From: Blepharisma japonicum | Taxonomy: Eukaryota > Ciliophora > Heterotrichea > Heterotrichida > Blepharismidae | DNA: 64,000 nucleotides | NCBI GenBank assembly: GCA_949751835.1 | Contig: CATKHK010000105.1 | Coordinates: 62,001 to 126,000, forward strand | Direction: 5' to 3' | Shown: in pieces, positions 1 to 64,000 of the stretch | How positions within the stretch are numbered: the first letter of the stretch is position 1 | Layout: the number at the start of each line of letters is the position of its first letter | Position numbers and translations under genes: made by a program | The notes under the pieces: generated by a model | What the model was told of the DNA's origin: nothing | Databases searched by the model: none | The model's input: the letters and a program-made list of their open reading frames with translations, nothing else

Positions 1-1766
1 ACAAGAAATGGTTTTTCCACATATTTCTGTACTATACGTGATTGCATTTGTTTACCACAGTCCAAAATTTCTTGAAGCCCATGCATACATCTAACACCAG
101 ACCCTCTTGCATTTTGCCCAGGTTTAATAATTCAAATATTTTTTACCCCTTCCATATCTGCTTGAGGCAAAATTTTCAAAATTGTGTTTTTCAGCTCAAT
201 GCAAGTCTGAACAACTTCTTTATTAGGATAATCCCAATTCTCAGGCTGTACTTTTACGGGAAAATCTAAATCGCTATACTCTAGCAAGCTTTTCATGTCC
301 TCATCCTTTATATAACCATTATAATTAAAATCCTCAATATTTATTGTATCATGAATTTTTTCACATTGGTCAAAAATATTGCTAACTATCACTTGTGTAT
401 GCTGAATAGCCAAGCTTAACAACCTCAAATTAACAGGTTGCAGATCACAGTCCGACTGAAAAAAATCTGCATGCTTTTTAATAATGTTTATTATAGCCGT
501 ATTTTGATAGTCCTGAATAAATTCTTTTATTTGGACGTTATCTCCTAAATCATAGCATCTTGGGAAAAAAGTATCAATATTTACATTATTTTCACAAAAA
601 TTCCTCAAATTCTTTAGTAGCCCACTTTTTGTGGTCAGTTCTCGGTTGTTATTAAAATGGTTAATTAATTGTCCAGGTCTGAGCACTTTATAGTCATTAT
701 CTGTGTCACTGTAAATTCATTTCAAATGAAATGCTTGCGACGTGCTTTGTTTGTTTTCTATTCAGCCCCTAGATTTTAGCTCTCTTCTAATAAATTCGAA
801 TTGCCCTGTTACTATAAAAATTTTAGAGCCTTCAGGCAGGCCTTGTCGTCTGTTATATTCCTGCATAAATAGCTTGAGATCGTAATTATTTTTGTTCATA
901 AGGAGAATGTCAAGGTTATTTTCTCTGTGCTTATCAGCTTTATCTGTTAAGGCACCACTCATTAAAGGTCGTCTTTTTTGATTAGGGTCAAAAATACCTG
1001 GAGCTTCTCTAGGTAAAGACTTTTTTTTTATAGTTGTCTGAGGGTTCGCTGGGATATTTGGGCTTTGTGAGCGAACCATGTTTTTTTCAAGATCTTTTAA
1101 AATTGGGCCAGATTTAATCTGTAAATCATTTGCAATAGATAAGGGTTCAGGCTTTGAGGGTGTATTCTTTGTAGCGATAGGGTGGCTTGAGCAAGGTCGA
1201 GCTTTCATTTTTCGCTTGCGAAGCACTGACTTGCAGCTTGAGTCGTTGAAGATTGGAGGTTTTGATTTTTCATTTAAACTATTTTTTGAAGTTGGCGATA
1301 TCTCTCTAGGTGAAGGATAAAATCAATTAGTTGCCGTTTTTGGTTTTATTTTGCTTATTTTTGAGTCAATAAGCGGTTCTATTTGATAAGGTTTATAAGA
1401 TGACTCAATAGCTTTCGGTTTCGCTGATTTCATGATCGGAATATCAGGGAGATATCGTTCTTCATATGATAATGACGCAAAAGATTCTCTATCAAAGCTA
1501 ATCATATCTGAGCATTTAAAGTATAATGAATCATCTTCATTACTATAATCATCAGGGATTGACTCTATAAAAGGTATCATCGGGGTGCTTTCAATCAATA
1601 ATTTCTTCAAAGGATTTTTATTGGATGTTCCAGCATATCTTAATTGATTCTTCTTGGGCAAAGAAATTACCAAGGGATATTGATATGCTGCATCAGGAAG
1701 TTTATTGTTGAGATATTCTAAAATCATAGGTAACTTTTCTTCAAAACTTGCTCTTTTCTTTTTCAT
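1..1766 (-). CDS. TTLL3/8-type tubulin glycylase-like ligase (3' end outside window)
   Basis: This is a tubulin-tyrosine-ligase-like enzyme. Family members add glycine or glutamate to tubulin tails on ciliary microtubules, using ATP-grasp chemistry. One open frame runs from ATG 1766 to the window edge if TGA is read as Trp, giving 588 residues so far. The first ~310 residues are basic, Ser/Pro-rich and not conserved. From about residue 313 the TTLL core follows: 'KIFIVTGQ', 'RRELKSRGW' (Trp is TGA), 'RPGQLINHF', 'LTTKSGLLKNLRN' and 'DTFFPRCYDLG'. Near residue 550 comes 'WIIKPGQNARGSGV', part of the nucleotide-binding core, then 'IVQKYVEKPFL' at the edge. The 'TFFPRCY' block and the 'LINHF...LTTK' spacing fit TTLL3/8 monoglycylases better than glutamylases. 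No intron was seen. The remainder of the catalytic domain lies to the left of base 1. Confidence 0.88.
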
Positions 1767-2087
1767 TATTTTTAAATGAAGGGAAAGTTAAAATGAAATT
1801 ATCAAAATGAAAAGGAAGTGGAGGAATTAAATGGGACTAATTAAATAGAATTTAAAGGGCTGAAAAGCATTTGCTAACAAAAATTAAAAATCTAAGAAAC
1901 CGCTTTCATAGGGTTTTATTTTTTTAATAATTTTTCTATATTATAACGCGTTATTAAAGATGATTGCTATATTTTACTTGATAAAAATGATTTTAAATAT
2001 TAATCAAAGTCAGAATAATAACAAATACTTATCTCATATACCAATATTTAAATTTAATCTTATTTTATATATAATTTCTTATTCTAA
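1767..2087. other. intergenic spacer
   Basis: This is an AT-rich stretch between the TTLL start codon and the cyclin stop codon. It must carry the upstream region of the TTLL gene and the 3' end of the cyclin gene. A short frame at its right edge is out of phase with the cyclin and has no coding character. I see no RNA gene or repeat. Confidence 0.5.
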
Positions 2088-2996
2088 TTATACATTTTTT
2101 CTTACATTTTCTTTATTTTCCTTCGATTGCTTCACCTTCGAATTTTCATCTGCCACAAAACTTTCCTGGTAATTTTTCCACAGCTTCCCAAAGCACGTAT
2201 TTTCCAGCTTTTTCCCAGTCATTTCTTCGAGTTCGACCGGCCAAATATTATTAATCCCTACCACTTTTCTGGCCCCTGCAATACAAGCACACGCAATATT
2301 TTCAGCAGAAAATTTTATAAATTCATGCTCCTGCAATGCTAAATCGGCGAAAAATTCAGCATATTTTCTTACATATGAAGCAGTTCGGTCATTGACACTA
2401 TTTGATCCTATGACATCATTGATAAAAACAACGCCGTGAGAAGTATAGAAGTATATGAAATGAAGTGGGGTAACCACAACAATTTGTCATTTAAGGGTTG
2501 TTAGGAGCTCCAGCTCAAGTCTTTTCAGGGTAGCTACTGAATTTTGTGTGTATCTTACTAAGTGGTGGAATCTAGGCACATTTTCGTCCCCTTCTTCAGA
2601 TTTTGCAGCTACAAGTAATGCAATAAGGCCTATAGGCTGTAGGAGAGGTTTTGAGAATTCCTTTGTGGATAGCAAAGAGTCATATAGAGAGGCTGCAGTC
2701 TGTATAGTTAAAAGAGAAAGATGCAGTGATTCTCCTACTTCACATATTCAGTCAATCAAGATTTTTCTGTACTAAATAATTATTACTTTGAGATAAGTAG
2801 CACTAGGGTTAAACCCTCTGTTATAGCCTGAATTTTCTCGGTAATTTTTTAATAGTGAGTGATGAGAGATTTTGGTGCACGCAGAATTATTTTCTCGGAA
2901 GCACTGATTTTTTGATTCTGGAAGATAAATCCCGCAGTCTTGACATACTTTCCAACCTTCTTCAATGGTAGGCTCACATGTATGAGATTTTTGCAT
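2088..2996 (-). CDS. cyclin with N-terminal Cys cluster
   Basis: This is a cyclin, the regulatory partner of a cyclin-dependent kinase, 297 residues in two exons. The 15-nt intron at 2772-2786 (GTAATAATTATTTAG) follows codon 70. The start is the first ATG after an in-frame TAG. Residues 1-40 hold a small Cys cluster ('CEPT...CQDCGIY') that may bind zinc. The cyclin box begins just after the intron: 'YRKILIDWICEVGE' matches the cyclin consensus R-x-I-L-x-D-W-L-x-E-V, and its Trp is TGA. It continues through 'TIQTAASLYDSLL' and 'QPIGLIALLVAAKSEE'. A second TGA-Trp lies in 'TTLKWQIVVVTP'. The C-terminal third fits the second cyclin fold, and the tail is Lys/Glu-rich. Which cyclin class it belongs to is not clear. 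It shares a 378-bp divergent spacer with the coiled-coil gene to its right. Confidence 0.85.
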
Positions 2997-3374
2997 TTCT
3001 AGATACGTAATGTCCGTTAAGGTATTTTTACCCTATTTACGGAAATTAAGGAAAATTGAATACTTAATGCAAGATATTATATTGGTATTAGTATTACTAG
3101 AATTTCTAACTTTTCAGTAATTAATCTATCAGAAAAGGATTATATTTAAGCAGAATTACAAAAGAAAATTATATTTATGCTTAATTTATATATTATATAT
3201 ATTCATATGCGTCTTTCTGTATATAAAAGCGACTTGATCATTTTACAGCAAATAATAATAAATTTAGTTACTTTAGATTATTTTATATTAGAAAAATTAA
3301 GAGATTTAATCTCTTCAGACCATTTTCTTAAAATAATGCCATTTTGCATTAAGGTGTAATATTTTAAAACAAAA
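2997..3374. promoter_or_regulatory. divergent promoter region, cyclin / coiled-coil gene
   Basis: This spacer separates two genes that point away from each other, so both promoters should lie here. It is very AT-rich, with runs such as TTATATATTATATATATTC near 3185. No specific element was identified. A short open frame inside it shows no coding character. Confidence 0.4.
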
Positions 3375-3815
3375 ATGATCCCAAAGCATCCTTTAACCTT
3401 AACCCAAGCCGAAAATAACCATTTGCTACAAGAAAATAGAACTCTTAGAAAACAATTTACACAGCTTCACAGACAAGCACAATGCCAAGAATTTGAAGAT
3501 TTAGCTTTAGTTTTGACAGTTCTCGAGCTTCAAAGAGAACGAATTCATTTCCTTCGTCAAGAACTGTCGTTTCTAGAAGACAGACAAGAGCAGCTGAATC
3601 TTGATATAAGAAAAGCTGACCACGGAGTAAGAAATGAAAGACAAGACACCAATGAAAATCTTGAATTAAGACTAGAAATAGCTAGAAAAAGGAAAAAAGA
3701 GCTTGAAGATCAACTGCGGTCTTTCAACTCCAAATTTTCAAAAGAAATCTCTGAAATGAAAATAAAAACTGCAAAGCAGCGTGCTGAGCTACTCTCAAGT
3801 CTGAAATTCATTTAG
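3375..3815 (+). CDS. small coiled-coil protein
   Basis: This is a 146-residue protein of unknown function with a single ATG-to-TAG frame, no TGA codon and no intron. After a short N-terminal stretch ('MIPKHPLTLTQAENN') nearly the whole chain has the composition and heptad spacing of a coiled coil, rich in Leu, Glu, Arg and Gln. It runs through 'LELQRERIHFLRQELSFLEDR' and ends in 'KTAKQRAELLSSLKFI'. There is no signal peptide or membrane segment. It is convergent with the small gene to its right, with stop codons only 12 bp apart. A cytoskeletal or basal-body role would be usual for such a protein in a ciliate, but nothing in the sequence proves it. Confidence 0.7.
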   Translation: MIPKHPLTLTQAENNHLLQENRTLRKQFTQLHRQAQCQEFEDLALVLTVLELQRERIHFLRQELSFLEDRQEQLNLDIRKADHGVRNERQDTNENLELRLEIARKRKKELEDQLRSFNSKFSKEISEMKIKTAKQRAELLSSLKFI

Positions 3816-3827
3816 CATTAATAATTA

Positions 3828-4172
3828 TTATTTACCAGTGTTTGATCTGTGAAACGCATGAGTGTCAGTATTTATCTCATTTATGTTCTCTTTAGGACAG
3901 TTTCTTATAGTTTTATTTGGGCTCGATGAAGAGTTAACGTCCTTTGGCTTTTTCTTTTGATTAATATTAGAAAGAGATAGGTAATTTGGCTTTTCTTCAT
4001 CAGGTAACGTTTTTCATACATCCACTAATAATTTCATATACTGCTTTTGCGAGTTGCTGGGTCGTTTTTCGGTTTGTCTTTCTTTTCTATATTTATTTGT
4101 AATTTGCTGCATAACTTTGCTTGAATGCCTTATATGAAAGCTCATATTCAAGATTGATTCATCAGGATCCAT
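3828..4172 (-). CDS. small basic protein with a faint HMG-box-like segment
   Basis: This 114-residue frame runs ATG 4172 to TAA 3828 with one TGA (Trp) inside, so it is invisible under the standard code. It begins 'MDPDESILNMSFHIRHSS'. Its middle, 'YMKLLVDVWKTLPDEEKPNY', resembles helix 2 of an HMG box (W-K-x-L-x-x-E-E-K-x-x-Y), with the diagnostic Trp encoded by TGA. The first HMG helix is not convincing and the C-terminal half is Ser/Lys/Asn-rich. If real, it could be a minimal or divergent DNA-binding protein, but this rests on one short motif. The gene call is supported by tight convergent packing with the coiled-coil gene and by the contrast with the non-coding sequence further right. 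Confidence 0.5.
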
Positions 4173-5718
4173 TTTATGTTTAACGAATTTTTAAAACATG
4201 TTAGAAAAAATGGAATTCTGCAGGACAAGATATATTTCAAGCGTTTTTAATTTTTTTAATTGGAATTATTTAAAAGAAATAGGAAATTTTATGCTGAAAT
4301 CGGTGAAATGCTGGATTATATGGATTTTATAAACAATCTTTTAGAATTAATAAATTTATTTGGAGGATATTATACCGAATATTTATCTGGCATTTTACTA
4401 ATATTTTTAATGCTGCTTATTAGAATCATATCTAATCTGAATAATTGCAAAAAATCCAACTTTAATTTAATAAAGAGAAATATTAATAAAAATAATTCAA
4501 TAGCAATAACAGCATTTATTTATTATCAACTTAATTAGTTTGGGAAAACAATGTCTACGAATCTAATGCAGACAAATATAATTATTCATATAGCAAATAG
4601 ATGGATCTGTAGCATGGCATTATATATTGAGACGGGTATTAAAAATATCCAACAATGAGCTAAATCTAAAGCAAAATTTTATTTCTTCAATCTAGTTGAT
4701 GGATAAAGCCCAAGTATGATATATTCAAGACTTACTAGGAAAAGCTATAAATCCCTCTAAAAGCTCTCCTTGCCCATTGGTAAAAAAGATTTTGATTTAA
4801 TAAGTTTTTTCAATATGACAAAGAAGTGTATAGACTTTCATGCTGAAACCGATAAGAAAAAGAGAATAGGCCAAGGCTCAGCTTAATATACGATTAATTG
4901 AATTGCATACCTTGGGAGTCACCTTTAAATTTTCACCATTTTGATAAGCGAATTTTAGCCTCTGTAAACAGAGCCAATGCTATGCATTTATTTTGCCAAA
5001 TAAAAGCTTTCATTTCAGATCATTTGATACTATTATTGGTTATATAATAAATTTCACTATTTATATGCCATCAAAAATCCCTATTGTCATTATATAGCTA
5101 TTTACCATCAGAATTCTTAATTTAAATAAGTTTTGTTAAAATTTAAAATGCTAAAGATCTTTTGTCATCCCTGTTGGCTAAAAATTATGGAAGGCAATTT
5201 TCTCAATTTTTTACTGTAGACAGGAAATCTTTAATTGAAGTAGTGGAAAACCTATATTTGTATAGCAGCCTTAAAGCCCTAACTCAAAGATAAAATATCA
5301 TGGTAAATAACTCAATTTTCGTTTTTCCTTTTTAAATTTACTGATCAGGCTGCGTTAGCTTCATTTAATTAAATCCAAATTTGTCTAATGAAAAATTCAG
5401 CTATTAAATTAAATTCCCATAAAAATATCAGTAAAGTGTCAAAAATAGTCTAGGAGATGTGGCGAAGGATTAGTCTGCAAATCTTGCCCCTTAAAATCTA
5501 TATTCAAACCAATCTATTCCTCTTATTTGCAGCTCCTATCTATTTCTTCACTATCCAAAAATCATTAAATTATCCAAAAGCTAGATTTTTAAAATTTTTC
5601 TTACCTTTGCATGATTGGCTACCCCAACACATTTTTATCATATTTTATTTTTCTAATTCCTTACTAGGCAGATTGTGCCTTTCAAATAGCCAAATGTGCC
5701 ATTTTCTTATAATAATAA
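4173..5718. other. gene-poor stretch with possible decayed coding scraps
   Basis: About 1.5 kb carries no gene I can support. Open frames such as 4260-4538 lack an ATG at their start, and one from ATG 4551 stops after about 50 codons. Several short frames in different phases between 4,700 and 5,100 have mildly protein-like composition. This could be an old pseudogene, but no family was recognised. A frame at 5457-5732 runs into the next gene in another phase and is taken as chance. Confidence 0.4.
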
Positions 5719-6318
5719 ATGGAAACCATTAAACAGCAACCAAGCCAAATGGTCAGAAGATCAATGGACGCCACATTGCGAGTATCTAACAGAGTCCGAA
5801 AACCTACAAGCCACTTTACCCCCACGAATACTCCTGCCAAAGAAAGCAATGAAAATGCAATCGTCAACTGCTCCTGCAGCAGGCCACACAAGCGAACAAT
5901 TTTCTCTAATTTTACCAGTCAAACTAGTATGAAATTCGATAAGTTTTTTGGCAAAGTGATAAAAAGCTTGAAATTGAGCCTTACTGGCGAATTTATAATT
6001 GTTTACTTTTCAAAAGAAGAACGAAGTAATTTTTAATCAGAATGGAAGAAAATAAGAGAACTAGAAAATCTCGACCCATCAATGACCTACAAATTGAGAA
6101 TCTATAAAAAGCCGCAACCTAAGAAAGAAGTTGTCAAAGTAGTTGAAGCCCCACCACCAGCTGCACCTATTACTGAAGAAAAAGAGAAACCCCAACCAGC
6201 GAACAAGCCACAGCTTCCGATGAACCAAATGATGCTTCAGTACGGGTTTTATTGTTATTGGTATTATATGATGTATATGAGAGGAATTCAGTTCGGAAGT
6301 TTTATGCCTTTTAGTTAA
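5719..6318 (+). CDS. hypothetical two-exon protein with Gln/Met/Tyr-rich tail
   Basis: This is a protein of 194 residues, not recognised. Exon 1 (5719-6025) is joined to exon 2 (6041-6318) by removing the 15-nt intron GTAATTTTTAATCAG. Without splicing the first exon would stop at once and the second would lack its start, so the join is well supported. The N-terminal half is basic and Ser/Thr-rich with 'CSCS'. The middle, 'FDKFFGKVIKSLKLSLTGEF', could be a small folded segment. Then comes a Lys/Pro/Glu linker ('PPPAAPITEEKEKPQP'). The last 30 residues are very rich in Met and Tyr ('YCYWYYMMYM') and could be sticky or membrane-associated. It stands alone between two long spacers. Confidence 0.6.
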
Positions 6319-7090
6319 TTCTAAGTAAAATTTTTTAGAACATTCTATGGAATAGTTAAAAGTCTAAATTTACGTGTTTTTAGCCATTGATAGAAAATAA
6401 AGAAGTTAAAGCAGCTGTGGTTGGTTTTTAAGTATGGTTAGCCATAGCTAGAATTTCGATTAAAATCACAAAGTTTCAGGAATTTTGTTAATGACACAAT
6501 AAATTTAAAAATTCTGGGGATCTTCTATAGATTTTGCCTTAGATATGGATAAAAATTTATTTTTTTTATTTTAAGCATAATAAACGAGTTATAGTTAATT
6601 TGGATTGCTTAATTAATAAGTTGTCATAACGTCTATAAGTTAGTTAAAAAATAATTCATTGCCTTTCTATATCATGTATATCTTATATATTCTATGATTA
6701 TCTTATTTATATTTATAACTTATTTAGTTGATCTCCATTATAATGATTTTAAAAGTTAACCCCAATCAACAAAATTGAAATGAAAAGTCTCTTTTAGGTA
6801 ACTATTAAAATGTTTCAGTCATAATAATTATTTAAACTCGAGAATAAATAAATACTAGCTATCCCCCAGTGTCTAATAGATTCAAAATAAGCCAATTTCG
6901 GGAGACCAGAATTCCTAGTTCATAATTTTAAAATGGAACAGAAAATAAAAAAACCTTAGATTATCAACCGTTATAATTTTTCTATACCTTTAAAAACCTC
7001 ACGCCTATCAGCCTATTATCTTCATAAATGCTTAATTTCTATCCAAACTAACGGGATTAATAAGCTCCTCTCAAATCTTTAATATGAAAT
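6319..7090. other. intergenic spacer upstream of the CDPK gene
   Basis: This is AT-rich sequence without a supported gene. It contains the 3' flank of the preceding gene and the presumed promoter of the kinase gene. No repeat, RNA gene or clear motif was seen. Confidence 0.45.
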
Positions 7091-8584
7091 ATGGGCTGTG
7101 GTAAGTTATTTTCTCCCCCAAAAAATTCAAAATGTTTCCTTGCAACCAAGCAAGAGTCGCTTAACGTTACATTTACGCCTCGCACATTTTTGCAAAAACA
7201 CACAAAAGGACTTTCTGATGATTATATATTTCAAAAACATTTAGGCTCAGGTGCTTATTCTGAAGTAAAACTTTACTTTCACAGCGCAACCCACCAGTAT
7301 AGGGCAGTAAAACAGATTCAGAAGTCTGGCTTAAATTCATTCTTCACCGACCCTGTATATAAACTAAATGAGGTTAAAATTTTATGTTCTCTGGACCATC
7401 CCAACATTTTAAGGTGTTTCGAAGTGTTTGAAGATGATTCAAAATATTATGTTGTGACTGACTATTGTGAAGGTGGAGAACTATTTGAAACCATTTTAAA
7501 TCTAGAAAGCTTCTCAGAGCATGGAGCAGCCAATATTATGAGTCAGCTGCTATCTGCGATTTCTTACTGTCATGAACATTCAGTCATACATAGAGACCTT
7601 AAGCCAGAAAATGTGCTACTTGAAGAGAAAAACGGGTCTTTAAGCCTAAAAGTGGCTGATTTTGGAAGTTCTTGTTTACTGGACCCTCAGCGAAAAATAA
7701 GTGGATGCTTTGGATCAGCTTTTTATATAGCGCCTGAAGTGCTAGATGGAGATTACGACGAAAAGTGTGATATTTGAAGCTGCGGGGTTATAATGTTTGT
7801 CCTGCTGACTGGACGGCCACCTTATAGAGGAAGAAATGTTACAGAAATTTTGGCTCAAATAAAAACTGCCCCTCTGCAGATTTATCAAGAATCAATACCC
7901 CAGCTCAGCAGCGATGCTGCTGACCTGCTACAAAAACTCCTTGAAATTTCTCCTAAAAATCGAATAGACGCCAGAGGAGCTTTGCGGCACCCTTGGATCC
8001 AAAACTATAGAAATTACAATGAAAGTAGCCTTGGAAACTCTTTAGACGAACTAAAATCTTTCCATTCAGCTTCAAAGTTGAAAGATGCTGTTCATACCTA
8101 TGTTGCTTCCCAAACTGTATCTTATAAAGAAATTAAGCTTCTTAAGGCAGAATTTTTGGCTTTAGATAAAAATGGGGATGGAAAATTGAGCAAGGCTGAG
8201 CTATTCGCGCAGTACAAGAAAAGGAATAATGAAGAAGAAGCTGCAAAAATCGTGAAAAATATCATGGACCATGTGGATACTGACCGCAGCGGCTCAATTG
8301 ATTATACAGAGTTTTTAAAAGCATGTATGGACTATAGCAACTTGATTTCTCATGAAAAATTGGAATCAGCCTTTAAAATGTTTGATAAAGATGGAAGTGG
8401 GGACATCACAGTTGTAGAGCTTAAAGAAGCCCTTGGGAAAGAGTTTTTGACAGATGATAGTTTTTGGAGAAGCATTTTAGAGGAAGCTGATGTAAATCAT
8501 GATGGGGTTATTGACTTGAAAGAGTTTATGGACCTCATGACGGAAAGATCTTTGAATTCACCGATTAAATTAGTAAATATGTAA
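7091..8584 (+). CDS. calcium-dependent protein kinase (CDPK)
   Basis: This is a Ser/Thr kinase directly activated by calcium, 497 residues. The N-terminus 'MGCGK' has Gly2 and Cys3 suited to myristoylation plus palmitoylation, so membrane attachment is likely. The kinase domain (about 48-305) has glycine loop 'LGSGAYSEV', catalytic Lys in 'RAVKQI', 'VIHRDLKPEN', 'VADFG' and 'GSAFYIAPEVL'. The single in-frame TGA supplies the Trp of 'CDIWSCGVI', a position that is Trp in nearly all such kinases. After the junction segment, four EF-hands follow with complete loops: 'DKNGDGKLSKAE', 'DTDRSGSIDYTE', 'DKDGSGDITVVE' and 'DVNHDGVIDLKE'. This is the standard plant/ciliate/apicomplexan CDPK layout. An ATG seven bases upstream is out of frame. 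No intron was seen. Confidence 0.95.
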
Positions 8585-8694
8585 AAAATTTTATCAGAAG
8601 AAAAATACTCAACATTTATTTAAATGATTTAGGACTAATGCAGGATTTGCATATAAATTTTTCGTTTTTTAAACGTAAATTCCATATTATAACG

Positions 8695-10677
8695 ATGACA
8701 GACTCAAAGAACAGTTTGCAAACTTCATCAATTTCAAAAGGGGCGCGGTTAAGACAAGTTGACATAAAGCGGCTTATTTCTCAGCATGAAGGACTTCAGC
8801 AGCGAGTAGATGGCTTGAGAGACTCCCTTTTGGAAAAGGACATGCTAATAAAATCACAGAGAAATACAATCAAATTATATGAACTTAAGTTAGCAAACAT
8901 CGAAAGCAACAATTCCACATTAAAACACATAATAACTCTCCTTACAAATTATATCACCCAAGAACTTAATGAAGTTTTGCCTCCTTTACCACCAATTCCT
9001 GAAAATGATGATTTAATAAGGGTAGACCCAGTATCTTTGCTGAGACATCAATCCAACACCCCAGCTAAGAAAAATAAAAAACATAAGAAACTTCACAATA
9101 GCAGCTTTGAGTCTGGAAACGCGCTTAGCAGTTTTTCATTCGCCCAGCGGCAACAATCAGTTCCATCAGGCAATCGAAGCTTGATTTTTGATGAAAATCT
9201 AGGTCAACATATGTACCAAGATTTCAGTGGCTCTGAATTTTTAAAAACAATATTAGATGCACAGCTTTGCAGAGAAGAAATGAAAAAAGTGACGAAATTT
9301 TTATTAGGAAAAACCAGCCAGGATGTATTTTTAGCTAAAACAAGGACGATTTTGTTTGAAAGTGTTAGTTTCTTTTTATCATTGAGAAATGTTGCTTTTC
9401 AGAACTTTGGGGACGTTTTTTTGCCAAGGGTGTTGGAGATGTTATCTGATATTTTTGAGGCTGAAAAAGTAACAGTGTTTTTATATGATGAAGATAAAAA
9501 CAATTTTTATTGCAAAGCAATTACTGTTGAAATTGACCAACAAATAATTGTCGCCAAAAATTTTGGTCATTTTGCGTACTCATGGGATGGACCGCTGTTT
9601 ATTAATGGCGCTTATGAGGACTCCCGCTTTGATTCCCGCTATGATACTATAACAAGTTTTATTACTCGAAATTTAGCTTGCTACCCATTAAAATTAGGCG
9701 ATCAATTAATTGGGATTTTAGAAATCGCTAATAAGAGAAAAGAGTTTTCTAAGGACGACTTTCCTTTAATGGCTCAAATAGCTAAGCAGTTGTCTGTAGG
9801 CTTTGGAGCTCAACTAGTTAAAGAGAAAATGTCAGAACTGAACCAAAAAGCAGCAATTTCTAGAGGACATATTGAAAGCTCAAAGGAATCATTGGTAATA
9901 CCAATTTTGAATGAGATAGCAAATAGTGTAAAAGCACTGGTAAATTGTGAAAGGACGACTATTTATTTGTATGATGATAAAGAAAGAGAGCTTGTGTCAG
10001 TTGTGGCAACTGGGCTTGAAGGTGTTATAAGAATATCTACGAATAGAGGCTTAGCCAGCATTGCATTTACTACAGGAAAAATAGTGAACGTCGAGAATGC
10101 TGAGCAGCACTCACTATTTAACTCAGAAATTGATCTAAAAACAGGCTTCAAAACCAAAGAAGTTCTTGCTGTCCCTATTGGTAATAAAGGAGTACTACAA
10201 TGCTTAAATAAAGCAAATTTAACACCTTTCAGTAAATCTGACGAAATGAGGGTATCAAGCATAGCTTCTGTGATTTCAGTCATATTGGAATCCTCAGATA
10301 ATTTTGAAGGACTTTTGCTTAATTCTGACGTCAATGAGCTCTGCTTGCAAGCTGTAAGAGAAGCAATTTTGCATGTAAATTCACAAGGGCTATTACAAAA
10401 AGTCAATAGATATGCTGCTGAATTATTTAAATTAAGCCCAGAAAGAATGACTGGGGCTACTATAAGTGAAATATTTGAGCATTCCCCAGATCTCCTCAGC
10501 AAATTTTTAGAAGCTGTTAAAAAACAAAATTCAGTGACCTTAAAAAACCAAAAATTAGTGATTTCGCGGAATTCTGGTGAATTGAAATGGATCAATATCA
10601 ATGTCAGCTTTGTGATGATGGGAGGGTTGGAAGATGGAGGATCATTTGTCATATTAATACAGCCAATTTCAGCTTAG
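8695..10677 (+). CDS. GAF-GAF-PAS sensory protein without a catalytic domain
   Basis: This protein of 660 residues carries two GAF domains and a C-terminal PAS-like domain. The N-terminal 100 residues include a coiled coil ('ISQHEGLQQRVDGLRDSLLE'), followed by a Ser-rich linker. GAF 1 lies around residues 240-380 ('VTVFLYDEDKNNFYCKA', 'GILEIANKRKEFSKDD') and GAF 2 around 400-545 ('TTIYLYDDKERELVSVV', 'RGLASIAFTTGKIVNV'). A PAS-like segment ('LLQKVNRYAAELFKLSPERM') fills the last 110 residues. GAF domains of this kind bind cyclic nucleotides in phosphodiesterases and cyclases. Here no phosphodiesterase or cyclase domain follows, and the frame closes cleanly with TAG. I chose ATG 8695. An in-frame ATG at 8638 would add 19 residues of AT-rich, poorly coding sequence. 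It follows the CDPK gene by about 110 bp. Confidence 0.8.
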   Translation: MTDSKNSLQTSSISKGARLRQVDIKRLISQHEGLQQRVDGLRDSLLEKDMLIKSQRNTIKLYELKLANIESNNSTLKHIITLLTNYITQELNEVLPPLPPIPENDDLIRVDPVSLLRHQSNTPAKKNKKHKKLHNSSFESGNALSSFSFAQRQQSVPSGNRSLIFDENLGQHMYQDFSGSEFLKTILDAQLCREEMKKVTKFLLGKTSQDVFLAKTRTILFESVSFFLSLRNVAFQNFGDVFLPRVLEMLSDIFEAEKVTVFLYDEDKNNFYCKAITVEIDQQIIVAKNFGHFAYSWDGPLFINGAYEDSRFDSRYDTITSFITRNLACYPLKLGDQLIGILEIANKRKEFSKDDFPLMAQIAKQLSVGFGAQLVKEKMSELNQKAAISRGHIESSKESLVIPILNEIANSVKALVNCERTTIYLYDDKERELVSVVATGLEGVIRISTNRGLASIAFTTGKIVNVENAEQHSLFNSEIDLKTGFKTKEVLAVPIGNKGVLQCLNKANLTPFSKSDEMRVSSIASVISVILESSDNFEGLLLNSDVNELCLQAVREAILHVNSQGLLQKVNRYAAELFKLSPERMTGATISEIFEHSPDLLSKFLEAVKKQNSVTLKNQKLVISRNSGELKWININVSFVMMGGLEDGGSFVILIQPISA

Positions 10678-10795
10678 ATTTTTCAATAATATTTAATTAT
10701 TCAATTTAAAATTCTATAATCATGCCAAATCTCTATATAACTTACTATCTTTAGCATCCTTGTGGATATATAACTGCCATATATATAATATTTAT

Positions 10796-11242
10796 ATGGG
10801 CTGCGGACCAAGTGAGCCAAGAGGTGCAGCAAACGGAAACTTCACTGTCACGACTGAAAAAACTTGTTTTAAAATCAAAGTAGAAAAGCCAGACTCTAAC
10901 GAAGTAAATGAATACACCTACGAAGCATTTTACCTAGAAATGCCTCTCTCAGCATTAATGAATTTCCTCAACTTTGATCAAAACCAAGGCGCAAAGATGG
11001 ACGCGAATTTTATTTCACGTTTTGATGCACAAATAGCAAGATTCCGATATTTCATTCAGAGGCTTTCAGGAACTGAAATAGAAAATGAAAAAAATCCTTA
11101 TGAAGGGAATATGTGAGTCCCATATATTAATGGAAAACAAATCGATTGGGATTTTGCTTGTGAAAAAGATATGCCAGTTAAGCCTTCAGATGAAATTATC
11201 TGGAGATATGAAAAACTAACAGCTGGAGGAAGCGCGAATTAA
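10796..11242 (+). CDS. small MGCG protein, putative acylated
   Basis: This 148-residue protein is not recognised. It starts 'MGCGPSEPRG', so Gly2 and Cys3 are candidates for myristoylation and palmitoylation, as in the CDPK 3.7 kb to the left. One internal TGA is read as Trp, which extends the frame past 11116 to TAA 11240-11242. The added part ends 'EIIWRYEKLTAGGSAN' and keeps clear protein-like composition. There is no signal peptide, membrane span or Cys motif. Earlier in-frame codons reach further left but lack an ATG. It is convergent with the CXC gene to the right, 75 bp between stops. A membrane-bound adaptor is a guess only. Confidence 0.65.
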
Positions 11243-11317
11243 ATAATTTTTTATGTAAAATCTGAACTATTTCTACAGTCTACTAAATGATTTATATTAA
11301 TTTAATTAGAAATCACA

Positions 11318-11806
11318 TTATTCCGTGCTCATATTTTTGCATCCTTCACATTTGCAAAGAGGTGAGCAAGCTTTCGAAGCTTCATAGCATTCACAATACT
11401 TTTTAACACACCCTGATCGTTTGCAATGGCAGACCTTTATTGACGTATTATTTTCAGGCTTAAAAGCTACAGGGTTTCTTTCCACGATTTGCTTCATGGT
11501 TGCTTGTCTTGCTTCATCGTAGCTAGGTAAATTATGACAATTATGGCATTTGCAGCCAACACAGTATCTATTATTTGCAAAGCATTCACAATATAGTTTT
11601 AAACAATGTGTACGCTTACACCCGCATGGTGTATTTAAGGTAGGGGATTGTTCATTGGTGGTTTTTTCTTTTTCTTCAGTTATTATCTGCTGCTCAACTT
11701 GAGCGCTAAAAGTTCCAATTGGTGGAAGAGACGTCAAACAAAACTGTGAGAATGGTGAAATTGGCGATAGATCACCTTTTATTATGCGATCTACTCTTCT
11801 CTCCAT
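11318..11806 (-). CDS. CXC-domain (tesmin/LIN54-type) DNA-binding protein
   Basis: This small protein of 162 residues is built around two CXC motifs. After a 50-residue lead come CXC 1 ('CGCKRTHCLKLYCECF...CVGCKCHNC') and, 40 residues later, CXC 2 ('CHCKRSGCVKKYCECY...CSPLCKCEGC'), joined by a linker with the family's 'RNPVAFKP' element. In LIN54, tesmin and plant TSO1 this pair forms a zinc-binding fold that inserts a Tyr from each motif into the minor groove of CHR promoter elements. Both Tyr are kept here ('KLYCEC', 'KKYCEC'). The protein is much shorter than LIN54, essentially a bare DNA-binding module. Single exon, ATG to TAA, no TGA codons. A cell-cycle transcription role is likely by family. 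Confidence 0.9.
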   Translation of the reverse strand: MERRVDRIIKGDLSPISPFSQFCLTSLPPIGTFSAQVEQQIITEEKEKTTNEQSPTLNTPCGCKRTHCLKLYCECFANNRYCVGCKCHNCHNLPSYDEARQATMKQIVERNPVAFKPENNTSIKVCHCKRSGCVKKYCECYEASKACSPLCKCEGCKNMSTE

Positions 11807-12430
11807 CTTTTATAGCAAGCCACTTATTTATGAAGTAATATTATGTAAAGAAATGCTCAAATTGGAGGGATAAGTGATATGGTCTTGAAAGGGAAAGAAA
11901 ATTTGGGCTTAGGCTTATTTTAATATGAAATGGGTATAGGTATTTTTGCTTTGAAAATAGAATAGTGGTTTGCAATTGTGGAAATATACATGATTTTAAT
12001 AAAAAAATAAAAATTAGTGAGAAATTGGAATGAAATGTATAAGTTGAGGAAATTCCATTTTTAGCTAAAATAGTAAGGGTATAAATTTTAGTCTACATCG
12101 AAACATTTTACTGCTATTTCTTTATAAAAATTATTTACTACACACAAATTTAATTAATATTTTAGCCAGAAGTGAACTATTACTTATATAAGTCCGAAAT
12201 AATTCAATATATTTCTAATAAAAGCCAAGCTAATGATAAAAAGGGATATGATTTTTCATATCCCTATACAACTAGCACTTCCGATATTCTGAGATGATAT
12301 CATAAGTATAAAACGTCATAAATTGATTTTTTGAATAATTTTGTCTTCAAACAATATTATGAATTCAGAGAGAAAGCAAAAATAATTATTAGATAAATTA
12401 TTTACCATATTAACAAAGTTAATTAATTGC
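11807..12430. other. intergenic spacer with a perfect hairpin
   Basis: This is AT-rich non-coding sequence between the CXC gene start and the RNF10-like stop codon. The only structure found is the inverted repeat at 12242-12265, listed separately. It must hold the CXC promoter and the RNF10-like 3' flank. Confidence 0.45.
12242..12265. repeat. perfect 10-bp inverted repeat with TTTT loop
   Basis: AGGGATATGA is followed by TTTT and then TCATATCCCT, a perfect 10-bp stem with a four-base loop. It lies 166 bp beyond the RNF10-like stop codon on the minus strand and 436 bp upstream of the CXC start. It could fold in RNA or be an operator-like palindrome. Its function is unknown. Confidence 0.6.
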
Positions 12431-14011
12431 CTACTTTTTCTTTAGCCTTATCAAATCAAAGAGAGTAATTTTCTTTGGTTCATCAAAATCCTCTTCTTCA
12501 CTTTCACTATTTTTCTCAAAATCCTGAATTTCCTCTTCCTCTTCTTCCCTCTCCTCAATTTGATTTTTCTCAGCTGGAACGGCAATTGTGGGATTTTTGA
12601 AATAAGCATCAAGCAGCCTATTTGCTTCTTCATTAGCTTGATTTCTTCTTACGATGATCTGATGTAGCTCTTCTTCCCTAAGTTTTGCAGCCTCCCTATT
12701 TTTTTGTCTGATATTTATCTAGGTAATAATTACTTCAGATTTAAACTTATTCAAAGTGTCCTCACTGCAAACTTCTTCTAAATTCATCTCTATGAAATAT
12801 ATAGAAGATCCTTGAGGGATATGCTTTAATGATCTACATTATTTTTACTGTGGAAAATTTACTTCAGCCAATTGTTCAATTTCCAAGATTTTTCCTCGAA
12901 GGGGATTAGGGAAAGCTTCATAGGAGCCATACTGGGATAATAAAATTTTTTCATCAAGAGGGTGCAAATAATAAGGCTGTGAATCAGAAATTTGATAAAA
13001 ATATAAATACTCGGCTTCTTCTTTAGTTTCCTCAATATTAGTGTTAGGGAATGAGGGAAGATAGTCTGATTGAGGGTGCTTTTCACAGGGAATTGAATAA
13101 AGATAAATAGGGTGATAAGAAACTTGGCAATTACACTGTGTGCTTGGCTTCGGCTCTTTTATAGTGTTTATTTTATCAAGCTCTTTCATTAAAATTTCTT
13201 GAGCTCTACCAATTGCGCTAATTTCTGATTCTTCAGTTGAATTTCCAAGAGCTTTGGAAAGTTGAATTTGTTGGCTTTTAAGATCATTTAGCTGATCAAA
13301 ATATACTTTTATATGACTAAACTTTGAAATTCTTGATTTTTCATCAAAAAATCCACAAAGAGCTCTGCTTTCAGAGTTTTCATTGCAAGGGAAAACTGAA
13401 ATTTTATTTTTTTCTCTTTTTATTAATTTCATTTTGATTATATCGCCTTCTTTTATATTTTTCACAAGCTTAACTTCAGCAATTCTCAATAAATCACCTT
13501 TAACTGCATCTTGACAAATTGGGCATTTCTTTGCATCCTTACCAGATGCTCTTAAAAATCGGATTACACATGGCCAGCAGAATATATGCCCGCATTTATT
13601 TATCTTAGGAGCAATAAAATCTTCGTTTAAGCACACTGGACATCTAATTTCATTTGTAGTTAAATAAGTAACTTTTCTGATGGAATCCCAAGGGATTGGG
13701 ATATTGGGATTTTCATGATAAATAGAAAAGTGAGATGATGGTAGCAGAGAAAACTGATAAAGTGGGCTCAGCGTTATATCAGTAAAATTTGATCTAAAAG
13801 CTAATTTTGGCTTAGAGGAGTTCTCTTTTTTAAATAAGTTGTACTGATGCACATAATCTGGAATCTTGACAAACTTTTTTTCGCGGGGTCTTGGGTTTGT
13901 ATGCTTTGGCTTTATTTCAGACCCAAAATACGCCGTATTTGACAATCTCGAGGTTTTTCTTTGCTTTTTAGTAAGGCCGCCCCATCTCAGAAGATAGTTA
14001 GGGTCTTGCAT
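12431..14011 (-). CDS. RNF10: RNF10/Mag2-type RING E3 ubiquitin ligase
   Basis: This RING-finger ubiquitin ligase resembles human RNF10, which ubiquitinates small-subunit ribosomal proteins on stalled 40S subunits. Three exons give 516 residues, with 15-nt introns at 12834-12848 (GTAAAAATAATGTAG) and 12719-12733 (GTAATTATTACCTAG). The C3HC4 RING sits at about residues 128-170 ('CPVCLNEDFIAPKINKCGHIFC...CPICQDAV'). Downstream 'YLYFYQISDSQPYYLHPLDEK' and 'YGSYEAFP' match the RNF10 region 'YYFYQ..DGQ..FLHP..V..L...YGS'. Exon 2 supplies the continuation ('SLKHIPQGSSIYFIEMNLEEV') and exon 3 the basic/acidic helix ('INIRQKNREAAKLREEE'), the order found in RNF10. Both introns are needed to keep this collinearity. 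The C-terminus ends in an acidic run and 'ITLFDLIRLKKK'. Confidence 0.85.
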
Positions 14012-14179
14012 CTAAAGATTATAAATATTACTTAGAAAAGCGGATTAACAACACAGATTAGAAATCCGCAGTCCCAAAAGTTGTGCAACTGGCGTATTTA
14101 TTATACTTTCTTACAATTATCAACAACTATTTCCTGTAGCAGCTCTCCATTTATAATGGATATTTATTAAAAAATTTAC

Positions 14180-16318
14180 TTAAAATATTAAGCAAGTTTC
14201 TCTTGTACAAAGCCTATTACAGGTGCCTCTTTTTTGTTCTTTTTCAGTTTCTTCTGAAGCTGGGATTTCAATATTTATTGGTTTTTGAGTCAAGCTATGT
14301 CTTGTTTTTGCCTGTGGGTGAATTTTTATTTTATATTCCTCTTCACTTTCCAGCGTATGATTTGTCCCTGAATTTCTAAAATTTTGACTGGCAGCTTTCC
14401 TTGAGCTGTATTTTTTTACATCAATATCTTCATCTCCTCCACGTGTCCCATATCCAAAATGTGCTGCTTTTTTGGAGCTGTATTTCTTTATATCAACTTC
14501 TTCTTCACCATGCTCTGACTCATTTTCATTGCCGGAATCATTGTCTGAATATTAATTACTTTCTACATCATATTCTTCATACATATTGCGTGGGTATTCT
14601 CCGTCTTCTCGGTCATAAGAGATATCAGAAATTGAGGAACCGTCTTGGGATCTCCGCATAGGCGAATGGATGTCACTGTAGCTTCCATCTTCGCCATTTT
14701 CTATAAGTCCCAACGCTTTAACATTGATATCAAGTTCTGATTCTATTGCAGCAATGAAGTCTAAAATTGGGGCGCAGGCGGAGTCCTCCTTTACACATTT
14801 GATAAATTCGCTTAAAACAACTTTTCCATCTTGGTTTCTGTCCATTCTAGAATACAAAGGAGTAGAAACTCTATAAAAAGTATTAGATTTTTCATCGAGA
14901 ATTGTCTCAACTGCTGACATAAGGTTCACTATTTCAGCTGGATCTAACATTCCTGAATGGTCTCTATCAAAAGCAAAAAACAGCAATTCAAGTTTTTGCT
15001 CCAAAATTATTTCTGCAAGCACTGCTAGGCCACCTTTTAAATGATTCAAACTGATTTTATCCTCCCCATTCTGGTCAAATGTAGAAAAAACAGATACAGC
15101 GGTTTCAGTTGTCCATTTAAACTTGTCATTCGACAAAATAAAATCAGTCCTTGACACTTTTCCATCCCTCTGTATAGAATTTAAAACCCTAAATGCATCA
15201 AGAGCTTCATTATATGCAAATGATTGTCCTTTCCCCCTTAAAAACCTTTTGCATTCTCTTAGCTTGTGCAGCCTTTCTAGATGGTCGCTTTCTATTCTTT
15301 GGGCGTTTTCAATGTACATACTACTTTTTAATTCTTTATATCTTGGCTTTACGTGCGCCTTTTTTACAAGTTTTTCTATAGGTAGTTTTAACGGATTTGC
15401 ATTAAGTTTGTTTTTACCTGCGTTTCCTGCGATAATTAAAGAGTCAACTGTGGCACCAATTCCTAGAGATTTTGTTTCTCGTTTAATGTGATTTTTAAGA
15501 GTGCCTTCATGCTTGCTTAAGAGAACTAGCCCAAATTTTTGGATAAATGAGAAGCCATAGATAAACATGTTGTCTCAGACGCGTAGCAAGTCAGATTGGA
15601 ATAAAATTGTTGAAAAAAGAGTAGAAAATCAGACATCTCCAAGCCTTTTAATAGTTAAAATGAATGGAGTTATGTCTTGCTCTTTTATATTTTTACCTGA
15701 TGGCTTGAAAACTGCTTTTAGTGAAACTAAAAGCTTTGGACGCATTTTTTCAGCCATGAGCTCGAATGTTCTGAGTTCTTTATGTTTAGCTAGCTTTCTA
15801 TTTGTATTTTGAAAATAACCCTATATGATTCATACTTCCGGAAATACATTTTCAATTATATGCGCAAAAATCACAAATGCATCACTTTCCACAGTAAAAA
15901 TAACGACTAAAACTGCAGCAATATTCTTCATCCCATATGCATACCCAATATCTGGTCTTTTGCTAATAAAAATATTGATAATCCTTGTGATTTTTTCTTC
16001 TCTGTCTGGAGTTTTAAGAGAAGCCAAAGGGCCTGTTCACACATTTTGTGAATCATCAAAGGCTTTGTTACCATTTGGCAAATCATTGAGCTCTAATGAT
16101 TTGGCACTTTGAAAATAATCAATTGTTTCTCCTGCAAATTCAGGATTAATCATGTGGACTCATGCTCTAAGTTAATCTTACAATGGACGCTGGCTTTGAG
16201 GAGAAATTAATCCAAGTTGAGACTCACGGAGTTTATCCATTTTTGCCTCATAGTCATCCTGGAGTTTTAGAAATTCATCCCAGGATTTCAGTGTTGCATT
16301 CTTAGTTTTCTGTGCCAT
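14180..16318 (-). CDS. TBC-domain protein with EF-hands and C-terminal CaaX box
   Basis: This is a 697-residue protein in four exons, with 15-nt introns at 16167-16181, 15821-15835 and 14545-14559. A TBC (Rab-GAP) fold lies around residues 60-290. 'KRPDIGYAYGMKNIAAVL' matches the usual 'RPDIGYCQGMNFIA', and 'RLGDVWFSTLFSTILF' and 'LLRVWDNMFIYG' match the later TBC motifs, with Trp from TGA. EF-hand-like loops follow near 410, 443 and 483 ('DQNGEDKISLNH', 'DRDHSGMLDPAE', 'DRNQDGKVVLSE'), as in TBC1D8/9 proteins. The Gln finger is Tyr (YAYG, not YxQG) and no I-x-x-D-x-x-R Arg-finger motif is seen, so GAP activity is doubtful. The spliced tail is acidic and ends '...TRETCLIF', which fits a CaaX prenylation site. 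The last intron is needed to reach that tail. Confidence 0.82.
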
Positions 16319-16506
16319 TTACAATATCAATTAATTGCAGCACATTTATCTTTTTATAATAAAACATCATCAATATTATCCAATTTTTTACACATTCCTG
16401 CCTATTTCCCTTAATAAAGCCTATAAATTTAATTTTAAACAGTTTTTCTAATAATTTTACAGTTTTCTAAACAAAAAATGGGCAATTTTATTTGGACTCA
16501 TATAAA
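16319..16506. promoter_or_regulatory. divergent promoter region, TBC / TMEM8-like genes
   Basis: This 188-bp AT-rich spacer lies between two genes transcribed away from each other. Both start regions must be served from here. No defined motif was identified. Confidence 0.4.
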
Positions 16507-18291
16507 ATGTTTTATCTTTTCTTATCACTAGCTTTTGCTTCAGAGCTTGGTACATATGAAGAGACTTATGCAATTGGGAAATGCAAGAAAATGCAGATTT
16601 GTTATGAATCTATTGAAATCATAGACATGCCTTTGCTTCATTTGACAATTGAAATTACCTTTTTAGACCGTGATAAGGTTCTTTATGAGTATCCTGACCC
16701 AAGCCCTTATATATATATTAGGTTTGACGCAGTTCCTGATGAAAATTATTATGATTATAAAGCACCTTTATATGAAGGATTGCAAACCCTTGTTAGTATC
16801 CCATACCCTGAAAAGCACAAAACTGTAGTATTCAAAATTGATGGCGGGCTTACAGAGTCTTTTCAAAGGTATCCAGCTTATACAGTCCATGGCTGGGGAT
16901 ATGAAATTAAAGCTGTTTCTTATTATTATTTATCAGAATCTGAAAATACAGCGATTAAAAATCCAGTATTTTTTTATGGAAGGGGGAATTTTAATATTGA
17001 AAAGCTTGATATGTCTAATGATAATTTAGGAGATATATTTATGCATAAAAATATCGAAAAATATATACAGATAAAGGAAAATGTAAGCCAAGATTTTATT
17101 GGTGGAAATTTTGCTCAGAATAAAACACTTCAAAACCATGGATTTTTAGTCAGTTCAAAAGACTGCCAGTATAGATATGGATTTAAAATGACTATTTATA
17201 ACTATGAAATCGATGAAGAATGGGTTGATAGTCTTTTAATGTCTCATATAGAAATCTCAATATCTCTTGAAGATTCGGATTCTTATATTTCCATCAAAAA
17301 TTGCAAGTCTTCAGCTTTATATTGCAAGATCATAAAAGAGTCTCATGGCCTATCATTACTAATGGAAATTGGCTACTTAAAATCAGGCTATGACATTATG
17401 CAAATAAAAATTGACCCATCAATTAATATAAACAGCACTTTATATTATGATTTAGGGATCTTTAAAACAGAAGTCGGGAATAACTTATGCAATAGCCAAA
17501 AACACGCCATGTTCAAAGAAATAGCGTATTCTTGCAAATGCGGCGGCAATACCGCAGGCGCAAACTGCGAGAAATTAGCCTTAAACGAAGATACTTATAT
17601 GACAGGACTATATATGTTAGTTTATTCAAACTTGGCTATGGTTCCTGCAATTATTGCAGGGATTTTGAATTATTACTATGGAGAAGTCGCGGTTTATGGC
17701 ACAAATATGATGGCAAGCATGGTTTATCATTCTTGTGATTGAGGCTATGAGTGCTTTGGGATGGAGCCACAAACTCTAAGAGTTGCTGATTTTACTCTGA
17801 GTTATATGAGTATTATGGCTGCATTAATAAAAGTTGCGAGATTTAGGAATCATAACCACAAGCTGGCTTTATATTGCTTTATTTTTGCCCTACTTTTATA
17901 TATAGGCTTGCATAACAATTTCAATGGGATTTTATTTTCAATTATGGTAAGTATTATATAGCCACCTTTAATAGCTGGACTTATACCATTGTCAAGATGG
18001 CTTTATCTTATACATAAAGACTCAAAGGAAGTTTATGGCAGCTGGTGGAGTTGGGACCAAGCTTATTGGTTTTTCTGGGAAAGTGGCGACTTTCAATGAA
18101 AATGGGTTTTTATTGCTGCCTCCACTCTATTTATGGCATTAATCTGCAAATTCTCTGAGACAAACAATAGTTATTGAATTGTAATTTTTACTTAGGTGCA
18201 TTCCTTCTGACACATCTTTATTATGCTTACACCTTTCGCAATGTTCCACGTCTTTTCTAACCGAGTAAGATATTTTAAAGTTAAAAGTTAA
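16507..18291 (+). CDS. TMEM8/PGAP6-type membrane hydrolase (CREST superfamily)
   Basis: This is a 584-residue secretory membrane protein in three exons, with 15-nt introns at 17947-17961 (GTAAGTATTATATAG) and 18181-18195 (GTAATTTTTACTTAG), both in phase 0. The first ATG gives signal peptide 'MFYLFLSLAFASE'. A ~330-residue ectodomain and an EGF-like Cys patch ('CKCGGNTAGANCEK') follow, then about seven membrane spans. TMEM8/PGAP6 hallmarks are present: 'NLAMVPAIIAGILNYYYGEV', 'SMVYHSCD' (family 'STFYHACD') and, after the second intron, 'HSFWHIF' (family 'HSIWHML'). The Ser, the His and Asp of HSCD, and the paired His of HSFWH are the metal-site residues of the CREST hydrolases. PGAP6 is a GPI-specific phospholipase A2, and GPI-anchor or lipid remodelling is the likely role. 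Two TGA codons supply Trp. Confidence 0.85.
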
Positions 18292-18316
18292 CTAACCATT
18301 TTAAATAACTTGTTAT

Positions 18317-19492
18317 TTAAGCTGCTGCAAGTTCAGTTTTAAGCTCATTAACTCTTCCAAGGATTTCATTTCTCTCCTCTTCTCTTCTGCTCTTCTTTTC
18401 TGCTTTCTTTGCCAATATTTCTTCTAGCTTTCTCAGTTCTTCTCCGAAGTGTTCATTAATTTCTGCCTCATGCTCGTTAAGTTTATTGATTTTCTTATTG
18501 AGCTCTTCAGCGAGGGCTTCAGTCTCTTTTTCGTTTCTCATCTTAATTTCTCTTTCTAGGGCGTGGACGTCATCGACAACTTTAGCCTTTTTCTTTTCAA
18601 GGATTGGGGTCTGAGCCATAGTTTCGTTGAGCTGCTTGCCGAGCTTGTTTCTTCTGGAGTTCATGAGCTCAGTGTCAGCGATTTCTTTTTCTTTGCCTCG
18701 GACTGTTTCCTTAAGTTTATTCATGGCGTCAGTTTCCTGAGGAGTTATTGCAGTTGCGTTAATTTCCTGGTTAATTTTATCGTTTTCAGCTTGAACTGCT
18801 ATTCCTGATTTTTGCAGATTGACGAGTTCTGCGACGTCTTCTTCAACTTCACGGAGTTTACTGGTTAATTTTGGTGTTTTTTCTTTTTCGTCTTCAATTT
18901 GCCCTTGAAGCTCCTTCTTTCTTTTGTTTTCTTTCTTTCTGTTCTCAATTCTGGCTTCTCCTCCTTGGATTTCTTTTTCTTTATCGCTGACCTGCTTTTC
19001 TAGATTTGCCACTTCTGACGTCAATGCAATTTTTCTCTCCTCAACCCCATCGAACTTATGGAGCTTTTCTCCTTTTTTCTCAACTTTTTTCCTGAGCTTT
19101 TCAATTTCTTCTGTCCTTGTATGGATGGTTTCTTGGCTTTGGGCAATGTGCTCTTGGCCTTGGGTGATTTCTTGGTTCATAGTTTTTATGGCTATTTTGT
19201 CGACTCTGACTTTGTCATCTAAGGCGATCTTCTTGTTCTTGACAGCTTGCACTTCGGGTTCAACGTTACCAAGCTCTCTTTTGAGTTCTTTGTGACGTTT
19301 GTCAAGGCCTTCGTGAATCTGTTTTACCTCTGCTAGCTTTCGCTGGTGCTCAGCCTCTTTTTCTTGGTGTTTCTTTAGGTCTTCTTTGAGCTCTTCCCTT
19401 TCTTCTTCTAGCTTATGCTTTTGATGCTTGGTTTTATCGATTTCTTCTTTAAGACCATGCATCACAGATTCCTTGCTGCCTCCACTCCCCAT
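18317..19492 (-). CDS. long coiled-coil protein with MGSGGS start
   Basis: This 391-residue protein is almost entirely predicted coiled coil from residue 12 to 385, rich in Glu, Lys, Leu and Gln. It starts 'MGSGGSKESV', which fits the N-myristoylation pattern M-G-x-x-x-S, so one end may be tethered to a membrane. It has no TGA codon, no intron and no Cys. The base composition is a little richer in G+C than its neighbours, as seen in well-expressed ciliate structural genes, but this was judged by eye. A cytoskeletal or cortical filament role is plausible and unproven. It ends 25 bp from the TMEM8-like stop (convergent), and its start codon is only 34 bp beyond the stop of the next minus-strand gene. 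Confidence 0.75.
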   Translation of the reverse strand: MGSGGSKESVMHGLKEEIDKTKHQKHKLEEEREELKEDLKKHQEKEAEHQRKLAEVKQIHEGLDKRHKELKRELGNVEPEVQAVKNKKIALDDKVRVDKIAIKTMNQEITQGQEHIAQSQETIHTRTEEIEKLRKKVEKKGEKLHKFDGVEERKIALTSEVANLEKQVSDKEKEIQGGEARIENRKKENKRKKELQGQIEDEKEKTPKLTSKLREVEEDVAELVNLQKSGIAVQAENDKINQEINATAITPQETDAMNKLKETVRGKEKEIADTELMNSRRNKLGKQLNETMAQTPILEKKKAKVVDDVHALEREIKMRNEKETEALAEELNKKINKLNEHEAEINEHFGEELRKLEEILAKKAEKKSRREEERNEILGRVNELKTELAAA

Positions 19493-19526
19493 ATTTTCTA
19501 TTATACCATCAAATTATCTTAGTCAT

Positions 19527-19997
19527 TTATTGCTTATAAACTATGCTGAGATATTCTAGCGCCCAGTAAGGAAATTTTTCAAGCCCAATTTCTTTTAGTA
19601 CAGAGTCTATAGAGCTCTCTGTAATTTTTTTGGGCTGAGATTTGCTACTTCAGGGGATTATTCTTGACGGCTTGGACTTATTAGCTGACCGATCAAGATC
19701 TGTTGTATTTGAACTTTCTATAGGCTTGTGTGAGATAACAGCAGTTATTAATTCATCCTGTGAGTTTTGTGAAATGTGTGAAGCTCGGGATTGCTTAAAT
19801 AAGTCAGCTTTATTTTTACTTGATTGGCCTGTTCCTATTGGTATAGGCTTAGCACTGCTAGCGACAGATTTTTCGATTCTATCAAAAGAGTGTTGCGAAT
19901 CTGGGGCATCTGACATTAAAGACGATGAGATATGGCCTCTTCCAAACTGATCAAGAGGCTCACAGAGAAGCTGTTGTATTTTCTCTTTAATATTCAT
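19527..19997 (-). CDS. small Ser-rich hypothetical protein
   Basis: This 156-residue protein is not recognised. The frame runs from ATG 19997 through one TGA (Trp) to TAA 19527-19529. Under the standard code it would stop 40 residues early. It starts 'MNIKEKIQQLLCEPLDQFG'. The middle is rich in Ser, Lys and Asp and looks disordered. The C-terminus ('SVLKEIGLEKFPYWALEYLS') looks like a short folded helix pair. No known motif was seen. Its stop lies 34 bp before the start of the coiled-coil gene on the same strand, which leaves almost no room for a separate promoter. Confidence 0.6.
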
Positions 19998-20188
19998 AAA
20001 ATGGAGGATTTGATTATATTACTTTTCTGCAAATTATTGAACAAGATTTTATTTTTTTAAAATAAAAATTTTAGATATTGATATTTTTATAGACTTTATG
20101 TTCATAAATTTGATATTTTGGTTCTAAGATGCATAAAATAGCTAAAAATTTAAAATGCACAATTATTTGTATTTTATTTGTAATAATC

Positions 20189-21190
20189 ATGTCGTTTTCA
20201 GATGAAAGGAAATTTCATATGAACAGCACAGGAACTGCTTTAAATACTCAAAATCCTATAGAAGACCCAAATTCAAAAGCTCGCACCCCTTCCCCAGGAA
20301 GAGACTACACTCAACTCCTCAATGAATCTCCTACAAATAAATTCTATCCAGAACTAAGTGACGAAGAAGATTACGCTGGAAAATACAGCCATATCGCTAC
20401 TGATAAAGACGCGGAAGTAAAGCATACCTTAAAATCCCTTGAAAACGAAGTACAAAAAATGGGAAAAGAACTAGCTAAGCTGAGAACCGAAAGAAATTAC
20501 TTGCATACTCAATTAGAAATTGTGAAAAAAGAAAAAGAAATGCATATTGAAAAGCATGCAAAAGAAAAGGTTGCATGGGAAAAAGACTTCAGGGAGCTTC
20601 AAGATAGAGTTAGTTACGAACGAAAACAGTTTAGAGAAGAAACTTTGAGTATTACGAAGCAGCTACAAGAGATGCAGGAAAATTATAAAGATTTGAAAAT
20701 TAAAAAAGAGCAGCAAGCAGAAGTTTTTAAGAGAAAACTAGAAGAAAATGAACAAATATATATCCAATCCCTAAGAGAAAAGGATAGCCAATTGCTTGCA
20801 TCAAAAATGAAATGAGATGAAGGTGCTAAGATCCAATCTCCGTTAACAAGTCCTAAGCATGAAAATCGGCATAGGCATGTATGCTCAAAAGATAGTAAAA
20901 AGAAAACTTTAAAAAGAAGCTTAAGATTGCCTTCGCCAAAACCTCCACGAGAAAGCCAAAGAAATAATTATTTGGATGATATAAGCCATATGATAGTTAC
21001 ATTGGAAAAAGAGCAAGCTGAGCTGAAACAAAAAATAAAAGAATTAGAATTCAATGCAGTATATGAAAGAGATAAGAAAAAAATCTCTGACCTAATAAGA
21101 AGAAATGAAGAGAGGCTTACTGAAGCTAAAGCTATACAAGAAGAAATGGTTAAAGACAGCTTTGCAAGTGGTGGAATGTCCTATAGATAA
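20189..21190 (+). CDS. coiled-coil protein with SP-rich head
   Basis: This is a coiled-coil protein of 333 residues. Head: 'MSFSDERKFHMNSTGTALN', then 'ARTPSPGRDYTQLL', which contains SP/TP sites. The main coiled coil covers about 75-210. After a TGA-Trp comes a basic linker ('KHENRHRHVCSKDSKKK'), and a second coiled coil ends in 'GGMSYR'. An in-frame ATG at 20129 would add a hydrophobic 20-residue stretch ('CTIICILFVIIM'). That sequence is AT-rich like the flank, so I prefer the start at 20189, but a membrane anchor cannot be excluded. Known families with this layout include centrosomal and basal-body linkers, though no specific match is claimed. The stop lies 32 bp from the Pus7 stop (convergent). 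Confidence 0.7.
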
Positions 21191-21222
21191 TAGATAAATT
21201 AAATTAATTCTAATTCGTGCCA

Positions 21223-22923
21223 TTATTCGTTACTTAAATATTCATTATTTCCCATAATTTCTCTGAGACACATAGTTGCATAAGATGATGAAGGCAATGC
21301 AAATTTTATTCTCAAGCTTCGGATAGGGCCAGTTGAAGGCTCATTTGTGTCTAAATCAGGAAAATATATTTCACTCCATTCAAAATTCCCTGGCTTTGCA
21401 ACTATTTTTCTATAATCTCCTGAAAGAGCCATTTCTCTACTTATTTTTTACTTATAGATTTCTGTGTATGTGTTTATTGTCACTTGATCTTCATCATATA
21501 ATTTTTGATAAAATTGAGCCATTTCATTTTTTGGAAACCTATATAATTTTTACTCAATTTTAGCTCCAGGTAGAGGAAGCACAATATCGTTTAATGAGTA
21601 ATTTGGCAAATCTGCCTCTTCTAGTGCTTTTATTTGTCCTTCTCTTATTAATATAAGATCTCCAGGAACTATTTAATGGTTACTTGGAGATCTTGATAAC
21701 GTCAATCTATAAGAAACTGCTTTATTTCATATATAGCTTTGGTAGGCGTGCCCATAAAGTGTTCTTGAGTTCCTTGGTAAGCTCATAATTCCATTTAAAA
21801 ATGTTTCGTTTCCTCCAGCTTTTTTCATGCCCATTAAAATATTTTTTTCCATATACTACATATATAATACACAATGCTTTGGGAAAAGATTAAGGGTTTC
21901 TTCAACGTTATGTGTTTGTTCCCAGGTTTCTCTGGCTTTGTACTCTTCAGGGTCTTTACAGTCTCTAGCTCCTAAAATAAGGTCAACAGCTTTGCGGTAA
22001 TCGCATTTAATCATGGCAAGGCCGATTATGTGTGTTGGGTTTTTGGCAGATTTTCCGAATCTTTGAAGGCCGAAATAATTTACAAAGCCAATTCTCGATA
22101 ATTCTTCTAATCTTGAGCTTAAAACTTCGCTAGGAATATTATTATCAATGTTCCTGATAACAATAGTAAATTGATTTCCTTTCAAATCTCCTAGCTTCAG
22201 CTGCTTATCTGTATATTTGAAATTCCCTACCTTAATATTTTCTCCGAAATCAACTGTTTTCAGTACTGGCAATAAATTGCAAAATACTGTAACTCTTTGT
22301 GTAGTTATTCCTCTCTTGTCTTTATTTCCTGCAATGCCAAGATATTTGTCTTTTGTTCCTATCATTCTTGCAATTTGTTTAATAGCAGCCATGGTTTCTA
22401 TATTTTCTTTTCATAGCGTAAACTCAATAAAATCTGCAGGAGGTTTCACTAATTTTCTGGCATCAATTCCAAACTTTTTTCGTTTTTTCGGATTATTTGA
22501 CAGCTCACCATTATAGACTTTAATTTTATTTGTTGCTAAATCAGTCGAAGTTCCTAATCCTGGAGCAAATTTTTTAATAGATTGGTGGATTCTTGTGCGG
22601 GATTCTTTATTATTGTCACATTCCAGCTCTAAAATGGCATCAGGATTCCCAGCATTGATTTCGTCGACTAGATTTTTTATTTTTTCACAATTTTCTTCTC
22701 CTAAAGCACTTGTCAGTCCATTGATGGACTCATCGCTAAGTCCTGAGTTTGAGATAGTGGGCTGCTGCAGATCAGAAATTTCTTCTTGGTTTTCATTGAA
22801 TTCTATGACAGTGCCATTGAGATCAATTTCATTGACAATAAAATCACATCTGCGATGCTTTAAAATACCTCCTATAAACTCTCCATGGGTCATAAATTCT
22901 GTGATGCCTACCAAACTTTCCAT
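21223..22923 (-). CDS. PUS7: Pus7/TruD-family pseudouridine synthase
   Basis: This enzyme isomerises uridine to pseudouridine; Pus7 acts on tRNA position 13, U2 snRNA and mRNAs. It has 546 residues in five exons, with four 15-nt introns at 21856-21870, 21669-21683, 21539-21553 and 21437-21451. The N-terminal part reads 'MESLVGITEFMTHGEFIGG'. The TruD core begins near residue 175. 'LGIAGNKDKRGITTQRV' holds the catalytic Asp in the KDKR motif, and 'GLQRFG' follows (family 'YYGMQRFG'). After the first intron 'RNSRTLYGHAYQSYIWNKAV' matches the family's 'R..YIHAYQS..WN', with Trp from TGA. The last exon, 'MALSGDYRKIV...LPSSSYATMCLREIM', is the diagnostic Pus7 C-terminus. All four splices are needed to join these blocks in frame. 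It faces the oxysterol-binding gene across 61 bp. Confidence 0.93.
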
Positions 22924-22984
22924 TTATTTAGTGTCGATTAAATTTAAATTCGCATAATATTTTTTACATCCACAATTAATAACT
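22924..22984. promoter_or_regulatory. 61-bp bidirectional promoter, PUS7 / ORP
   Basis: Only 61 bp separate the start codons of two divergent, clearly identified genes. Both 5' leaders and both core promoters must fit here or overlap the coding sequences. The sequence is AT-rich, and no TATA-like box was singled out with confidence. Confidence 0.55.
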
Positions 22985-24850
22985 ATGATGGAAGGATATT
23001 TATCTAAGTGGACAAATTATCTCTCCAGATGAAAAAAGAGATATTTCGTATTGATCAATGGGATCTTGCACTACTCCAAAAAAAAGGGGATGCCTTATAA
23101 AGGATCAATCCACTTGGATATCGCTGAAATTAAAGTCAATAAGAAAAACCCGAAAAAATTCTCACTGAACACAGGAGTTACCAAAATAAATTTAAAAGCG
23201 GAAACTAAACACGACACTGATTTATGAATAAATGCTCTTAGACAAGCGAAATCTTCTTTTACACTAGGTGAAAAATCTTCCCATGAACGAATGAAAAGCC
23301 TAGAAATATGGGACAACTCTCCAAAATTCCAAGCAATTCTAAACTGTATTCAAAGGCTATGGGTCCTTGATGCAACTATGGAAGAGAAATTTAGTCTTCT
23401 TGAAGAAATGCCTCCTCCTTTGCTAAATCCCATAAAAGATTTACTAAATGCTGCAAAAGAATTTAAAAACCTATCAAGTGATACCCTTGCATTACTAGAA
23501 GAAGAAGGCGAAGAATGTAAAAAACAAAGAGAAATTGCTGAAGAAAAATGGCACAAATCTGCAACCCAGCTGACAATGAAAATTGAAAAAAAAGAAAATG
23601 ATGAAGAGGAAGAAGAGGATGAAGAAGAAGAGGAAAAAATGGGCTCAAATAGCAGTGATGAAGAATTTTTTGAGGACGCTCAAAGCCAATATTCACCCTC
23701 ACTTATAGTCCCTTATATAGACTCCTCAATAACTCCAGTTCGGCAATGTTTGCCATTTAGAAAAGACCCTTCAATAAAAATTAATGTTTGAAAAGTTATC
23801 AAAGATTTTATTGGGGTTGATTTAAGTAAGATGTCGGTGCCTGTGTATTTTAATGAGCCTTTATCATTTCTCCAGAAATTTAGTGAAGATTTAACTTATA
23901 GCGAACTATTGACAAAAGCAGCAAGTTGTGAAGATTCCACTTTGAGACTGGCTTATATAGCATGCTTTGCTGTATCTGGATACTCAACCACTCAAAATAG
24001 GATTGCTAAGCCGTTTAATCCTATTTTGGGGGAAACATTTGAGTTTGAAAAAGATGGGTTTAAACTGATTTCAGAGCAAGTCAGCCACCATCCGCCAGTC
24101 TCTGCCATTTATGTAGAACACCCAAGCTACACTTTTAATGGCCAAACTCAGGTTAAAAGTAACTTTAAAGGAACTTATATGAGAGTGAAGCCTCTTGGAG
24201 CGATGCATGTTCGAATTCATAGATATAATGATTATTATACCTGAAATAAAATCACAACAGACGCAAACAACATTATTGTTGGAAAAATTTATTTAGACCA
24301 TCATGGAACAATGAATATAAAAAACCAAACAACAGGAGACTACGCTGTTGTAAAATTCGAGAAAAAAGGCTGGTTCAACAAAAAAGCTCACGAAGTAGAT
24401 GGAAAAGTCTTTGATGCAGAAGGAAAGCTTAAATATTCAATTTCTGGAGTATGGTCTGAAAGGCTAACTATAAAAAACGAAGCTACTGGAGAAGAAATCC
24501 CTGGCTTTGAAATTTATCCATACCCAGCAGATTACGAACATTATTATTATTTTACCCAGTTTTCTATGCAGCTTAATATTGAGCCTGACAGATATCCTGG
24601 ACTATGCCCAACAGACTGTAGATTTAGACCAGATCAGCGTGCATTGGAAAGTGGTGACATAGAAACTGCAACTGTCGAAAAAGCAAGGGTTGAAGACAAA
24701 CAAAGAGCAGCAAGAATTAAGCAAAAAGAGTTAGGCGCTGAATATACGCCAAGATGGTTTTATTTAGAAGAAGGCCAGTGGAAATATCGGGGAGGATACT
24801 GGGAAGAAAGACGAGAAGGGAAATTCACGAATGTTCCTGATATTTTTTAA
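22985..24850 (+). CDS. oxysterol-binding protein-related protein (PH + ORD)
   Basis: This lipid-transfer protein has 621 residues and acts at membrane contacts, moving sterol or phosphoinositide. Residues 3-95 form a PH domain: 'EGYLSKWTNYLSRWKKRYFVL' at the start (one Trp from TGA) and 'HDTDLWINALRQAKSS' as its final helix. A linker follows with a strongly acidic run ('DEEEEEDEEEEEK') near 205. The ORD begins near 280 and carries the family signature 'EQVSHHPPVSAIY' at about 364, 'KPFNPILGETFE' before it and 'PTDCRFRPDQRALE' near the end. No FFAT motif was picked out. One continuous frame with TGA-Trp codons and no intron. It shares a 61-bp divergent promoter with PUS7 and is followed after 37 bp by another gene on the same strand. 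Confidence 0.95.
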
Positions 24851-24887
24851 TTATAAGCAAATAGGTTTTAAGCATATAAAATATGGA

Positions 24888-26387
24888 ATGATAAAGCACA
24901 ATTGGACTTTCATATTAGAGACTTTAGTAGAATCCAGGTGTGAAATCAAGCTTTTTATTGCTGATACTGTCATTTTTGATATTATGGATGTATTTAAGCC
25001 AGTTATTTGAATTTTTACCAATAGAAAAGGAAAACTTGATTATCGCAATTTAAATAATTTAACCATCAGCGATATCTCAAAAGCATTTCTCGAAGTACTA
25101 AATTTCCAAGGCTTAGGCATAAGAGGCTCAGATTGATTCGAGTCTGGCAAGGCTGTATTGATAAAGCATGATGGGTCAAGAGCTGTTATTGATGATATTC
25201 AAGTTGAAGACCTTCCCCATTCTTATCCAGACGATATACACGCTTTACAGCTATATCAGTTTCATAAAGCAATTTTTGATAAATATATTTACACTTATGA
25301 GTTTATTATTGATGAGCCTGAAACAGATGAAAATTTTCATAGAAAACTAGTAGGGAGTCATAATGAAGAAAATACTATGATATGTTGAGATGAAATAATT
25401 AAAAAAAATATAAAAAGGATTTCAAAATTAATTTTCAAGAATTTTGAGCAGCTTTCCAGCTTGAAAATTGTAGGAATCACCTTAATGTATTACATAGAGC
25501 ATGAAACAAAGCAGCCTTGATTTTGTGGGGCTGAAAACTGCACATTTCGCAAAAAAAATGATGCCAAACGTTTTGACTCCTTCAGCTTTATTTCTAGCAA
25601 GCCTCTCTATAATAATACCAGAAATATAACCCAAGGACATAGCATTACTTCACTAAAAATCAATAATAAACAGAAATCTTTATTATCCCAAAGTTTTTTA
25701 TCACGAAAAAAGAAAATAAACAATTCTTTGTTTATAAGGCATGCACATGAAAAAAGTTTTATGAGGATTACGCCAATTTTAAGGTCTCCTGATATATCAG
25801 TGGTTATAGAGCCTCCAAAATCTAGAGCTTTCAGTAGACAAAGCAGAAGTCGGCACCCTTCAAGTATAAGTCAAAGTAGAAAAAGTATGGACGCCCATCA
25901 AAAGCTGCCTAGTTTTTCTAATGCTGAAGAATTCACAATCCCTTTTAAAAGGCGACCCACTTTTCATAACACTCAATGCAAAATCTACATCCAGTCAGAC
26001 AAACTTAAAATTTTCCCTTCAGATGAGCATTACTCTTGCAAATGTACTGGAGATTTTTGTAATTTAACAAACATTCAGCTTCCAATGCATGATAAATCCC
26101 TTCGATTTTTAGTCCCAAAACAGTCATTAATGCTAGGCAGAATGAACAGTTACTCTCCAATCAGATTGCCTGAGTTCCGCCTGGTTCCACCTGATATTTT
26201 GCTTGCATGCTCAAAATTTAAGTCACCTGAAAAAATAATTCCCAAGCTGCAAAGTGCAAGCATTTTTAAGCCAATTCATAATAGTGAGTCTATAAATACA
26301 ATAGCACATCATTTAGACGAAGAATCAGTTTGCCTTAAGTGTTTTGTTGTGTATTACAACATTATGTCATCATTTCAATTTAATTAA
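24888..26387 (+). CDS. hypothetical 499-aa protein
   Basis: This protein of 499 residues is not recognised. The frame is continuous from ATG 24888 to TAA through four TGA-Trp codons. The N-terminal 180 residues look globular: 'IKLFIADTVIFDIMDVFKPVIW', 'ISDISKAFLEVLNFQGLGIRG' and 'IDEPETDENFHRKLVG'. The middle has 'YYIEHETKQPWFCGAENCTF'. The second half is basic and Ser/Arg-rich with possible phosphorylation sites ('RSRHPSSISQSRKS'), then a Cys cluster ('YSCKCTGDFCNL', 'SVCLKCFVVYYN') that might bind metal. No signal peptide or clear membrane span. It sits in a same-strand run: 37 bp after the ORP gene and 11 bp before ALG14. Confidence 0.65.
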
Positions 26388-26398
26388 TTAAACAATTA

Positions 26399-26989
26399 AT
26401 GGGATTTTGGGGATACTTGACGATTCTGATTGGGCTTTGATATTTAGTGAAATTGTTATGGCCGCCTGCAAAAAGGAAAAATATTCTGGTAGTGTTAGGT
26501 AGCGGAGGACATACAACAGAAATGATGACGTATTTAAAAAAACTAGATTTTTCTTTGGTGGGGAATGTGAATTTTATATGTGCTGAAGATGATAAAGTGT
26601 CCAAGGAAAAATTTAAGCTGCATTTTTTAAGTAGAGGGAGACTATATGAGATTTTCAGAAGCAGAAAGGTAGGGCAGTCTTATATTTCTAGTGTTTTTAC
26701 GACCCTTTATAGCTTTCTACCTGCAATCTTTTTGGTATTGAAATTAAGACCTGACTTAATCATTACAAATGGCCCAGGCACAGCTTTACCAGTCTGCTAC
26801 TCAGGCTATATTTTAAAATTATTAAGAATTTCCAGGACAAAAATAGTTTTTATTGAAAGTTTTTGTAGAGTAAGGACTTTATCTTTGGCTGGAAGACTGA
26901 TTTATCCAATAACTGAGAAGTTTTATGTTCAATGGGAGTATTTGCAGAGAGATAATCCTAAGTGTAGATATATTGGCTTATTAGTTTAG
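26399..26989 (+). CDS. ALG14: Alg14, membrane anchor of the dolichol-PP-GlcNAc2 synthase
   Basis: Alg14 recruits Alg13 to the ER membrane; together they add the second GlcNAc to dolichol-PP-GlcNAc in N-glycan synthesis. The protein has 196 residues. The ATG at 26399 gives an N-terminal membrane anchor ('GFWGYLTILIGLWYLVKLLW') that includes one TGA-Trp. Starting later would lose the anchor typical of the family. Then come 'ILVVLGSGGHTTEMM' (family SGGHT), 'LIITNGPGTALPVCYSGYIL' and 'IVFIESFCRVRTLSLAGRLIY', followed by 'FYVQWEYL', all in Alg14 order. The length is normal. Its start codon lies only 11 bp after the stop of the preceding same-strand gene. Alg13 is not seen in this window. Confidence 0.93.
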
Positions 26990-27050
26990 CTGAAATAGCA
27001 TATTTATTCTTTAATTTCCATAATTTAAATGAATATTACAATAAGTAAAC

Positions 27051-28004
27051 CTATCAATCTATAAAAGGGTCATCATCAGAATACACGGGACTAGGTAAGT
27101 TGCTTGAGTCGGGATAACTTGAAAAATTCGAAGTATCTCCAGGTGAACTAATAAAAGGCTTATAAGGCATCTCAATTTCTTTTTTTGAGAGTCTATGCCA
27201 GTTGATGACTGAAAACCACCGATGGTTTTTTACGTCATTTATTCCACCTCTCATATTTCCATATCTTTTTGTTAAATCAGAAACAAGCAAATGTTTTACT
27301 AAGCTTTTCGCGTTTTTGTCAAAGCCTTGAGGGAATTTTACTTTGCCTTTTAGGATTTTTTGATAAACTGCAATAGGGTCATCATCACTAAAAGGGTCAA
27401 CTCCAGCTAGCATTTCATAAATGATGATGCCCAATGTTCATCAGTCAACTGGCTTCCCATGTCCTTTGTTCATTAAAATTTCAGGAGCCAAATATTCAGG
27501 AGTCCCACAGAAGGTATAAGTTCTTCCTTCCACAACTTTAGAAAACCCAAAATCTGTAAGTTTTAAATACCCGTCTCCAGAAATCAAAAGATTTTCTGGC
27601 TTTAAATCTCGATAAACAACATTCAAAGAATGTAAATATTCAATCATCAAAGTTATCTGGGCCGCATAGAGCTGTGCTTGAAAATTATCAATTCTTCCTA
27701 AATTCCTGAGATAAGTAAATAATTCTCCTCCAGGCACATATTCAAGTGCAAAATAAAGATAACGGTCATCTTGAGTAAATCCTATAAAATTGACCAAAAA
27801 TGGGTGCTGGATCATTCGTAAAATTGCAAACTCAGAAATAATGTGGTCTACTTGTTTGTGGCGCATTATTTCAGCTTTTTTAATAATCTTTAGTGCAATA
27901 AATTGTTCCTTAGCTTGCATATAAGCTAATCGGACTCTTCCATATAACCCAGTTCCGAGGGTTTGGAGAATTTCTATGTCATCTAAGGAAATTCTTTTGT
28001 CCAT
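27051..28004 (-). CDS. cAMP-dependent protein kinase catalytic subunit (PKA-C)
   Basis: This AGC kinase has 317 residues. Motifs in order: glycine loop 'LGTGLYGRVRLA', 'IALKIIKKA', 'YLYFALEYVPGGELFTYLRN', 'VVYRDLKPENLL', 'LTDFGFSK' and activation loop 'RTYTFCGTPEYLAPEIL' (Thr equivalent to PKA T197). 'KPVDWWTLGIIIYEM' follows, with both Trp encoded by adjacent TGA codons. The last codons before TAG are '...DDPFIDW', with Trp from TGA. A terminal F-x-x-F/W is the hydrophobic motif that docks on the small lobe in PKA, so reading TGA here as Trp completes the enzyme. ATG 28004 is the first in-frame ATG after an upstream stop. The short N-terminus lacks a myristoylation Gly. It is divergent from a cyclic-nucleotide-binding gene 405 bp away. 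Confidence 0.93.
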
Positions 28005-28409
28005 TTTTGAGTTACTTTTTCGCACTGGCAGAATTGTAAAATGAAGAAATTTCTGAGATTTAGAAGATCCTGATATCCAAATATAAAAGTGAGACTAGTG
28101 GAAAGTAAGTAATAAATATTGAGCTGGGAAAATAGGAAATTTTATGGGAGAAGAAATTGTTACTAGCGTGCAGAAATTGTAGTAAAGAATCACAGAAAGT
28201 CACTGAGCAATAGTGACGAAAATATGATGCTATAAAGTATTTTTTGTGTATAGATAAGGCAAAATAAAATTATTCTATTTAAAATATTAATATCATATTT
28301 GATTAAAATATTTATAAAATAGTTTACTAGAGTTATGTATAGAATCTATATTGATAATCAAAAAGATCATATAAAAATTATAATACCCTAAATTTTTACC
28401 TCCCATAAT
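28005..28409. promoter_or_regulatory. divergent promoter region, PKA-C / CNB protein
   Basis: This 405-bp AT-rich spacer lies between the PKA catalytic gene and the cyclic-nucleotide-binding gene. The shared upstream region would allow joint control of two cAMP/cGMP-signalling proteins. No motif was identified. Confidence 0.4.
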
Positions 28410-30086
28410 ATGGGCGAGCCTCAGAGTGAAACAGTAATTTCAAAAGAAAATCAATTCTTAATCAGCGACCTCAAAGCAATTCTTGAGAAAACTCCAGAAT
28501 CCAGGACGGATGACGATATCTCCAAAATAATGTCATTCACTGAAAACGTCAAGTTTTTTAAATCATTAACTGATGAATCCTCAAACGTTATACATAAAGA
28601 ATGTTGCATCTATATGACCTATGAATTTTTCTCTACTGATGAATATGTATTTCACCAAGGAGAAAGAGGAAATAAGTTTTATGTACTTCTATTTGGCAGC
28701 ATTGGCGTACAAATTCCTATCATGAACCAAGAAACCCAAGAAATCCAGCTTCAAGAAGTCCTTATATTAAGGGATGGGGCAAGCTTTGGAGAGCTTGCAC
28801 TTTTAGAAAAAAAGCCAAGGGCTGCCTCAATACAGTGTAAAGAACCATCTCATTTTGCAGTGCTTGACAAGCCTAATTATCAAAGAATTTTGTCTAAATT
28901 AATGAATGATAAAAAGCAAGATATTGTGAATTATTTACAGAATTTACCAATATTCCAGAGGTGGACAAAAGGATCTTTAACGAAATTAAGCTTTTTTTTT
29001 GAAGAAAGATATTTTTATAGAAAACATATAATGTATAAAGAAGGAGATGAGGCGAAAGAAGTTTATTTAATAAAAGAAGGAGAATTTCAATTTATTAAAA
29101 AAATTCCAATAGATCATGATTTTTCTAACCAGAAAAAATTAACAAAGGTTTTAGTTCCTAAAAAATCTATTTCTCACCGTGCCGAAGTTGCAATACTCGG
29201 GAAAGGTGAATTTTTCGGTGAAGAAGAAGTAATTAATGGAACAAAAAGAACTACAACCTGCATATGCTATTCTCAGCAAGCTATAGTTCTTGTTATATCT
29301 GCATCAGATTTTGCAAAACGGATCACAAGTGAGGATTCATGAAAAATTATAAAACATAAAAATGACATCAAAAATGGCTACAGAAGCAAGCAAATCCAAA
29401 ATATTACTGAAGAAGTCACGCAGTTCGCCAATTCACCCAAGAAAATTGAAGGAAAAATATCAGAAAGTCCAGCCAAAGAAGAAATTCCTTCTCTATCATT
29501 AGGAGCGAATTTTACGAGAATTTATGATCATGTGAGAAATTCTTATTTATTTAAAACTACTGAAAGAGAGCTTATACAAAGGCAAAGAACACTCTCTCCT
29601 ATAAAAAGTGAGCCTAAAGATTTAAAGCTAAATTTGCAGAAAACTGAAAACTTTCCAAGACCTGAAAGTTCGTTGTCAAATACATACAGAACTCTGTCAA
29701 GTCAAAGGAATAGGAGTAATACGGATTTTTCAAGTTTTAATTTAGAGAGAAAATCATTATCCAGAATCAAAAGAAGAGACACAATCTCTCCTCAAGACCA
29801 AGACTTTTCTGACACATTTCAATATGAGGTAGTTACTGATGTAACATTTCATAAGATAGTCCCACCTCCAACTCCAAATAAATATCAGTCTCCTCCTTCT
29901 CGGATGAAGTTAAGAAGACGAGTAGCTGAAAACTCTGTCAGTGTTTTTTCTATAAACTCATTTCCATTATATAGCACGCTATGAGATGCTCCAAAAATTC
30001 ATTGCAATAGAAGAATCAGCAGAAATATTCATGTAGCTAATAGAGTAAGGCCAATTCATAGGACACTATCTCATATATGAAGATAG
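28410..30086 (+). CDS. protein with two cyclic-nucleotide-binding domains
   Basis: This is a 558-residue protein. CNB 1 (about 65-180) has 'FHQGERGNKFYVLLFGSIGV' and a full phosphate-binding cassette 'FGELALLEKKPRAAS', so it should bind cAMP or cGMP. CNB 2 (about 190-310) has 'GEFFGEEEVINGTKRTTT', where the cassette departs from FGELAL, so binding is doubtful. The first 60 residues ('RTDDDISKIMSFTENVKFF') resemble the lead-in of CNBD2-like ciliate proteins. There is no dimerisation/docking domain and no RRxS/A inhibitor site, so it is not a typical PKA regulatory subunit. The C-terminal 240 residues are basic, Ser-rich and probably disordered. Three TGA-Trp codons carry the frame to TAG 30084-30086. 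It is divergent from the PKA-C gene. Confidence 0.85.
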
Positions 30087-30282
30087 ACCTATTATAAGTA
30101 TGTGTATATTTATAATATTTAACAAATAAGGTTAATTTTAAGATTTTAGAAAAGGTTTTTATATGAACTAGTTAGTAACTTACCTACTTATTATTTTTTG
30201 TTTAAGTCTTAAAAATCAGAATAATTGAAAATCTTGGTTTTATGATTAATTATACGTGCAGTTAAAGCAATATATAAGTAAA

Positions 30283-31503
30283 ATGATTCATAAGCAAAAA
30301 TCAATGCCTTCTCTTTTATCGCTGAATTACTCATCACATCAAAACTCCAAAGCATCAAGCACTTCAGCATCAAACATTAAGGCTCAGCTAATCAAATTTT
30401 CGCCTTATGCAGAGCCAAGTGTAAAATCTAGGACAGTTCAAATCCGCAAAAAAGAAGGCTCGCCTCTTCAAGCGCGCCATGGCTCGCCTGGAGTAATAAA
30501 ATCATCATCTTTTCAAATAAATTCTTCTAAGCCTAAACACCAAGCAAATATTTTTTCAAGTTTTGAAAATAGTTACTCAAGTCCTACAAATGCGAAAAAT
30601 ATAGGAAAAAGTATGAGTTTCTCCATGAATAGCTCGCTGACAGCAAATCACAACGTTTATAAAGAATCCGGGATAAATCAATCAAGATTAAATACAGCTG
30701 CTACTGAAGCTCAGATACTTGAAGGAAGGCTTAGCCAAAAGTTACGGGAATTTTCTACGAAAGACTCTTTAAGAATACCAGATAAACTAGAAATTTTTAG
30801 AGACATATTCCAAGAAATCATAAAAAAAGACTCAACATATAGCTCACTTTTATCAAAAATAAGAAATGCATATGACGAAGTAATCGAAGACACCCAAAAA
30901 AAAATGGCAAACGACTTTAATTCAAGGCTAAGCGAGTTAAATAGCAAGCTTACCCAAACTTTGGAAGAAAAGCGGTCACTAGAAAAAAGGGTCGAAAAGC
31001 TCTCTCAAGAAAAATATGAAGCCGAAATTTTACTAAAAGAAATTACTTCTCAAAACAATCAACTTCAAAATCAGCTTCAAAAATCAAGTATTTCTAGAAA
31101 ACCATACCAAGAAATTGATGAAAATACTGTAAATTCTATTATCGATGAAAATAAATCACTCACAAAAATATGCAAAAAGATGAAAAATGAAGTTGATAAT
31201 TATAAGTATAAAGAAAAACAGCTGCTAAAGTTAGTTATTGCGCTAAAGAAAAATGGGTATCCAGTTGAAGAAATTTATGACAGAGAAGTCCAAAAAACTA
31301 AAAATAAAATACATAAAAGCGGAGAATACAGCGAACTAGGAGAAGAATCTGAAGACGAGCAGCTAGTCAGTGGCAGGCCAAAAGAAGTAGAAAGACCTCA
31401 AATAGTCCCGAAACTTAACTTAAATGAGGTAAAGCCAGAAACTCCTTCTAATTATTCTGATTCCGATGAATCATCATCAGTTTCCAATGCACGATCAATT
31501 TAA
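30283..31503 (+). CDS. TSNAXIP1-like coiled-coil protein
   Basis: This is a 406-residue protein. The N-terminal 140 residues are basic and Ser-rich, likely disordered. Residues ~155-200 ('IPDKLEIFRDIFQEIIKKD', then 'YSSLLSKIRNAYDEVI') fit the conserved segment of translin-associated-factor-X-interacting protein 1, a family common in ciliated organisms. A coiled coil runs to about 345, broken by 'ISRKPYQEIDENTVNSII', and includes 'LLKLVIALKKNGYPVEEIYD'. The acidic tail ends 'SSSVSNARSI'. ATG 30283 is the first in-frame ATG; codons further left have none. No TGA codon and no intron. The stop lies 14 bp from the VPS16 stop (convergent). A ciliary role is family-based inference. Confidence 0.72.
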   Translation: MIHKQKSMPSLLSLNYSSHQNSKASSTSASNIKAQLIKFSPYAEPSVKSRTVQIRKKEGSPLQARHGSPGVIKSSSFQINSSKPKHQANIFSSFENSYSSPTNAKNIGKSMSFSMNSSLTANHNVYKESGINQSRLNTAATEAQILEGRLSQKLREFSTKDSLRIPDKLEIFRDIFQEIIKKDSTYSSLLSKIRNAYDEVIEDTQKKMANDFNSRLSELNSKLTQTLEEKRSLEKRVEKLSQEKYEAEILLKEITSQNNQLQNQLQKSSISRKPYQEIDENTVNSIIDENKSLTKICKKMKNEVDNYKYKEKQLLKLVIALKKNGYPVEEIYDREVQKTKNKIHKSGEYSELGEESEDEQLVSGRPKEVERPQIVPKLNLNEVKPETPSNYSDSDESSSVSNARSI

Positions 31504-31517
31504 TAAATTTTATTTAA

Positions 31518-34088
31518 TTATTTTCCTACCAACTGTGAATCCACAAATTCCATGACAGCCCTGTCATTTGATTTCTGGGCAATTTCTGGCAATGAATCGA
31601 AAAGTTTATTTTTCACAGCGACTTCGGCAGCTTTCATGTAACTTCCTATGTATTGCAGCATGTTAAGCTGATAGTCGACCTCAGGAACCCTTAAAATAAA
31701 CTGCTCAGCGTATTGGTTTTGATTTCTCTGGACAGCTATATTTGCAAATGGTCGGAATCCAATAGGAGGATTTTTTTTTGATTTTGAAAGGGCTTCAACG
31801 CCTGGCCAGTCTCCTTGTGATGCTTTAATTTTAAGCTTTAAGTACCACATTTTTTTCTCTGAAATTTGGAACTGTTTTGCTAGCTTTTCAGCTTCAGATT
31901 CCTGGTCTTGTTTTAGCAGCCTTCCAATTGTGTCACAAACTGATAAATCCACTAAACTTCTGTCCCCTGTTTTCTTTATAAGTAATTTCTGTTTTTCTAT
32001 CAAGGCCAGCTGTTCTTTAGCTGCAACTGCATATAACGGATCTCTGTCATAATTTGAATACAAATCCCTTGCAGTGCTCAACAATTCCAATCTTCTTCTA
32101 AGATCATTATACTTATACGCTTTTTCAATAGCAAAATGCCCTGCTTCTTGTGGTCTTTTTAGATACCTAAATGCCTGTTTTAATAAGTCTTCATCAATTT
32201 GTCTTGCATAACTAAGCAGCATTTCTCTTGCGACATTTTTCGAAAGGACTTTTTCAATTGACCCAGTTGCCCCAGGGACAAAATCAGGGTCGTCTCTTGC
32301 AGCTTTGTCTTGCTCATGGATTTTCATGATGACTAAATATATTAAATCAGGATCGCTGCTGTCTATAGCTTTGTCTAAAGCCATATCATATTCTCCCATG
32401 TGTAATAATAAAGGAACTTTTCTTGAAATTGCAGGCTCATTTTCTAGTAAATCAATAGCTAAGTCTTTTCTTCCAGAATCTAAAGCTTTTCTTGCTATAT
32501 CTGTGTAGCTGACTGACTTACATAAGTTAAGTTTTGAGCAGATAAGCTCACACATTTCTTTATCGCTGAAAGCTTGGTCTGTCAGCTTAGCACAAGCCCA
32601 GTGGACAAATATGTGCTCTTGGCGGAGTTTCCAAAACTTAGAAATCTGTAAAGCTAAATAGTGGTGGTGAGAGTCTAATAGCCTTTTTATAAGCATTTCT
32701 CCATTTGTCCGCATGTATTTAAGCTGGTGATAAGTAATTGGCCTTGCTACATATTCTCGCCTCAAGTTATTAAGGACTTTTAAATGTTTTACCATATTGA
32801 CAAGCTTGTTACTGTCAAAAGTTCCAGGCGGCAAAAAGGTTTTTCCAAAAGCTGCAGCTTTAAGTAATTTTTCTTGGGTGTCTATGTCGAATTCGGCACT
32901 TGCAGCTTCTAATAACTGGTCTACAGCTTCCTGCAAGGTATCATTATTTTGCAAATTTCTTATAGATTCCCCAGAACTTGCAGAATTCTCTATATAAGCT
33001 TCATAAGCTACTAATAGCAAGGCTGGCGGTGAAAAGCTGCCAATTGAAAGTGTCATCTGCAAAGAAGGGTCGACCTTTTCCCAAAATTCGCATTTTTCTG
33101 TTGTAAAAACCCTCATGCCATCTAGCTCTGAATTGCAAAAAACTCCTTCTTTAATATGGTCGATGTCCATGCTGGCTTTGGTATTATCAGGTCCTAATAT
33201 CCCTACAAACTCGTTATAAATCAAACATACAGCCTCATTTCCGCACCATACCACTTGTCGTGCCCTCTCTACCATTTCTGAGTCAGTCCTACCTAAAAAT
33301 TTGGAAAAATTTGAATTCAGCTTGACGACAACTCCTCCTTCTAATAAAATTGCTAAGAATTCTCCTGTGGCTGATAAGCTTATCTCTTCGACCCTGTTGA
33401 TTTCTTCATTGGTGAAAGGAATTTTAGAGAAACCTTTAACTTCTTTCATCTCTTGCAGCAGCACAAGCCCACCATCAGGATGCCCACACAAAATATCTAA
33501 ATTCCCAGAATATGAATGAGCAGAGGGAATCGCTTTAAAACATGTAGGAGACCCTCTTATAGAGAGCAACCCGATCAGTTCTGGCTTAAAGCTTAGACAA
33601 TTTGGCAAATTTCTCACATAATAAAAAGCGTTGTCTTGGGTAAGCACAATTAGCATATTTTCAAAGACTTCACAGTCTACGATTTCTTTGCCTTTTGAAG
33701 GAGGATTTCCAAATAATGGAGGCGGAAAAGCAATTTTTTCACCATGCATGTTATAGATGTCGACATCTCCGTTTTTATAAACGACAACAAGAGCTTCATC
33801 AGTGGTTCAGCCCATTTTTACAAGCTCTTTGGAATAGTCTCATAGAACTTTGCCTGTTAGCTTGCCTGCAGAGTTGTGGATTGTCAGATATTTACGAAAA
33901 AGTTGATTTGTGTTGGGAATTCCCATGATTAAGCTTTTGGGTTTCATGATTCTGGCAACTGGGCCGCCAAAGCGAGCTGCTGCAATATGGAAATATTCTA
34001 TTGCTAGATCTTGTTCCCATTTCATGTCATATTGAGCTACTTGTCGATAGCAGTGATCTCCGAGTTCAGTCCAATTTAACAGAGCCAT
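31518..34088 (-). CDS. VPS16: Vps16, core subunit of HOPS/CORVET tethering complexes
   Basis: Vps16 is a class C Vps subunit needed for fusion at endosomes and lysosomes/vacuoles. The protein has 856 residues, close to the usual ~840. The N-terminal part matches Vps16 ('LNWTELGDHCYRQVAQYDMKW', then 'FGGPVARIMKP') and leads into a beta-propeller region ('WDYSKELVKMGWTTDEALVVVY', with Trp from TGA). From about 400 on an alpha-solenoid follows: 'HYLALQISKFWKLRQEHIFVHW', 'ARKALDSGRKDLAIDLLENEP' and 'VPLLLHMGEYDMALDKAI', all typical of the Vps16 C-terminal domain that binds Vps33. One frame, no intron, ATG to TAA. The neighbouring genes are convergent (14 bp) and a same-strand membrane protein 300 bp upstream. 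Confidence 0.93.
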
Positions 34089-34387
34089 TTTATCAGGAAA
34101 AATGTTTAAGTATGTTTATATTCTCACATGCAGAAAAGCTTTGATATTTATAATAATTAATTAAATTTATTTTAATAAGATACTCTAAAATACTTAAAAC
34201 AACTAATGCTGTTTTCTTATAGATTTTATCAAAAATTTCTATAATTAAATCTAATCTCATTGTAAATTCATAAGGTTCTAATTAATAGAAAATTAAAACT
34301 AATCTAGTCTTTTTAATATACATCAATCATTAATTATGTAAATTCCTTCTAAAGAATTCTCCACTATCTAAATATGGAAGCCAAGCC

Positions 34388-34882
34388 TTACTCTTTAGAT
34401 ATGTCTTCTTGAGGACGATCAATAGTGACTGGCTGAAATCCTGCATGCTCTAACGTTTTCCCAGCTTCTTTCTCTTCTTTCCCTTCAGTTTCATCTGTCT
34501 TATCTATAAGTTTATCTTTAAACCCAAGTGCAAGCACAAAATACCCACAGGCTGTGATAAAATAGAGTACAGCCATAAGGATAAACCACCAATAGCGTCA
34601 GTCAAATATTATAGTCGCAATAAATAAAAAGAAAGCGCCCTTGCCAAAGCAGTACCTTAAGAAATAAAAAGGCATCAAAAGCTTTTTGTAAGGCAATTCT
34701 GAGCATATTGAAATAAAAGCAAAAATAAAATAGTAAAGCGTCAGGAAAAAATCACGGACATCGATAATATTAAAGGAGGCAAGCTTTTGGATTGCGATTG
34801 CTAATAATCCGACTCCACAGATAATTGAAGCAACTTTAACGCTCACATTGACTTTCACGTCATTGAACTCTTGTCCGACCAT
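34388..34882 (-). CDS. COPI-associated-like four-span membrane protein
   Basis: This 164-residue protein has four membrane spans: 'VASIICGVGLLAIAIQKLAS', 'DFFLTLYYFIFAFISICSEL', 'GKGAFFLFIATIIFDWRYWW' and 'MAVLYFITACGYFVLALG'. The arrangement, the central 'RYCFGKGAFFLFI' (fold-typical G-x-G-x-F) and the size fit the COPI-associated protein family of Golgi membrane proteins. A TGA supplies Trp in 'FDWRYWW'. Under the standard code the gene would split in two. The C-terminal 45 residues are charged and cytosolic ('KTDETEGKEEKEAGK' region). The family assignment is from memory of its pattern, so I hold it at moderate confidence. Confidence 0.7.
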
Positions 34883-35319
34883 TTTATAAATTCTTTATCA
34901 ATTTTCTCCAATCCAGCATTTTTATTAAGATGATTTTTCTCAAATTATTTAATTTTAAACAGAAGAAATTGAGAGCTTTATTATTAATTATGTGCTAAGC
35001 AGATTATAATATTTGCCAAAATAATCAAAGATAAGAGAAATTATAATGAAAATTTCTGCTTTTTTGGCATTTACAAAGTTTTAATAAAACGTTTAAAAAG
35101 ACAAGAATCTAAAGAGAGATCATTGAAATTTTATGGTTTATCTCATTTTATCACAGCCTCAAATTAAAATATTTAATAAAAAGATAAAATATTAATGTTA
35201 AAACAATTTAATCAAAATATTAAAATATCAATAAAAAAATCTAGAGACTTCTATTCAAAAGATTATTCAAGCTCTATTTTTCCAAAAAAAATATATAATA
35301 TTAATCTAATTATTATCTC
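34883..35319. other. intergenic spacer
   Basis: This is strongly AT-rich sequence upstream of the membrane-protein gene and downstream of the Ser/Glu repeat gene. No coding frame, RNA gene or repeat was supported. Confidence 0.5.
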
Positions 35320-38300
35320 TTATCCGAAAACAAGTCCATAGCTCGCTACTTTATTAATCAGTGTTGCATACACGTCAAACCAAGTTCCTTCCGGAATCGT
35401 TATATTTGGATTGAATCCTTCAGGAAATCCACCTTCTGGTATAGAAAATCCTTCAGGAGGCGTAAACCCTGCAGGCGGTGTAAATCCTTTAGGTAGCCCT
35501 CCTTCAGGCTTCGTAAACCCTTTCGGAGCTGCTTTAGCATCTATATTCTGTCCGATTTCTAGGAAAGAGCTATAATATTCATCAATAATTGCCTCCATTT
35601 CTGCCTTGTCTTCTTCTAGTTTTGCAATATCTTCTTCCAGATCGTCAGCTCTGGCTTCTAATTCTTCAATTTCATCTTCTATTTCATCCTCAGTTGAATA
35701 TATAACTTCATAGTTGCTTTCGTTGACTTCACTTGCAGGGCATGTGCTTTGTGATGAGCTATCCAGATGATAAAAATCGCTTGAAGAACAATCTCCAGGC
35801 TCATCTGCAGATGCAGTGTAGCAAGAGTCTGAGGACCCGCACCAGCCGCATTCATTGGTACTTAAGCAGTCACTGCAAGATGTATACGCATCACAATCCA
35901 CCACTGTGCATTGGCCATATTGATAATCAGAACACGAAGCGTCTGTAGGCCCATCAGAATTTCCTTCAACACATGAGTTTTCTGAAGAGCACCATACACA
36001 GCCTGAGTTGCTGGTGCATGTGTCGCAGTTTGTGTTCTCTGAGCAAGAATAGTCATAATTGTCCAGCTCTGCTTCAAGGTCATCAATTTCTTTGTTTACC
36101 TCGTCTAACTCGTCTTGTTTGACATCAATATCATTTTCTATTTGGGAAATTGAAGATGTAGCACTGAGCTCAAAGCTTAAATTAATGTTTGTGTTGAGGC
36201 TTTCAAGGGTGACATCGTCTGATTCAGAGGTAGTTGACTCTGAGGACTCGCTTGATTGTTCTGTTGCTTCTAAGGAGTCGCTTGAGTCTTCAGTTGTCTC
36301 TGTTGATTCACTTGACTCTTCTGTTTCCTCTGTTGAATCGCTTGACTCCTCTGCTGTTTCTGATGTATCAGTACTTTCACTTGATTCAGTTGTTGCAGAA
36401 CTTTCTTCTGAGCTTGCTTCTGTACTGTCTTCTGAAATATCTTCAGAGCTTTCTTCAGAGCTTTCTTCGGAGCTTTCTTCTAAACTTTCTTCTGAGCTTC
36501 CTTCTGTGCTTCCATCTGTGCTTTCATCAGCAGTTTCATCTAAGCTTTCTTCTGTGCTCTCATCAGCAGTTTCATCTGAACTTTCTTCTGAACTTTCTTC
36601 TTCACTCTCAGAACTTTCTTCTGTGTTTTCTTCTGAGCTTCCATTAGCACTTTCTTCTGAGCTTTCTTCTGAACTTTCTTCTGTACTTTCTTCTGAGCTT
36701 TCATCAGCACTTTCTTCTAAGCTTTCTTCTGTGCTTTCGTCAGAACTTTCATCAGAGCTTACATCAGAACTTTCTTCTGTGCTTTCTTCCGAACTTTCAG
36801 CATCTTCTTCTTCACTCTCAGAACTTTCTTCTGTGCTCTCATCTGAGGTTTCCTCTGAACTTTCTTCCTCACTATCAGAATTTTCTTCTTCACTTTCAGC
36901 ACTTTCTTCCTCACTTTCAGTATTTTCTTCAGTGCTTTCTTCTTCGCTTTCAGAGCTTTCAGAACTTTCTTCTTCGGTTTCAGAGCTCTCTTCGGCATCT
37001 TCTGTGCTTTCATCTGTACTTTCTTCAGAAGTTTCTTCTGTGCTTTCGTCTGTACTCTCATCCGCATTTTCTTCAGCAGTTTCTTCTGGGCTTTCTTCTG
37101 AGCTTTCTTCAGAGGTTTCTTCTGTGCTTTCGTCTGTGCTCTCCTCAGTACTTTCTTCAACGGTTTCTTCTGAGCTTTCTTCTGAGCTCTCCTCTGAGCT
37201 TTCCTCTGGGGTTTCCTCAGTAGTTTCTTCTGAGCTTTCTTCAGTAGCTTCTTCTGAGCTTTCTTCAGTAGCTTCTTCTGAGCTTTCCTCTGCGCTTTCC
37301 TCTGAGCTTTCCTCTGCGCTTTCCTCAGTAGTTTCTTCTGAGCTTTCTTCAGTAGCTTCTTCTGAGCTTTCTTCAGTAGCTTCTTCTGAGCTTTCCTCTG
37401 CGCTTTCCTCTGAGCTTTCCTCTGAGCTTTCCTCAGTAGTTTCTTCTGAGCTTTCTTCAGGAACTTCTTCTGAGCTTTCTTCAATAGCTTCTTCTGAGCT
37501 TTCCTCTGCGCTTTCCTCTGAGCTTTCCTCTAAGCTTTCCTCAGTAGTTTCTTCTGAGCTTTCTTCAGTAGCTTCTTCTGAGCTTTCTTCAGAGCTTTCC
37601 TCAGCAGACTCTTCTGAGCTTTCTTCTGTGCTTTCTTCAGAGGTTTCTACATTACTTTCTTCTGTGCTATCATCAGAGGTTTCTTCTGTGCTTTCGTCTG
37701 TGCTCTCATCAGCAGTTTCTTCTGGGGTTTCATCAGAACTTTCTTCTGAGCTTTCTTCTGAACTTTCTTCTGAACTTTCTTCTGAACTTTCTTCTGAACT
37801 TTCTTCTGAGCTTTCTTCTGTGCTTTCTTCTGTGCTCTCTTCTGAGCTTTCTTCTGAGCTTTCTTCTGAGCTTTCTTCTGTGCTTTCTTCTGTGCTCTCT
37901 TCTGAGCTTTCTTCTGCGCTTTCATCTGTGCTCTCATCAGCAGTTTCATCTGAGCTTTCTTCAGTGGTTTCTTCTGAGCTTTCATCTGTGCTTTCATCTA
38001 TGCTCTCATCAGCAGTTTCATCTGAGCTTTCTTCTGAACTTTCTTCTGAGCTTTCTTCTGTGCTTCCATCTGTGCTCTCATCAGCAGTTTCATCTAAGCT
38101 CTCTTCTGAAGTTTCTTCAGCACTTTCTTCTGTGCTCTCTTCTGAGCTTTCTTCAGAACTTTCTTCTGTGCTCTCATCTACACTTTCTTCAGCAGTTTCT
38201 TCTGAGCTTTCTTCTGTGCTCTCTTCAGAACTTTCTTCTGAGCTTTCATCTGAGCTTTCATCAGAGCTTTCATCAGCAGTTTCTTCTGAGCTTTCATCTG

Positions 38301-39357
38301 AACTTTCTTCTGAGCTTTCATCTGAGCTTTCTTCTGAGCTTTCTTCTGAACTTTCTTCTGAGCTTTCTTCTGAACTTTCTTCTGAGCTATCTTCTGAAGT
38401 TTCTTCTGTACTTTCTTCTGAGCTCTCTTCTGAAGTTTCTTCAGTGCTCTCTTCTGAGCTTTCTTCTGAACTTTCTTCTGTGCTCTCTTCAGAACTTTCT
38501 TCTTCATCTGAGCTCTCAGCAGCAGTTTCTTCTGAGCTTTCATCTGAGCTTTCTTCTGAGCTTTCATCTGAGCTTTCTTCTGAGCTTTCTTCTGAACTTT
38601 CTTCTGAGCTATCTTCTGAAGTTTCTTCTGTACTTTCTTCTGAGCTCTCTTCTGAAGTTTCTTCAGTGCTCTCTTCTGAGCTTTCTTCTGAGCTTTCTTC
38701 AGAGGTTTCTTCCGTGCTCTCTTCTGAGCTTTCATCGGTATTTTCTTCTGAACTTTCGTCTGAGCTTTCTTCTGAACTTTCTTCAGTTGAGCTGCTCTCT
38801 GAAGATTCTTCATCACTTGTCGTTTCCTCAGTCTCGCCAGATCCTTCGGTTTCACTTGAGCTATCTTCATTTGAGCTAGACTCTTCTTCGTCTACAGTCT
38901 CCTCTTCAGATTCAGAGCTCTCGGTTGATTCTTCTTCACTAGTCGATTCACTTTCACTACTTTCTTCTTCAGTACTTTCCTCTTCATTATTATCTTCTTC
39001 ACTACTGTCCTCGTTGCTGCTCTCATCGCTGCTTTCATCACTGTTTTCTTCTTCTGTAGCGTCTTCAACGTCCTCAGAATCACCAATATTTTCATCAGTA
39101 GATTGATTATCTATTCCACCATCGTCACTAGTTCCTGGATCATCCGCAGTTGGATCGTCTGTGGCATTTTGATCTGATGATGTTATTCCTTCTTCTGATC
39201 CTGATATCGAGTCAGATGTTTGGACTCCCTCTTCTGATCCAGTTTGTTTAAGCTGCAAAAAGTTTATATTGTTATGTCTAAAAATCCTTTTTGAGACTAT
39301 TTGGGAATTGACTTGGCTTAGACAAATTAGTAATAGGATAATAAGCTTTAAACCCAT
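35320..39357 (-). CDS. secreted Ser/Glu-repeat protein with PSI modules
   Basis: This is a 1,345-residue secreted protein of unknown function. A signal peptide ('MGLKLIILLLICLSQVNS') is followed by an acidic lead. A tract from about residue 120 to 975 is built from four-residue units of the type S-E-E-S/T/A, giving an enormous negative charge and hundreds of possible Ser/Thr phosphorylation or glycosylation sites. Next come a coiled coil (~1063-1096), two Cys modules with PSI-like spacing ('CDTCTSNSGCVWCSSENSC' near 1105; 'CSDCLSTNECGWCGSSDSC' near 1155) and a second coiled coil (~1220-1256). A tail of 'PKGFTPPAGFTPPEGF' repeats (~1276-1322) closes the protein. No membrane span or GPI signal is obvious. 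A cell-coat, cyst-wall or calcium-binding matrix protein is plausible. The codon pattern leaves the antisense strand open as well. Confidence 0.85.
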   Translation of the reverse strand: MGLKLIILLLICLSQVNSQIVSKRIFRHNNINFLQLKQTGSEEGVQTSDSISGSEEGITSSDQNATDDPTADDPGTSDDGGIDNQSTDENIGDSEDVEDATEEENSDESSDESSNEDSSEEDNNEEESTEEESSESESTSEEESTESSESEEETVDEEESSSNEDSSSETEGSGETEETTSDEESSESSSTEESSEESSDESSEENTDESSEESTEETSEESSEESSEESTEETSEESSEESTEETSEDSSEESSEESSEESSDESSEESSDESSEETAAESSDEEESSEESTEESSEESSEESTEETSEESSEESTEETSEDSSEESSEESSEESSEESSEESSDESSEESSDESSEETADESSDESSDESSEESSEESTEESSEETAEESVDESTEESSEESSEESTEESAEETSEESLDETADESTDGSTEESSEESSEESSDETADESIDESTDESSEETTEESSDETADESTDESAEESSEESTEESTEESSEESSEESSEESTEESTEESSEESSEESSEESSEESSEESSEESSDETPEETADESTDESTEETSDDSTEESNVETSEESTEESSEESAEESSEESSEEATEESSEETTEESLEESSEESAEESSEEAIEESSEEVPEESSEETTEESSEESSEESAEESSEEATEESSEEATEESSEETTEESAEESSEESAEESSEEATEESSEEATEESSEETTEETPEESSEESSEESSEETVEESTEESTDESTEETSEESSEESPEETAEENADESTDESTEETSEESTDESTEDAEESSETEEESSESSESEEESTEENTESEEESAESEEENSDSEEESSEETSDESTEESSESEEEDAESSEESTEESSDVSSDESSDESTEESLEESADESSEESTEESSEESSEESANGSSEENTEESSESEEESSEESSDETADESTEESLDETADESTDGSTEGSSEESLEESSEESSEESSEDISEDSTEASSEESSATTESSESTDTSETAEESSDSTEETEESSESTETTEDSSDSLEATEQSSESSESTTSESDDVTLESLNTNINLSFELSATSSISQIENDIDVKQDELDEVNKEIDDLEAELDNYDYSCSENTNCDTCTSNSGCVWCSSENSCVEGNSDGPTDASCSDYQYGQCTVVDCDAYTSCSDCLSTNECGWCGSSDSCYTASADEPGDCSSSDFYHLDSSSQSTCPASEVNESNYEVIYSTEDEIEDEIEELEARADDLEEDIAKLEEDKAEMEAIIDEYYSSFLEIGQNIDAKAAPKGFTKPEGGLPKGFTPPAGFTPPEGFSIPEGGFPEGFNPNITIPEGTWFDVYATLINKVASYGLVFG
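36430..38990 (-). repeat. 12-nt minisatellite coding for SEES units, with 108-nt and 222-nt higher-order copies
   Basis: The coding strand repeats a 12-nt unit (TCAGAAGAAAGC and variants). Higher-order copies are visible: a 108-nt unit (36 residues) begins at 37271, 37379 and 37487 with near-identical sequence. A longer block starting at about 38384 recurs at about 38606, 222 nt away. All shifts are multiples of three, so the frame is kept. Confidence 0.85.
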
Positions 39358-39998
39358 TTTATTAACCGTTATTCATTATTCACGTTTTAACTTTCTAGGA
39401 AATTCTCATTCAGTTAGAAATTTATTGAGGGTCTGCATTTCATTAATTGTTTGAGTATTAACGATTGCTGTTTCGCAGATAAAAAATGATAAAATATATA
39501 AATATAAAGAACCAAGCTAATTATTTGCTACTGCTTAGAACTTTTAAGCTTTAATTTATTACCGCGAAGCCCAAAAATAATTGGAAACAATTTTTAAAGT
39601 AATATCTTAAATATTTAAAAAAAGTTAATCTATATCTACTAATTAAGAAAACAAAATATAAAATTCAATTGGCTAAACAAAAAAGTATGAAATATGTGAA
39701 AAGAAGATCCTTTATAAATTGGCAATGCTTGAAATATAAAAGTATTTATTAAAATTGATTCAACTTAAACCTTTTATTATTAAGTAGCATTTATAACTTT
39801 TCACTATAATTTGAATTATCATATAAAGAAAGCTTATAATTTAAATATTCATCATAATCATACGAAAGCAAAAGTTCTTTAATTTTGCTTTTGCTAAGGG
39901 AAATCCTTTAATAATGTTTATAACATCTATAATTATTTCAGTCTGGAATTGCTATTATCTTCAATTAGACTTCAACCTTATTTAAATCAAAAAAATTA
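39358..39998. promoter_or_regulatory. divergent promoter region, repeat protein / NEK kinase
   Basis: This 641-bp AT-rich spacer lies between two divergent genes. It should hold both promoters. Nothing else was recognised, and the short frames inside it lack coding character. Confidence 0.4.
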
Positions 39999-41255
39999 AT
40001 GTCTCTCAAAGATTTTGAAACTCTCTCAAAAATTGGTGAAGGAGCTTACAGCAGTGTTTGGCGAGTACGGCGTGCATCTGATCACAAAATTTACGCATTA
40101 AAAAAAGTCCAACTACAGAAATTAAAAGCCAAAGAAAAAACCAACGCTCTTAACGAAGTAAGAATCCTCGCCAGTGTCAACCATACAAATGTTATTTCAT
40201 ATAAAGATGCCTTTTTCGATGAAGATAGCAGCTGCCTCTGCATCATTATGGAATATGCAGATGGTGGAGATTTATATCAATTGATATCTGAAAATCGAAA
40301 AAAAGGGACCTATTTGAGCGAGCATTACTTGTGAAGCCTCTTTATAAGGCTCACAAGAGGCTTAAAAGCTCTTCATGACCTTAATATTATGCACAGGGAC
40401 TTAAAAAGTGCAAATGTTTTCCTAACGAAAGATGGAGGTGTCAAGCTGGGCGACATGAATGTTTCTAAAGTAACCAAACAAGGAATGCTCCACACACAGA
40501 CAGGGACGCCTTATTATGCAAGCCCAGAAGTATGAAAAGATACCCCTTATGATATCAAATCTGACATTTGGAGCTTGGGATGTGTCATGTATGAGGCTGC
40601 TTCTCTTAGGCCACCTTTTCAAGCTGAGGATATGAAAGGGTTGTATAAAAAAGTTATTCGTGGAGAGTACCCACCTTTACCTATTGAGTTTTCACAGGAT
40701 TTTCAATTACTTATATCACAACTTTTACAATTAGACCCTAAAAAAAGGCCAAGCTGCTCCCATATACTCCGAATGCATCATGTTTTAAAGCACGTCGACA
40801 ATAATAACGAAGAAGAATTAGAAAATGAGTCCCATTTATTGGGGACAATTAAATTTTCTAAAGACATTCAACTTGTCACTGAAAGGCTACCAAAATCAAA
40901 ATATAGAGAAGAAGCAAGGCCAAATCACAGCGAGCCACCTCCAAATAGAGAATTTGATTTTAATTTGCCAAAAATTTACAAATTAAACCGAGTAGATTCT
41001 TTTCACAGCAACAGAAGAGAATCAAAAGAAACGACCAGCAAAGAAACAAACTCACACAAATCAAACCTAAGCAAGAATTTCATCAGAGATAACTATGGAG
41101 CTTTGAAGCTTCCAAGGGTAAAATATCCCAGTCAGGTATATCCAGTTTATTCTGTAAGACAAACAAACATTCCTGTAAAGCACTACGAGTTGATAAATTA
41201 TTTGCCTATACCTGAAAGAAAGCGGCTCATGGGGAATAGAAATAGGTATAACTAA
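39999..41255 (+). CDS. NEK (NIMA-related) protein kinase
   Basis: This is a NEK-family kinase of 418 residues; NEKs act at centrosomes, basal bodies and cilia and are greatly expanded in ciliates. Kinase domain residues 5-260: 'IGEGAYSSVWRVRR', 'YALKKVQL', 'IIMEYADGGDLYQLI', 'IMHRDLKSANVFL', 'TGTPYYASPEVW', 'DIWSLGCVMYE' and 'DPKKRPSCSHIL'. Two TGA-Trp codons carry the frame. The DFG motif reads 'LGDMNVSKV': the metal-binding Asp is kept but Phe-Gly is Met-Asn, a change seen in several ciliate NEK-like kinases. The C-terminal 160 residues are basic and Ser/Lys-rich and lack the usual coiled coil. No intron. Confidence 0.9.
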
Positions 41256-41412
41256 TGATAATTTATTTTGTATAGATTTTGCATTCTAATTATTTTATAA
41301 ATTTGATCTAGACTGCTTTATTTAATAAGAAACTTTGTAATTACGCAACATTATATTGATTTTAAAAAAAATTTATATTTTATTGACTTCTGCTTATATC
41401 TAAACTTTATAA

Positions 41413-41982
41413 ATGGAGCAACAGTAATAGAAATTAAGATCCAAAACTTTCAAAGTCATTTTATTAGGAGATAAATATGCGGGAAAAGATTCGTTTTTCC
41501 GCAGATGCGCCTATAATTATTTTAATACAAGTGGAACTCCAGCAATTGGTGGAACCGACTTTGTAAGACATAATCAGACAGAAAAATATATACAAATAAG
41601 CTCTGAAAAAGTTGTGAAAATCAAATTATATAGAACATGCGGCCAAGAAAGATATAATTACTTAATTCCAAGTTACTATAATCGAGCAGATGGAATATTT
41701 ATCCTATATGACATTACAAATAGGCAAACTTTTGGAAATATCCATTTATGACTAGCTGAGGCTCAAAGAAAATGCGAAAATTATGGAGCGATTATGCTGA
41801 TAGGTACTAAAATAGATCTTGTGAGTGAAAGAGCCATAAGCTATGAAGAAGGAAAACAGTTTGCGGATGAAAACGAAATGCTATTCTTAGAGGTCTCTTC
41901 AAAACTGAATCAAAATATTGATAAAGCAATAGAAGCAATAGCTATTTGTTTACAGAGCAAAATTCATTCAGCAGGTTTATAA
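41413..41982 (+). CDS. divergent Rab-like small GTPase
   Basis: This Rab/Ras-fold protein has 184 residues. Exon 1 is eleven bases plus the start ('MEQ'). The 15-nt intron at 41424-41438 (GTAATAGAAATTAAG) must be removed because the unspliced frame stops at once. Core: 'FKVILLGDKYAGKDSFFRRC', 'GGTDF' (switch I), 'LYRTCGQERYNYLIPSYYNRA', 'GIFILYDITNRQTFGNI', 'LIGTKIDL' and 'EVSSK'. Several key residues differ. The P-loop has GK-Asp where Ser/Thr binds magnesium. The DxxG Asp is Arg in 'RTCGQE'. The usual NKxD is TKID. The C-terminus ('QSKIHSAGL') has no prenylation Cys. It is probably a pseudo-GTPase or a nucleotide-independent scaffold, inferred from residues only. Confidence 0.8.
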
Positions 41983-42180
41983 ATGATGATAAATTTACTT
42001 CAGAGTTTAAATAATTATATTATTCGCTTATAAAAATGATTAACTAAAATCCTAAATCTATCTAATATTGAATGACTCATCAATTTTCTCTTCTTCATTT
42101 GTCTTAAATTTCAATTTCCCATATTAAAAAATCATTATAAATTCATCTGTTCATTTCTTGTCCTATTCATATTTGAATAA

Positions 42181-42963
42181 ATGATTTTTCGGTTTTCATT
42201 TTCTTTATTGTTCACCATCGCAGCTGCTGAAGAGTTCAGCTATTGTGAATCAGGTGCTGACTGAGATGGGTTGTGTGAAAAAGGTTATGCTCAGTCCCCA
42301 ATCAATATCGTAACTGCTAACGCTACTCATAAATCAACTGGACAAGGAATTCTTTTAACTTACACAACGATTAAAACCAAAGGAAACTTTACAGACCACA
42401 ATTACCAAGTAACTGGAAATTTTGTGACTGGAGTTTTTAAAAGCAACAGCACTGATGTAACTGGGTATGGAAAACAGTTTCACTTCCACGCTCCTTCAGA
42501 GCATACCATCAATGACGTTCACTATGACTTAGAAATGCATAGCGTGGAGTATAATAAGACTGGAAGCCCAATCTTCGTAATTGGAGTTTTATTCCAGCTG
42601 AGTGACAAAAGTAACGATTTTCTTGAAAAAGTCATTGATTCCTATTCTTCTTCAACTCAAATTGATCTTTCAGAAGCTTTTGACGGAGAAGAGGATTTAA
42701 TTAATTTTTACTATTATCAAGGATCATTGACAACTCCACCATGCACTGAAGGGATAAATTGGTTTGTATGGGACAAAATCCAGCATGTGAATCAGACTCA
42801 GTTGGAATTTTTTACCAGCCACTGGGCTGGGTCTTCATCCTTTGCGTGTGGGAAAGGAAATAATAGACTCACTCAAAAACTTTATGATAGGACCGTTTAT
42901 AGGTATGACAGCTCGAATATATTGACGGTAGGAGTGTCTCTTGCAGTTTGACTTATATATTAA
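42181..42963 (+). CDS. secreted alpha-type carbonic anhydrase
   Basis: This enzyme hydrates CO2 to bicarbonate with a zinc ion, 260 residues. It has a signal peptide ('MIFRFSFSLLFTIAAAEE'), then 'CEKGYAQSPINIVTANA', the family's Q-S-P-I-N-I start. The zinc ligands are the two His of 'QFHFHAPSEH' and the His of 'LEMHSVE'. 'GSLTTPPCTEGINWFVW' forms the substrate pocket and includes the Thr and Trp of the active site. The two Cys ('LCEKGY' and 'PPCTEG') can form the usual disulfide. TGA codons supply Trp in 'GADWDGL' and, near the end, in 'SLAVWLIY', so the true stop is TAA 42961-42963. The mature enzyme should be extracellular or in a secretory compartment. No GPI signal is evident. Confidence 0.95.
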
Positions 42964-43120
42964 ACAAATATCTAATCTATAGCGTATATTAATTATAAAT
43001 TTATACTGAAATTTAGTGAAAGGAAATGGATTTTTACGTGGCAAGAAGATATAACAGAGACAAGATATGTGGCACCAAATTAAATTATTGGTCGCATTCA
43101 AGATATAAAATTAATCTCAT

Positions 43121-46033
43121 TTAGTGATTTACCCCAAGTGAATTCACAAGCTTAAGAGTCTGCGGGTTTAATTTTTCTTTTGAAAATGAGCAAAAGAACA
43201 TAATTAGATCTTCGCTAGTTGTAGTCTGCATGAGAAAAGACTGACTATATACAGCTAATCCTTTGATTTTTTGTGTTAATGACTCCAATCCTTTTTCAGC
43301 ATCCCATATTTTTATCGTTTTGTCCTGGCTTCCTGAGCAAATAAATTTACCATCAGATGAATAGCTTATTGAAGTGATTTCCTCGATATGACCTTTGAAC
43401 TCAATAAACTCTAAGGAATTAATATCATATAACAATATATTTGCATTATCTGCAACAGCTAGGTAGCCTTCACAAGGAGAAAATGCAAGAATATTCCCAT
43501 CTAAGAAAATATTTGACTCACTAAAATTTGTGGTGTTTCATAAACTGATTTCGTTTTCAAAGCTTATAGTGGCAAGTATATTTCCCAAAGGTGAAAATAT
43601 CACATATTTATAAGGATAGTTGATGGTAAGTATTCTTTTCTCCTCCCAATTATCTATGCTTATAATTCTAATTTCATGTTTGCATGATAAAACAAATACA
43701 TTTAAATTTGGATGAAAAGCAATATCATAGACATTTTCAAATTTTTTAAATATTTTTTGAGCTTCAATTTCTCATATAATCGCACAATTATCATTCCCGA
43801 CTGATGCTATATATTTCCCAAACGGTACAAATTCGACTGATCTAGGATATTCTCTGTGGCCAATAAATTTTCTAATCACACTCCTATTTTTAATATCATA
43901 AAGCTTAACTACTTTATCTGCTCCTCCCCCTGATAGAAGTAGTTCATCATTTGGGGAAAAACAAATCGAAGACACAAAACCTTCGTGAATTTTATGCTCA
44001 GATAGTAATTTTAGATTCTGAATATCTCAGATTTTGATTGTTTCACCTTCCCCTGCAGATGCGAGATATCTATTTGAAGAGGATAGAGAAATTGAATATA
44101 CAGGTTCTTTATGACCATAACATTCCGTATACCTAAGATTCGGATCAAAATTTCATATATAAATAGCACTATGATATCCTGTCGCCAAAAGATTCCCATA
44201 TTTTGAAAATGCAACTGCTTTCTGACCAACGAATTCATTTATTTTCTTATTCTTATATACATCCCACAATTTACATGAGCAATCATCACTGACTGATGCT
44301 AAAAATTTACCGCAAGGTGAAAAGGAAACAGAATTAATAATATTTTCATGTTCTGATAATTTTTTAATGCAAACATCCTTGACGATATCCCATACTTGAA
44401 CCAACTTTTCATCCCCAAAAGCTATCCAATCCTCAGTAGAAGAAAAATCAACAGAAGTGATGAAAGAATCATTTAAAAAACATTTTTCTGCAGTTCCATT
44501 TATGATATTCCATACAATAATTCTTTTATCTCAGCTCCCAGATGCTAAATGCCGCCCATTTCTAGAAAAACACACAGATGAGACACTGGCTGTATGCTTT
44601 TTAAGCGTTTTTATGTGCCGGGATTGTTTATAATCTCATAAAATCACTGTTTGATCACCACTACCAGATGCTAGATAGCTTCCGCAAGGAGAAAAGCTAA
44701 CAGAATAAACATTTCCTTTATGAGCCTTCAGTGAATATTCAATCTCTTCAGTTGAAATCTCTCATACATATACAATTTTATTAGTTCCTCCATACGCAAT
44801 ATACTCTCCATCAGGAGAGAAGCAAACTGTAGAGACTAATTCTTTCGATAATATAGTATATTTTTCTGTATTCATATCAAACAGTATGGGCCTCAAGTAC
44901 TCATCGATGTAAGCAAGGGCTTTCTCATCAGGAGAAAATTGCACGACACATGTATAATCTTTACTGTAATTACTAAAATCTACGCTTCGTTTCATATGCA
45001 TGCTAAACTTTGCATTATCAAGAACACAGTTTTTAAAGTTTATCCAGTAGCAATTTGACCTTGAGAAATCAACTCACTGTAGGTCACTTCCTTCAAAGTC
45101 AATATTTATGAGCGATGTATTGCTGAGGTCGGCGAATGGAATATTTATTCCTCTAAAATCGATGTTTAAAAATGAGAATCCTATCCAATTTAAAATTGTA
45201 ATTGAGTTGCTTGCTGCTGTTGCAATGCTTTTATGGCCCTTAGAAAAATTTACTATATTAAATAAAATTTCTTTTGTTTTATCAGTCAAAAATTTCTTCA
45301 GTAAAGAAGACATTTCATACTTATTTGATATAAGATCTCGATTATAATATGAATGCTCTAAGGATGCTACATCTTTGAATTTAAGTATATCTGCAATAAG
45401 AGTTTTGCAGTAAAGTAAATTCAACAGCTCTGGAGTTACAAATTTTTCCATATCAAAAATATTTTGGAAGGTTTGGAGTGCAAGCACTTCTTTATTTCTC
45501 TTAATAGTAATAGAAAATTGGTTATTACTACTAAGATCGCTTTCAGTATTATTAGAGAATTCTGTGTCATACCATCTTTCAATGTCCTCAATTGAGCTGT
45601 CAGGAGGAGCTGACAAAAATTCTTCAATTCTAGATTGGTATATTTTAGAAATTTTTTGAGTGCTACAGATTTTTTCTTTCATTTGAAGCAATTTCAGAAT
45701 CTTTTGGTCACATTCTTGGACATAAATGTTCTGATCCTTGATAAGCTCTGATAGCAGTGCTTTACTTTTTTCAAGCTGATTCTTCTTCATCTCGCAGAAA
45801 TGGAGAACTTTCATATCCAAGAATTGAGCAAGTAAATCTTTTGTGGCAGTGTTAGGAATTACATATAAAGGTTCAGTATTGTGAATATTGACGCTTTCAG
45901 TTGATCTGTGCTCAGCAAGATGATTTTGGCACAAGACAATTCCTCCTGGCTTACAGTGACATAAAATTTGAGGCTTTTCTTTGCAAAACTCATAGTGGCA
46001 AGTAATAAAGGATCATTCATTTTCATTAGCCAT
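43121..46033 (-). CDS. B-box / pentapeptide-repeat / WD40 protein
   Basis: This is a 970-residue protein in one frame with many TGA-Trp codons. Residues 12-45 form a B-box-like zinc site ('CHYEFC', 'LCHC', 'VLCQNHLAEH'). A coiled coil follows (~75-135) and a helical region to ~285. About 288-345 are pentapeptide-like repeats ('LNIDFRGINIPFADLSNTSL'). From ~355 to 935 a run of WD40 repeats makes one or two propellers ('VVQFSPDEKALAYI', 'VSFSPCGSYLASGSGDQTVILW', 'VSFSPCGKFLASVSDD', 'ISYSSDGKFICSGSQDKTIKIW'). Most blade-ending Trp are TGA, which is why the gene looks shattered under the standard code. No catalytic domain is seen. A scaffold or substrate-recognition role is likely. It resembles the multi-repeat B-box proteins expanded in ciliates. 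The stop faces the carbonic anhydrase stop at 157 bp. Confidence 0.88.
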
Positions 46034-46568
46034 TATTTTTATGATAATTTTAAGGGGCCTATTATTATTTCGATATTAATATATAGGCTATAAAGATAAA
46101 ATGAAAATTCTATTGCCTTCTTTAATTTTCATCGTATAGATGAACAGCTCTTCAAAAATTTAGAGTCTTAATTATCCTCTAACAAAATATTTTTCTCCTA
46201 ACCTTAAGACGAGTTTATAATAATCAAAAAAATAATAGCAATGAAAAAATCCCTATTGCTGTAATTAACATATTTTCATAATTTAGGAATATATGAATCT
46301 CAATTAAGTTCAATGTCACTGCATTTACATAGAGCCTGAGGCATTTAAATCAAAATAGTAAATTCAGGATTGAGGATAAGAAGGAAGATGGAATTCATCT
46401 TCTGAATGACCGCGGTGTTTATGGCTCTTTTAGGATAGCTTTTCTTTTAAAATTAAATGAAAGAGAGTTACTTGATGATGTTATTAAAAAAGATTTATGA
46501 TGCACGAGATTGTTCTTTGCTCACAGAATTTTGTAAATGAATGGAAGAGTAGTATAAAGACATACTTG

Positions 46569-46570
<2 letters not shown>

Positions 46571-46598
<28 letters not shown>
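46571..46598. repeat. (TTGA)7 microsatellite
   Basis: Seven perfect copies of TTGA in a row. On the opposite strand an ATG-less frame reads the repeat as a short peptide repeat, which is not taken as coding. Confidence 0.95.
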
Positions 46599-46599
<1 letters not shown>

Positions 46600-46878
46600 A
46601 AGAGAATAAAAGCTTTATTTATAAATCGATGAGGTTCAAAGGAGGCAATGCTGAAATTCACCGTTAAGATAACGCAATAAATAATGAATCTCTCTATAAA
46701 ACTGCCTGATAATATATCAATTAAAATAACATTTAGACTAAAATTATTATTATGCAAATCAAGACTGTTAGTTAGTTTTTCTAAAGCTTTATTAATAAGC
46801 CTCTTTTCAAAAAATCTTTTACTCACTTAGGGAAAAGGCTATAAATATAAAATTAATAATTTTGATTTTGATGAATTT

Positions 46879-47103
46879 TTTTCTCTGAAAAGGCCAAAAC
46901 ATTTATACTCTTTCAGATTTCAATTATTCTCAATTACGCCTGAAGGCGCAGGAATTATTAAAACAGTAAATTATGAATATGCTATGAGAATGTGCAGAAG
47001 TAATGATGGGAAAAATAAGTGTAGGTCCAATCCACCTGACAGCAGAGCATTGGATGAGGAAAATTTGAAATCCAGCATCCAGTTTTTTGACTTGGCAATT
47101 TAA
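46879..47103 (+). pseudogene. 3' fragment of a third receptor paralogue
   Basis: A frame ending in TAA at 47101-47103 matches the C-terminal tails of the two large receptor genes downstream. 'LYSFRFQLFSITPEGAGIIKT' corresponds to 'LFRFQLFAMSPEDAGIVKT' in copy 1. 'SRALDEENLKSSIQFFDLAI' corresponds to 'SNALDEENLKSSLQFYDMAV'. Only about the last 70 residues are left; the ectodomain and membrane part are missing upstream. It is closer to copy 1 than to copy 2 in the last 20 residues. This looks like a remnant of an earlier tandem member, lost by deletion. Confidence 0.8.
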
Positions 47104-48135
47104 TTTGATATTAACTGCAAACCTTTAAGCTATTTTTTATAGTGAAAATATTTAGTTTCAGTATTAGCATTTTTATATAATAACTAAAATATACTAGCAG
47201 GAGGAAAAAGAAATTTTGATTTTTTCGAATGAATATATCACAATATTTCACAATTTCGTTCTATATATTGATATATCTATCCACACTAGTGGATAATAAT
47301 AATCATGCTAGCGTGGATTAGTTGTATGGCTGAATAAAAGACTTTTATATCGATTTTAAAATTATGTTTTAGGAATCATTCCTATTATATGATATTCCTA
47401 GGCTTGCCATCACTTTAGACCAATGTATAATAATTCAGCTACTTATAATAGTTTAATTAGAGCCAATTACATCAAATAATTTGACTCGATATCTGATCAC
47501 TAAATTAAATAACTTTGATCTATAAGAGCATTTCAAATTAGTAGCATTTGAAATTGCTGTTTATTAGTAAATAAACTTTAGTATTAATTTAGATAGGGCA
47601 AGATGAATATCCGATACAATCATATATTTTATCCCTATTAAATTTTGTAAAAATCACATTTTTGTACCCATTTAGGCTCCTATCAAAACTAAGCCAACTG
47701 GCCCTCATCCATATTACAGTATTAAATTTTTGAAATAGAAACTTACTAATTCTCCGTGTTTCGCTTGATATGACGTTTTAGTGGAACTGAAAATTCGAGA
47801 ATGAAAATTTATGTACATCAATTTAAGGCTGTATTAATTCCCTTTGCTTATTTTGTTGTTCGAATCAATTTTTATTAACAATCGAACATCTAGAGTTTAT
47901 CTTTATCATTTAATAATGATAATAATCAATATCTAACTTATCTCTTTCTTTTTATGCAATAGCATGGCGGAATGCATTTTTCAATGTCATTCTTTGATTT
48001 ATGATAAAGCAATTTTTTACTAAGCTAAGAGCATAAATTTTAAAGACAAACTGCTAAAAGTGATTAAGCTTATAGTTTTGTGCTTTTTTTTTTATTTCTT
48101 TTTAACTCATATATTAAAATTACAAAGAGGTTCTT

Positions 48136-51100
48136 ATGGTGATATTGTATTTACTTCTTGGTTTCGTTGCAGGTCAATTCACTGTTATACCGACGTTATA
48201 TAGTAAGTATACTAGTCCAGCAATGGTTGAATATTTCTTGAACACGTTAGATTGTTCAGGAAATAATACCGCTGGCTGTCACTTGAATGTACCTTTCCAA
48301 TTTGCAGTTTTCCAAATCAACGATTTTTCGGACTTCGAAGATATTTTTACCGCTGACTCAGATTATCTGTTCGTTTATGATGCTACTCTGTCAATCAGCA
48401 TGAATACATTAATCAGCCAATACGCAAGAATATATGGGTTTAACCACTTTATTATTGACAATGCTCCAGAAAATCCCCTGCCCTATGTCTACTACTCGTA
48501 TTACTCTTTAAGTTCTCACGCTAAAGCAACTCTAGCCGTTGCAAAGGCTTACAATATAGAAAAAGCCATTACTGTTGTCAGTAGTGAATTTATAAAAATT
48601 GACTTTAATATTGATGAAAAAGTCGAAATTGTTGATCAGTTCGCTCTTACTGAACTCGCTACTTATGATTATGTATACTGGTTATTTTCTAAGAAAATTA
48701 AACCGCTAGGTATTAAATGCATAATCATGAAAACTAATACCAGACTCTCCAAGTTAATCCAACAGGCAATTGTAGAGGCTGACATGAATCAAAAAGGATA
48801 CACGTTTCTTTATGTACAAGAAGCTGCCTGAGGAGCTTATTTAGATGGTTCAATTTTAATAGAAGAAAAGTGGTATCATAGCACCGATTTTTTATCATTT
48901 ATCCAGACACTTCTTATCTCGGGCTCTCAATCATTTTATGCAGTTCTTTCTAGCAGCAAAATTCAAGCGTCATACTCAGCATATATAATTTATAATAGGA
49001 TTGCGAATGGTAGCCAGTCAAGTTTTACGATTTGGAATTTCCAAAATGGAAAATTAGTAAGGGTTGGAACTATGAGCAAAAGTCTTCAGCTTATTGCACC
49101 GATTATGTTCCCAGGAAAAACATATAATTTGCCAAATAATGATAGAATCAAAATTCCTTTTAGTATAAATAGAGAAGATTCTAAAGTTGATGGAAGGAAT
49201 GCAATGAACCAGGAAGGTGCTGATTTTGCATTACAAACAATTAAAAATGAGGGCAGATTATTAACAAATTTTGATGTTACCGTTAATAATATTACCGATT
49301 GTGATTTAAATTCAAATTCTTCTGATGCTTGTTTTCTAAATCATACTGAAGATTTTGGTTATTTTCATATTCCTCCTACAGAGTCGTCAATGACCTTACG
49401 AACAATCGAAACATTTCAAGCCCTCAATATTTCAACACCAATTATTGGAGTAGAAACCTCAATTCAAACGAATAGCCTAAAATACTATCCGCAATATTCA
49501 AGAGTTTCATACCCAAACTCTCGCACAGCTTCTGCATCTGCTCTGATTTTAAGTGTATTTGGAATTAAAAAATGCTCTTTATTATACTCAGACTCTGCGT
49601 GAGGTGAAGACTTTAATGAGCAATTTAAAAATCAAACAAATTCATATGAAATCCAGATTCTAAATAAAAATCGAGCAATTCCACTTGGATATGATGGAAC
49701 TGATAAGAAAAGCATTAAGGAAATTATTGATAGTAAAAGTAGATATGTTATTTTAGAAGTGCAGCAGCCTGATATTTTTTATGTTATTGAGGCATTTTAT
49801 GATTTAGGAATGAGAAAGGGCGACATTTATTTGATAATTGGAGATGGAATGGTTAGCATCTCAGACTTAGATGAAAAAGAAATCGGGACTGATGCTTTCA
49901 ATAAAAGAAAAGAAATTATGAATGGGCTGATTTACATCAGTTTCTTAGCCTTTGAAAACCAAGCTGGACTTGACATTAAAAATAGTTTTATGTCTAAATA
50001 TGGTCATATTCATGATTATATGTGCTTATTTTATGACGCTGTGTATCTCGGAATCGAAGCAATTTCTGCCTTATTTGAGCGAGGAATTAATTTAGACAAC
50101 GATAAAATTCAAAAGATAATCAGAGATGTAAAATTCACTGGCTGCTCTGGGGTTGTTCGAATAAGCCAAGAAGGAAACGACAGGCTTACAGTAAATTTGG
50201 GCATTTATAACTTAATTCAAGTAAATTCTACTTGAACAATGAATCTTTGTGGCCATTACGATCCAAGCCAATTGATAGTGTTACAAATTAATCAACAATT
50301 TTCATGGACTACTGATGGGAAGGTTCCCAGTGACATTATAGGAGATGACCAAAACTGCCCCTTTAGGGAAATTCAAGTCCGATCTTTCACGTACGGATAT
50401 ATCATATTGATAATTATAGAAATGGTACCTTATATTATTATAATTGGATTTATCGCAAAATTCTACCAATTAATTTTTAAATCAAAATACCCAAAGCTCG
50501 CTACTATTGAAAGAGAAAATGTAGTGGATCTTATTTCTTATCTTCTTATGCTGATTGAAAGCCTACAGTATATGCAAATAGGACCAGATTTTACTGGATT
50601 TTTTCCACAGTGGTCTAATGTTACTAAACTTGCAGCGCTTGATATAAGTGGGTGGTTTAGAGATGGTTTTTTTACATTTTGAAATGAAGTCCAACTATTT
50701 GAAAGTCTCTCACTTGCATGATTCATTCTTTTTGTTTTAGGATGGCTTAGATTCAGCTTTTTAGATTTTATTGATGACTTTAATTTATGGGCTTTGCCTA
50801 TTGTTGGAGATGTGCTATTCTTGCCTATAAACTTATATTTATTTGAAACTTATCAATGCACAAGCTCAATCGGAGATAATTTTAGTGACAGTTTTCATGA
50901 TCACTACTGCTCAACATTTTGCTGACAAGAAGAGCACATTTACTATGTAATAATTTCATCAATAGCAATTTGTTTATATACTCCTACAAGCTTGTATTAC
51001 AGATTCATATGGAAAGATAACCTTCCATTTCATTTTAAAGAACAAAAGTTTCATTGCGTTTTAAAAAGTTTTGTCCAAGTAACCTTGATAGCATTATATA

Positions 51101-51600
51101 CCATAGTTCGACCTGCATCTGAAGATATTTTCTTAGGACTCGGCATAGGACTGCTGCTTATGTATATATTGATTTTAATTTTTCGACAGCCTTTCACTTA
51201 CGATAGAGCTTCACTCTGGTATATCATATTTTTGGCTTGCAGTCTTTTGGTGTGGGCTTGTTGTGCGTTGGAAAAACTCAATAATATTGCAGCATTAATA
51301 ACACTTGTTGTAGGATGGATACTACTCGGACTTGTGGGAGCTATTTACCAAAAATTATTTCTTCCTTCACTTTTGGAATCAGAAAAAGGCCTTGGTATTC
51401 ATACACTTTTCAGGTTCCAATTGTTTGCTATGAGCCCTGAAGATGCAGGAATTGTTAAAACCGTAAAATATGAGTATGCTGGCAATATGAGTCAAAGCAA
51501 TGATGTAAGAAATAAGTATATTTACAATTCACCAGATAGCAACGCATTGGATGAGGAAAATTTGAAATCCAGTTTACAGTTTTATGATATGGCAGTTTAG
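48136..51600 (+). CDS. double Venus-flytrap, multi-span receptor-like protein, copy 1
   Basis: This is a 1,154-residue, intronless cell-surface protein whose frame is carried by several TGA-Trp codons. The signal peptide is 'MVILYLLLGFVAGQ'. Module 1 (about 15-325) and module 2 (about 335-700) both have the pattern of type I periplasmic-binding/ANF-receptor domains. Module 1 closes with 'SFTIWNFQNGKLVRVG'; module 2 has 'DGRNAMNQEGADFALQTI', 'SASALILSVFGIKKCSLLYSDS' and 'DIYLIIGDGM'. Such Venus-flytrap folds bind amino acids and other small ligands. About nine hydrophobic spans follow (755-1075), including 'GYIILIIIEMVPYIIIIGFI', 'LPIVGDVLFLPINLYLFETY' and 'LFLACSLLV'-like segments, with a Cys-rich loop ('HDHYCSTFCW'). 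An 80-residue cytosolic tail ends 'SSLQFYDMAV'. Nine spans do not match class C GPCRs (seven). The ligand is unknown. Confidence 0.82.
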
Positions 51601-52793
51601 ACTTTATAAAGCTTATTATAATATTATTTATATAGAATAATAAATAGGTATTGGTTAAATTTTATTTTGCATATTAAATTAATAATAAAATATCAAATAA
51701 ATATATGAGTCCTTAAGCAGTTAAAACTTATTAATATCTACCTTTGTTGAAAAATATATCCCTCTACAAGAGCAGGCTCTAACGGGATCAATTGTGTAGG
51801 TTCATCAGGCACAAGACGAAAGATGCAGTATGCTGGGCTTGTGATTGGGATAAGAAGATGAAGAGCATGCGATCACAAACTGTATACATATAAAGAAATT
51901 AGAGAAGAATTTAAAGACAAATTAAGTAAAATAATTTTATATCAATTTTTTATATATGAATTTTTACCAACAATTAATTATTATTAATTTTAGACAGTAT
52001 TCTAAACTTAAATTTTATAATTTAATAAAAATTATGTAAAGTTTAAAAACTAATTGAATTTAAGAATATTGCTAATTGGATGAGTTGGCAAAATTAGAGG
52101 CGCATACATAAATCTTATTTCTCAAAGTATGAAAATCATCCCAAAAGTTTTAATAATTATAGTCTAGCATTTTTCCTACCATCTCTTTTAATATTTTTTA
52201 TTGTTCCATGAAAGATATTCTAACTTTTGCATGAATAAGAACTGAAATACTTCATACGCACTTTCTTTGATTTATTGTCCAATCAATAGGTATCACATAT
52301 CTACTTATAAAAGACTAACAATTTTAAAACCAGAAATAATTTGAAGTTTAGAAAATATTAAATTATTATATTTCTACTGCCCTATATTTAACAGGATTAC
52401 TTTATGATATAAAAGTTTCATATTGGTTGAAAAATTATCTGAATTTAATATTTCTGGATTATAATTTTATTAAATAGAAAATTTTTAAAGTTCTAAATTT
52501 TCCGTTTTGATTTCTTTGATATTTATAATAAAGAAATTGTTTTAACATTTTGAAATCGTTCAGCTTTTATGCATGCAACATTTAACAGTTGCTGATTTTA
52601 ATAAATCTTTTAACTCTAAGGAGTGCCTATAAGTGGCCTTTTTCATTATCTTTCGTTATATTTCTAGATGGAATTATTTTTAAATGCCTACCAAAACAGA
52701 ATAATAATTAAGAACCTTCATAGTATCTCGATAATCGTTTTATATTCTTTTTTTAATACTTTTTAATCCAATCTATTAAAATTATATCAGATT
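51601..52793. other. 1.2-kb spacer between receptor paralogues with a G+C-richer island
   Basis: This is mostly AT-rich sequence. A segment at about 51,770-51,890 is visibly richer in G and C and is open in more than one frame on each strand ('PTQLIPLEPALVEGYIF' on the minus strand, for example). No start codon, family or RNA structure could be assigned. The rest should include the 3' flank of copy 1 and the promoter of copy 2. Confidence 0.45.
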
Positions 52794-55700
52794 ATGCTGA
52801 TATTTTATTTACAATTAAGTCTTGCAGCATCCCAATTCACTACAATACCAGCACTATTCAGTAAAAATACAAGCCCACTCTTAATCAATTACTTTAGGAG
52901 CACTCTCGAGTGCTCATTAAATTACACTTCTGGCTGCAATTTAGGTTTGCCTTTCTTATACTCAGTTTATGAGATTGATGATTTTTCTGATTTTGACCAG
53001 ATCTTCACTTCTGATTCGAATTATCTATTTGTGTATGATGGGACTTGATCAATCAGTGCCTCTACATTGATAAGTGAATATGCAAGAAATTATGGCTTTA
53101 TTCATTTTATCATTGATTATTCCCCAGAAAAGCCTTTACCATATGTCTATTATTCATTTTATTCATTGAGCACTCATGCAAAGTCAGCACTAGCTATTGC
53201 AAGGGCTTACAGCATTAAAAAAGCCATAGCCGTTATTAGTAGTGAATTTATCAAAATTGACTTTGGGATTGATGAAGAAGTTGAAATTGTTGCTCAGTTC
53301 GTTTTAACTGAGCTGGTAACTTATGACTATGTTTACTGACTATTTTCTAAAAAAATCAAACCTTTAGGGGTAAAATGGCTATTTTTTAAAACTAATACAA
53401 GAATATCTAAGCTCATCCAAGAAGCAATAGTCGGAGCAGACATGGACAAAGAAGGATATACATTTCTTTATATAGAGGAAGCTGCTTGAGGTGCTTATTT
53501 GGAAGGGTCTATTTTATTAGAAGAAAAGTGGTTTCATAGCACTGATTTTTATTCTTATACTTACCAGCTTGTGGTATTGGGAACTGCACTGTATTATGGG
53601 GTAATGGAAAACACAAATATTCAAGCTTCTTACTCAGCATATGAAATCTTTAATCTTGTATCAAGAGAAATTTCACCTGAGACAGCAGGATTTACTATAT
53701 GGAATATTCAAAGCCCTGGAAATCTTACAGCGGTTGGGTATTTTAACAATAAAGGGCTTAGCATTTATGCGCCTATCATGTTCCCAGGAGGAACATATAA
53801 TTTGCCAAATAATGAAAAACTTCAAATTCCGATCAGTATAAATAAAGAAGATTCTAAATACGATGGAAGAAATTTGATGAATCAGGATGGAGCAATTTTT
53901 GCAATTGATACCATAGAGCAAAAAGGAAATTTACTGTCAAATTTTGATATTACTCTCAATAGCATTAAAGATTGTGATTTTGGAGTAAATTCTGTTGATA
54001 ATTGCTTTCTAAATCATACTGAAGATTTGGGTTATTTTCATATTCCTCCAACAGAGTCTTCAATGACCTGGCAGACCATTGAAACTTTTCAAGCTCTCAA
54101 TATTTCAACGCCTATTATTGGAGTAGAAACCTCAACTCAAACTAGTAACTCTAAATACTACCCCCAATATGCGAGAGTTTCATACCCAAACTCTCGTACA
54201 GCTTCTGCATCTGCTCTTATTTTAAGTGTGTTTGGAATATCAAAGTGCTCTTTATTATATTCAGATTCACTATGAGGAGAGGATTTTAACGAGCAATTTG
54301 AAAATCAAACAGAATCTTATGGAATTAAGATTCTCAATAAAAATAGAGCAATTCCTCTTGGATATAATGGAACCGATAGAAAAAGCATTAAGGAAATTAT
54401 AGAAAGTAAAAGCAGGTATGTAGTCTTAGAAGTCCAGCAGCCTGATATTTTTTATGTAATTGAGACATTTTATGAGTTAGGGATGAGAGAAGGTGATATT
54501 TATTTGATTGCAGGGGATGGAATGGTAAGCGTATCAGATTTAGACGAAAAAGAAATTGGAGCAAGTTCTTATAATAAAAGAAAAGAAATTATGAGCGGAC
54601 TGATTTATATTAGCTTCTTAACGTTTGAAAATCAGGTTGGAGTTGAAATAAAAAATAATTTTTTAGCTAAATATGGTCATATCCATGATTATATGTGCTT
54701 ATTTTATGATGCTGCGTATCTTGGAATTCAAGCCCTTTCTGCTCTAATTGATAGAGGAATTAATTTGGATAGCTATAATATACAAAGAATAATTAGAGAC
54801 GTTAAATTTACAGGATGCTCCGGAGTGATTCGTATTAGTCAAGATGGAAATGATAAACTTTCAGTGAATTTGGGGATCTATAACTTAATAAATACAAATT
54901 CTACATGGTCAATGAACCTCTGCGGTCTTTATGACCCCAGCCAGCTAATTGTGCTACAAGTAAAAGAGCAATTTTCATGAACATCTAGTGGCAAAATCCC
55001 TAGCGATATTATAGGCGATGACCAAGAGTGCCCATTTAGGAGTATCCAAGTGAAGTCATTTGATAATGGATATATCATCTTGACAATCGCAGAAATTATC
55101 CCATTTATTATCGGAATTGGGTTTCTTACCAAATTTTATCATCCTATTTTCATTGAAAAGTTTCCATTGCTTCTTTCAGTAGAGAAAGAAAATCTGTTAG
55201 ATCTTATTTCATATTTAATTATGGCTATTGAAAGCCTTCAATATATGCAAATAGGGCCAGATTTTACAGACTTTTTCCCTCAATTATCTAATGTAACTAA
55301 ATTATCAACACTCAATATTGCAGGTTGATTTAAAAAAGGGTTTTTTACTTTTTGAAACCAAATTCAATTATTTGATAGCCTCTCACTTGGATGATGTACT
55401 CTTTTTATCCTAAAAAGATTTATTACCGCTAATACATTTCAAATTCTAAATGAGTTCAATTTGTGATTCTTACCTATAGTTGGAGATATACTATTTTTAC
55501 CTATTAACATGTATTTATTTCAAACATTTCAATGTACAAGTGCAATAGGAGATCATTTTAAAGATAGCTTTCATGATGAATACTGCTCTATGTTTTGCTG
55601 GCAAGGAGAGCACATCTATTATGTGATAATTTCTTCTATAGCAATCTGTTTATATACTCCTGCAAGTTTATATTTTAGATTCACATGAAAAAACGATCTT

Positions 55701-56276
55701 TCATTTCACTTTAAAGAACAGAAGTTCCATTATGCACTAAAGAGCTTTGTCCAAATGACTTTGATTGCATTATACACGATTGTTCGGCCAGCATCTGAAA
55801 ATATTTTCTTAGGTCTTGGTATGGGGCTATTACTGATTTATATAATTATTTCAATATTCCGACAGCCTTTTACTTATGGCAGAGCTTCATTATGATATTC
55901 AATATTTTTAATATGCAGTCTTTTAGTTTGGATTTGCTGTGCGTTAGCAAAACTCAATAAAATTGCAGCATTGGCTGTTCTTGTTGTAGGATGGTTAATG
56001 CTTGCAATAGCAGGAGCACTTTATCAAAAATTATACCTTCCTTCACTTTTGGAGTCTTTAAAAGGTCAAGATATTTATAAGTTATTCAGATTTCAATTGT
56101 TTTCAATCAGCCCTGATGAAGCAGGAATCTCCAAAAAAGTAAAATATGAATATGTTCGGGGTATAGTTCAGAGCAATAATGTCGAAAATAAATATAAATC
56201 TAATCCAATAGATAGTAGTGCATTAGATGAGGAAATTTTGAAGTCAAGTATGCAATCTTTAGAGATATCTATCTAA
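52794..56276 (+). CDS. double Venus-flytrap, multi-span receptor-like protein, copy 2
   Basis: This is a 1,160-residue paralogue of the preceding gene, same strand, intronless, collinear over its whole length. It has a signal peptide ('MLIFYLQLSLAASQ'), flytrap modules at about 15-330 and 340-705, nine membrane spans and a cytosolic tail ('SSMQSLEISI'). Long stretches are nearly identical to copy 1, for example 'GYFHIPPTESSMT' and 'RVSYPNSRTASASALILSVFG', while the first 100 residues and the tail end differ more. That suggests conserved folding with divergent surfaces. At least eight TGA-Trp codons interrupt the frame under the standard code. The conserved Cys of the ectodomain ('CDF...CFLNHTED') and the membrane loop ('DEYCSMFCW') are kept. 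Ligand and signalling partner are unknown. Confidence 0.82.
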
Positions 56277-56369
56277 GTTGGAATGATATGCCTTATATCA
56301 TTATTACTTTAAAAATTAATTAATAGTGTATTCTTCATTGACAATAAACTGATAAATCATTAATTAATT

Positions 56370-58265
56370 CTAAAATATGATGCATTTTGAGTCACTAGGG
56401 TCGTTATTTTTTTCGAAAATCTGGACAATTTCATATTCTCTTTGAATTTTTGCCAGCATTAAAGGGGTTTTTCCATCATTATTATGCTTCTCCAAATCTG
56501 CTTCATTCTGCATAAGAAACTGAAAAATCTGTATATACTTATTTTTTGCTGCATAATGAAGAGGCGAATTCCCAGATTTATCACAAATATTAATATTTGC
56601 ACGATTTTCAAATAAATATCTAATAATATCATAAAAACCGTATATTGCTGCAATGCTCACACAAGTTCTTCCAAAATCATCACAAACATTTATATCAAAT
56701 TTTAACACAATCAGTTTTTCCAAAATTACTTTTGCTTTTTTCTTTGTTGCTAAGTACATTAATGGCTTTGATGCTACATCTCCAAATCACTGCTCGGGCT
56801 GGCTTCATATTTCATTTAAAATTTCTTGCTCTTGACTAGCTGCTCCTTTTTCTGCTAAAACATTAATAAAGAGAGCAGCATCTTCGTATCTATCAAATTC
56901 AATAGAATGCTGAGCAATTTCATATAAAATGACACTGGGAATGTAAAAATTACTTTCTTTTAGTACATCCTTCAGAAATCTTACATTAGAAAGCATTAGA
57001 TTTTTGTGGATCGGACAACGGAAATCCTGCTCAAAATATTTGCAGAGGAATTTAAAAGTCTCTAGGTTGTTTCACGACGCTGCCAAGCATAGAGGACTGC
57101 AATACTGAGGCCCATAATTTATAGGGATTTTCTCATCAATTAATAATTGGATCCATGAGGGGTCTCCTTTTGCTGCCGCAAAACCAACAGCTGGCAACTC
57201 AATGGATTTGTAATGATTTTTGGGCCATGCATCAACTCCACATCGAATAAAAAGTTTTGCAAGTTCTTTATAATTATTTTCGATGGCTGCATTCAAATAT
57301 GTTGATGTCACTGAATAAACATCATGCCTTGACAAGTCAAGTCCATGCATTATCATTATTTTATAAGCTTCAACCATTAAATCTTCATCAGCTTTCCATG
57401 GAAAAAAGACTGTGATTGGGTGCTCACCTATATTTTGAGTATAATAATTCACATCTCCTCCGAGACTTAGCCAGGTCTCCAAGTTTATTAAGTCATCTTT
57501 GGATTTTAAGCTTTTTAAAATGCTGAAAATATCATCAGATATTACTGAGATTTTGGGAATATTCAGATTTCGCTTAAAAGACTTGCTAGTTCCTAGGAAT
57601 AAAACCTTTAGTGAAGAATTTTGTAGTAAATGGGATCATTGACTTTCAGTTGTTTGATAAAACTCTTCTATTGTGTTTTTTGTGATTGAGCAGAATAAAA
57701 CTTCAAGTTTGGACAGCTTTCCTGCAATAAGTTTGAAGTCCTCATATGAGACCTGCAGTTGCCCAGCATAAAATTTTACTAAATTCGGGAAAAAATCAGT
57801 AAGCCTTAAAAAAATTTCATTAGTTCATGAGATCTCATGCATTGGAAGACGAATTTCTTTTAAATTAAAGCTCGAATCGCTCGGTAATTCGTGGGCCTTT
57901 AACTTTTTATCTATATAGTGCAAAAGATTCTCAAATTTAACTGAAGTGGTGTTTGAAATATCAATCTTAGCTAATCAAGGTTGCAAAATGATGAGCTCAG
58001 CCAAAATTGCTTCCGAGATTTGGGTGTTTTTCAAGTCTAAGGAAGCAATCTTTCAACCTTTTGCAAATGGAACCAAGCAGTCTCAGATTCGTACGTTGCC
58101 AGGAATCAAATTTTGATTTCCTGATCCTTGAAAGGTTATATAATGCTCTGCATTTTCAATGGCCTTCTTTCATCTCTTGCATACAGCTGTAAGTGCTATA
58201 ACGTTATTTCAAGACCCAACAATTGATAAAATAAATGAAAGAATGGGCAAAGGTATGTGCTCCAT
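56370..58265 (-). CDS. F-box and ankyrin-repeat protein
   Basis: This is a 631-residue protein in one frame with several TGA-Trp codons. The first 45 residues, 'MEHIPLPILSFILSIVGSW' followed by 'VIALTAVCKRWKKAIENAE', fit an F-box (L-P...I-L...V-C-K-x-W). Such proteins bind Skp1 and bring substrates to an SCF ubiquitin ligase. Residues ~45-240 contain Leu-rich segments ('IASLDLKN', 'FNLKEIRLPMHEI', 'LVKFYAGQL') that look like irregular leucine-rich repeats. Ankyrin repeats follow at ~265-400 ('TSTYLNAAIENNYKELAKLFI') and are clearest at ~505-620 ('GRTCVSIAAIYGFYDIIRYL', 'SGNSPLHYAAKNKYIQIF', 'DGKTPLMLAK'). The C-terminus 'SKCIIF' ends in a CIIF sequence that fits a CaaX box. It is convergent with receptor copy 2 (93 bp). 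Confidence 0.85.
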
Positions 58266-58577
58266 AGTAAGTAATAACAAATATAAAAATGAAAAATAAG
58301 TAGTTTTAATAATTAAAAATAATATATGATATTAAAATTTATTATATTATACTTTTAAACTGATATCCTTAAGATGAGTGATTTCTTCTAATTTAAACCT
58401 ATTAGAATTTTATGCTAATTATTAAATATAAGAATCAAAGATTGATAAACGGCTTTGAAGAAATTATTTTTATTAAAAATACTCAATCACAGTAAATAGA
58501 AAATTAGTATTCTTAAGATTTTGTCTGTGCTAAGTTGATTATATTCTCTTTCTCTGAGCGTTTAAACTAAGAGGCTA
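58266..58577. other. intergenic spacer
   Basis: This 312-bp AT-rich stretch lies upstream of the F-box gene and downstream of the Kelch-like gene. It presumably carries the F-box gene promoter. Nothing else was seen. Confidence 0.45.
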
Positions 58578-59447
58578 TTAGTCAGCAATTCTTTTTGATG
58601 CAACATATTTTAGCTTAAGTTTTCTCATTTGTTTCGTCTTCAAATCAAACTTATAGCAAGAAAAGCTCCAATAATCAAAAAAACTCAGAAAGTAAAAGTC
58701 CCCTAAAAGTTTTTTAAATACGCAATAATTCTTACCAAAAGTACAATCAAAATTCCCAACATTTTTCCATATAAATTGATTATCTAAGTCACTCTCAAAA
58801 ATTCCTATTTGTTTTACAGCTATATAAGCTCTTGAATTTCCAGAAAATAAAATTTTAAAGTGATTAGTTGAATCCTCAATAAGTAATATTTCTGAGCAGC
58901 TGCTAATATTTATGTCAAATTGATAGATGATTTTTCAGTTTAATGCACAAAATAAGATAGAGTTTTTGAAAATTGCACAAGAGCACATATTAAGCAATGC
59001 GTTGTAAAAACTTAAATAACTTTTCCATCTATTTTCAATTAAATCATACCTATCCATGCGAGTGCAGCAATACTTCCCATAAGTTGTTCTCAAGAAGAAA
59101 ACTGAATTCTGGAAATAAATTCCTCCTGCATTGCAGCAAGGAATTCCATCAAAAACTCTTTTTTTCACTGTAATGGTTTTCAGATCAATGATGTATGAAA
59201 TTCCTGTTCTCGGGTTTTCATTGCCATAACAAAAAAGTTCACTGTCTGGGAGCTCGATTATGCATGTTGCTCTGCTAAGCGGTTCACGAGTTCAAAAATA
59301 TCATCGTTTTATCTCATAATTCTTTATATCACACCTTCATATCTGAGTTTTTCCGCTTTGCCTTTTGATGTTATAGAGATATTCTCCACTCATGAATAAA
59401 TTATGGAAGACGTTTGACTGTCCTTTAAGTGATGGTAACGCATGCAT
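58578..59447 (-). CDS. Kelch-like beta-propeller protein, possibly 5'-truncated
   Basis: This 289-residue frame runs ATG 59447 to TAA with several TGA-Trp codons. The sequence is built of degenerate Kelch-type blades: 'LPSLKGQSNVFHNLFMSGEYL', 'TCIIELPDSELFCYGNENP', 'GGIYFQNSVFFLRTTYGKY', 'RYDLIENRWKSYLSF' and 'LKTKQMRKLKLKYVASKRI'. The pattern of an aromatic-rich strand, then D-L-x-x-N-x-W-K, is typical of such repeats. An N-terminal coiled coil or B-box, common in related ciliate proteins, is absent. A separate minus-strand frame at 59425-59622 lies just upstream in another phase and could be the decayed 5' part. No 15-nt intron joins the two. So this may be a short functional gene or a truncated one. 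Confidence 0.5.
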
Positions 59448-60099
59448 TATCTGGGCACTTTTTGTGAATCGTATTTACCGAGCAATTCATCGAGTTTGAT
59501 AATTCTATCGTGAAACCAGGGATTTGGCTAAAGCTCAAGACTGATACACTCTTCCACCCTGTTGGCAATACTAAGAAGCATGCAGCTACTGACAAGGGGA
59601 ACAAAATACAAAAAATAAACATTTTAGATCAAATTCTTTATATAAAATATAGAAAAATAGTTAAGGGCTTTACACCTGACATTGTTATAAATTTAAATAA
59701 TAGCTGAATAAGTGATATTCTGTAGTTATATCTTCCAATTGTGAATAAAATAAGAGCTCATAATCGTAGCTTGTGTAAATTACGAAAAAAATTATTTAAG
59801 AATATCAAATTCTTTGCATTTCTATTTATCTCCACAATTGTCAGATATCTTGGTTGATAATGCTAGACAAATATATAAGCTTTCAAATTCATTATATCTA
59901 ACTCAAAGATATTTTTGAGCAAAAAGGTGAAAAGCTAAGAATCCCGTCATTTAATTAATAGCACGAATTTATTATTTTAAGTTTATTAATTGCTATTTGA
60001 AATTCTTTTTATGCAAACAAGTTGACGATAGGGGTTTTTCTGTCATCCCATTGACGATTTCTTCGGTCAAACTTATAATATTTTCTACTTTTATACGAG
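59448..60099. other. spacer with a possible decayed 5' part of the Kelch-like gene
   Basis: A minus-strand frame at 59425-59622 starts with a hydrophobic stretch ('MFIFCILFPLSVAACFLVL') but ends without a splice to the Kelch-like frame. Left of 60,000 the sequence is AT-rich and otherwise featureless. Confidence 0.35.
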
Positions 60100-61400
60100 C
60101 TTATCTGATGAAAAAAGACATATTATAGTTCTCTCTACTAATATTATGTGAAAATTCCATTTATTTTACCAATCTTTTACAGCAGTATGCACTGCTTATT
60201 TCGCTTTCATATATATGACTGTAGTTTTCAATCACATAAGCTCTTCAGCCTGAGCGAGCTAAAACTTTAAGAGTTTTTAATAATTTATGCAGCACCGAAT
60301 AAGAATCAGATACAGTATCATATCCATACAACTGCTCATGCTTATCTCCTTATACTAATAATATTTATTGAAAATGGCACATGAACAGAATGATGATTAT
60401 ACGGGAAGTGGTACTAATTTTTTTCATGAATTTGAATATATCATATTTCCCAGCAGCAAACTCATTAGTTGAATTATTTCATCCAAATACATATATTTGA
60501 TTTTTAGAGTAAATTCCTCCTGCATTTTGATATACTATTGCAGAGGGAATATCGCTGAAGCTCTTTTTCTGAATATCAATTATGCAAGCTGACAATTAAG
60601 ATTACCCCTGTAAACTATTTCATAATCACTGATTGGAATAATGCAAGTGAGATTATTGAAAAGAGCAAAATTTCCGAATTGGATAATTGCTTCTGAATTC
60701 GCCTCAATATTAAACATGAACAGTTTCTTTTCATTATAAAATCAGCAGTGTATAAATATTTAGATCTAGAACTGAAGAGTTCGCATCACTCAAGGTCTTC
60801 TTGTATGGCTGTGTGAATATTTGAGATGCGATTAAATTCATCTTCTTTTTTTTAACTCGAGATTTAAAATCTTTATTGAAGTGCAAAATAAAGCTAGCAC
60901 TTTAAACTCTTTTTGCGACTGAGAATATTTAATCTAATTTTGTGCTCCTTTTCAATAAATGTTTTTGCAATTTAGAATATCTAATGATTTCTCAAAGGCT
61001 GTTATGCTTTTTGCATTATTTGATATGATTTGTGAAAGAGATTTTTCATATTTTAGTAAAAATTGTTGAATTTTGTCTCTAAAGAAATTTGTGAATTCTC
61101 AGAAAGGTGATCATAAGGCTCTTTAAATATTCTGCATCGCATAATATAGGTCCCTTCATTTTCTTTATTCAATAGTCAATTTCAGCCAAATTTTTATAAA
61201 TTAGAACATTTTGAGTTTCATTAATCTTTTTATAGCAATCTTTGCATTTTATGATGCTTTGTCAATGCTATGAAGCTTTTGAAATAAATTTCTTTCAATT
61301 TCTTCCATTTTTTTTGAGCTCTCCAATATTAAGTTGTTTTCTCTTTTAAGAATTCAACAATGGCCAAATTTATTAAATCTAGCATACTTCTCTTAGTCTC
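60100..61400 (-). pseudogene. decayed coiled-coil/Kelch protein gene
   Basis: These minus-strand fragments in several phases read in the expected order of one protein. Coiled-coil pieces lie around 61,130-61,300 ('KCKDCYKKINETQNVLIYKN') and 60,930-61,085 ('QQFLLKYEKSLSQIIS'). Kelch-like pieces lie around 60,610-60,720 ('IIQFGNFALFNNLTCIIP') and 60,440-60,600 ('QNAGGIYSKNQIYVFGWNN'). The last piece is clearly related to the intact Kelch-like gene ('CNAGGIYFQNSVFFL'). Phase changes and stops between the pieces, not explained by 15-nt introns, show that it is broken at several points. It is a host gene relic, probably a former tandem neighbour of the gene at 58.6-59.4 kb. Confidence 0.6.
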
Positions 61401-62390
61401 TGGAAAAGGAGATTTTGAAATCAGTTGAACATTATGAGACAGGAGAGGATTTATATCTAAATGCTGAAATCAGCGACTATTACACACTATGATGCCAGTT
61501 TTGGATCAAAAACAAATAAACATATTCATCCCATCCTTTATTGAGCGGCACTATTGAAAATATCCAAGTTGAATCGCCATCCCTGACCGAATGCTTTTTA
61601 TTTATTAAAGCATGAATCCACTCTTCTAGGATTATCTGAACAGCATTTCACTGAGCAGTGGGACATTTTTATTAAAATGGGGCTTATAATTACTATTTTA
61701 TTAACCCTTTCCCCTTGGCTAAGCAGCCCAAATCAGCAAGTACTGGCTTTGGGGATGCTGAAGCAGCACGTGGTTTCTTTTGCCTCCCAACTATCTTTTT
61801 GCCATTCACCTGTTGTGAATATTCATTTTTTTGGCTCTTGGGGTAAATTAATAATATAGGCCCAATCAAGTATGGTTTCTATATTATTGACTTCTTTCAT
61901 TAAAATCATATTTAATCTGGGCTTTATCTGAAAGATTTTTTCTATTCATATGTGCAAGCAGTAACAGCAAATCTTTTAGTATCTTTGAACTGAGATTTTG
62001 ATTTTTTAGAATAAGCTCAACAATTTTTTCCTTAATTTGTTTAGCTCTATAAAATCAGATTTTGGTTCTACAATTTCATGGAATTCAGCACTAATAATAA
62101 TTATTAATAAGTATTGCTTGACATTCATGCTTTCATTTAATAAGCTTTAAGTACTTCGGCATGCTATCTTGCAAAACTCTATTCTTATTCACCTTTTTCG
62201 ATGTCGTAATTCACAAATTCAAGCCCCCCAGGCAAAAATATAACAACAATCAAAAAAAGATTAACAAAATCGATACATGGTTTTCTATTTTCAGCCAAAA
62301 CATCGCCATTTTCGCTGGAGAAAACGCATCAAATCCTTCACAGAGACTTGCTAAATTTTTAATAATTTCGACGCATTCATTTGATCTTTT
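61401..62390. other. degenerate region, no supported gene
   Basis: Short open frames occur on both strands, none with convincing start, length or family. A minus-strand stretch near 61,650-61,750 with several Cys ('MSHCSVKCCSDN') could be the remnant of a zinc-finger start belonging to the decayed gene to its left. The 61677-61859 plus frame is its antisense shadow. Confidence 0.35.
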
Positions 62391-63000
62391 TGATTTTTAC
62401 AAATAATTTTATTTCTCTGACAATAATTTCTTCAAATCTAGGTCTTCTCTGCAGATCTGGAGAAGGTTTTGGACATGAATTTAGAAATTCTATTAAAATT
62501 CCTCGAAAATCATTTAAAAGCCTTGTGGCTGAGTGAGAAATCCAGCAATGAATACCTCTTCTTCTTGAGTGTACCCATAAATTAACAGTGTATCCAAATG
62601 ATTCTTTTAGGCAATATCAATTGATTTGCAAGCGACTACTAAAAATCCAGCAAGGTTGGCAAACTACAGCACCAGAGCAGCATGCTCTAACTTTGCCCTA
62701 ATCAGTCATATCAATGATAAATTCTCTTTTGAGAGTCTCATAGCGGATTTTATTAAGAGTCTTTTTGTTTGGAGGACTGTTCACACAGCTTCAATGTCGA
62801 ATTTTTCTGGCTAGTCGTGAATCATCTGATCTTTAAATTCATTGCAGAGCTGAAACTTTGATGGCGGCAATATATATCTCCCAGCAAATTAAAGAAAATT
62901 CTCTACTTTCAAAGAAATTTTTATCATAATGTGGATCTTGTTTTTCAAGTAAACTCCTGCATTGAGCCATCTGCAAAGTGTGTTACAAGGGAAATAATTT
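62391..63000 (-). pseudogene. kinase-like scraps, broken
   Basis: Minus-strand pieces in more than one phase have a faint protein-kinase look. 'FIIDMTDWGKVRAC' could correspond to a D-F-G-like segment. 'ESFGYTVNLW' resembles 'GYTVDLWSFG'. 'FLNSCPKPSPDLQRRPRFEEI' resembles the end of a kinase domain (C...P..RP.F.EI). Stops interrupt each phase. The match is weak and the call is tentative. Confidence 0.3.
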
Positions 63001-64000
63001 CTATAGTAGTTTTCTAAAGTTTGTGTGTCCATTTACCTTCCTGCTATTAATAAATAAGGCTCATCAGGATTTTCATATTTTCATAATTTGCTTTAACCAA
63101 CTCATTTGTCAAGATTCCATAAGATTTTGTAATGGTTATGTATTTTCCTTCTACCAATTGCTTTCTGAGTCTTTATCAGGCCACTTCGATTTCTAAAATT
63201 TTATAAGGACCAAATACTTTTATGCCTTTTGGGGAATTCTAATATTGGCTGCTGTCACATAATGGCATACCCGAATAAGATTATTAATAGCAAGTGGCAA
63301 AACCGAGACATCTGATAATCGTAGAAATCCACTTATGAATGTTCTATAACCCTCAAACTCTTTTTATATCATCCAGATTTAATAGATAGAGTTTGCAGTG
63401 AGAGCAATTTCCAATTTAAAACAGCCCCAATTGTAAGCCTATTCACCTAAATCTTCTTGAAGAACCTTGTCAAAATTGTCGCTACATGTTGGGAGAATCA
63501 ATATTATAGAGATATGATGCACAGAGTAAGAGTAATAATCTTGGAGAATTAATTTCCAGGTGGCGGAAAGACTGGTGCCTCTAGGTGTCTGGCGGACCCA
63601 TATAAACTTACTGTGTTCAAAGGAGAATTGTAAAGGCCTAAACTTCTATTATTGGGATTATTAACTCAGAGTGGTTATTTATTTGCTGAATAAAATTTAT
63701 AAATATCTAAAGTGGTCTAAATAGGTGACAGCGACCAAGCCTATACTTTCTAGCGGACGCTAAACGAGCATGATTTATGATAAATCCTAAATATGAAGAT
63801 GGCAATATATAAATTATTTGAGCAGATATTAGGCTATGTCTAGTTAAGGAAAGACAAAAATTAATGCAGATTTTTTACTATGAAAATCTATAAAGCAAAT
63901 CATCAGGTAGCTAATATAAGAATTTTGATAGCCTAAAATTTTCCATAAGTATGCAAGCCATTATTAATCCTTGGAGAATTAATTTTATGCTAATGTAAGT
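63001..64000. other. terminal kilobase, nothing recognised
   Basis: No gene, RNA or mobile element could be supported. A short direct repeat, TTGGAGAATTAATTT, occurs near 63,541 and again near 63,971. There are no telomere-like repeats, so there is no sign of a chromosome end. Confidence 0.4.

Follow-up and report, generated by a model that had tools for sequence, protein, structure and literature searches.

The window, by which we mean the whole 64,000-nucleotide stretch of Blepharisma japonicum DNA that was analysed, contains two receptor genes, termed R1 and R2, whose features are collected in Table 1. When TGA is read as tryptophan, both frames are uninterrupted and collinear (6 in-frame TGA codons in R1 and 11 in R2), neither needs an intron, and the two proteins are 72% identical over their whole length. 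The locus was described in the initial annotation as a pair of collinear, intronless paralogues, and this description is borne out with exact frames. The relic of a third copy ends 1.0 kb before the start of R1, a distance close to the gap of 1.2 kb between R1 and R2; the initial annotation mentioned neither this relic nor the related loci of the genome, which number roughly 195.

Table 1. Features of the receptor locus (positions in the window)
Feature	Position	Strand	Description
Relic of third copy	46912..47100	+	tblastn E 3.6e-21; last 63 residues of receptor, 67% identical to R1
R1 (first receptor gene)	48136..51600	+	1154 aa; open frame without intron, TGA = Trp
R1 signal-peptide-like hydrophobic start	48136..48180	+	residues 1-15; hydropathy
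R1 first flytrap, divergent	48181..49155	+	residues 16-340; ANF_receptor in relatives, family profile
R1 second flytrap	49216..50214	+	residues 361-693; PF01094 E 2.8e-25
R1 membrane module, about nine spans	50401..51345	+	residues 756-1070; family-averaged hydropathy
R1 tail	51346..51597	+	84 aa; cytosolic if span number odd (by topology)
R2 (second receptor gene)	52794..56276	+	1160 aa; layout as R1
R2 first flytrap	52839..53828	+	family-level matches
R2 second flytrap	53892..54854	+	residues 367-687; PF01094 E 3.6e-25
R2 membrane module	55074..56018	+	hydropathy

Of the 43 family frames that were read, 31 exceed 1100 aa without interruption and constitute our set of full-length members; the other 12 are broken or cut by locus or contig ends. 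In these 31 members tryptophan is encoded by 305 TGA and 320 TGG codons; for 151 of those 305 TGA codons, the remaining members most often have tryptophan at the same position. Both the codon counts and the conservation of tryptophan at TGA positions support the reading of TGA as Trp. Telomere repeats were found neither in the window nor at the four contig ends examined and are present elsewhere in the genome; the genetic code and the CCCTAACA telomeres fit Blepharisma. Counting GTA..TAG spacings in the 64-kb window, we observed no peak at 15-16 bases.

The start of the receptors resembles a signal peptide by hydropathy only, the best 10-residue value near the N-terminus being 2.92 in R1 and 1.53-3.72 across the 31 members. 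The second of the two flytraps is readily recognized, scoring 89.5 bits in R1 and 89.2 bits in R2 against PF01094 (cut-off 25.4), and its family profile matches the PDB structures of plant GLR3.4 (3e-22), GABA-B1 (1.7e-17), T1R2 (5.3e-16), mGluR8 (3.8e-15) and NPR-C (8.4e-12). A Pfam scan of full-length R1 and R2 detected the first flytrap in neither, and that of R1 alone reaches only E 0.22 against ANF_receptor; among close relatives, however, ANF_receptor matches 19 of 26 N-domains (E up to 1), with a best value of 1.7e-8. Beyond the close clade, nine members were read over their entire length; all possess the membrane module, and their first flytrap has clear support in seven and weak support in two. 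Four of the nine exceed the PF01094 cut-off and one falls slightly under it. The N-domains of loci L001, L002, L003 and L006 score 63.5, 56.5, 48.9 and 45.5 bits against the cut-off of 25.4, while in L004, L005, L007 and L008, where Pfam finds no first flytrap, the family profile is strong in L007 and L008 and weak in L004 (E 2.8e-4) and L005 (E 0.007). Profile comparison of the first flytrap with the second gives a weak match (probability 11%, E 0.0028), and in PDB the first flytrap aligns with the end portion of the GluN1 N-domain at E 0.019. Since structure predictions made with two aligned sequences were of low confidence (mean pLDDT 28.8 for full R1/R2 and 35.5 for the membrane modules), our claims about folds rest on sequence profiles. 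On these, the earlier proposal of two type I flytraps per receptor appears sound, the second being assigned by PF01094 at about 1e-25 and the first at the level of the family.

Between R1 and R2, dN/dS is 0.17, 0.12 and 0.15 for the three modules and rises to 0.25 for the tail; both genes are under purifying selection. In six of eight pairs hand-picked for dN/dS among the 31 full-length members the outermost module, the first flytrap, changes faster.

As the positions of the amino-acid pocket we take Ser165, Thr188, Asp208 and Asp318 (mGluR1 numbering), which were mapped by eye. By this mapping, the Ser165 position of the second flytrap is occupied by Ser or Thr in 18 of the 24 close members, R1 and R2 among them, and in all eight divergent members, and the Thr188 position holds Thr or Ser in 19 of 24 and seven of eight, such that the Ser/Thr positions typical of amino-acid-binding flytraps are retained in most second flytraps. 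Asp is found at the Asp318 position in 17 of the 24 close and none of the eight divergent members, and the Asp208 position holds Asn in 23 of the 24 close members and Asp in three of the eight divergent ones. With Asn prevailing at the Asp208 position of the close members, and Asp missing altogether from the Asp318 position of the divergent ones, the pocket departs from that of mGluR.

Downstream of residue 735, hydropathy averaged over the 31 members exceeds 0.85 in nine windows that do not overlap. We stress that span 2, the weakest, reaches 1.21, below an ectodomain window at 1.34, and that a threshold of 1.2 applied to the sequences one by one shows only eight spans in R1 and seven in R2; "about nine" is therefore the right wording. 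Members have on average three Cys in the loop that connects spans 4 and 5, and K/R per residue is about 0.15 in the inner loops and 0.08 in the outer loops. These data agree with the expectation of more than seven spans followed by a short tail; an odd number of spans would place its 84 residues in the cytosol. A PDB search with the membrane-module profile gave no match up to E 10, and 24 membrane modules compared with Pfam showed no convincing family. The candidates that we set aside were 7TMR-DISM_7TM (two of 24 modules, best 2.9e-5 and 24.5 bits, the cut-off being 29), DUF981 (one of 24, 0.0016), DUF6585 (two of 24, 0.021) and three further single matches at 0.079 or worse; in a rescan of nine of the 24 modules, 7TMR-DISM_7TM and DUF981 fell under their cut-offs.

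Across the genome, on 53 contigs, one or more of the three modules occur at about 195 loci, a rough figure that was built from the best-scoring candidates only and includes fragments and pseudogenes. The count took in all 106 membrane-module rows and left out 4 of 106 ANF rows and 1 of 116 N-domain rows, all of them in or beside counted genes. A neighbour within 5 kb is present for 144 of the roughly 195 loci, and the double-flytrap family appears from its sequences to be large and tandemly expanded. In a prokaryote genome collection 27 stretches matched a search pattern and none encodes a relative; the open-licence PMC literature yielded no ciliate double-flytrap family. Type I flytraps serve amino-acid uptake in bacteria and carriers are often many-spanned, so these proteins might be flytrap-fed nutrient-uptake transporters; yet the 24 membrane modules match no transporter family and some 195 loci would be better suited to detecting many cues, and we consider this quite improbable. 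If the family is as large as it seems, flytrap receptors would account for about 0.8% of the genes of one ciliate (195 loci relative to the total of 25,711 genes given for B. stoltei; PMC9942806).

The initial annotation called the layout unusual by comparison with class C GPCRs and natriuretic receptors. Natriuretic peptide receptors have one flytrap and one span, and they and the receptor guanylate cyclases share the type I flytrap with R1 and R2 (NPR-C). The differences from both groups hold, but flytraps in tandem also occur elsewhere: in PMC6027212 the majority of trypanosome receptor adenylate cyclases are described as having two of them outside. These trypanosomatid cyclases (ESAG4 and kin) form, as here, a many-isoform protist family; they combine one span with a cytosolic cyclase, whereas R1 and R2 have about nine spans and a short tail, and a Pfam scan recognized neither a cyclase nor a kinase in the two.

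Class C GPCRs (GABA-B, mGluR, T1R), whose type I flytrap has an amino-acid-type pocket, are among the best PDB profile matches, and R1 and R2 might accordingly be divergent GPCRs, their membrane module consisting of a 7TM core plus additional helices and coupling to a trimeric G protein. The genome encodes 7TM proteins whose end is RGS-like (two were read; the RGS label was given by eye), two of the 24 membrane modules touch 7TMR-DISM_7TM below its cut-off, and a GPCR knock-out in Tetrahymena reduces G-protein activity (PMC3226668, in excerpt). However, class C GPCRs have one flytrap per chain, a 7tm_3 core and a G protein, whereas R1 and R2 have two flytraps and about nine spans, and none of the 24 membrane modules matches 7tm_3, though three other genes of the genome do. 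In a genome search for G-alpha (PF00503), run with no positive-control genome, all 19 matches coincide with PF00025 Arf genes, two of them passing the cut-off only by summing neighbours in one C42 frame; a search for G-gamma, also run with no control, gave no match. PMC3226668 itself states that no Tetrahymena G protein had been molecularly identified at the time. We consider G-alpha likely to be absent from the genome and a divergent-GPCR identity unlikely.

Because G-alpha was not found, the membrane module most likely signals directly. It may be that of a ligand-gated cation channel distantly related to TRP-like or CRMP-like modules that this genome also encodes, a tentative proposal nested within our preferred reading as chemoreceptors. 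When the family membrane module (34 sequences) was aligned by hhalign with six TRP-like members, the score of 27.9 exceeded all 120 shuffled controls (maximum 23.9) and the reversed control (17.3), with an alignment that covers about spans 7-9 at a common K-P-Y-N motif; nevertheless, in absolute terms the match has little significance (probability 3.5%, E 0.012), and the TRP-like sequences are few, two of the six being short. CRMPs and PF06011 TRP-like proteins also carry a large ectodomain on a multi-span module, with weak profile likeness over the last spans, but their ectodomain is Cys-rich and that of R1 and R2, which have no PF06011 match in Pfam, consists of flytraps. As given in an excerpt of PMC9670195, the CRMPs of Toxoplasma and Plasmodium have nine spans and those of Tetrahymena five. 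None of the 14 PF06011 matches in the genome lies at a flytrap locus, and no pore motif was identified in the membrane module. Among PDB structures the second flytrap matches GLR3.4 best, a plant protein that we group with the ionotropic glutamate receptors; Pfam finds no Lig_chan in R1 or R2, and the three Lig_chan matches in the genome lie outside family loci.

A comparison with CRMPs also raises the alternative of surface adhesion or secretion-trigger receptors that do not sense small molecules, for which the size of the ectodomain, whose two flytraps together carry 7.5 N-glycosylation sequons per member, the many spans and the faster change of the outermost module would speak. Given that most second flytraps keep the Ser/Thr ligand positions, and that Pfam finds no adhesive or Cys-rich repeat in R1 or R2, we judge this improbable.

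From the evidence as a whole we lean towards the hypothesis that R1 and R2 are cell-surface chemoreceptors, in which the second flytrap binds amino-acid-like ligands, the first is a divergent partner and signalling by the membrane module requires no trimeric G protein; a chemoreceptor role, as already suggested, probably remains the best general reading. The second flytrap would close on an amino acid or an amino-acid-like molecule, and the first would form with it an internal flytrap dimer, comparable to that made by two separate chains in GABA-B. The closing motion would shift the membrane module, which may then signal as an ion channel or through a cytosolic partner bound by the 84-residue tail, and the output might steer ciliary beating or feeding. 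The family suggests a rich chemical sense of unusual build. If the hypothesis is right, a single cell would have arrived independently at chemical sensing on a large scale, using receptors whose membrane module Pfam and PDB searches do not recognize and which work without detectable G-alpha. More speculatively, and with odds that we would put well below even, the receptors may represent an undescribed class: a tandem-flytrap, built-in heterodimer on a nine-span, channel-like module that dispenses with trimeric G proteins, serving as the smell and taste repertoire, about 195 loci strong, of one cell, some member of which (R1 and R2 not being singled out) is the long-sought gamone 2 receptor.

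The structure of gamone 2 (blepharismone) was reportedly published in 1973. That R1 or R2 itself is the gamone 2 receptor, a role which the initial annotation thought conceivable, seems to us highly improbable. Gamone 2 is an amino-acid-derived lactate (PMC10892320, an excerpt of which names no receptor for it), and Asn in place of Asp208 might fit a hydroxyl better than an amino group; but this Asn is common to 23 of the 24 close members and hence not specific to R1 and R2, which are two among about 195 loci, and nothing favours gamone 2 over any other amino-acid-like ligand. The link is weakly compatible with the data, through chemistry only, in the lactate derivative and the retained Ser/Thr pocket positions. 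If our reading of the family is right, the roughly 195 loci would constitute a finite list of candidates for the gamone 2 receptor.

Read with TGA as tryptophan, the window holds two long open frames, R1 and R2, at the places where the initial annotation had named two receptor loci (table); the products are 72% identical. TGA codes for tryptophan here: it supplies 305 of the 625 Trp codons in the 31 full-length members of the family to which the pair belongs, and at 151 of these 305 positions Trp is the commonest residue among the other members. As a triple repeat, CCCTAACA, the telomere repeat reported for Blepharisma stoltei (PMC9942806), gives 168 overlapping matches in the searched genome (45.2 Mb in 224 contigs), against 0 for its reverse as control; the listed matches lie near contig starts or, on contigs C4 and C17, where the end is known, at the contig end. 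Code and repeats together are consistent with Blepharisma and do not prove the species. For B. stoltei a genome of 41 Mb and introns of 15-16 bp are reported (PMC9942806); no introns of this type were demonstrated in the window.

Pfam recognises a single ANF_receptor domain per protein, the second flytrap (residues 361-693 in R1, 367-687 in R2), and R1 residues 16-340 searched alone against the same model seem blank (E 0.22). Across the family the first module does match ANF_receptor in 19 of 26 members (best E 1.7e-8). Among nine members that we read from outside the close clade, it exceeds the Pfam cut-off of 25.4 bits in four (L001, L002, L003 and L006, 45.5-63.5 bits) and lies marginally under it in L079 (25.0 bits); the ANF_receptor match is absent from the first module of L004, L005, L007 and L008, where the family profile of this domain is clear in L007 (E 4e-24) and L008 (E 2e-29) and weak in L004 (E 2.8e-4) and L005 (E 0.007). 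All nine have a second flytrap above cut-off, and the profile of the membrane module finds it in every one of them (E at most 1e-31). Compared with each other, the two flytrap profiles match weakly (probability 11%, E 0.0028), aligning in register up to a common end motif, and the first reaches GluN1 near the end of the GluN1 N-domain (E 0.019). Two predicted flytraps per protein are well supported by these profiles across the family and, by homology to it, in R1 and R2.

In family-averaged hydropathy (31 members), nine non-overlapping windows exceed 0.85 beyond residue 735, starting at 756, 799, 858, 885, 935, 974, 997, 1027 and 1051; the second of them (1.21) is below the strongest ectodomain window (1.34). 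Taken singly at a cut of 1.2, R1 shows eight spans and R2 seven. With the ectodomain placed outside, K/R density is about 0.15 per residue in the inner loops, against about 0.08 in the outer ones; in the loop that joins span 4 to span 5, members have a mean of three Cys. The annotated architecture of two flytraps and more than seven spans (about nine) thus holds, the second flytrap by Pfam in R1 and R2, the first by family profiles and the spans in the 31-member average.

Receptor genes and other features of the window and of the searched genome
Feature	Location	Strand	Basis or description
R1	48136-51600	+	uninterrupted frame under TGA=Trp, 1154 aa
R2	52794-56276	+	uninterrupted frame under TGA=Trp, 1160 aa
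Receptor piece, 63 residues	46912-47100	+	tblastn of R1 and R2 against window, E 3.6e-21
WD40-repeat-like protein	43121-46033	-	970 aa; label by eye
Repeat-rich protein	35320-39357	-	1345 aa
Youngest copy compared	C129:62594-66070		dN/dS comparison
Youngest copy compared	C129:68957-72442		dN/dS comparison
Youngest copy compared	C217:149-3631		dN/dS comparison
Array with broken copies	G000:C126:63937-104781		
Array with broken copies	C127:73150-79544		
7TM proteins with RGS-like C-terminal part	L073, L074 (C5, C25)		RGS label by eye

The receptor piece corresponds, at 67% identity, to the final 63 residues of R1, in the tail region, and ends 1.0 kb upstream of R1; because this spacing is near that between R1 and R2 (1.2 kb), it looks like the remnant of a third tandem copy. 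The WD40-repeat-like protein adjoins the array, and the repeat-rich protein, mostly Ser/Glu/Thr repeats with a Cys-rich C-terminal part, is encoded by DNA of strongly skewed base composition.

Whole-genome searches returned 106 rows for ANF_receptor, 106 for the R1 membrane module and 116 for the R1 first flytrap. Grouping 323 of these 328 rows by order and distance gave 195 family loci on 53 contigs, 90 of them with at least two modules and 144 with a neighbour within 5 kb, which enlarges the annotated pair to a family of about 195 loci. In a FastTree tree of 31 members, R1 and R2 are sisters (support 1.000), nested in a clade of C17, C126 and C127 genes. The arrays on C126 and C127 contain broken copies, with flytrap and membrane pieces in separate frames next to intact genes.

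R1 and R2 look to be under constraint, with dN/dS of 0.17 (first flytrap), 0.12 (second flytrap), 0.15 (membrane module) and 0.25 (tail) at a dS of 0.98-1.39 across modules. The first flytrap has the higher dN of the two in six of eight chosen pairs. Two comparisons of the youngest copies, with few changes, give dN/dS of 0.92 and 0.80 for the first flytrap and 0.15 and 0.20 for the second; change in their outer module may be relaxed or diversifying.

Searched against the PDB, the second-flytrap profile of the family hits plant GLR3.4 (3e-22), GABA-B1 (1.7e-17), T1R2 (5.3e-16) and mGluR8 (3.8e-15). Pocket positions, whose numbers we take to be those of mGluR1, were mapped by eye on alignment A5 in 24 close and 8 divergent members. 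The position of Ser165 (R1 Ser417) is Ser/Thr in 18/24 close and 8/8 divergent members, that of Thr188 (R1 Thr441) Thr/Ser in 19/24 and 7/8, and that of Asp318 (R1 Asp570) Asp in 17/24 and 0/8; at Asp208 there is Asn in 23/24 close members and Asp in 3/8 divergent ones. The predicted pocket, which differs from that of mGluRs at mapped positions, favours an amino-acid-like ligand. The chemoreceptor role first proposed for these putative receptors is kept as the best reading, while the suggested link of the pair to a gamone is without support of its own.

All 19 matches of the G-alpha model fall inside model positions 159-264 and coincide with genes detected by the Arf model; two loci that we read are Arf-like frames, and two C42 rows, also Arf matches, pass the G-alpha cut-off only through summed neighbours in one frame. 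G-alpha was not detected beyond Arf genes in this genome profile search, run with no G-alpha-positive control genome, and G-gamma had no match in a genome search without any control. Lig_chan matches three genes apart from the family. 7tm_3 matches three genes, all outside family loci; the two that we read are 7TM proteins with an RGS-like end, in a genome that yielded no G-alpha.

Most trypanosome receptor adenylate cyclases are reported to have two flytraps per chain (PMC6027212), as in the R1/R2 family, but a single span against about nine here. Neither 7tm_2 nor 7tm_3 matches the membrane modules of 24 members in Pfam, and the step of an eLife survey described as scanning ciliate proteomes with these profiles (PMC12716839) would therefore miss the family. 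In the literature, surveyed mostly at surface level, we found no published description of this ciliate-type double-flytrap family. The novelty seems to lie in how these features combine and in their scale: two flytraps, a membrane module with about nine spans that matched none of the families searched, about 195 loci and no detectable G-alpha, in one probable ciliate.

For the membrane modules of 24 members the best Pfam match has E 2.9e-5 and is under its own cut-off; in the PDB no chain matches the module up to E 10. PF06011 (TRP-like) matches at 14 places, 0 of them at family loci. Nine spans are predicted for the CRMPs of Toxoplasma and Plasmodium and five for those of Tetrahymena (PMC9670195). 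Compared by profile with six TRP-like proteins of this genome, the family's membrane module gives E 0.012 and a probability of 3.5%, but the score of 27.9 is above that of the reversed control (17.3) and of every one of 120 shuffles (at most 23.9), a hint, no more, that the module may be distantly akin to TRP-like or CRMP-like ones. A second tandem family lies on C15, C110 and C139 (L071, L072), with 23 matches above 500 bits there and 3 elsewhere; its members combine a Cys-rich ectodomain with a multi-span end and by eye look CRMP-like, and several match PF06011.
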